Positions 1-34,339 of a stretch of 34,339 nucleotides of DNA are shown here, in pieces. How positions within the stretch are numbered: position 1 is the stretch's first letter; each line of letters begins with the position of its first letter. Origin of the DNA: Chloroflexota bacterium (GTDB lineage Bacteria; Chloroflexota; Dehalococcoidia; Lucifugimonadales; Australimonadaceae); the NCBI GenBank assembly GCA_028874795.1, contig JAPPHT010000013.1, forward strand, positions 1 through 34,339, given 5' to 3'. The notes below the pieces were generated by a model that saw only the letters and a list, made by a program, of their open reading frames with translations, had not been told where the DNA came from and made no database searches. The translations under genes were made by a program, and so were the position numbers.

Positions 1-1
1 C

Positions 2-838
2 AACGATACCTTCGTAACCGGGAAAGTCACCGGCCACAACCGCGGGGGGATGGTCGTAGACCTGAACGGACTGCAGGGCTTCATCCCCCTCTCGCAGGTC
101 GCGATCGCGACAGGCGCCGATCCGGAAGCCGCTCTTGGAGCGCGTGTGGGAGAAGAAGTATCGCTCAAGATCGTCGAGGTGAACCGGAAGCGCAACCGCG
201 TGGTCCTCACGGAGCGGGGAGCGCTTCGCGAGCAGCGGGAAGGGCTGAAAGACCAGCTGCTGAGCACGTTGCAGGAAGGCGACATTCGCCACGGGCGCGT
301 ATCCGGCATCTCCAACTTCGGTGCGTTCGTAGATATCGGCGGCGCCGACGGACTCGTTCACATCTCGGAGATATCGTGGTCTCCGGTGAGCAACGTTGCG
401 GACGTGCTGGAGGTAGGGCAGGAAGTCGACGTGCAGGTGCTGCGTATCGACCGCGATAACCGCCGTATCGCACTCAGTCTCCGCCGCCTCACGCCCACCC
501 CCTGGCAAGCGGCCATGGAACGCATGCACGTGGGGCAACTGGTGACCGGCACTATCACGAATTTCGCCGATTTCGGCGCATTCGCACGCGTAGAGGACGG
601 GATAGAAGGGCTGATACATATCTCGGAACTGACCGAAGCACACATCCGTCATCCGCGTGAAGTCGTCAATATCGGTGATACAATGACGCTCCAGATAGTT
701 AGCCTCGATCCAGAACGTCATAGGCTCGGACTTAGTCTGCGCCGCGTAGAGGAGACGAAGACGCCTACTGAACATCACGACCCGGTCGAATATCACTCGT
801 TCCTCGACTTCGGCAGGGACAGTGGGCTCGCGCAATAG
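2..838 (+). CDS. rpsA: 30S ribosomal protein S1, 5'-truncated by the window edge
   Basis: The frame is open from base 2, so the first ATG inside the window (50) is not the real start and the N-terminus lies to the left. The visible 278 residues hold three S1/OB-fold RNA-binding repeats at about 1-72, 92-163 and 176-248. The first carries the GGMVVD...GFIPLS signature and the other two carry NFGAFVDI/DFGAFARV followed by GLVHISE/GLIHISE. Each repeat ends in a typical R-I-A-L-S-L-R-R strand. S1 binds mRNA on the small ribosomal subunit and helps initiation. Repeats of this type also occur in other S1-domain proteins, but several consecutive ones fit RpsA best. The stop is 34 bases before clpC, so co-transcription is possible. 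Confidence 0.85.
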   Translation, partial: NDTFVTGKVTGHNRGGMVVDLNGLQGFIPLSQVAIATGADPEAALGARVGEEVSLKIVEVNRKRNRVVLTERGALREQREGLKDQLLSTLQEGDIRHGRVSGISNFGAFVDIGGADGLVHISEISWSPVSNVADVLEVGQEVDVQVLRIDRDNRRIALSLRRLTPTPWQAAMERMHVGQLVTGTITNFADFGAFARVEDGIEGLIHISELTEAHIRHPREVVNIGDTMTLQIVSLDPERHRLGLSLRRVEETKTPTEHHDPVEYHSFLDFGRDSGLAQ

Positions 839-872
839 ACCGCGATGTGATTAGATAGAACCGGAGGCGGTC

Positions 873-3371
873 ATGGCCAGCAGATTCGAAAAATTCTCGG
901 AACGTGCTCGCAGGGTGCTTTCGCTCGCCCAGGAAGAGGCGCAGCGGTTCAACCATAACTACATCGGCACCGAGCACATCCTGCTTGGCCTCGTCCGGGA
1001 GACGGACGGCGTCGCCGCCCGCGTCCTCAGCAGCCTGAACGTCGAACTCTCCAAGGTGCGCTCCGCCGTTGAGTTCATCATCGGCAGGGGCGAGCGCCCC
1101 TCTCCGGGCGACATCGGCCTCACGCCGCGCGCCAAGAAAGTGATCGAGTTGGCCGTGGACGAGGCGCGCCGCCTCACCCACCACTACATCGGCACGGAGC
1201 ACCTGCTCATCGGCATCATGCGGGAAGGCGAGGGCGTCGCCGCCGGCGTATTGGAAAGCCTCGGCGTCTCGCTGGACAAGGTACGTGCGGAGACAACGCG
1301 CATCCTCAACCAGAGCGTCTCCCAGAGCCAGGGGCACAGCCGCTCCAGCAACCGTACGCCCACGCTGGACCAGCTCGGCATCGACCTCACCAAGTACGCG
1401 CAGGAAGGCAAGCTGGACCCGGTCATCGGGCGCAGCAAGGAGATTGCGCGTGTAGTCCAGATCCTCAGCCGCCGCACGAAGAACAACCCCGTGCTCGTCG
1501 GTCCGCCAGGCGTCGGCAAGACTGCCATCGTGGAGGCGCTTGCCCAGCAGGTGAACGCGGGCGATGTGCCGGAGAACCTGAGCAACCGCCGCGTGGTCAC
1601 GCTGGACATGGGCGCGCTCGTCGCGGGCACCAAGTATCGGGGAGAGTTCGAGGAGCGCCTCAAGAAGGTCGTGGAGGAGATCAAGTCCTCCGGCAACTGC
1701 ATCCTGTTCATCGACGAGATGCACACGATGGTGGGGGCAGGCGCAGCCGAGGGCGCGGTCGACGCCGCCAACATCCTCAAGCCTTCCCTGGCGCGTGGAG
1801 AGTTGCAGTGCATCGGCGCGACGACCCTCGACGACTACCGCAAGTACGTGGAACGTGATCCCGCTCTCGAGCGCAGGTTCCAGCCCGTGAACGTCGACGA
1901 GCCCACCACCGAGGAGACTGTCGAGATACTCAAGGGCATTCGGGGCAAGTTCGAAGAGTTCCACAACGTGAAGATCGAGGACGATGCGCTGCTGGCGGCC
2001 GCCAGCCTCGCGTCCCGCTTCATCGCCGACCGCTATCTCCCGGACAAGGCGATCGACCTGATGGACGAGGCGGGCTCCCGCGTGCGCATCCGCACCAGCG
2101 GCATGCCTCTCTCGGTCAAGGAGTCGCAGAAGATGCTGGAGACGGTCCGCCGCGACAAGGACGACGCCATCTCCCAGCAGCAGTACGAGTACGCCGCCGA
2201 ACTGCGCGACCGGGAAGTCAAACTGGCCGATAACCTGCAGCAACTGCAGAGCGAGTGGCGCGAGACCTCCGGGGACGAGAAGGCCACCGTCACTGAGGAG
2301 GAGATCGCGGAAGTCGTCAGCATGTGGACGGGCATCCCCGTGACGCACATGGCAGTGGAAGAGATCGAGCGCCTCCTGCACATGGAGGAGAACATCCACC
2401 GCCGCATCATCGGCCAGGACGAGGCGATCGTCGCCATCGCCAAGGCCGTTCGGCGCGCACGCGCCGGCCTGAAGGACCCCAAGCGCCCGATCGGCAGCTT
2501 CCTCTTCCTCGGCCCCACCGGCGTCGGCAAGACGGAGTTGGTGAAGGCGCTCGCGGAGTTCATGTTCGGCTCCGAAGAGGCGATGGTGCGGCTCGACATG
2601 TCGGAGTTCATGGAACGCCACACCGTGGCGCGGCTGGTCGGTTCGCCTCCAGGTTACGTTGGTTACGAAGACGGGGGCCAGTTGACCGACGCCGTCCGCC
2701 GTCGCAGCTACACCTGCATCCTGCTGGACGAGATCGAGAAGGCGCACCCCGAGGTCTTCAACCTGCTCCTGCAGATATTCGACGACGGTCACCTCGCCGA
2801 CGCGAAGGGCCGCAAGGTGGACTTCCGCAACACCATCATCGTGATGACCTCCAACATCGGTTCGGACCTCATCAAGCGCGACACCTCCTTCGGTTTCGCC
2901 ATGGTGAACCAGGCGAAGATGGAGGAGAACGCCTACGAGAAGATGAAGACGAAGGTGGAGGACGAGGTCAAGCGCTTCTTCCGCCCCGAATTCCTGAACC
3001 GCATCGACGGCCAGATCGTCTTCCATGCTCTCACGAGGGAGCACATCGTCAGCATCGTCGACCTGATGCTCAACGAAGTGCGCAGGCCGATGCTGGAGAA
3101 GGGCCTGAGCCTGGAAGTAACCCAGGCCGCCAAGGAGTGGCTCGGAGAGAAGGGGTTCGACCCGACGTTCGGCGCCCGCCCGCTCCGCAGGCTCATCGAG
3201 CGTGAGATGGAGGACACCCTCTCCGAAGGCGTCATCCGGGGCGACTACCGGCCCGGGCAGACCGTCGTTGTCGACGTGGACAACGAAGACCCGGAGAACC
3301 CGAAACTCGCCATCAGCGTGCAGACCGACGAGACGCCCGAACTCGCCGAGGCAGGAGCCGCGAGCGAATAG
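873..3371 (+). CDS. clpC: ATP-dependent Clp protease ATP-binding subunit ClpC
   Basis: This is a Hsp100 unfoldase that feeds substrates to ClpP. The 832 residues match the family length. The order is: double Clp-N repeat (about 1-150, both with a H-x-Y-I-G-T-E-H motif), AAA1 with Walker A GPPGVGKT at 210-217 and Walker B FIDE ending at 281-282, a UVR/coiled-coil middle domain around 423-458 ([10 protein letters not shown]), AAA2 with Walker A GPTGVGKT at 547-554 and Walker B LLDE at 617-620, and the C-terminal D2-small domain. The UVR motif separates ClpC from ClpB and ClpA. The ATG at 873 follows GGAGG at 863-867 with good spacing. Neither clpP nor mcsA/mcsB is in the window. Confidence 0.97.
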
Positions 3372-3397
3372 CGTACCGCTGACCAGGAACGCTCAGA

Positions 3398-3428
3398 GCA
3401 AGGGGCGGGTGTGACACCCGCCCCTTGC
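3398..3428 (+). terminator. Strong hairpin between clpC and radA
   Basis: Two 15-base arms, 3398-3412 and 3414-3428, are exact inverse complements around a single base, so the stem is very GC-rich. It begins 26 bases after the clpC stop and ends 34 bases before the radA ATG. No T-run follows, so it is not a textbook intrinsic terminator. It may attenuate read-through or protect the clpC 3' end. Confidence 0.5.
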
Positions 3429-3462
3429 GCGTTCATCGACAGTTGTTGGACGATGCGCCCCG

Positions 3463-4851
3463 ATGCGGAACGCCGGAGCCAGGACCACCTTCCTCTGCAA
3501 GGACTGCGGGTACTCTTCCCCCAAGTGGAACGGACGCTGCCCCGCGTGCGGCGCATGGGGCACGATTACCGAGTTCACCGAACCGAAGCGCCCTGCCGCG
3601 CGGCGGACAAATGCAGGCGGCGCCGCTCTTTCCCCCGCCAGCGCACCCACGGCCCTCATCGAGCAACCGAGCTCCGACGGCGAACGGACCTCCACCGGCC
3701 TCACGGAGGTGGACCGCCTCCTGGGCGGAGGCATCGTCGCGGGCTCTGTCGTGCTCCTGGCAGGCGACCCCGGCATAGGCAAGTCCACGCTGCTGCTCCA
3801 GGCTGCCGGTTCCATCGCGGAAGCGGAAGGGCCCATCCTCTACGTCTCCGGAGAGGAGTCCGGCGCTCAGGTGCGCCTGCGCGCGGAACGCCTCGGCGTC
3901 CGCAGCCCGGCTGTACGCTTCTCTCCTGAGACCGACGCGCCCGCCATCGGCGCCTTGCTCATGAGCGAGCGCCCTTCGCTCCTGTTCGTCGATTCGATAC
4001 AGACCTTGACGTCCCCGGATGCGCCGTCGTCCGCGGGAAGCGTGGCGCAAGTGCGGGAGTGCGCGCAGCTGCTCATCGGATGGGCCAAGCAGACAAACAC
4101 CCCCATCGTGATGACCGGCCACGTCACGAAAGACGGAAACATCGCCGGGCCGCGCGTTCTGGAGCACATGGTGGACGTGGTGCTCGCCCTGGAGGGCGAA
4201 CCTGTCAGCTCGCTCCGCCTGCTTCGGTGCTCCAAGAACCGCTTCGGAGCGACCAACGGCGTGGCGCTGCTGGAGATGCGGAACGAGGGCCTCATCGAGG
4301 TGACCGATCCCTCCGCGCTCCTCGTCGGGGAACGCGATCCCTCGGCTCCCGGTTCCGCCGTCGCCGTGACGATGCAGGGCAACCGTCCATTGCTGTGCGA
4401 AGTGCAGGCGCTCACCAATCCGTCCGTATTCAGCCCTCCCCGGCGTACCGCAACAGGCGTGGACTTCAACCGCATGGCCATGCTTGCGGCCGTCCTCTCC
4501 CGCCGCTCGGGCATCAGCATCGGCAACCAGGACGTCATGGTGAACATCCCCAGCGGACTCCACGTAGACGAGCCCGCGCTCGACCTCGCGGTCGCCACGG
4601 CGATCGCGTCGAGCTTCCTGGACGCGCCGGTGCACCCAGGCACGGTGCTGATGGGCGAGGTGGGCTTGAACAGTGAGGTGCGGAGCGTCGCACACCTGGA
4701 GCGCCGGCTGGACGAGGCAGCCCGTCACGGGTTCGGGCGCGCCCTCATTCCGAAAGCGGCCCTGCGCTCGCTCACCGGGTTGTCCGGCATCCAGGTGATT
4801 GGCGTCTCGGGCATCCGCGAGGCCATCGCCGCCGCCATCCCCACCCGGTAG
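3463..4851 (+). CDS. radA: DNA repair protein RadA
   Basis: RadA is a RecA-like helicase that drives branch migration of recombination intermediates. The 462 residues contain an N-terminal C4 zinc finger (C12, C15, C26, C29), a RecA-type ATPase core with Walker A GDPGIGKST at 101-109, the RadA-specific KNRFG motif at 258-262, and a C-terminal Lon-protease-like domain (about 300-460). The zinc finger places the start at the ATG at 3463, because it begins 11 residues later. An ATG at 3453 is out of frame. No clear Shine-Dalgarno sequence precedes it. It follows clpC on the same strand, an arrangement also known in other bacteria. Confidence 0.96.
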   Translation: MRNAGARTTFLCKDCGYSSPKWNGRCPACGAWGTITEFTEPKRPAARRTNAGGAALSPASAPTALIEQPSSDGERTSTGLTEVDRLLGGGIVAGSVVLLAGDPGIGKSTLLLQAAGSIAEAEGPILYVSGEESGAQVRLRAERLGVRSPAVRFSPETDAPAIGALLMSERPSLLFVDSIQTLTSPDAPSSAGSVAQVRECAQLLIGWAKQTNTPIVMTGHVTKDGNIAGPRVLEHMVDVVLALEGEPVSSLRLLRCSKNRFGATNGVALLEMRNEGLIEVTDPSALLVGERDPSAPGSAVAVTMQGNRPLLCEVQALTNPSVFSPPRRTATGVDFNRMAMLAAVLSRRSGISIGNQDVMVNIPSGLHVDEPALDLAVATAIASSFLDAPVHPGTVLMGEVGLNSEVRSVAHLERRLDEAARHGFGRALIPKAALRSLTGLSGIQVIGVSGIREAIAAAIPTR

Positions 4852-5061
4852 CGGACGACATGACATCCGCCCCTTCCGCCGTGCTGCCTGCGTAGGCTAG
4901 GCTGGATGCGTGCATCAACCTTGGCAAGAGAGCATCGCACGGCCCCGGGCACGGGAGTGCCAGCGCCCTGAAGCAAGAAGGAGAAAGCAGAACCATTGAG
5001 ATTGTTGTTGCCTTGTTCCCGGGAAGCAGTCTACGGCCTGGTAAACGCCTTCCAGCAGGGC

Positions 5062-5148
5062 AACAAGGATCTCAAAACTCCTGTCCTTCCCACTCGTAGA
5101 TCCTTGAACAAGGATCTCAACGATGGGGTCGGTTGAGATCCTTGTTCA
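5062..5148. repeat. Cluster of direct and inverted AACAAGGATCTCAA repeats
   Basis: The gene-free stretch 4852-5209 contains this cluster. The 14-mer AACAAGGATCTCAA occurs at 5062-5075 and 5107-5120, and its exact inverse complement at 5133-5146. The last two form a perfect 17-bp hairpin (5105-5121 with 5132-5148, 10-base loop). A competing hairpin pairs 5098-5106 with 5109-5117, so the two folds are mutually exclusive. No T-run follows. It ends about 47 bases upstream of the proposed lipA -10, so it is probably not part of the lipA transcript. It could be an operator array, the 3' end of radA transcripts or a dispersed intergenic repeat. I see nothing else in the rest of the stretch. Confidence 0.8.
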
Positions 5149-5194
5149 GAGCCGGGGGTCCGCTGCCTGCCGGGCCTCCGCCGCGCCCTTGCTC

Positions 5195-5203
5195 TGCTAG
5201 CAT
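5195..5203 (+). promoter_or_regulatory. Candidate extended -10 promoter of lipA (leaderless)
   Basis: TGC followed by TAGCAT looks like an extended -10 element. No good -35 is visible. A start site about 7 bases after the hexamer would be the A of the lipA ATG at 5210, giving a leaderless mRNA. The only SD-like bases (AGGA, 5204-5207) are too close to the ATG to work. This is a prediction only. Confidence 0.4.
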
Positions 5204-5209
5204 AGGAAC

Positions 5210-6082
5210 ATGAGTACCGCCACCCCCCCCAAGCGCCTGCCGGAGTGGCTGAAGGTCCCCTGGCCCGGCGGCGAGAACTACCTGCACCTCCGCCGGATGC
5301 TCCGAGACGCGGAGTTGCACACCGTCTGCGAGGAAGCCCACTGCCCGAACATCGGCGACTGTTGGGAACGCAGGTCCGCCACGTTCATGCTGCTCGGCGA
5401 GATCTGTACCCGAGCCTGCCGCTACTGCGCTGTCACGAGTGGCAAGCCCGCGCCTCCCGACCCCATGGAGCCCGCACGGCTCGCCCGCACCGTCGAGCGG
5501 CTCGGCCTGCGCTACTGTGTGCTCACCTCTGTCGACCGTGACGACCTTCCTGATGGCGGTGCGTGGGCCTTCGCAGAGAGCATCCGGCTCATCACCCGCC
5601 GTGTGCCGGACTGCGAGGTCGAGGTGCTGACTCCCGATTTCGGCGGCAACCTCGATGCCCTGCGCTGCGTCCTGGACGCAGGCCCCGCCGTGTTCAACCA
5701 CAATATCGAGACCGTGCGCCGCATCTTCAAGACCGTCCGCGCGAAGGGCGACTACGACCTCTCACTCGACCTCCTGGCCAGGGCGCGCGAGTTCGCGCCG
5801 AGAGTACCGGCAAAGAGCGGCATGATGGTCGGGCTCGGCGAGGCCACGGAAGAGGTGCTCGAAACCATGCGAGACCTCCGCGAGGCGGGCGTGCAACTGC
5901 TCACCATCGGTCAGTACCTGCGGCCGTCCCTCGGCCACATACCGATGGACCGGTTCTACCACCCACGCGAGTTCGCCGAACTCGAGCGCGTCGGCTACGA
6001 GATGGGCTTCTCGCACGTCGCCTCGGGCCCGCTCGTCCGTTCCTCTTACCACGCAGGCGAGCAACGCGCCGCCGCCCGGTAG
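5210..6082 (+). CDS. lipA: Lipoyl synthase
   Basis: This radical-SAM enzyme inserts two sulfurs into protein-bound octanoyl groups, giving lipoylated subunits of 2-oxoacid dehydrogenases and glycine cleavage H protein. The 290 residues fit the family. The auxiliary cluster cysteines are C40, C45 and C51 (C-x4-C-x5-C). The radical-SAM triad is C66, C70 and C73 (C-x3-C-x2-C). The conserved C-terminal R-S-S-Y is at 277-280. All diagnostic residues are present. There is no lipB nearby. The stop is 4 bases before the next gene, so lipA heads a short operon with catabolic enzymes. Confidence 0.97.
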   Translation: MSTATPPKRLPEWLKVPWPGGENYLHLRRMLRDAELHTVCEEAHCPNIGDCWERRSATFMLLGEICTRACRYCAVTSGKPAPPDPMEPARLARTVERLGLRYCVLTSVDRDDLPDGGAWAFAESIRLITRRVPDCEVEVLTPDFGGNLDALRCVLDAGPAVFNHNIETVRRIFKTVRAKGDYDLSLDLLARAREFAPRVPAKSGMMVGLGEATEEVLETMRDLREAGVQLLTIGQYLRPSLGHIPMDRFYHPREFAELERVGYEMGFSHVASGPLVRSSYHAGEQRAAAR

Positions 6083-6086
6083 GTCC

Positions 6087-7249
6087 GTGCGCATCCTCGA
6101 TATCCGCGAGATGACCGCCAGCATGCGCTCCGACATACGGAACGCGGTCATCGACTTCTCGCAGATGACGGCGTCCGTCGTCGCCGTCATCACTGACCTG
6201 GTCCGCGACGGCAGACCGGTCATCGGTTACGGCTTCAGCTCCAACGGACGCTACGCTGCGGGTGGCATCCTGCGCGATCGCTTCATCCCGCGCATCCTCG
6301 ACGCCGACCCCGCCTCCCTCATCGACGAAGGCGGCCTGCTCGATCCGCACCGCGTCTGGGATGTGATGATGACGGGAGAGAAGCCCGGCGGTCACGGCGA
6401 ACGGTCGGTCGCCGCGGGCGCGCTGGACATGGCGCTCTGGGACGCGGTCGCGAAAGCGGAAGGACAGCCCCTGTACCGCCTCATCGCGCGGCGCTACGGC
6501 GACGGCGCGCCTCTGGACGACGCCTGGGTCTACGCGGCTGGTGGCTACTACCAGCCCGGCAAGGGTGTCGAAGCGTTGCAGGACGAGATGCGCACTTACC
6601 TGGACATGGGCTACGACACCGTGAAGATGAAAATCGGCGGCGCATCGCTCGACGAGGACCTGCGCCGCATCGAGGCCGTGATCGCTGTCACCGGCAGCGG
6701 CGCGAGACTCGCCGTCGACGCCAACGGACGCTTCGACCTCGACGAGGCGATAGCCTACGGTGAGGCGATGGCCCCATACGGCCCGCGCTGGTACGAGGAA
6801 GCGGGCGACCCGCTCGACTACGCTTTGCAGGCCGAACTGGCCGCGCGCTACGAGCCCCCGCTTGCCACAGGCGAGAACCTCTTCTCCGTGCATGACGCGC
6901 GTAACCTCATACGTTACGGCGGCATGCGCCCCGACCGCGACGTGCTCCAGTTCGACCCCGCACTCAGCTACGGGCTCGTGGAGTACCTGCGCACCGTGGA
7001 GATGCTGGAGGCTTCTGGCTGGCCCCGCACCCGGTGCGTGCCGCACGGAGGTCACCTGTTCGCCCTCCACATCGCCGCGGGGCTCGGGCTTGGCGGCAAC
7101 GAATCGTATCCCGGTGTCTTTCAGCCGTTCGGGGGTTCGCGGACGGAGTGCAGCCGGAAGGCGGCCGGGTGCGGCTGCCCGAGATACCCGGCATCGGCTA
7201 CGAGATGAAATTGGACCTCTACTCGCTGCTCAGGGAACTCACGGAATAG
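6087..7249 (+). CDS. D(-)-tartrate dehydratase-like enolase-superfamily enzyme, frameshifted
   Basis: D(-)-tartrate dehydratase converts D-tartrate to oxaloacetate with Mg2+. Expected residues are all present: the K-x-K base motif K180-K182, metal ligands D211, E237 and E263, and H320 in PHGGH. From memory, these sit at a constant two-residue offset from the Bradyrhizobium enzyme (K184, D213, E239, E265, H322). The GTG start at 6087 is 4 bases after lipA. The initial frame ends at 7208 in an unrelated tail. A G-run at 7131-7135 marks where the conserved ending (GGFADGVQ...LPEIPGIGYE) moves to the -1 frame and runs to a stop at 7247-7249. Restoring one G gives 387 residues, close to the usual 389. 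This is either a real mutation or a homopolymer error. The catalytic residues precede the break. Confidence 0.85.
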
Positions 7250-7257
7250 GAGAGACC

Positions 7258-8229
7258 ATGCGCATCGCTGTGCTGGATGACTACCAGGGGATCGCCCACG
7301 AACTCGCAGACTGGGACTCGATAGCAGGAGCGGAGGTGACGTTCTTCCGGGAGGCGATCACGCCTGAGGAGATGCCAGACCGCCTCGCCCCGTTCGACGT
7401 GGTCCAGATGATGCGTGAGCGCACGCCGATACCCACGGACGTGCTGCGTCAACTCCCGAACCTCAAGCTGCTCTCTGGCACGGGGCGGCGCCAGCCCCAC
7501 GTGAACGGGGAAGAGGCCGGAAGGCTCGGCATCCCTGTCACAGGAACGGACGGCGCGGGCGACTCTACGCCGGAGCTCGTATGGGGCCTCATCATCGGGG
7601 TTACGAGGCACATCGGCTGGGAGGACCAGCGCATGCGCGAGGGGAAGTGGCAGACGAGGCTGGGTGCAGGGCTCGCCGGCCGCACGCTCGGCGTACTGGG
7701 CATGGGACGGATCGGCACGAAGATCGCGGTCAGCGCGCAGCAAACGTTCGGGATGAACGTCATCGCGTGGGGCCCAACGCTCACACCGGAACGGGCCGCG
7801 GCGAGCGGCGCAAACTACGTCTCCTGGGACGAGCTGTTCTCGCAGGCCGACATCCTCACGATTCACGTGCCTCTGACCGACCTGAGCCGGGGATGGGTTA
7901 CGGAACGCGAGTTCAGTCTCATGCAGCCCTCCGCGTTCCTGGTCAACACGTCGCGCGGCCCCATCGTTCGGGAGGAGGCGCTGATTCAGGCCCTTCGCCA
8001 GCGCCGTATCGCGGGTGCCGCGCTGGACGTCTACGACGTGGAGCCGCTGCCGGCGGGCCACGCGTTGCTTGAGCTCGACAACGTACTGCTCACGCCGCAC
8101 CTGGGCTACGCAACGCTGGACAGCCTCGCGGCCTTCTACCAGTACTCGGTGGACAACATCAAGGCGTGGGCTGCAGGCGAACCGGTCAACGTCTTGAACG
8201 CCGACTTTCTCACGGAGCCTCGCCGCTAG
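7258..8229 (+). CDS. D-isomer-specific 2-hydroxyacid dehydrogenase
   Basis: This is an NAD(P)-dependent oxidoreductase interconverting a D-2-hydroxyacid and a 2-oxoacid; the substrate cannot be read from sequence. The 323 residues show the Rossmann motif GMGRIG at 148-153 and the family catalytic triad R233 (SRGP), E262 (DVEP) and H281 (TPHLGYAT). I chose the ATG at 7258 because AGGAGA (7248-7253) lies just upstream and the conserved N-terminal strand RIAVLDDYQ follows; the frame is open further left but that sequence overlaps the previous gene. It begins 8 bases after the restored stop of the tartrate-dehydratase-like gene, implying one operon and perhaps linked hydroxyacid metabolism. Its last 4 bases overlap the convergent prenyl synthase gene. 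Confidence 0.92.
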   Translation: MRIAVLDDYQGIAHELADWDSIAGAEVTFFREAITPEEMPDRLAPFDVVQMMRERTPIPTDVLRQLPNLKLLSGTGRRQPHVNGEEAGRLGIPVTGTDGAGDSTPELVWGLIIGVTRHIGWEDQRMREGKWQTRLGAGLAGRTLGVLGMGRIGTKIAVSAQQTFGMNVIAWGPTLTPERAAASGANYVSWDELFSQADILTIHVPLTDLSRGWVTEREFSLMQPSAFLVNTSRGPIVREEALIQALRQRRIAGAALDVYDVEPLPAGHALLELDNVLLTPHLGYATLDSLAAFYQYSVDNIKAWAAGEPVNVLNADFLTEPRR

Positions 8230-9230
8230 TTGCGGCGCTGCGCGAGGTAGTCGACCAGTGCATCCAGCGACTGGCGTGCCCGCGCATCGGGCAGTAGCGC
8301 AACGGCTGCTCGCGCCGCGTTCCGGTAGCCCTCCAACTGTGCGAGTGTCTCTTCTATCGCCGACGAGTTCCGGACGAACTCAACCATGGTGGCAAGGTCG
8401 TTCTCGTCTCGGCTCCCATCGCGCAGACGTCGTACAACAGCCTCTCCGGGGTGACTCGCGGCGAACAACAGCGCAGGCAGAGTGAGTGTCCCCTGCAGCA
8501 GGTCGTTCCCTACGGGCTTGCCGAGCTCCTCCTCGCTGCTGGTGAAGTCCAGCACGTCGTCGACTATCTGGAACGCCATGCCCACGTTGTATCCGAACGA
8601 GCGCAGCGCCTGGGACTCCTCTTCGGGCGCACCGCTCAGCACGCCGCCGGATTCCGCGGCGGTGCAGATGAGCGAGGCCGTCTTGTCGTAGATGCGCCGC
8701 TCATAGTCTGTCGACGATTGCGACCAGTCATGCTTGCTGAGGCGCTCCGTGAGTTCACCCCGCGCCAGTTCCATGATCGTCTCGGCGAATCGGCGCACCA
8801 CGCGGATGTTTCCCGTGTCGCATACGAACGTCGCGGACGCCGCGAACACGTAGTCGCCCAGGAGCACGGCCATGTCGTCACCCCAGAGCCTGCTCACCGT
8901 GGCGCGGCCTCGGCGCTTTTCGGAGTGGTCCACGGTGTCGTCGTGGATGAGTGAAGCGATGTGCAGTAGTTCGACTGCGGTGGCCATCTTCACGATGGGC
9001 TCTTCCTCGCCGGGACGCAGCGCCCCCGCCAGGAGCGTTATCGTGGGGCGCACCAGCTTGCCGCCTCCCTCCACAACGTGGGAGACCATGTCCCGCGGCA
9101 CGCCGGAACTTTCGGCCAGGCCGCCCAGATTGTCCATAACCAGGTCGAGACCACTGAGCACCGGTTCGTAGATGAACCGGGCCTGCTCGTCCAAGCGATC
9201 ACTCACTGTCAACGTATCAGTCATCTCCAC
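8226..9230 (-). CDS. Polyprenyl (all-trans) diphosphate synthase
   Basis: This enzyme chains isopentenyl diphosphate units onto an allylic primer, making the long side chain of quinones. The 334 residues contain GGGKLVRP at 55-62, the first aspartate-rich motif DDTVD at 97-101 and the second DDVLD at 224-228. Both motifs bind Mg-diphosphate and both are intact. Chain length cannot be assigned reliably. The start is either GTG at 9230 or ATG at 9224; GGTAGG lies just upstream of both, and the first is 5 bases from the metG stop. It is almost certainly translated from the same mRNA as metG. Confidence 0.93.
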   Translation of the reverse strand: MEMTDTLTVSDRLDEQARFIYEPVLSGLDLVMDNLGGLAESSGVPRDMVSHVVEGGGKLVRPTITLLAGALRPGEEEPIVKMATAVELLHIASLIHDDTVDHSEKRRGRATVSRLWGDDMAVLLGDYVFAASATFVCDTGNIRVVRRFAETIMELARGELTERLSKHDWSQSSTDYERRIYDKTASLICTAAESGGVLSGAPEEESQALRSFGYNVGMAFQIVDDVLDFTSSEEELGKPVGNDLLQGTLTLPALLFAASHPGEAVVRRLRDGSRDENDLATMVEFVRNSSAIEETLAQLEGYRNAARAAVALLPDARARQSLDALVDYLAQRRN

Positions 9231-9235
9231 GTTGC

Positions 9236-10903
9236 CTACCCGAGTTTGGCCAGCATCTCAGCGGCCACAGAATCATCCAGTTTGGCGAAGAGCGGTGTTG
9301 GCTCCGGTAACGGAGCGCCCGGTTCGCTCGCTTCCAGATGCCAGCCTACGTCCTGCACCCGACCGGCGCGGCCCAGCAGTTCATGGAGACGCTGCGTGCT
9401 GAACGGCAGGAAGGGGTGGAGCGTCACGCGCAATGCCATGAGCGCCTGCATGGCCGTGTACAACGTGCGCCCGGCCGCAGTCTTGTCGCTCTTCACCTGT
9501 TGCCACGGCGCCTGTGCGTCCAGATAGCGGTTCGCCTCACGAGCCAGGCCCATGGAGGTGTTCAGTGCTTCGCGGAGGCGCACAGCCTCGAGCGACTCTG
9601 CAACTGCGCCCATCGCAGCTTCCGCCTTGCCGATGAGCTCCTTGTCCGCCACGCCGAGGTCGCCGGGGTCGGGCACGCACTTGTCGAAGTTGCGGTAGAC
9701 CTGCGTAAGGACCCGGTGCACGAGGTTTCCGAACGTTGCTACAAGCTCGTCGTTGTTGCGGCGGACGTACTCGCTCCAGGTGAAATCCGCGTCGCTCGTC
9801 TCGGGCAGGTTGGCCGCGAGGTGATAGCGCAAGGGGTCCGGCGGGAAACGGTCCAGATAGTCCGGCACCCATACCGCCCAGTTGCGGCTCGTTGAGAGTT
9901 GCCTCCCTTCCAGGTTCAGAAACTCGTTGGCGGGAACGTCGTATGGAAGGATGTACGCGGCCTGCCCCAGCAGCATCGCGGGCCAGATGATCGTGTGGAA
10001 CGGGATGTTGTCTTTGCCCACGAAGTAGTAGGCGCGCGTAGCGGGGTCCTCCCAGTAGGGACGCCACGCTTCCGGCTGTCCGTTACGGGCCGCCCACTCC
10101 ACGCTCGCGGAGAGGTAGCCGATGACCGCCTCGAACCAGACGTAGATGCGCCGGTCCTCGTAACCCTCCACCGGCACCGGCAGCCCCCAGTCCAGGTTTC
10201 GTGTGATGGCGCGGTCTTTCAGCCCTTCGCGCAGGAAGCCCAACGTGAAGTTCCGAACGTTGGGACGCCAGTGCCGCTGCTCTTCGACCCACGCAGCGAG
10301 TTGGTCGCGGAAGGCGCTTAGCCGAAGGAATTGGTGCTCCGTGTCACGTATCTCGACGGGATGGCGTTCTCCGTCGACGTTGTAGGCCGGGTTGCCGAGG
10401 TCCACCGGGTCCAGGATCGAGCCGCAGTTATCGCACTGATCGCCACGGGCGTCCTCGAACTGGCATTTCGGGCAAACGCCTCGCACATAGCGGTCAGGCA
10501 GGAAGCGGTCGTAGTCCGGCGAGTAGGCCACCTTCATGCTCGACTCATAGATGTAACCTCGCTGCTGGAGCGAACGCCACAGGTCGTGCGTCACCTTGCG
10601 GTGGTTGTCGGTCATCGTCGTCGTGAAGAGGTCGAACGTGATGCCGAGCCGTTCCCAGGATTCGAGGAACGAGGCGTGGTACCGTTCGACGACCTCCCTC
10701 GGAGGGACCCCCTCGACGTCGGCCCGCATCGTGATCGGCGCCCCATGGGAGTCGCTGCCCGACACCATGAGCACGTCGTTGCCGCGCATGCGGTGGTAGC
10801 GGGCGAAAACATCCGCGGGAAGGTAGGCTCCTGCGATGTGACCGAGATGCAACGGGCCGTTGGCATAGGGCCAGGCGACCCCTATGAGTATACGTTCAGG
10901 CAT
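9236..10903 (-). CDS. metG: Methionyl-tRNA synthetase
   Basis: This enzyme charges tRNA-Met with methionine. The 555 residues are a class I synthetase: HLGH (the HIGH motif) at 19-22, and a zinc knuckle with C144, C147, C157 and C160. The KMSKS loop is degenerate: it reads Q-L-S-T-S at 335-339, so the first lysine is replaced by glutamine and the second by threonine. The anticodon-binding domain with the conserved tryptophan-rich helix region follows. No C-terminal EMAP/Trbp111 extension is present, so this is the short form. A candidate promoter lies only 16 bases upstream of the ATG. Confidence 0.96.
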   Translation of the reverse strand: MPERILIGVAWPYANGPLHLGHIAGAYLPADVFARYHRMRGNDVLMVSGSDSHGAPITMRADVEGVPPREVVERYHASFLESWERLGITFDLFTTTMTDNHRKVTHDLWRSLQQRGYIYESSMKVAYSPDYDRFLPDRYVRGVCPKCQFEDARGDQCDNCGSILDPVDLGNPAYNVDGERHPVEIRDTEHQFLRLSAFRDQLAAWVEEQRHWRPNVRNFTLGFLREGLKDRAITRNLDWGLPVPVEGYEDRRIYVWFEAVIGYLSASVEWAARNGQPEAWRPYWEDPATRAYYFVGKDNIPFHTIIWPAMLLGQAAYILPYDVPANEFLNLEGRQLSTSRNWAVWVPDYLDRFPPDPLRYHLAANLPETSDADFTWSEYVRRNNDELVATFGNLVHRVLTQVYRNFDKCVPDPGDLGVADKELIGKAEAAMGAVAESLEAVRLREALNTSMGLAREANRYLDAQAPWQQVKSDKTAAGRTLYTAMQALMALRVTLHPFLPFSTQRLHELLGRAGRVQDVGWHLEASEPGAPLPEPTPLFAKLDDSVAAEMLAKLG

Positions 10904-10918
10904 GAATTACTCTTGGGC

Positions 10919-10927
10919 ATTCTAGCA
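10919..10927 (-). promoter_or_regulatory. Candidate extended -10 promoter of metG
   Basis: Read on the minus strand this is TGC followed by TAGAAT, close to the consensus extended -10. The expected start site would leave a leader of about 9 bases before the metG ATG, too short for a normal Shine-Dalgarno site, and none is seen. It lies in the 97-base gap between rsmI and metG. Confidence 0.5.
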
Positions 10928-11000
10928 GTCTCAGAATCAGAGTGCCGGACCGTCGCGCCTGGCGCACGGACGCCTGACGTCGATGCCGGCGGGCGCTGCC

Positions 11001-11822
11001 CTATCCGCGCTCCCAGGCAGCGTAGGCCGCGCGGCGCGATACGCCCAGTTCGCTCGACACTTGCAACGCAGCGTCGCGACGGCTGAGGCCCGACGCGCGC
11101 GCGTCAGTCATCGCCGCCGCGATCTCCTCCACCGCCGGCGGTTCGCTCACGGAGGCGTGGGGCGCCCCTTCGATGACGAGCGTGAATTCGCCGCGCGGTA
11201 CGGCGAAGTGCGCGATGGCCTCCCGGACAGTCCCGCGAAACACTTCCTCGTGTACCTTCGTCATCTCCCGGCACACGGCGATGCGCCTGTCACCGAGCGT
11301 TTCAGCGATGGCGGCCAGAGTCGCAAGCAGCCGGTGCGGCGCTTCGAAGAGGACGAGCGTCGGCCGCAGCAAGGACACGTGGACAAGTGCTGAGCGGCGC
11401 GCCTTTGTCGTTCTCGGCAGGAAGCCGAGGAAGTGGAACGTGTCCGCGGGAAACCCGGCAACCGCGAGCGCCGCGGTCACGGCGGACGGCCCCGGGACGC
11501 TGACGACCGTGTAGCCGCGCTCGGCGGCCCCGGTAACGAGGTCCGAGCCCGGATCGCTCACTCCGGGGGCTCCCGCGTCCGTTACCAAGGCCACGTCTCC
11601 TTCGCGCAGTGCACCGAACAGCATGGGCGCTCGTTGCCGCGCGTTGTGCTGGTTGTAGCTGACGGTGCGCGTAGACAGCGCCAGGTAGCTGAGCAGCTTC
11701 CTGGTCTGCCGGGTGTCCTCCGCCGCGATCAGCGCCACCTCCCCCAGGATGCGCGCCGCACGCGGCGTCAGGTCCTCGAGGTTTCCGATGGGTGTGGCGA
11801 CGACGTACAGGGTTCCTGACAT
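11001..11822 (-). CDS. rsmI: 16S rRNA (cytidine-1402-2'-O)-methyltransferase RsmI
   Basis: RsmI methylates the 2'-OH of C1402 in the ribosomal decoding centre using SAM. The 273 residues belong to the tetrapyrrole-methylase fold. The N-terminal LYVVATPIGNLEDLTPRA signature is almost invariant in RsmI. It is followed by A-E-D-T-R and Y-N-Q-H-N. The SAM-binding loops TDAGAPGVSDPG and VPGPSA come next. The C-terminus has the usual short helical domain. It starts 3 bases after the stop of the RusA-like gene, so the two are co-transcribed. Confidence 0.96.
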   Translation of the reverse strand: MSGTLYVVATPIGNLEDLTPRAARILGEVALIAAEDTRQTRKLLSYLALSTRTVSYNQHNARQRAPMLFGALREGDVALVTDAGAPGVSDPGSDLVTGAAERGYTVVSVPGPSAVTAALAVAGFPADTFHFLGFLPRTTKARRSALVHVSLLRPTLVLFEAPHRLLATLAAIAETLGDRRIAVCREMTKVHEEVFRGTVREAIAHFAVPRGEFTLVIEGAPHASVSEPPAVEEIAAAMTDARASGLSRRDAALQVSSELGVSRRAAYAAWERG

Positions 11823-11825
11823 CGC

Positions 11826-12299
11826 CTAGGCCTGGAGCTCCCGGGCACTTGAAACTGACAGGGTTACCCCTTCGGCGCCCCTGGTCGCCGCATCAGGAAG
11901 GCGGTGTACCAGCAAGGTGTTGAAGTTCGAATCGTCGTAGTCCCAGTGGAGGATGTCGCGCGGATTTATCTGGGGAGGGCAGAACAGGCCGGCAGCCAAT
12001 GCGTCGATGACCGGCTTGACGAAGTTCTCCACATCGAGGCGCTGGTTACCGTGGTTCGGGAGGTGGAACTTGAACGCCAGCGTGATCGCATAAGTATCCG
12101 CGGGGTCCCATCTCTCCTCTCCACGCACAGCCTTGACGGCAGAGGCAACACGCACCTTCCACGCCTGGAGCGCCTGCGTTCGCTCCGTGACCGAGTTGAT
12201 GACGCTGCCGTTCACCCGCAGGGATAGGAGCGGTTTCACCGGCTCCGCGAATTCGATCACCCTGTCACTGAGCACCAGACCGCTCTCTTCGATATCCAT
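11826..12299 (-). CDS. RusA-like endodeoxyribonuclease (Holliday-junction resolvase family)
   Basis: RusA resolves Holliday junctions, and its genes usually sit in prophages. The 157 residues show the core pattern D-x-[DE]-N-x3-K...D-A-L...D-D. Here it is D89, E91, N92, K95, D99 and D122-D123, within RLDVENFVKPVIDAL and WDYDDSNF. Compared with E. coli RusA (D70, D72, K76, D91), the second acidic residue is Glu and about 15 extra residues separate the two acidic clusters. Family membership is therefore an inference from the motif. The ATG at 12299 follows a GAGG-type SD. It is first in an operon with rsmI, and no phage gene is near. Confidence 0.6.
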   Translation of the reverse strand: MDIEESGLVLSDRVIEFAEPVKPLLSLRVNGSVINSVTERTQALQAWKVRVASAVKAVRGEERWDPADTYAITLAFKFHLPNHGNQRLDVENFVKPVIDALAAGLFCPPQINPRDILHWDYDDSNFNTLLVHRLPDAATRGAEGVTLSVSSARELQA

Positions 12300-12323
12300 G
12301 CGTTCCTCACTTGGATGGGCCGG

Positions 12324-12355
12324 GTTCTATAATCAGCCCTTGTCGATTGTAGAAC
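12324..12355 (+). promoter_or_regulatory. Divergent promoter with operator-like inverted repeat
   Basis: A perfect TATAAT lies at 12328-12333, reading toward the acyl-CoA dehydrogenase. The opposite strand offers TATAGA for the RusA-like gene in the same bases. The -10 sits inside an inverted repeat: 12324-12334 pairs with 12345-12355, 10 of 11 positions complementary, with a 10-base spacer. This layout fits a repressor site, for example for a TetR-type regulator of fatty-acid breakdown, but no regulator gene is in the window. No good -35 is seen. Confidence 0.45.
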
Positions 12356-12369
12356 GAAAGGAGTGCGGG

Positions 12370-13527
12370 ATGGACGCGCTGTACACCGAGGAGGAGCGGC
12401 TGCTGCGGAACACGATGCGCGAGTTCGCCGACGCTGAGCTCGCCCCGAACGCCGCACGCTGGGACGAGAACGAGGAGTTCCCATGGGCGAGCATCGAGGC
12501 CATGAAGCGCATGGGCCTCATGGGCATGACGGCCAGGACGGAGCACGGAGGCGAAGGCGCATCCTACGCCGAGCTTGCCATCGCCGCCGAAGAGGTCGCT
12601 CGCGCCTGCATGACCTCCAGCACCACGCTACTCGCTCACCTCTCACTCGGCGTTTCCACGATCGACCGCTTCTGCAACGGCGAGCAGGCCGAGCGCTTCC
12701 TCCCGCCCGCATGCGCCGGAGACAAGATCGTGGCATGGGCGCTCTCCGAGCCGAGTTCCGGCAGCGACGCAGCCGACATGCAGACCACCGCCGTCCACAA
12801 CGGGAACGGAGCGTATGTGCTCAACGGCTCCAAGATCTTCATTACCAACGCGGAGCAGTCCGGCCTCATGGTCGTCTTCACCGCGACCGACCGCTCGAAG
12901 GGTCACCGGGGGACGACTGCGTTCGTCGTCGAGAGCGACACGCCTGGCATCGAGATGCGCGGCATGCATGGCAAGCTTGGCATCCGAGGCTCTGGTACCG
13001 CCGAGGTCTACTTCAGCGACGTGCACGTCCCCGTGGACAACCGCCTCGGCGAGGAGGGCGAAGGCTTCCGCATCGCGATGACCATCCTCGACTCCAGCCG
13101 CATCTCGCTCGCCACACAGTCGGTTGGGCTCGCGCAGGGCGCGTTCGAGGCCGCCATCCGCTACACCCAGCAGCGCGAAACGTTCGGCGAACTACTCAAG
13201 GAGCGGCAGGCCATCCAGTTCATGCTGGCGGACATGGCGACCCAGATCGAGGCCGCGCGACTCTTCACCAGGCGCGCCGCCCAGCTGAAGGACGCGGGAC
13301 TGCCGCACACCCGCGAGTCCGCGATGGCGAAACTGTACGCCTCCGAGGCTGCGCACTTCTGCGTCGACAAGGCCGTCCAGATATTCGGTGGCTACGGCTT
13401 CTTCAAGGAGAACCCGGTTGAGCGCATGTACCGCGACCAGCGCATCACCGAGATCTACGAGGGCACGTCCGAGGTCCAGCGCATCGTCATCGCGCGCAGC
13501 CTCCTCAAGGAGTATGCGATCGAGTAG
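12370..13527 (+). CDS. Acyl-CoA dehydrogenase
   Basis: This FAD enzyme makes the alpha-beta double bond in acyl-CoA, the first step of beta-oxidation or of branched-chain acid breakdown. The 385 residues match the family. Visible are the FAD/substrate strand WALSEPSSGSDA, the FITNAEQSG loop, the R-x-T-F-G motif of the C-terminal helical domain and the active-site base E364 in IYEGTSEVQR. The ATG at 12370 has a strong AAAGGAG (12357-12363) six bases upstream; the frame is open further left but that part covers the promoter and the divergent gene. Substrate length cannot be told. It stands alone, with its own promoter. Confidence 0.95.
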   Translation: MDALYTEEERLLRNTMREFADAELAPNAARWDENEEFPWASIEAMKRMGLMGMTARTEHGGEGASYAELAIAAEEVARACMTSSTTLLAHLSLGVSTIDRFCNGEQAERFLPPACAGDKIVAWALSEPSSGSDAADMQTTAVHNGNGAYVLNGSKIFITNAEQSGLMVVFTATDRSKGHRGTTAFVVESDTPGIEMRGMHGKLGIRGSGTAEVYFSDVHVPVDNRLGEEGEGFRIAMTILDSSRISLATQSVGLAQGAFEAAIRYTQQRETFGELLKERQAIQFMLADMATQIEAARLFTRRAAQLKDAGLPHTRESAMAKLYASEAAHFCVDKAVQIFGGYGFFKENPVERMYRDQRITEIYEGTSEVQRIVIARSLLKEYAIE

Positions 13528-13535
13528 CGGTGTTA

Positions 13536-13548
13536 CGGACGGCGTCCG
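13536..13548. terminator. Short hairpin between convergent genes
   Basis: CGGAC and GTCCG pair around GGC in the 27-base gap between the convergent acyl-CoA dehydrogenase and MetE-like genes. Five base pairs and no T-run make it weak. Its position is the main argument. Confidence 0.25.
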
Positions 13549-13554
13549 CCCCCA

Positions 13555-14715
13555 CTAACCCCAAAGCACCTCGCTCGCGAGCCTAGCTCCTTCGGACATG
13601 GCCCGGAACTTCGCCCAGCAGACGTCGGGCGTTCCGACGCGGGTCCCGAGCCCGCAGTCCGTGCCTGCCATCAGGTTCTCCTTCCCCACGATGGCAGCGA
13701 ACCGCAGGAGCCGCTCGGCAACCAGTTTCGGGTGCTCTACGAAATCGCTGAAGTGGCCAACGACCCCCGGGATGAAGATGGCGCTCTCTGGAAGAGTGAC
13801 GTCCTTCCAGACCTCCCACTCGTGCTGATGGCGCGGGTTTGAGGCCTCGATCGAGTATGCCTGCGCCTTGACGCTGAGGAAGATGTCCACCATGTGCTCC
13901 AGTCCGATGTCCGACACGTGCGGCCCGTGGTAGCTGCCCCAGCAGGCATGCAGGCGTATCTGCTCGCGCGGGATGTCGCGCAGCGCATAGTTCAAGACCT
14001 CAACACGTTCCTCGGCGTACTTCCGGTATGCCTGGACGTCCATCTCCGTCTGAATCTGCCAGGCATCGAAGAGGTCCGGGTCGTCTATCTGCAGGATGAG
14101 CCCGGCATCGGCGATAGCCATGTACTCTTCGTGCATGGCATCGGCGATGGCGTAGAGAAACTCTTCCTCTGAGGCGTAGTACTCGTTCCACAGCCAGTGG
14201 TCGATGCTGCCCGGCGCGACGGCAGGCAGGAACGGCTCCGCATCGCCGATGCCGCCCAGGGCAGCCTTGAAGCGTGCGATGTCGCTCTGCACAAGTTCCG
14301 CGCCGATGTACGTGATCGGGCCGACGCAGAAGAGCTGCCTGTCCCGGGGGCGCCCCACGACGAAGCCCCGCGGCGAGTCGAAATACCCGGGGAAGGCCAG
14401 CCTGTCCCGGGCTGATATCTGCTGCGGCTCCGGTCCCTCGCCGGGCCCGAACGTGCGCAACTCGATGCCGCCGAGTCGCTCGTTGGCATAGTTCGTGAAG
14501 TTCGTCTTGCTCAGCTCGCCGTCGTTGATGCTGTCGATGCCGGAGTCGATCTGCTGGCGAACGATGTCGGCAACCGCCTCGGTCAGCCGTCCGGCGAGCT
14601 GCTCTTCGTCGACAAGGGTTCCTGCTGCCCTGGCCGCGACCATCTCGCGAACGTCATCCGGCCTCGGCAGGCTTCCTGCGTGCATCGTGCGTATACGGTC
14701 TGTGCTCCGCTTCAT
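13555..14715 (-). CDS. MetE-like (cobalamin-independent methionine synthase II family) protein
   Basis: This protein has the zinc-dependent methyl/alkyl-transferase barrel of the MetE C-terminal domain, 386 residues, without the N-terminal MetE domain. Likely zinc ligands are the His and Cys of LHACWGSYHGPH, the Glu of SIEASNPRH and the Cys of TDCGLGTR near the C-terminus. Proteins of this stand-alone family include methyltransferases and enzymes acting on thiol adducts, so methionine synthesis is not proven. The ATG at 14715 was chosen because GGGAGA lies just upstream and the conserved T-x-H-A-G-S-L-P-R-P follows; the open frame upstream has no homology signal. It is downstream of the tct genes on the same strand, so it may act on an imported compound. 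Confidence 0.85.
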   Translation of the reverse strand: MKRSTDRIRTMHAGSLPRPDDVREMVAARAAGTLVDEEQLAGRLTEAVADIVRQQIDSGIDSINDGELSKTNFTNYANERLGGIELRTFGPGEGPEPQQISARDRLAFPGYFDSPRGFVVGRPRDRQLFCVGPITYIGAELVQSDIARFKAALGGIGDAEPFLPAVAPGSIDHWLWNEYYASEEEFLYAIADAMHEEYMAIADAGLILQIDDPDLFDAWQIQTEMDVQAYRKYAEERVEVLNYALRDIPREQIRLHACWGSYHGPHVSDIGLEHMVDIFLSVKAQAYSIEASNPRHQHEWEVWKDVTLPESAIFIPGVVGHFSDFVEHPKLVAERLLRFAAIVGKENLMAGTDCGLGTRVGTPDVCWAKFRAMSEGARLASEVLWG

Positions 14716-14868
14716 CGGTTCTCCCTTCGCTTTCCCGATTCTCGGCAGGACGCAGACTCTCCGCAAGCACCAACTGCGACCATGGCCTTCGTTAGCAGGC
14801 TCAACAGGAGCTTGGGGAGGCTGAGCCGCCCTCCTTGAGTTGGCCCGGCGTTCCACGCCAGGATGCCG

Positions 14869-16926
14869 CTAACGAGACGAGAAGAAAGCGATGAGGGGCT
14901 CTGCCCAGATAACGGCCATCACGTAGTCCATCACGATGAGGTTGAAGAGGATTACGAATGACACCGCAATCACCGCGCCGATATAGCGGGTGCGCCCATG
15001 CAGGAAGAGCAGCGTGGGCCCGAGAGGAAAGAGCATCGTCGCGTATTTCAGGCCGATCAGGAATATGAGCGCGATGAACACGGCGACCAGGCAGAAGATC
15101 AGCATGGCTGTTTTGCGCACGCCCTCCATCCCGGCGCTCCTCATGCCGATGTCCATGATCGCGCCGGTCTTCCCCTGGCGCAGGTCGTGAAAGAGTTGGA
15201 TACCACCGAGGGTGATGACCGCCAGGCTCAACGAAACAGGGAATACTTTGCCCCGCGTCGGGAACCCGAACCAGGCCTCCTGCAGTGCCCAGAGTGCCAT
15301 CCCGATGACTGCAATGGTGAAGATGCTGGCCGCCGTTATCGTGAAGGTGCGCTGCTTGGGTGCCACCGCTGCCGTCCCGTCCGCGGCGGCCGCGGGGTCG
15401 TCCCCGCTGGCGCCGCGCACCACGGGCAGAGCCTCTTCTTCGGACAGCGTCCCGGCGGTACCGATCTTTCCCATCTTGGAGAACGTGATTGCGATAGCGA
15501 TCGCCAGGACCAACAGCACTATGGTCAGGGGCCTCGTCAGCAGCCCTCCCATCCCATGGATGGAGATGGCCGACTGGAAGTTGAACTCGATGATGCGCCC
15601 CAGGATGAACCCCAGCAGCAGGGGCGGCCTGGGCCACTTGTAATGCTTCATCAGCAGACCGAGCACAGCCGCGGACACGATGATGTATATGGCGATCAGG
15701 TCCGTCGAGGCGAGGTATGCGGAAAGGAACGAGATGGGGATGATGATGGCCCCGATGAGGGGATAGGGGATCAGCGTGAGCTTCGCCAACTGCCCCGTAA
15801 GGAACATGCCGATAATGGTCACCGCGAGGTTCCCCAGCGCCAGACTGAACACCATCATGATGGTTATGTCGGCGAAGCGGTCCAGCATCGGCGGGCCCGG
15901 GGTTATGCCGTACGCAAGCATGGCGACGATGACGAAGGCCCAGGCCCTTCCACCCGGCACCCCGAACGCCAGAGTCGGTATCGCCTGTCCCGCTTCCTTC
16001 GAGTTCTGGGCAGACTCTGCGAACAGCACACCGTCCAGCGAACCCTTGCCGAATTCGCTCTTGTCCTTGCTGAAGAAGATGCCCATCGCATAGGAGAGCC
16101 AGTCCACCACCGCGCCGCCGATGCCTGGTACTGCGCCGAGGAACACGCCGAAGAGCCCGTTCCGGATGGCGATGTTCCACTTGCCAAGGCCGTACCGCGC
16201 GCCCCGGAACACCTCTCGCTGGTTGACCACCGCTCCTTCGAAGGCCACGGGACGCCTCGTCATCGTCAGGTCAATCATCTCGGGGAGCGCGAAGAGGCCG
16301 ATCGTCGTCGCGATCAGCGGAAGCCCTTCCCACAGGTGCAGCGACCCGAACGTGTACCGATGAGCGGCGGAGATCGGGTCTATGCCGATGGTGCCAAGCA
16401 GCAGCCCGAAGGCAGCGGCAGCCAGCCCCTTCACCATCGCACCGGAGCTCAGGGCCGCCACCATCGCGACACCGAACAACGCCATCGCGGCGATCTCTGG
16501 AAAACCGAACGCAAGGATGAAGGGCTTGATGACCGGAATGACGATAGCCAGTGCCACGGCCCCTACGAGGCCGCCCATTGCGGAGACGGCGTAGACCGCC
16601 CCGAGCGTATACGCGGCTTGTCCCCTGCGGGCCAACTGGTTCCCTTCCAGGAACGTCACCTGGGTCGATGCGCCGGGTTGACCGAGAAGCACGGCCGGGA
16701 TGGAGTCAAGCGTGTTGTCCACGCCGGTCAAGGTCGCCAGCATGACGATGCCGATGAGCGGGTCGTCTATGTTCAGAACGATGAACGAGATGGAGAGCGC
16801 CATCACCAGGGTCGCAGACACCCCTGGCAGCAGCCCGACGAAGACGGCCATGAAGACCGCAACGGCGAACGCCGCCCAATAGCCTCCATTGCCCAGGTAC
16901 GACAGACCCTCCAGCAATTCGCTCAC
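14869..16926 (-). CDS. Tripartite tricarboxylate transporter permease, TctA-TctB fusion
   Basis: These are the membrane components of a TTT secondary transporter, which takes up carboxylates delivered by a periplasmic binding protein. The first roughly 485 residues are TctA, with many hydrophobic helices and the conserved glycine/proline motifs GLLPGVSATL (32-41) and GAVPGIGGAVVDW. A polar linker, about 487-522, joins a four-helix TctB-like domain (about 523-685). TctA alone is about 500 residues and TctB about 150-170, usually separate. The GTG at 16926 has GGAGG seven bases upstream. It follows tctC across a strong hairpin. Confidence 0.93.
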   Translation of the reverse strand: MSELLEGLSYLGNGGYWAAFAVAVFMAVFVGLLPGVSATLVMALSISFIVLNIDDPLIGIVMLATLTGVDNTLDSIPAVLLGQPGASTQVTFLEGNQLARRGQAAYTLGAVYAVSAMGGLVGAVALAIVIPVIKPFILAFGFPEIAAMALFGVAMVAALSSGAMVKGLAAAAFGLLLGTIGIDPISAAHRYTFGSLHLWEGLPLIATTIGLFALPEMIDLTMTRRPVAFEGAVVNQREVFRGARYGLGKWNIAIRNGLFGVFLGAVPGIGGAVVDWLSYAMGIFFSKDKSEFGKGSLDGVLFAESAQNSKEAGQAIPTLAFGVPGGRAWAFVIVAMLAYGITPGPPMLDRFADITIMMVFSLALGNLAVTIIGMFLTGQLAKLTLIPYPLIGAIIIPISFLSAYLASTDLIAIYIIVSAAVLGLLMKHYKWPRPPLLLGFILGRIIEFNFQSAISIHGMGGLLTRPLTIVLLVLAIAIAITFSKMGKIGTAGTLSEEEALPVVRGASGDDPAAAADGTAAVAPKQRTFTITAASIFTIAVIGMALWALQEAWFGFPTRGKVFPVSLSLAVITLGGIQLFHDLRQGKTGAIMDIGMRSAGMEGVRKTAMLIFCLVAVFIALIFLIGLKYATMLFPLGPTLLFLHGRTRYIGAVIAVSFVILFNLIVMDYVMAVIWAEPLIAFFSSR

Positions 16927-16946
16927 GTACTGCCTCCATCATCCGC

Positions 16947-16973
16947 GCGGCGGAGCACCGTGTGCTCCGCCGC
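16947..16973 (-). terminator. Intercistronic hairpin between tctC and tctA-tctB
   Basis: Arms 16947-16958 and 16962-16973 are exact inverse complements (12 bp, GC-rich) around a 3-base loop. The hairpin is in the 73-base gap after the tctC stop and just before the SD of the permease gene. No T-run follows on the minus strand. It most likely lowers permease expression relative to the binding protein, or stabilises the tctC mRNA end. Confidence 0.6.
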
Positions 16974-16999
16974 ACTCTGTCAGACCAACGTGACGAACG

Positions 17000-18304
17000 T
17001 TACCTCGTGAACTTGTCGTACACGGCTTCCTGCACTTCCCTCAACTGCCCGATGTTGCGGAGGAAAGAATCCTCGACCTGAGCGAAGATCTCCTGCAGCT
17101 CCGCCCCGCCCTGCTGTATCTCGATGGGCTGCGCGAGAACCCGCTCAAAGTCGGCGCGGAAGTCGGGTACTGCCAGCGCGTCGTCCCACGCCTTCCGGAG
17201 CGTGTTGACGATGTCGATAGGGGTGTCCGGCGGAGCCAGCAAGTTCTTGCCTACGAACGTCTCAGGGGCCATCAGTCCATCCCAGATGTCGCGCTGTTCG
17301 TCAGTGATGAGGTCGCGCGCGTAGGAGGCAGTGAACTCTTCGACTTCGGCGTTGCCCTCGATGAACCCACCGGGGCCTGCGAGACCTGCGAAGGGCTTGA
17401 TGAAGCCGCTGGAAACCCATCCTGGTCTCCGCTGAGGCAACTGGTACCAAACGCTGCCTGCTGTGAAGTTGTTGGTGTCGCCGCGCTCAATCATGAGCAA
17501 CTCTTGCTCGGTCCCGGTGGATGCTACCAGCTTGTATTCATACGGCAGGTTGAGCCAGTCAGCCAGCAGGAAGTTGCCCAGGTCGCCAACACCCACGAGC
17601 TCCTGCGGAGTGGGAGCGGAACCTGCTGCGATCAGGGTCGGACCGGAGGCTCCCATGGCTTCCGTTATGTCGTTGTAGGGCAACTCGTGTCCGTTGATCA
17701 TCCACACTGCGTTGCGGGCCACAGGCGCGCCGATTACCTCGAACCCCGATGCCTTGTATACGGCTTCAGGTTCTGTGGACGACTGGATCGGCGCCGTCGC
17801 GTTGTAGATGAGGATGAGCCCGTTCGGCTCGGACTCCCAGACAAAGTTGTTCGCAGCCAGTGAAGGCGTCAGGTTGCTGACGACGATGCGGGGATTGCCC
17901 GGTATGTACTGGCCCCACTTAGCCGCGAGGAAGCGTGCCTGCGTGTCAGTGCCGCCACCCGGATTGAAACCGACCACCAGGCGGATGGTCTTGCCTTTGA
18001 AGTGCGCCTCCGCGTCGAAAGACGGGAGAGGCGTCGCCGTGGGAGGTGGGGGTGGCGAAGTGGGCGTGGCGGTCGGCGCAGGGGCGGGAGCGCCGGGCAC
18101 CGGAGTAGCGGTTGGCTCACTTGGCGCGCTTGGTGCGGTTGTCGGCGCCGGCTCAGGTGCCGACGTCTCGGGGACGGGAGTAGCGGTTGGACGGGGTGTC
18201 GCGGTCGGCTCATCTGCTCCCCCGCAAGCAGTCATCACCAGCCCCGCAATGAGGGCCAGCGCCATCAGCAACAAGCATGAGCGGTACGCCTTCTTGATGA
18301 TCAT
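17000..18304 (-). CDS. TTT-family substrate-binding lipoprotein (TctC/Bug)
   Basis: This is the extracytoplasmic receptor of the tripartite carboxylate transporter. The start at 18304 gives MIIKKAYRS, a hydrophobic helix and a lipobox ending at C27; GGAGGGAGA lies upstream. The same frame is open much further left, but that part runs antisense to two clear genes. Residues 34-96 form a Pro/Thr/Ala linker with repeated TATP units. The mature domain begins with KGKTIRLVVGFNPGGGTDTQAR, split here only for family recognition: the I-R-L-V-V-x-F-x-P-G-G-x-T-D pattern is the Bug signature. At 434 residues it exceeds the usual 320-330 because of the linker. The ligand is unknown; a di- or tricarboxylate is likely. 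Confidence 0.93.
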   Translation of the reverse strand: MIIKKAYRSCLLLMALALIAGLVMTACGGADEPTATPRPTATPVPETSAPEPAPTTAPSAPSEPTATPVPGAPAPAPTATPTSPPPPPTATPLPSFDAEAHFKGKTIRLVVGFNPGGGTDTQARFLAAKWGQYIPGNPRIVVSNLTPSLAANNFVWESEPNGLILIYNATAPIQSSTEPEAVYKASGFEVIGAPVARNAVWMINGHELPYNDITEAMGASGPTLIAAGSAPTPQELVGVGDLGNFLLADWLNLPYEYKLVASTGTEQELLMIERGDTNNFTAGSVWYQLPQRRPGWVSSGFIKPFAGLAGPGGFIEGNAEVEEFTASYARDLITDEQRDIWDGLMAPETFVGKNLLAPPDTPIDIVNTLRKAWDDALAVPDFRADFERVLAQPIEIQQGGAELQEIFAQVEDSFLRNIGQLREVQEAVYDKFTR

Positions 18305-18460
18305 CGGTCTCCCTCCAGCGGATATACCGCTCGATATCGCGCCGTATCTAACCACACGCGGAGGGATAACAGCAAGGCAAGCCATCCCTGCTGCGAATGG
18401 CAGGCATTGGCCGCGTGTTGTCCTCATCCCTGCTCTGCAGCACGCCATTGCCAAATGCGC

Positions 18461-18466
18461 TACCAT
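18461..18466 (+). promoter_or_regulatory. Possible -10 for a leaderless epimerase mRNA
   Basis: TACCAT seven bases before the ATG at 18473 would place the start site on the ATG itself. There is no SD before this gene. The match is weaker than for the other promoters. The rest of the 168-base divergent gap (18305-18472) holds AGCGG-ATATA-CCGCT (18317-18331), a small palindrome in the tctC leader, and nothing else I can name. Confidence 0.25.
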
Positions 18467-18472
18467 CCACTC

Positions 18473-18901
18473 ATGACGCTTGCAAGCAGCAACACTCGCG
18501 TTGGCGCGCTCAACCACGTCGGCCTTGCCGTTGTCAGCATCGAGGAGTCCCTGCAACAGTTCTACGACCTGCTGGACTCCCCCACTGCTGCGCGCATCCT
18601 TGTCAACGAGGAGCACGGCGTGCGCGGTGCGTTCATCGAGCAAGGTGAAACGCACATCGAGCTGCTCCAACCGCTGCGTGCCGACTCTGTCATCGGCAGG
18701 TTCCTTGAACGCCACGGAGAAGGCATCCACCACATGGCCTTCACTGTGGACGATGTGGACGTCAAGGCGCGTGAACTCGAAGCGCTCGGTATCCCCATCA
18801 TCACTGGCCCGCGTGAAGGCTTCACCGGGCGCATCGCCTTCACCGACCCCTCGAAGACCCACGGCGCGCTTCTCGAGTTCGTGACACCCTTCGATCGTTA
18901 G
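18473..18901 (+). CDS. mce: Methylmalonyl-CoA epimerase
   Basis: This VOC-fold metalloenzyme interconverts the (R) and (S) forms of methylmalonyl-CoA between propionyl-CoA carboxylase and the B12 mutase. The 142 residues contain two glyoxalase-type modules. Likely metal ligands are H15 (NHVGLAV), E63 (HIELLQP), H87 (HHMAF) and E135 (LLEF). G-I-H-H-M-A-F is a typical epimerase segment. The ATG at 18473 suits the fold; an earlier in-frame ATG would add an unconserved, cysteine-rich tail. Nine bases separate it from the mutase B12 subunit, which supports the function. Confidence 0.92.
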   Translation: MTLASSNTRVGALNHVGLAVVSIEESLQQFYDLLDSPTAARILVNEEHGVRGAFIEQGETHIELLQPLRADSVIGRFLERHGEGIHHMAFTVDDVDVKARELEALGIPIITGPREGFTGRIAFTDPSKTHGALLEFVTPFDR

Positions 18902-18910
18902 CTCCTCTCG

Positions 18911-19330
18911 ATGCCGGACGCTCCCCGAGTCCTCATCGCAAAGCCGGGCCTTGATGGCCACGACCGTGGCGCGCGCGTTATCGTCCGCCTCCTTCGCGAT
19001 GCGGGTTTCGAGGTCGAGTACACGGGTATCCGCAAGACGCCGGACGAGATCGCTGAGCAGGCTCGGCAGTTCGAGGCGGAGGCGGTCGGCCTGAGCATCC
19101 TCTCCGGGGCCCACATGGAACTCATCCCCGCGGTCATGGACGCGCTCCAGCGGGCCGGTCTGGAGCATGTGCCGCTGATCGCAGGCGGCATCATCCCTCC
19201 GAAGGACCGCACCGCTCTTCTCGAGATGGGTGTGGTCGCCGTCTTCACACCCGGGGCCCGCTCCGACGACCTGCTCTCCGCCCTTCGCGCCGCCGCCGAA
19301 GCGGGACGCCGCGCCAACGAGCGCGGGTGA
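18911..19330 (+). CDS. Methylmalonyl-CoA mutase, small cobalamin-binding subunit
   Basis: This is a stand-alone B12-binding domain that pairs with a separate catalytic subunit to isomerise methylmalonyl-CoA to succinyl-CoA. The 139 residues carry the D-x-H-x-x-G cobalamin motif D15-G-H17-D-R-G20, whose histidine replaces dimethylbenzimidazole, followed by LSILSGAH and the AGGIIP loop. The ending TPG is typical of the C-terminal mutase domain. In many bacteria this domain is fused to the large subunit. No large subunit lies within the window. It directly follows the epimerase gene. Confidence 0.93.
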   Translation: MPDAPRVLIAKPGLDGHDRGARVIVRLLRDAGFEVEYTGIRKTPDEIAEQARQFEAEAVGLSILSGAHMELIPAVMDALQRAGLEHVPLIAGGIIPPKDRTALLEMGVVAVFTPGARSDDLLSALRAAAEAGRRANERG

Positions 19331-19400
19331 CTGCAACCATCGCCCTTGCTCGCCGGCGGTAGCCCGTACACGAAGGTCGGACCAATATGCACATTTCGCC

Positions 19401-19409
19401 TGCTATACT
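19401..19409 (+). promoter_or_regulatory. Candidate extended -10 promoter of the DUF177-rpmF operon
   Basis: TGC followed by TATACT. No clear -35. The predicted start leaves a leader of about 19 bases before the ATG at 19435. This supports the later start for the DUF177 gene, since an ATG at 19387 would lie upstream of the promoter. Confidence 0.5.
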
Positions 19410-19434
19410 TATGCGGTTGCGTACGGATACGGCG

Positions 19435-19965
19435 ATGAGCCTGCAGCTACAAGTGAACGTCGCCCAGCTCCTCAAGGACGCTGTTGGGGCTACTCGGATG
19501 TTCGAGTTTGACGGCTTGGCGCTCGAATCAGACGACGGCGTCTCCGCCTACGTCAGAGGAGCGTTACGGCTCACTCGCACGGATCGCGGGGTCTGGGCAT
19601 CCGGTCCCGTCGCCTTGTCCGTGGACTACGTCTGCAGCCGCTGCCTGACGCCTTTCGCGTCGTGGATAGAGGCGAGCGTGGACGATGTCTTTCTGCCGAG
19701 TGTGGACATCGCTACCGGAGCGAAGCTCCGCTACGGTGAGGAAGACACCGGCGCGGACGTGAACAGCATCGACGAGCAGCACGTGCTCGACCTGAGCGAC
19801 GCGCTGCGCCAGTACAGGCTGGCGGGCATCTCTATGGCGCCCGTCTGCCGGGAGGACTGCAAGGGAATCTGTCCCGAGTGCGGCAACGACCGGAACGAGA
19901 GTGCCTGCTCATGTGAGCACTACCAGGACCAGCGTTGGACCGTACTGCGGAAGTTGTTGGAGTGA
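19435..19965 (+). CDS. DUF177 (YceD) family protein
   Basis: YceD/DUF177 proteins are encoded next to rpmF in most bacteria and have been linked to 23S rRNA or large-subunit maturation. The 176 residues from the ATG at 19435 include the conserved CSRCLTPF and a C-terminal cysteine set CREDCKGICPECGNDRN, probably metal-binding, plus W-T-V-L-R-K-L near the end. The upstream in-frame ATG at 19387 was rejected because it would span the promoter. The stop is 7 bases before rpmF. Confidence 0.92.
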   Translation: MSLQLQVNVAQLLKDAVGATRMFEFDGLALESDDGVSAYVRGALRLTRTDRGVWASGPVALSVDYVCSRCLTPFASWIEASVDDVFLPSVDIATGAKLRYGEEDTGADVNSIDEQHVLDLSDALRQYRLAGISMAPVCREDCKGICPECGNDRNESACSCEHYQDQRWTVLRKLLE

Positions 19966-19972
19966 GAGAACC

Positions 19973-20164
19973 ATGCCCCCACTGCCAAAGAGAAAGCGAT
20001 CCAAGTCACGGGTCGGCACGAATCGTGCCCACCAGCACATCTCGCTCGTCGGGCTCGTTGAGTGCCCGCGCTGTCGCGAGGCGATGAAGCCGCACCACGC
20101 CTGTCCGTCCTGCGGCTACTACCGCGGACGTGACGTGCTCCGCGTGGACAGCGGCCTCGAGTAG
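19973..20164 (+). CDS. rpmF: 50S ribosomal protein L32
   Basis: L32 is a small protein of the large ribosomal subunit. The 63 residues start MPPLPKRKRSKSR, the usual basic N-terminal tail, and contain a zinc-ribbon C-x2-C...C-x2-C (ECPRC and ACPSC). This is therefore the zinc-containing form, not the cysteine-free paralogue. The ATG at 19973 has AGTGAGAG just upstream, overlapping the DUF177 stop. The open frame further left is inside the preceding gene and was rejected. Confidence 0.97.
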   Translation: MPPLPKRKRSKSRVGTNRAHQHISLVGLVECPRCREAMKPHHACPSCGYYRGRDVLRVDSGLE

Positions 20165-20178
20165 CGCGCCAGCGCTCC

Positions 20179-21096
20179 ATGACCACCGCCTTCATCTTTC
20201 CGGGGCAAGGTGCCCAAGCCGTCGGCATGGGTGCCGACGCTTACCACGGCTCCCCTGCCGCTCGTGCCGTCTTTGAAGAAGCGGACTCGGTTCTTGGCGT
20301 ACCGCTTTCCCGCCTTATACTCGATGGGCCCGCGGATGAACTCGTCCGTTCCCTGAACGCCCAGCCCGCCATCCTGTGCGTGAGCATCGCCATGCTCCGC
20401 GCCGCGGAGGAGCGCCTCGGCACAGCGATGCCTCGCCCCGCGTTCACGGCCGGGCACAGTGTCGGGGAATACGCCGCGCTGGTCGCTGGTGGCGCGCTCT
20501 CTCTGGCAGAGGCATTGCGCCTCGTCCGGACGCGGGGCGAACTCATGCAGGCCGCCTGCGACGCCACACCCAGCGGTATGGCCGCCCTCATCGGACTGCC
20601 GCTGGAGCCTGCCCGGCACGCTTGCGAAGGAACGGGCGCACAGGTCGCTAATGTCAACTCTGCCGAGCAGATCGTGCTCGGGGGCCCGAACGATGCCCTG
20701 GAGCACGCGATAGCAAACGCGAAAGAAGCGGGCGCGCGACGCGCCATCCCTTTGGATGTCGCAGGCGCGTTCCACACGGAAGTGATGCGACCTGCGGAGG
20801 AGAGCATGGCGGGTGTCCTTGCGCAAGCAACCCTGAGCGCCCCTGCTGTGCCTGTTGTAGCCAACACGACCGCCCTGCCGATAGTGTCGGCCGAGGACGT
20901 CCGGTCGGAGCTTCTCTCGCAGCTCTGCGGCTGCGTCTACTGGCAGCACTCAGTGGAACTGATGGCTGCGCAGGGCGTGGACCGGTTCGTCGAGTTCGGC
21001 CCTGGCAAGGTACTGTCCGGACTCTCCCGGCGTATCGTGGCCGACGCCGACGCACTGGCCGTGTCAGACCTAGACGCTGTCACCGCTCTGGCGTAA
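20179..21096 (+). CDS. fabD: Malonyl-CoA:ACP transacylase
   Basis: FabD moves malonate from CoA to acyl carrier protein, supplying fatty-acid elongation. The 305 residues show the N-terminal F-P-G-Q-G-A-Q motif, the catalytic serine S94 in GHSVGEY, the malonyl-binding arginine R119 in RTRGELMQ and the catalytic histidine H199 in GAFHTEVM. It is 14 bases after rpmF. The plsX and fabH genes that often lie between rpmF and fabD are absent here. Confidence 0.97.
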   Translation: MTTAFIFPGQGAQAVGMGADAYHGSPAARAVFEEADSVLGVPLSRLILDGPADELVRSLNAQPAILCVSIAMLRAAEERLGTAMPRPAFTAGHSVGEYAALVAGGALSLAEALRLVRTRGELMQAACDATPSGMAALIGLPLEPARHACEGTGAQVANVNSAEQIVLGGPNDALEHAIANAKEAGARRAIPLDVAGAFHTEVMRPAEESMAGVLAQATLSAPAVPVVANTTALPIVSAEDVRSELLSQLCGCVYWQHSVELMAAQGVDRFVEFGPGKVLSGLSRRIVADADALAVSDLDAVTALA

Positions 21097-21112
21097 CATT
21101 GCGGGGAATCTA

Positions 21113-21134
21113 GCCTCGATAGGACGGTCGAGGC
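21113..21134 (+). terminator. Hairpin between fabD and nusB
   Basis: GCCTCGA (21113-21119) pairs exactly with TCGAGGC (21128-21134) around an 8-base loop. A short pyrimidine run follows (GTCTCCTT). It could be a weak terminator or a processing site within the operon. Confidence 0.3.
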
Positions 21135-21153
21135 GTCTCCTTAACAAAGCCCG

Positions 21154-21621
21154 ATGATCGAGTCTTCCGCCGATACGAGAAGGGCCAGCCGAGGTCGCAG
21201 GCGGCCGGAGCACCAGGGGCGCGTCCTTGCGCTCCAGGTACTCTACGAGTGCGACCTTACTGGACACGATTGGCGGCCCGCGTTGGAGGCATGGGCGGAC
21301 GAGCTACACGCCACACCTGAGGCAATATCATTCGCGGAGAGTTGCGTCCTGGGTGTGGTCGGGGAGCAGGACAGGCTGGATGCCGTTATCAGACGCCACC
21401 AGCACCAGTGGCCCGTCGAGCAACTCGCTGCGGTGGACCGTGCCGTTCTCCGGCTGGGGCTCTTCGAACTGGCGGGGAACTTGCCCACCCCGCCGCTGGT
21501 GGCCATCAACGAGGCCGTGGAACTGGCCAAGACATTTGGGAGCGAGGGTTCCGCCAGATTCGTCAACGGCGTGCTCGGAGCATCGTTCAACGAGCAGACC
21601 AACAGAACACCTGACTGCTGA
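21154..21621 (+). CDS. nusB: Transcription antitermination factor NusB
   Basis: NusB, with S10/NusE, binds BoxA RNA and prevents premature termination in rRNA operons. The 155 residues are an all-helical NusB fold. R-V-L-A-L-Q-V-L-Y-E is the standard first-helix signature. The central D-R-A-V-L-R-L-G-L-F-E-L and the C-terminal A-I-N-E-A-V-E-L-A-K-T-F-G and R-F-V-N-G-V-L-G blocks are strongly conserved. The first 22 residues are basic and unconserved, so a later start cannot be excluded. It sits unusually between fabD and acpP. Confidence 0.95.
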   Translation: MIESSADTRRASRGRRRPEHQGRVLALQVLYECDLTGHDWRPALEAWADELHATPEAISFAESCVLGVVGEQDRLDAVIRRHQHQWPVEQLAAVDRAVLRLGLFELAGNLPTPPLVAINEAVELAKTFGSEGSARFVNGVLGASFNEQTNRTPDC

Positions 21622-21630
21622 GGGAGGGAA

Positions 21631-21888
21631 ATGGCGACCGTTTACGACCGTGTCAAGAGTGTAGTAGTGGACAGGCTTGGAGTGGAGGAGAACGCCATCA
21701 CGATGGAGGCCTCCTTCGTGGACGACCTCAACGCCGACTCCCTGGATCTCGTTGAATTGATCATGGCCTTCGAGGAAGAGTTCTCGACTGACGCGCTCAC
21801 CCTGAAGATCTCCGACGAGGACGCCGAGCAGATCCGAACCATCGAGAACGCTGTGGACTTCATCAAGAGCAAGGGCGTTTCCGACTGA
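21631..21888 (+). CDS. acpP: Acyl carrier protein
   Basis: ACP carries growing fatty acyl chains on a phosphopantetheine arm. The 85 residues are acidic and contain the attachment serine S37 in [12 protein letters not shown]. The gene has a very strong SD (GGGAGGG) before the ATG at 21631, matching the high expression usual for ACP. It begins 9 bases after nusB. Confidence 0.97.
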
Positions 21889-21898
21889 CAGGGAGCCC

Positions 21899-22519
21899 GT
21901 GGCTGACCTCCAGGCACTCCACCAGCAGATACACACCTGTCAGGATTGTGCTCTCCACCGGACACGAGAAAATGCGGTGCCGGGAGAAGGTGCGCCCAAC
22001 GCTTCGCTCATGTTCATCGGTGAGGGCCCCGGCTTCAATGAAGACCGGCAGGGCAGACCGTTCGTCGGCGCGGCCGGACAGTATCTCGATGAACTGCTTC
22101 ACTCCATCGGGTTGAAGCGGGAGGACGTGTTCATCACCAACATGGTGAAATGTCGCCCTCCCAACAATCGTGACCCTTTCCCGGGCGAGATCAGCGCCTG
22201 CTCCGGATACCTTGACGCTCAGATAGAAGCGATCAATCCCGCTGTCATCGTTCCGCTGGGCCGTCATGCACTCGCTCGATGGTTCCCCAGGGACTCCATC
22301 AGCAAGGTGAGAGCGCGGCCTCGCACCTTCGATGGGGTCACGGTCTTCCCTCTGTACCACCCGGCTGCCGCTCTTCATAACAGCGCGCTCCGCGCCACCA
22401 TCGAAGCCGACTTCGCGAAACTGGGCGCCTTGCTCAGGGACCGGGAGTCCCAGGGAGCACCGGCCGCGAATGAAAACCCGGACGAGGGAAGTGGCTCCCA
22501 GCAACTGAGCATGTTTTAG
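21899..22519 (+). CDS. Uracil-DNA glycosylase, family 4 (Fe-S)
   Basis: This enzyme removes uracil from DNA, starting base-excision repair. The 206 residues carry the four [4Fe-4S] cysteines C14, C17, C85 and C101 that define family 4. Motif 1 is GEGPG at 41-45 with E42, and the C-terminal HPAAAL motif has H154. The start is the GTG at 21899, ten bases after the acpP stop, with an AGGGAG SD. The last 25 residues are a polar tail without recognised motifs, ending in QQLSMF. Its stop is 3 bases before the RNase J gene. Confidence 0.94.
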
Positions 22520-22522
22520 GCG

Positions 22523-24178
22523 ATGCCGCACCCCATCCGCATCGTTGCCATCGGCGGCCTGGGGGAGGTGGGCAAGAACATGCTGTGCGTCGAGCACGGC
22601 GACGACATCGTCGTCATCGATGCAGGGCTCATGTTCCCCAAGCAGGAGATGCTCGGCATAGACCTGGTGCTTCCGGACATCTCCTACCTGACCGCCAACG
22701 CCGAGCGCGTGCGGGCTATCCTCATCACTCACGGACACGAAGACCACACAGGCGCACTCCCCTACGTGCTGCGCGAACTGGACGTGCCCGTCTACGCCCC
22801 GCCCCTCGCTCACGACCTGATCGAGGTCAAGCTGCGCCAGCACCGCATCGGCGATGTAGAACTCCATGAGATTGACGCTGGAAGCGTTCTCGGGTTCGGT
22901 TCCATCCAGGCGGAGTACTTCCGGGTCTGCCACAGCATCCCCGACGCCTGCGGCATTGCGCTGCGCACACCTGCGGGTCTGGTCGTCCACACCGGCGACT
23001 TCAAGATAGACCACACTCCGGCGGATGGGCGCCCCACCGACCTCCAACGGCTTGCGGAACTCGGTAGCGAGGGAGTGCTCCTGCTGCTCTCCGACTCAAC
23101 GTACGCCGAAGTCCCCGGCTACACGCCATCGGAGAGCGTCGTGGCCACCGCGCTCGAACACGTCATCGCCGACGCCCCGGGGCGCGTGCTTATCGCCACG
23201 TTCGCATCGCTCATAGCCCGTGTGCAGCAGGTGCTGGACGCCGCGGTGAAACACGGGCGAAAGGTCGCGCCTGCTGGGCGCTCCATGATCGACAACGTCA
23301 ACATGGCCGTCGCGAACGGCTACATCGACGCACCGCCCGGAGCGCTCATCGACCTCCAGTCGCTGAATGCGCTTCCCCATGAACAACAGGTCATCGTACT
23401 GACCGGCGCGCAAGGAGAGCCGCTCTCCGTCCTCTCCCGAGTCGCCAATAACGCGAACCGCGACATCGAGGTCCACGAGAACGACACTGTCGTCATCTCG
23501 GCCACGGCCATTCCAGGCAACGAAACAGTGATCGCCTCAGTCGTAGACAACCTCACGCGGCGCGGTGCGAAGGTGCTCACCCGCCGCACGTCGCCCGGAG
23601 TTCATGTTCCCGGTCACGGGAGCCAGGAAGAACTGAAACTGATGCTCCGCCTCATAAAGCCGCGCTACTTCGTACCTGTGCACGGCGAGTACCGCATGCT
23701 CGCTGCGCACGCAGACCTCGCCAGGCAGACGGGTGTCGCTCCGGAGAACGTCTTCGTCCTGGAGGACGGCGACGTCCTGGAGTTGGACGACAGCAGCGTG
23801 GGGCTCGTAGAGCCTGTACCGGCGGGTCACGTCTACGTAGACGGGCTGCGCACGTGGGATGTCGGCGAGGCAGTGCTGCGTGACCGGCGGATGCTCTCCC
23901 GCGACGGTTTCGTTGTTGTCGTTGTCCCCGTGGACCACGCAACAGGCCGAGTGTATGGCGAGCCGGAGATCGTCTCCAGCGGGTTCACCGTGCCGGGAGA
24001 AGCTGAAGAGCTGATGGAGCGGGCATCCGCCATCGTCATCGAGGCGCTCCGCGCCCCGAACCTCGACCCGCTGAACGAGGACCACGTCAACGACCGCGTG
24101 CGCGAGGCCCTCAGCCGCTTCCTCTACAAGGAGACGCGTAGCCGCCCCATGATTCTCACCGTACCCCTGGAGATCTGA
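22523..24178 (+). CDS. Ribonuclease J
   Basis: RNase J is a metallo-beta-lactamase/beta-CASP nuclease with endo- and 5'-exonuclease activity in mRNA turnover and rRNA maturation. The 551 residues match the family. The zinc motif HGHEDH is at 70-75, and HTGDFKID holds another metal ligand. The beta-CASP region follows, with ATFASLIARVQQ and the GSQEELKLML loop; the C-terminal domain is complete. The ATG at 22523 is 3 bases after the preceding stop, so translation is probably coupled. Only one RNase J is in the window, so rnjA or rnjB cannot be chosen. Confidence 0.95.
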   Translation: MPHPIRIVAIGGLGEVGKNMLCVEHGDDIVVIDAGLMFPKQEMLGIDLVLPDISYLTANAERVRAILITHGHEDHTGALPYVLRELDVPVYAPPLAHDLIEVKLRQHRIGDVELHEIDAGSVLGFGSIQAEYFRVCHSIPDACGIALRTPAGLVVHTGDFKIDHTPADGRPTDLQRLAELGSEGVLLLLSDSTYAEVPGYTPSESVVATALEHVIADAPGRVLIATFASLIARVQQVLDAAVKHGRKVAPAGRSMIDNVNMAVANGYIDAPPGALIDLQSLNALPHEQQVIVLTGAQGEPLSVLSRVANNANRDIEVHENDTVVISATAIPGNETVIASVVDNLTRRGAKVLTRRTSPGVHVPGHGSQEELKLMLRLIKPRYFVPVHGEYRMLAAHADLARQTGVAPENVFVLEDGDVLELDDSSVGLVEPVPAGHVYVDGLRTWDVGEAVLRDRRMLSRDGFVVVVVPVDHATGRVYGEPEIVSSGFTVPGEAEELMERASAIVIEALRAPNLDPLNEDHVNDRVREALSRFLYKETRSRPMILTVPLEI

Positions 24179-24279
24179 GCCGACGCTCACTCGCAGCTCA
24201 GTGGGCGGCCTTTCATATTCTCATAATCTGCAAGCAGACCCGGCTCACAACCGCGGCAAAGCCCATTAAAGTCCGAGGG

Positions 24280-26889
24280 GTGAAGCAACGCATCTCTTCA
24301 TTGCTGTTCAACCAGGTCGGCGTTCTGCTCCTTCTGATCATGGCGGCCTTGTTGGCCTACGTCATCATCGGACAGCCCGCCTGGGCGATAGACCCGCTGC
24401 GCGAAGCCGCGTCAGACGTCCTCGGCGGCATGGGCGTGGCACTCGTCCTGCTGCTGGCATGGGCGGCGTGGCTGGGATGGCTGCTCTCCCGCGGGTTCAG
24501 GGCAATGGCCCGCAAGTGGCGCTACGTGTTGGGGCTGGGCTTCCTCACGACAGGTGCCTTCGCTGTACTCTCCTACTTCCACACCGAGTTCCCCCTCATC
24601 GGCGTAGCGCCCCTGGGAGGCGAACTCGGCGGGCAGATACGAGGCCCCCACGGCGCTCAAGGAGTCTTCCGCACGGTCGTTATCGTCATGCTCGGGGCGT
24701 GGCTCGTTGCGCCTGTGCTGTTCAACCACGCAGCGCTCGGCATCGGCCGCGGAGCGCGTGCGACCAGTAGAGGCATCGGCACCGGCGTAAGCCGCCTTCG
24801 CCACCGAGAGCAGGGTTCCGTGATGCAGGAGGTCGACGATTATCTGGCCTCGAATGCCATGGCCTCCCGGGCTGCCCAGATGGAGGCGTTGCGCGCGGCA
24901 GATGAATACAGACGCGCAACTGCCACCCAGAGAGTGGTGGCCCGGGACGAGACTGCCCCGCGGGGCCTTGCGTACTTGGAACCGACCTCCCCCAAACCGC
25001 TGACTCCCCGCCCTGCAGGATCGGACGCCAGGTCAGAACGGAAATCCGATCCCTGGCCAGGCTTGAAGGCCACCGAACCGAGCGCACCTGAGCCCCAGCC
25101 TTCCATCGCTGCAACAGCAACGATGGCGCCGCCTGCTGTCGATGAGGGATCGGATGTCGAGCCTGCTGCCTCGGAACCGACCCACGAGATCGCAGAGCGG
25201 TCCGCCGTCGAAGAGTCCCACGAGGAGGACCACCTCTACGTCAACGGTTCACTTCAGGCGGACGTGGAAGAAACGCTGGCCCTTGCGGTCCCGATCCAGG
25301 CGCCGTGGGGTGAGATTGCCGTTGAAGCAGTACCGGCCACTCCGGAACCAGAGCCGCGGCGGGCAGGTCCTGTTGTCGCACCCAATCCACTCCCCTCTCT
25401 CGAACTACTTGCGCCACCTGTCTCCGCGGGAAGCATCACCGAGGAGCATCTCTTCACCGCCGCGCTCATAGAGGAGACGCTGGCGCAGCATGGAGTAGAA
25501 GTCAGCGTATCGGAGATACGGCCTGGGCCGAGCGTCACGATGTTCGGCATCGTCCCCGGGTGGAACCGCAAGGCGATGTCCGCGCGGGCAAGGGCGCTCG
25601 CCGCACAGGAAGACAACCAGGTGCAGATGGAGGTGCGTAACCGCGTCAAGGTCGACAGCATACTCGCGCGGGAGAAGGACCTTGCGCTGGCGTTGGCCGC
25701 GCCAACCCTGCGCATCCAGGCACCCGTTCCCGGCGAATCGCTCGTCGGCGTGGAGATGCCCAACAGATCCTCCTCAATGGTGACCATCCGAACGGTGATG
25801 GAGTCCCCGGAGTACGAACGGATGCTCGCCGCCGGAGGTCTGCCCGTGGCGCTTGGCCTGGCCTCCGCCGGCGAGCCCGTTGCTCTCGACCTGCTCAAGA
25901 TGCCGCATCTCCTCATCGCAGGCGCAACGGGCAGCGGAAAGAGCGTCTGCATCAACACGGTCATCTCGTCGATCATCTGCCACCAGGACCCCGCAAAGGT
26001 CCGGATGCTCCTGGTTGACCCCAAACGCGTAGAACTCACGCCCTACAACGGCATCCCCCACCTCGTAACGCCCGTCGTCGTCGACCCGGACAAGGTCGTC
26101 CGTCTGCTGAAGGGCGTGATTCAGGAGATGATGCGCCGCTACAAGCTCTTGGAGGAGGCCGGGGCGCGCAACATCGTCTCTTACAACCGCAACCCGCGCG
26201 CCACCGAGGAGATGCCGTACTTCGTCATCTGCATCGACGAGCTGGCGGACCTGATGATGACTGCGTCCTTCGACGTCGAGCAGTCGCTCTGTCGCCTTGC
26301 ACAGCTGGGCCGTGCTACGGGCATCCACCTCATCGTCGCCACCCAGCGCCCGTCCGTTGACGTGCTCACCGGCCTCATCAAGGCCAACTTCCCAAGCCGT
26401 ATCGCCTTCGCCGTTGCTTCGCAGGTCGACTCCCGCACCATCCTGGACTCCGCAGGCGCCGAACGCCTCCTTGGCCGCGGCGACATGCTCTTCATCTCGT
26501 CGGACTCCCCGAAACCGAAGCGCGTCCAGGGCGTCTTCATCTCCGAGGACGAGAGCGCAGCCATCAGCGAACACTGGCGGCAGTTGCCGCCCGACGCCAA
26601 CCTGCCGGAGATACCACTGGAGAACATGGCGCGGGAAGCCGAGACCGCAGCTGCCGAGAGCGCTGGCGATGGCGGTGATTTCGACGAGGGCGACTCGCTC
26701 TACGAACGTGCCTTGCAGGTCGCCGCGGCCAACCGCCAGCTGTCCACGTCGCTGCTCCAGCGCAGGCTGCGCATCGGGTATCCTCGCGCCGCCCGGTTGA
26801 TGGACCAGCTGGAGGACGAGGGCATCGTCGCCGCCGCCGGCGAACCGGGAAAGCCCCGCGACGTCATCTACCTCCCCGACGAAGAGTAG
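24280..26889 (+). CDS. ftsK: DNA translocase FtsK/SpoIIIE
   Basis: FtsK pumps chromosomal DNA through the closing septum. The 869 residues have four N-terminal membrane helices (about 11-30, 50-69, 82-100, 128-148) and a long low-complexity cytoplasmic linker, about 165-380. The motor follows, with Walker A GATGSGKSV at 548-556 and Walker B ICIDE ending at D653-E654. A C-terminal gamma winged helix (about 800-865) reads KOPS-type DNA signals. It has a SpoIIIE-like size, far shorter than E. coli FtsK. The start is a GTG at 24280; GAGGG lies very close to it. It is 101 bases after RNase J, where I see only a CATAAT at 24222-24227. Confidence 0.95.
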   Translation: MKQRISSLLFNQVGVLLLLIMAALLAYVIIGQPAWAIDPLREAASDVLGGMGVALVLLLAWAAWLGWLLSRGFRAMARKWRYVLGLGFLTTGAFAVLSYFHTEFPLIGVAPLGGELGGQIRGPHGAQGVFRTVVIVMLGAWLVAPVLFNHAALGIGRGARATSRGIGTGVSRLRHREQGSVMQEVDDYLASNAMASRAAQMEALRAADEYRRATATQRVVARDETAPRGLAYLEPTSPKPLTPRPAGSDARSERKSDPWPGLKATEPSAPEPQPSIAATATMAPPAVDEGSDVEPAASEPTHEIAERSAVEESHEEDHLYVNGSLQADVEETLALAVPIQAPWGEIAVEAVPATPEPEPRRAGPVVAPNPLPSLELLAPPVSAGSITEEHLFTAALIEETLAQHGVEVSVSEIRPGPSVTMFGIVPGWNRKAMSARARALAAQEDNQVQMEVRNRVKVDSILAREKDLALALAAPTLRIQAPVPGESLVGVEMPNRSSSMVTIRTVMESPEYERMLAAGGLPVALGLASAGEPVALDLLKMPHLLIAGATGSGKSVCINTVISSIICHQDPAKVRMLLVDPKRVELTPYNGIPHLVTPVVVDPDKVVRLLKGVIQEMMRRYKLLEEAGARNIVSYNRNPRATEEMPYFVICIDELADLMMTASFDVEQSLCRLAQLGRATGIHLIVATQRPSVDVLTGLIKANFPSRIAFAVASQVDSRTILDSAGAERLLGRGDMLFISSDSPKPKRVQGVFISEDESAAISEHWRQLPPDANLPEIPLENMAREAETAAAESAGDGGDFDEGDSLYERALQVAAANRQLSTSLLQRRLRIGYPRAARLMDQLEDEGIVAAAGEPGKPRDVIYLPDEE

Positions 26890-26948
26890 CCTCCCTCTCG
26901 GATCTCGATCCTCACTCGAGGCGCGCCGTGAGTCGTGCTTGCGGCTTC

Positions 26949-26957
26949 TGCTAGAAT
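26949..26957 (+). promoter_or_regulatory. Candidate extended -10 promoter of the DUF59-mrp operon
   Basis: TGC followed by TAGAAT, identical to the element in front of metG. The predicted leader is about 25 bases and contains GAGAGGAG, a good SD for the ATG at 26989. No -35 is evident. Confidence 0.55.
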
Positions 26958-26988
26958 CGGCTCATACAGGCGAGAGGAGACAAACGCC

Positions 26989-27303
26989 ATGGCCGCTGAA
27001 GTAACGGTGGAGGAAGTAACCGAAGCGCTGAAGGACGTATACGACCCCGAGATTCCGGTGAACGTCGTCGACCTCGGCCTCATCTACGGCATCGAAGTGG
27101 ACGACGACAGCAACGTCCACGTGGACATGACCCTCACCGCCGCCGGATGCAGCATGGGGCCGTTCATCGCTCAGCAGGCCGAATGGGCCATCGCCGATCT
27201 CGACGGCGTCAGAGACGTGAACGTGGAGATCTCGTTCGACCCGCCCTGGTCGCCCGACCGCATCACCGAAGACGGGCGCAAGCTGCTCGGCCTCGACGAC
27301 TAA
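26989..27303 (+). CDS. DUF59/MIP18-family Fe-S assembly factor (SufT/PaaD-like)
   Basis: These small proteins assist maturation of iron-sulfur proteins. The 104 residues show the family core: D-P-E-I-P-V-N-V-V-D-L-G-L-I-Y early, then T-A-A-G-C-S-M-G with the conserved cysteine C54 and the D-P-P-W-S-P-D-R-I ending. The ATG at 26989 has an SD (AGGAG, eight bases away); the in-frame ATG at 26935 would lie upstream of the promoter. In many bacteria this domain is the N-terminus of Mrp; here it is a separate gene just before the Mrp ATPase. Confidence 0.9.
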   Translation: MAAEVTVEEVTEALKDVYDPEIPVNVVDLGLIYGIEVDDDSNVHVDMTLTAAGCSMGPFIAQQAEWAIADLDGVRDVNVEISFDPPWSPDRITEDGRKLLGLDD

Positions 27304-27367
27304 CGCGCGCCCCAGCCGCGTAACGCTGGCAGTACGGGGCCGCGCCCCGGGGAGAGTGCACGCCCCG

Positions 27368-28222
27368 ATGACGATGAACGAAGAGCAGCGCCAGGCGCGC
27401 CTCGCGCAGATCAAGCGCCAATGGGAGCAGCGCCGCGCCATCAGCCGGTCTCTCGGCAAGATCAAGACCAAGATAGGCGTGTACAGCGCCAAGGGCGGCG
27501 TCGGCAAGACCACCGTCGCAGTCAACCTCGCGGCGTACCTCGCGGAGAAAGGCTACGCCGTCGGCCTGCTCGATGCCGACATCGACACCCCAAATGCCCC
27601 GGAAGTGCTCGGCAGCGACGCCCACCCCGAGAGCGCGGACGGCCGCATCAAGCCCGCAGAAGCATTCGGTGTCAAAGCCGTGTCCATGTCCTACTTCCAG
27701 CAGAACCCGGAAGAGGCCATCATCTGGCGCGGCCCCATGATCCATAACGCCATCAATCAGTTCCTCCAGATGACGGACTGGGGCGAGATCGACTTCCTCG
27801 TCGTTGATATGCCGCCCGGCACCTCGGATGCGCCGCTCACGGTCATGCAGGTGCTCACGATGGACGGCTTCGTCGTCGTGACCACACCGCAGAGCCTCGC
27901 CGCCTTGGACGCGAAGCGCTCCATCAACATGATCCGCAAGCTGAACGTGGAGGTGCTGGGAGTCGTCGAGAACTACGTGGGTGAAGTGTTCGGCTCCGGT
28001 GCGGGCCGCGAGCTTGCCAACGACCTCTCCCTGCCGTTCCTTGGCGAGATCGCGCTGCGCGCCGACTACCGCGACGACTCGCAGCCTACGGTCCTCGCCA
28101 GCGCCGGTGTCCGCGGCGAGTACGATGCCATCTGGGCGGCGCTCGAAGAGCGGCTCACCGAACTGGAGGCGATGCCGGAGCAGCAGGCCGTCGCGGAAGG
28201 AGCAGGGGATGAGCCTCGCTGA
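27368..28222 (+). CDS. Mrp/ApbC (NBP35-like) P-loop ATPase without cysteines
   Basis: Mrp/ApbC proteins are ATP-dependent carriers of Fe-S clusters. The 284 residues contain the deviant Walker A KGGVGKTT at 42-49 with signature lysine K42, switch motifs D-A-D-I-D-T-P-N and VVDMPPGTSD, and the family's G-V-V-E-N near the C-terminus. The usual C-x-x-C bridging a cluster after that segment is missing, and there is no cysteine anywhere in the protein. A classical cluster-carrier role is therefore doubtful. I prefer the ATG at 27368, with GGGGAGAG upstream; a GTG at 27356 is also possible, but the SD would overlap it. Confidence 0.88.
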   Translation: MTMNEEQRQARLAQIKRQWEQRRAISRSLGKIKTKIGVYSAKGGVGKTTVAVNLAAYLAEKGYAVGLLDADIDTPNAPEVLGSDAHPESADGRIKPAEAFGVKAVSMSYFQQNPEEAIIWRGPMIHNAINQFLQMTDWGEIDFLVVDMPPGTSDAPLTVMQVLTMDGFVVVTTPQSLAALDAKRSINMIRKLNVEVLGVVENYVGEVFGSGAGRELANDLSLPFLGEIALRADYRDDSQPTVLASAGVRGEYDAIWAALEERLTELEAMPEQQAVAEGAGDEPR

Positions 28223-28355
28223 CCGCAAGTACGCCCACCAGCACAAGCCGGGCAAGCACAACCGCAAGAAGTTCACCCCGCCGCCGAAGCCCAACGCGCA
28301 GTTGCGGAAGGAACTCCGAGAGATACTCGAACAACAGAAGCCGCCGGAGGACTGA
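28209..28355 (+). CDS. Small basic Lys/Pro-rich protein overlapping the Mrp gene
   Basis: I do not recognise this 48-residue product. It is rich in Lys, His, Arg and Pro (HKPGKHNRKKF and TPPPKP) and ends in a short acidic helix-like segment (LRKELREILEQQ). There is no membrane segment and no cysteine. The ATG at 28209 lies inside the last codons of the Mrp gene, 14 bases of overlap, in another frame. GGAAGGAG (28195-28202) is correctly placed six bases upstream. The overlap and the strong SD support real, coupled translation. It may bind nucleic acid, but that rests only on composition. Confidence 0.6.
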   Translation: MSLADRKYAHQHKPGKHNRKKFTPPPKPNAQLRKELREILEQQKPPED

Positions 28356-28362
28356 AGCTCGC

Positions 28363-29322
28363 TTATCCGCCGCGCCTGGCGCGCTGGCTCTGCACCACAG
28401 AAAGGGCCAGCTTCTCCACCTCTCCACGGGACGCTTCCACGAAGAAGTAGAGGGTCCGTCCGTATCGCTTCGCCATCAGGTGCCACTCGTCGTCCAGGGA
28501 GCGGTAGTGCGCCTCCTCGCCACCCAGGGCCACCGCTTCAAGGCCTGCCGCCGAAACGATGCGCCCCCACAGCAGCCCCACGATGAACGCAGGGTAGCTC
28601 GACTCCGCGACCACGATGATGCCGGCGCCCATGCCGCGCAACACGTCTGCGTTGATCACGGACGGGGCTTCGCCGAACTCCCCGTAGAGCCCGAACGATA
28701 CGAGGTCCACCCGGGCAAACCGCAGCCCGGTGCCGAGGCCGCCTACCCCCAGGCCCAACTCGGCGAGCGTCCTGTCCAGCACGTCTTCCCGGTTCCGGAT
28801 GAAGCCGAGCGCCAGCAACGGCGAGAGCGGGGCGTCCGGCAGCAGAAGCCACCCATGCCGTGCGGCAGGGTCACGCTCCGCCCACGGCAAGCGGTCCTCT
28901 CCCGTCCACGCGACGTGGACCGTCTCCGCCCACGCGTTGTCCGGCTTTCCGAACAGGAGGGTGCGGCCCTCGGCGCGCCTCCAGATGCCGGCTTCGAGCG
29001 CCAGGGCCGCCACGGACGCCTCCGCAGCATCCACGAACTCCACGCGTCCCGCATACTCGCGCACCGGGTCGACCGCCACCCCCTCGAACCGGACGACGCG
29101 CCCCGTTGCCTCGCGTCCATCGGCGCCGCGGATGGTGACTGCCGAAGGACGCTGAGGCGCGACATAGACGGCCGCATTCATCGGAACGTCCGGCGCGGCC
29201 CACTCGTCGAATGGGGGCGGCAGGGCCTCGCCGGGCAGGGCGGCATCGTTCCAGTTGAGGAAGGCGAAGGCGACCAGCGCCACCAGCAGGATGCCGAACA
29301 GGAAGAGGAGCCGTCTGCGCAT
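28363..29322 (-). CDS. Unknown membrane-anchored protein downstream of uvrB
   Basis: I do not recognise a family. The 319 residues begin MRRR and a hydrophobic segment (5-22) without a lipobox, so it is either a signal anchor or an uncleaved signal. The remaining 295 residues look globular, mixed alpha/beta, with no cysteine. The residue pattern (alternating charged and small hydrophobic stretches, few repeats) suggests a folded extracytoplasmic domain. The ATG at 29322 is 2 bases after the uvrB stop, so it is co-transcribed and probably translationally coupled with uvrB. A direct role in repair is unlikely for a protein outside the membrane. Confidence 0.8.
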   Translation of the reverse strand: MRRRLLFLFGILLVALVAFAFLNWNDAALPGEALPPPFDEWAAPDVPMNAAVYVAPQRPSAVTIRGADGREATGRVVRFEGVAVDPVREYAGRVEFVDAAEASVAALALEAGIWRRAEGRTLLFGKPDNAWAETVHVAWTGEDRLPWAERDPAARHGWLLLPDAPLSPLLALGFIRNREDVLDRTLAELGLGVGGLGTGLRFARVDLVSFGLYGEFGEAPSVINADVLRGMGAGIIVVAESSYPAFIVGLLWGRIVSAAGLEAVALGGEEAHYRSLDDEWHLMAKRYGRTLYFFVEASRGEVEKLALSVVQSQRARRGG

Positions 29323-29324
29323 CC

Positions 29325-31433
29325 CTACCGCTTGCGCCTCCGCCTGCCGCCAGCTCTCTCGTAGGGTCTCGGCTCCGGTTCCGCTCTGCGCACGGGCGTT
29401 GCCTCGCCGCCCGCGCCACGGTCGGCGACCTCCTGCGCAACGAGCAGTCGCTTGAGGTCCACCATCTCGTCGCGCAACAGGGCCGCCTTCTCGAACTCCA
29501 GCTGGCGGGCCGCCTCCTTCATATCCGCTTCCAACTGCTTCACCACACGGGCAAGGTCGTCCTTCGGCATATCCTGCCGAACGCCGTAAGCGGCGCGCGG
29601 CTCCGCCAGTTCACGGATGGACTCCGTGATGTCGCGTATCGCCTTGCGGATGCCCTCGGGCTCGATGCCTTCGCGTTGGTTGAAGGCTGTCTGCAGCGTA
29701 CGGCGGCGCTCCGTCTCGTCTATCGCCTGCCGCATGGAGTCGGTGATGCGGTCCGCGTACATGATGACGTGGCCGTCCAGGTGACGGGCCGCCCGGCCTA
29801 TCGTCTGGATCAGCGACGGCGTGGAGCGCAGGTAGCCTTCCTTGTCGGCGTCCAGCACCGCAACGAGGCTCACCTCCGGCAGGTCCAGCCCCTCACGGAG
29901 CAGGTTGATGCCGACGACCACGTCGTGCACGCCAAGCCGAAGGTCGCGCAGGATCTCCGTGCGCCTGAGCGTGTCCACCTCGGAGTGGAGGTAGTGGACC
30001 TTGACGTTCATCTCGCGCAGATAGTCGGTCAGCTCCTCCGCCATGCGCTTGGTGAGCGTCGTCACGAGCGCCCGCTCGCCTTTCGCGGTACGGAGGCCTA
30101 TCTGCTCCAGCAGGTCGTCGATCTGCCCCCTGGTCGGTTTCACCTCGAGGGTCGGGTCGAGGAGTCCGGTCGGCCTGATGACCTGCTCCACGACCTGCGA
30201 ACTGTGCTGCAGTTCGTAGGCGGCCGGAGTCGCGGACACGTAGACGACCTGGTTCACGATGCGCTCGAACTCCTCGAAGTTCAGCGGTCGGTTATCGCGC
30301 GCTGACGGCAGGCGGAACCCGAAGTCGATGAGCGCGTCCTTGCGCGACATCTCCCCGTGGAACATGCCACGCAATTGCGGGATGGCCATGTGGGACTCGT
30401 CGATGATCAGGAGGTGGTCGTCCGGCAGGTAGTCCATGAGCGTCCACGGCGTGCTGCCGCGTGGACGTCTCCCGAGAGGCTGCGAGTAGTTCTCGACGCC
30501 CGCGCAGTAGCCGGTCTCCCGCAGCATCTCCAGGTCGTAGCGCGTGCGGTGCTCCAGCCGTTGCGCCTCCAGCACCCGACCGCCCTCCCGCAGGCCGATG
30601 AGCCGTTCTTCCAGCTCCTGCTCTATCTCGACGACGGCCTCCTCCAGCTTCTCGCGGGAGGTCACGAAGTGCTTGGCGGGATAGATGTCTATCTGCGAAC
30701 GCTCGGAGAGCAGCTCGCCGGTCAGCGAATCGACCTCGACGATGCGCTCGACGTCGTCCCCGAAGAACTCGACGCGCACGGCGACGTCCTCGTAGGCCGG
30801 CATGATCTCCAGCGTGTCGCCGCGCACGCGGAAGCGGGCGCGGGCCAGGTCGTAGTCGTTGCGCTCGTACTGCATCTCGATGAGGCGTCGCGCGAGCTTC
30901 TGCCGGTTCAGGCGCTCGCCCCGCGTGATGCGCTCCACGAACGCGAAGTACTCGGCGGGTGAGCCGAGACCATAGATGCAGGAGACGGAGGCGACGATGA
31001 GCACGTCGCGCCTCGTCATCAGGGAGCGGGTCGCGGCGTGGCGGAGCTTGTCGATCTCGTCGTTGATGTCCGCTTCCTTCTCGATGTAGGTGTCGGTGGA
31101 GGGGACGTACGCCTCCGGCTGGTAGTAGTCGTAGTAGGAGACGAAGTATTCGACGGCGTTCTCCGGGAAGAAGTCGCGGAACTCCTGCGCGAGCTGGGCG
31201 GCGAGCGTCTTGTTGGGCGCGATGACGAGCGTAGGTTTCTGGACGGCCTCGACGGTCTTGGCCATCGTGTAGGTCTTGCCGGAGCCGGTGACGCCGAGCA
31301 GCGTCTGGTGGCGCATGCCCTTGTGGATGCCGTCCGCGAGCCGGTCGATGGCCTGCGGCTGGTCGCCTCGCGGTTCGAAGTCGGCGACGACGCGGAACGG
31401 GGTCCCGGTCCCTGTTGGGTGGAGCGTGGTCAT
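29325..31433 (-). CDS. uvrB: Excinuclease ABC subunit B
   Basis: UvrB verifies DNA damage and recruits UvrC in nucleotide-excision repair. The 702 residues fit the family. Walker A GVTGSGKT is at 47-54. The beta-hairpin that inserts between DNA strands is visible as [12 protein letters not shown], followed by helicase motifs ([32 protein letters not shown]). The C-terminal UVR motif, [16 protein letters not shown], is near residue 650. A basic tail ends the protein (RRRRKR). GAGGG lies about ten bases upstream of the ATG. I see no recognisable SOS box upstream. Confidence 0.97.
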
Positions 31434-31531
31434 GTTCGTGCGTCCCTCACCCTCCTAATTTCGCCGACAGCGGCGTCCGGGGCAAGCGTCGGGGCCTGAT
31501 TGGATTAAGGATGCCAACGGCTGCCGCAGTC

Positions 31532-31654
31532 TGGCACTCTTAAACCTTGTCCTACGAGTGAAACGATCTCCCTGTTTGGCACCCTTGGCACTCTTGATCG
31601 GGGCGTTTCCAAGGCCGTGGCCTGCTTCCCGGGTTAAGAGTGCCAAGAGTGCCA
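31532..31654. repeat. TGGCACTCTT repeat cluster upstream of uvrB
   Basis: The 10-mer TGGCACTCTT occurs at 31532-31541. A near-tandem copy pair, TGGCACCCTTGGCACTCTT, is at 31577-31595. Its inverse complement, 18 of 19 matching, is at 31636-31654. The two large arms are 40 bases apart. This is the first part of the roughly 700-base gene-free stretch 31434-32135. It lies about 100-220 bases upstream of the uvrB ATG. Confidence 0.75.
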
Positions 31655-31711
31655 GTGTTTTCGAAAGTTGGGACCGGAGCTATAGGTCCTATCGATAGCT
31701 GCACCTGTGAG

Positions 31712-31773
31712 CCATAGACGCGGTCTATGGGAGAGGCAGGGTACACGGTCATGCGTCCAGCGTAACGGACGCA
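31712..31773. repeat. Two perfect small hairpins in the uvrB upstream region
   Basis: CCATAGAC (31712-31719) pairs with GTCTATGG (31723-31730) around a 3-base loop. TGCGTCC (31752-31758) pairs with GGACGCA (31767-31773) around 8 bases. Between uvrB and these, CTATCGATAG (31689-31698) is a palindrome. Function unknown. No T-runs follow, so they are not clear terminators. Confidence 0.6.
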
Positions 31774-31835
31774 GGGGCGATCGGGTAAGGGGCGGGTGTC
31801 ACGGATGCGTCGCCTGCCCGCGAACCCTCTCACTC

Positions 31836-32115
31836 ACGCGCTGAAGCGCGTTGCCCTTTCCCAGAGGGAGAGGGGGAAGGCCCCCGAGAGATTCCTCGAC
31901 TCCGCCCTCGGCTGCCGCCGACGGCTCTGCTCGGAATGACAAACCCCAACCTCCGCTCCACTCAGGACGCCCTCACCCCCGTATCAAGTGCGGGGCCGGA
32001 CGCTCCGCCCACAACCCAGCCTCCGTGTGCCCTGACGGGCGCTCTGGATTCCCGCTTTCGCGGGAATGACGGGTACGGGCTGCGGGGTCCCTGCTCTCCG
32101 CGCGCGCTTCAGCGC
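31836..32115. repeat. Composite intergenic repeat, copy A
   Basis: Modules in order: ACGCGCT-GA-AGCGCGT (31836-31851); a CCCTTTCCCAGAGGGAGAGGG-like palindromic stretch (31853-31874); a GAGATTCCTCG...CTCGGAATGACA element (31887-31941); ATTCCCGC-TTTC-GCGGGAAT (32048-32067); and GCGCTTCAGCGC (32104-32115), the first palindrome reversed. Such palindromes resemble dispersed intergenic repeats common in many genomes. A shorter copy with the same order lies at 34140-34242. No coding frame here looks real. Confidence 0.7.
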
Positions 32116-32135
32116 GGGAGCGATGGAGGCGGCAC

Positions 32136-33053
32136 TCACGAATAGATGTCGCGGAGGGCGGCGGCGAGGTCAGGGTGGCGGAAGGCGTAGCCAGAGGCGA
32201 GTGCGGCAGCGGGCAGGGTGCGGCGGCTGTTCAGCAACTCCGCGGCGAAGCCGCCCAGCACGAGGCGCAGCCCGAACCCGGGCGTGGGCACGAGCGCAGG
32301 ACGGCGCAGGACACGCCCCAGCTCCCTCGCGAGGTCCCGTTGGCGCACCGGCGCTGGAGCGCAGACGTTGAGCGGTCCTCGCACGGAATCGTTGTCCAGC
32401 GCGTGGAGGATGAGACCGACGACGTCGTCCAGGTGCACCCACGGCCACCATTGCCGACCCGATCCGGCAGGTCCGGCGAGGCCCCAGCGCGTGAGACGCG
32501 ACAGCGGCGCGAGGAAGCCCCCGCCGCGCCCCGCGACGAGACCGGTGCGCAGCAGGACGACGCGTGCCCCGGCGGCAGACGCCTGGTCTGCTGCCGCCTC
32601 CCACCGCACGCAGACATCGGTGAGGAAGCCCTCACCGGATGATGCATCCTCGGTCAACTCCTCGTCTCCCCGATCGCCGTAGTAGCCGACGGCGCTCGCA
32701 CTGACGAGGACCTGCGGGACGGCGCCCGCGTTCGCCGCGTCCCGCATCCCCTGCACGAGGTTACGCGTGGCCGTCTCCCGCGACTCCATGATGGCCCGCC
32801 TCTTCCGGCTGGTCCAGCGTCCCACCACGCTCTCCCCCATGAGGTTCACAACCGCATCCACACCCTCGAACGCCTCGGCGGGCGGCGGGCCCTCCAGCGG
32901 ATGCCAGGCGTACGTGTGCGCCAGCCCCGGCAGGGTCATGCGCGTGCGTGTGGGATCGCGGGTCAGCGCCACCCGCTGGTCGCCGCGTTCCACCAGCGCA
33001 TGGACCAGCGCACGCCCCACGAACCCCGTCGCTCCTGCAATCAACACCCGCAT
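32136..33053 (-). CDS. TIGR01777-family SDR epimerase (YfcH-like)
   Basis: This is an extended short-chain dehydrogenase-like protein of unknown substrate. The 305 residues start with RVLIAGATGFVGRALV, containing the NAD(P)-binding G-x-x-G-x-x-G at about 7-13. The YfcH-specific V-N-L-M-G-E and W-T-x-x-R-K segments, and the S-A-V-G-Y-Y-G catalytic stretch follow. The C-terminal DUF1731 motif is P-x-F-x-L-R-L-V-L-G...A-S-G-Y-x-F-R-x-P. The ATG at 33053 directly precedes the Rossmann strand; open frame upstream belongs to the previous gene. It starts 2 bases after the DUF523-DUF1722 stop. Confidence 0.93.
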   Translation of the reverse strand: MRVLIAGATGFVGRALVHALVERGDQRVALTRDPTRTRMTLPGLAHTYAWHPLEGPPPAEAFEGVDAVVNLMGESVVGRWTSRKRRAIMESRETATRNLVQGMRDAANAGAVPQVLVSASAVGYYGDRGDEELTEDASSGEGFLTDVCVRWEAAADQASAAGARVVLLRTGLVAGRGGGFLAPLSRLTRWGLAGPAGSGRQWWPWVHLDDVVGLILHALDNDSVRGPLNVCAPAPVRQRDLARELGRVLRRPALVPTPGFGLRLVLGGFAAELLNSRRTLPAAALASGYAFRHPDLAAALRDIYS

Positions 33054-33055
33054 GA

Positions 33056-34018
33056 CTAAAGGCCCCCCAGCATCAGTTCCTCCGGGTAGGGTTGGAGATA
33101 CGTCTGGGCGGCGAGCCACTCCGGGCCGCCGGACCTGCGGACGTGGTGGCGCAGCAGCGTAAGCGGAGCGGTGAACGAGGCCTTGCCGACACGGTAGCGT
33201 TCGATCGCACCGGCGAGCTCCTCGCGGTCGCCCTTGTCGAGCAGTCCTTTCAGGAACCCGGCAGCGTGTTGCAGCGCGTTCGCGTGCTTACGCGGGGTGG
33301 TCAAGCGCGCCATAGCACGCATCAGCACACGCCCGTACTCGTCAGTGATCGCACGCCAATCGGCGCTGCCCGCTCGCGCGACGACACGCCCCGCCTCCCG
33401 GTAGAGCGTGGGCGCATGCGCCATGAGCGTGAGCTTGTGGGCCGTGTGGAAGGCCACGAGCGCAGAGGGCGCGCGGGGCCCGTCCATCAGCGCCGTCCAC
33501 CGCTGGTAGACGAACACGCGCTCGATGAAATTGTCCCGCAGGCGGGGGTCGTTCAGGCGTCCGTTCTCCTCGACGGGAAGCAAGGGGAAGCGCCTCGTCA
33601 GCTCATCGGCGAAGAGGCCGCGTCCGGTGCGGGCGGCGGGTCCCCCCCCCAGGGGATAGACCTTCACCCGGAAGAGGCCGCAGCTCGGCGAGTCCTTCGT
33701 GAGCACATAGCCGTGCAACCCCGGGCTCGCGAACTCCTCGACGCGCCTCGCCGCCCAGAAGCGCATCGCTTCCGAGTGATCCGTTTCGGAGCGCACTCCC
33801 CGCATGTGGAGCGCCCCGCCCTCGTCGACGAGGCGTACCGGCTCGCGGGGCGTCCCCATCCCCACTTCCGACTCGGGGCAGACGGCCGTCCACTCGACGT
33901 GGGGGCCGAGCGTCCGCGTCAGGAACGCGTTACGAAGGTGCCCGCCGTCGTAGCGCAGCGGCTCGCCGAGGAGGCATGCGCTGACGCCGATACGCGGTTT
34001 GGGGAAGGAAGAGCTCAC
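33056..34018 (-). CDS. DUF523-DUF1722 fusion protein (YbgA-like)
   Basis: The N-terminal DUF523 (about 5-150) has the conserved KPRIGVSACLLG, RYDGGH, CPE and KDSPSCG cysteine motifs, suggesting a metal or thiol site. The C-terminal DUF1722 (about 180-310) contains the W-x-x-L-x-x-G helix start, F-H-x-x-H-K and the T-P-R-K-H-x-N-x-L-x-H segment. The fusion is widespread; its function is not established, although association with photolyase and oxidative-stress genes has been noted in other bacteria. I place the start at a GTG (34018) with GGAG upstream; a GTG at 34048 is also in frame. It is translated together with the following SDR. Confidence 0.88.
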   Translation of the reverse strand: MSSSFPKPRIGVSACLLGEPLRYDGGHLRNAFLTRTLGPHVEWTAVCPESEVGMGTPREPVRLVDEGGALHMRGVRSETDHSEAMRFWAARRVEEFASPGLHGYVLTKDSPSCGLFRVKVYPLGGGPAARTGRGLFADELTRRFPLLPVEENGRLNDPRLRDNFIERVFVYQRWTALMDGPRAPSALVAFHTAHKLTLMAHAPTLYREAGRVVARAGSADWRAITDEYGRVLMRAMARLTTPRKHANALQHAAGFLKGLLDKGDREELAGAIERYRVGKASFTAPLTLLRHHVRRSGGPEWLAAQTYLQPYPEELMLGGL

Positions 34019-34139
34019 ACTTCCATGGTACTCCGTTCGTGAGAACACGAGAGTACTCAGGCGCCATCCCTGCCCCCTGATTCAACTCATCCTTACCTTC
34101 CCATCGAAGGGCAGGGACCAGACCCCTGAGAGATGTTGA

Positions 34140-34242
34140 GCGCTGAAGCGCGGGACTCCGCTGCGCATGACAACCCCCCATTCCCCACCAGCCCCTCCGC
34201 GTGCGCTGCCCGCGCACTCTGGATTCCCGCCGGTGCGGGAAT
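34140..34242. repeat. Composite intergenic repeat, copy B
   Basis: The gap 34049-34265 holds GCGCTGAAGCGC (34140-34151), a CTGCGCATGACAACCCC segment similar to part of copy A, and ATTCCCGC-CGGT-GCGGGAAT (34223-34242). The order matches copy A, minus the GAGGG palindrome. Both copies of the last hairpin are preceded by CTCTGG and followed by GACGGG. Confidence 0.7.
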
Positions 34243-34243
34243 G

Positions 34244-34263
34244 ACGGGGGATTGTTCCCCCGT
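34244..34263 (-). terminator. Hairpin just downstream of the last gene
   Basis: ACGGGGGA (34244-34251) pairs exactly with TCCCCCGT (34256-34263) around TTGT. It starts 2 bases after the stop of the minus-strand gene at the window edge. There is no T-run, so it may be terminator-like or just the end of the adjoining repeat. Confidence 0.45.
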
Positions 34264-34265
34264 GC

Positions 34266-34339
34266 TTACAGGTCGAGCATGGGCGGGGCGAAGAGCTCTT
34301 CCATGTCCGGCTTGCGGGGGATGAAGCCCTGCTCGTGGG
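34266..34339 (-). CDS. C-terminal end of an unidentified protein
   Basis: A minus-strand frame enters from the right edge and ends in TAA at 34266-34268. The last 11 residues are EELFAPPMLDL, preceded by a basic-proline stretch. The fragment (about 24 residues) is too short for a family assignment. The hairpin directly after the stop supports a genuine gene end. Confidence 0.5.
   Translation of the reverse strand, partial: HEQGFIPRKPDMEELFAPPMLDL

Follow-up and report, generated by a model that had tools for sequence, protein, structure and literature searches.

A single-base frame break near the end of a TarD-like dehydratase gene in a Chloroflexota draft genome

The closest described counterpart of the gene considered here is D-tartrate dehydratase TarD, an enzyme of the mandelate racemase subgroup of the enolase superfamily known from Bradyrhizobium japonicum (Bll6730; PDB 2dw7/2dw6/1tzz) and, through a homologue, from Azospirillum (4kem), with which it shares homology over its whole length. 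In the open papers on TarD covered by a literature search, structural detail on the C-terminal segment was not found, and it is this segment that is affected at the present locus.

The window, i.e., the whole stretch of DNA that was analysed, is an entire contig of 34,339 bases from a draft genome of 3.33 Mb in 90 contigs (97% complete). We infer that this is a metagenome-assembled genome (MAG) of an uncultured sponge-type SAR202 bacterium, since its congeners are MAGs: SAR202 cluster bacterium bin16 (MPMJ01), Chloroflexi SB0664_bin_11 and Dehalococcoidia p16x34bins.71. MPMJ01 has been described as belonging to SAR202 group VII and living as a symbiont of sponges (PMC6946804). In the window copy of the TarD-like gene, one base has been lost near the end, and the last 37 amino acids lie out of frame.

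One gene in two reading frames

The TarD-like gene matches 4kem (E 2e-168) and 2dw7 (E 8e-150) over their full length, although the window copy needs two frames for this, and the fold match comes from the intact protein of a congener, whose model fits 4kem at TM 0.96. The catalytic residues and metal ligands of TarD are retained, comprising the KxK lysine (K180/K182), the catalytic His (H320) and the Asp/Glu/Glu metal-binding acids (D211, E237 and E263), and all of the catalytic residues precede the frame break. Translation and residue matches thereby bear out the initial annotation, which had described a clean frame with every catalytic residue up to GGGGG at 7131-7135.

From this point on, a single open frame that includes the C-terminal segment is lacking. 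The running frame, which starts at GTG 6087 and stops at TGA 7206-7208 after 373 codons, ends in the unrelated tail SRTECSRKAAGCGCPRYPASATR, whereas the −1 frame, read from 7136 onwards, encodes FADGVQPEGGRVRLPEIPGIGYEMKLDLYSLLRELTE (7136-7246), followed by TAG at 7247-7249 (Table 1). Taken alone, this 37-residue tail matches residues 353-389 of 2dw7 (E 2.9e-6) and residues 352-383 of 4kem (E 3.8e-7), and it shares 70-81% identity with the corresponding segments of four orthologues in the genus. Judged by these alignments, the match to the family is not a chance one, and the earlier proposal that the family ending continues only in the −1 frame holds. So does its placement of the original stop, which lies 8 bases ahead of the ATG at 7258 that opens the downstream dehydrogenase-like gene.

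Table 1. Features of the TarD-like locus and its neighbours in the window
Feature	Position	Strand	Basis
Lipoyl synthase gene lipA, upstream, intact	5210..6082	+	TIGR00510, 382.9 bits vs cutoff 310
TarD-like enolase-superfamily gene, in-frame part, codons 1-348	6087..7130	+	Full-length match to 4kem/2dw7; congeneric orthologues
GGGGG at the shift point; six bases (GGN GGN) in orthologues	7131..7135	+	Sequence; orthologue comparison
End of the running frame, non-homologous, stop TGA 7206-7208	7136..7208	+	Translation; low model confidence
Conserved C-terminal 37 codons, −1 frame, original stop TAG 7247-7249	7136..7249	+	Tail matches; orthologues
D-2-hydroxyacid dehydrogenase-like gene, downstream	7258..8229	+	PF02826, E 6.6e-59; start context

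The locus in related genomes

Comparison with the same locus in relatives, as the initial annotation had advised, identified an intact copy in every congener that carries the gene. The TarD-like gene is present in four of the five other genomes of the genus, with 88-90% amino acid identity in the body, and all four copies form one open frame of 387 codons with a homologous stop; the surrounding gene order is the same in these congeners over the stretch available. More widely, the genomes of 84,980 species were searched with a query that ended ahead of the shift site, so that intact tails were not favoured. The best 80 homologues, three of which are congeners, all cross the shift site in one frame and carry tails of 37-42 residues. 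The finding named beforehand as fatal to the frameshift claim, a shifted tail that is not conserved in the family, was thus not encountered, the tail being conserved in 80/80 homologues. Because the congeners (4/4) are intact and the homologues (80/80) are in frame, the loss is limited to the window copy and the intact reading is the ancestral state; a lineage-unique indel set against intact orthologues is the pattern expected of a pseudogene. No second close copy was found in the same genome, where the next best match is 29% identical, and the shift site had no match in viral contigs; homologues at 72-74% identity in plasmid records were among the matches listed and have no bearing on the origin of the shift.

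The two glycine codons at the break read GGC-GGA, GGC-GGG, GGG-GGG and GGA-GGG in the four congeners, with TTC next, and the window is one base shorter. Since the codons of relatives vary in this way, the lost base need not be a G; whichever base occupied a wobble position could be the one that went. Loss of the wobble base from one Gly codon beside a GGG codon leaves GGGGG, meaning that the G run may be the product of the deletion rather than its cause. An unbroken run of six Gs occurs in a single species within the genus, and slippage within a G run that already existed is only one among several possible routes. Of the earlier statement that one missing G explains the locus, the one-base loss and the intact ancestor stand, whereas the naming of the base as G does not. 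The proposed course of events is a recent loss, in this lineage alone, of one base from the pair of glycine codons (349-350), which threw the last 37 codons out of frame and left a fresh pseudogene within an otherwise conserved gene order.

Recoding, phase variation and assembly error

A break of this kind could also be bridged during translation. If ribosomes made a programmed −1 frameshift on GGG-GGT, the full protein would be restored, and a step at GGT does yield the family-like junction FGG-FADG. Yet the shift is found in no relative (80/80 homologues use a single frame, and their codons vary), a conserved slippery heptamer was sought in relatives and is absent, and the 70 bases downstream fold no better than shuffled sequences (z 0.18). 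Folding of two stretches downstream of the shift against shuffles revealed no stimulatory RNA structure (z 0.18 and −0.60). Recoding, which the initial annotation had offered as its less likely option, is rejected on these grounds, and we give programmed frameshifting next to no chance of being the explanation.

Phase-variable tracts on record are usually longer than five bases. Phase variation, whereby the length of the G run would differ between cells and toggle the C-terminus, draws on the fact that the site is a G run in the window and in one congener (GGGGGG), but this run has only five Gs, the window contains 45 runs of five G or C bases in all, and the site is interrupted in three of the four congeners and in almost all homologues. 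Across relatives, the site is thus neither a long or conserved tract nor one of variable length. Longer runs in the window, a C8 at 5223-5230 in lipA and a C9 at 33642-33650 in a 2-thiouracil desulfurase/DUF1722 gene, keep their frames, and their equivalents in the sister genomes are interrupted runs. That such longer runs remain in frame speaks against phase variation as well as against a run-length fault of the assembly, and the former, another suggestion of the initial annotation, now seems very improbable. It would be hardly more credible that the sponge symbiont still makes the full-length enzyme by some means, be it low-level −1 slippage on GGG-GGT or cell-to-cell variation of the G run; if it is made, a peptide across the join, e.g., one holding FGGFADGVQPEGGR, would mark it.

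An assembly or consensus error deserves more weight. Here, the gene in the cells would be intact and the contig would have dropped one base, possibly through the merging of strains that differ in their wobble bases. With its 90 contigs, the genome is a draft and presumably a MAG, in which a one-base deletion can be a consensus error; moreover, the tail is still recognisable, and the body is under ordinary purifying selection, as a working gene would be. Against this stand the in-frame longer homopolymers and the small number of uncompensated shifts elsewhere. In the coding DNA of the window, the TarD-like shift is the sole uncompensated one: every other out-of-frame gap is either offset by a second one a few bases away or located at the start of a gene or in intergenic DNA, such as a 4-base difference near 18301 that falls at a start codon. 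About 221 kb of coding DNA of the source genome, drawn from the window and from portions of contigs 4, 5, 31, 61 and 84, were compared with congeners, mainly G005, and flagged sites were re-examined at the protein level. The TarD-like shift is conspicuous, the protein being conserved to either side of it; two further shifts of this kind are probable, two sites are unclear, and the remainder lie upstream of likely starts. The two probable shifts, on contig 84 of the source genome at about 209966 and 20689, have conserved protein in two frames relative to G005.

A generally noisy assembly can be rejected as the cause, given that compensation or a position outside genes accounts for nearly all other out-of-frame gaps in the window, and the assembly does not appear to be losing bases in runs as a rule. 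A local error at this one site is a real but distinctly less probable explanation, and it ranks second. The reading we consider most likely is a recent deletion, and we hold it fairly probable that this inactivating one-base loss in the TarD-like gene is real in the cells.

Age, effect and comparison with known systems

For the body of the gene, comparison of the window copy with the sister copies gives dN/dS of 0.093-0.099, and sister pairs give 0.08-0.10, a similarity that points to a recent break. Where homologues outside the genus have invariant columns, 16 departures occur in the window and 12-15 in the sisters; with dN/dS also ordinary, strong relaxation of selection in the body was rejected. 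Sites invariant in the four sisters are changed in the window at 4/29 positions in the tail and 12/301 in the body (Fisher p 0.04), a small and borderline signal that gives a weak hint of relaxed selection on the tail. Together, these data would suit a break that is recent, with selection relaxed only slightly if at all, and they would suit an error too. Separately, two changes found only in the window, Leu to Pro at residue 233 and Ser to Pro at residue 313 (about 6783 and 7023), affect positions that are invariant in 81 intact homologues.

With respect to the protein, AlphaFold2 models the intact congener with block-mean confidence of 84-93 over residues 341-387 and the window product with about 45-60 over 341-373, the latter also being somewhat lower at 11-30 and 51-60. 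The lost C-terminal segment is conserved in every homologue examined, and its residues P365, G369, G371, E373, K375 and L378 are invariant across the intact set. The 373-residue product with its unrelated 23-residue tail is thus probably misfolded or inactive. One might argue that a protein whose catalytic residues all lie ahead of the break could be a working enzyme variant, but conservation of the tail in all homologues, the low confidence of the new tail and the slightly lower values in the N-terminal loops at 11-30 and 51-60 make this scarcely believable. On balance, we infer two things: the deletion is present in the cells rather than made by the assembly, and the enzyme lacks activity.

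Confined to one base of one metabolic gene in a single draft genome, the break has little significance alone. It does imply that a sugar-acid dehydratase retained by its sisters may have been lost, or may be on the way to being lost, in one species of the genus, and that automatic annotation of the source genome would yield a dehydratase with the wrong C-terminus.

Compared with TarD, the window copy differs in being frameshifted ahead of its last 37 codons, and the genus as a whole differs by Q269H and Q324L, the latter adjoining the HGGH motif. Both substitutions fall at positions invariant in the 77 homologues outside the genus, which suggests that the substrate has changed in this group of SAR202 bacteria and may be something other than D-tartrate. 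Compared with ordinary single-base-indel pseudogenes, the locus shares the one uncompensated indel, the intact sister orthologues and the preserved gene order. The type of event is ordinary, and nothing notable sets this case apart, the body of the window gene being undecayed so far.
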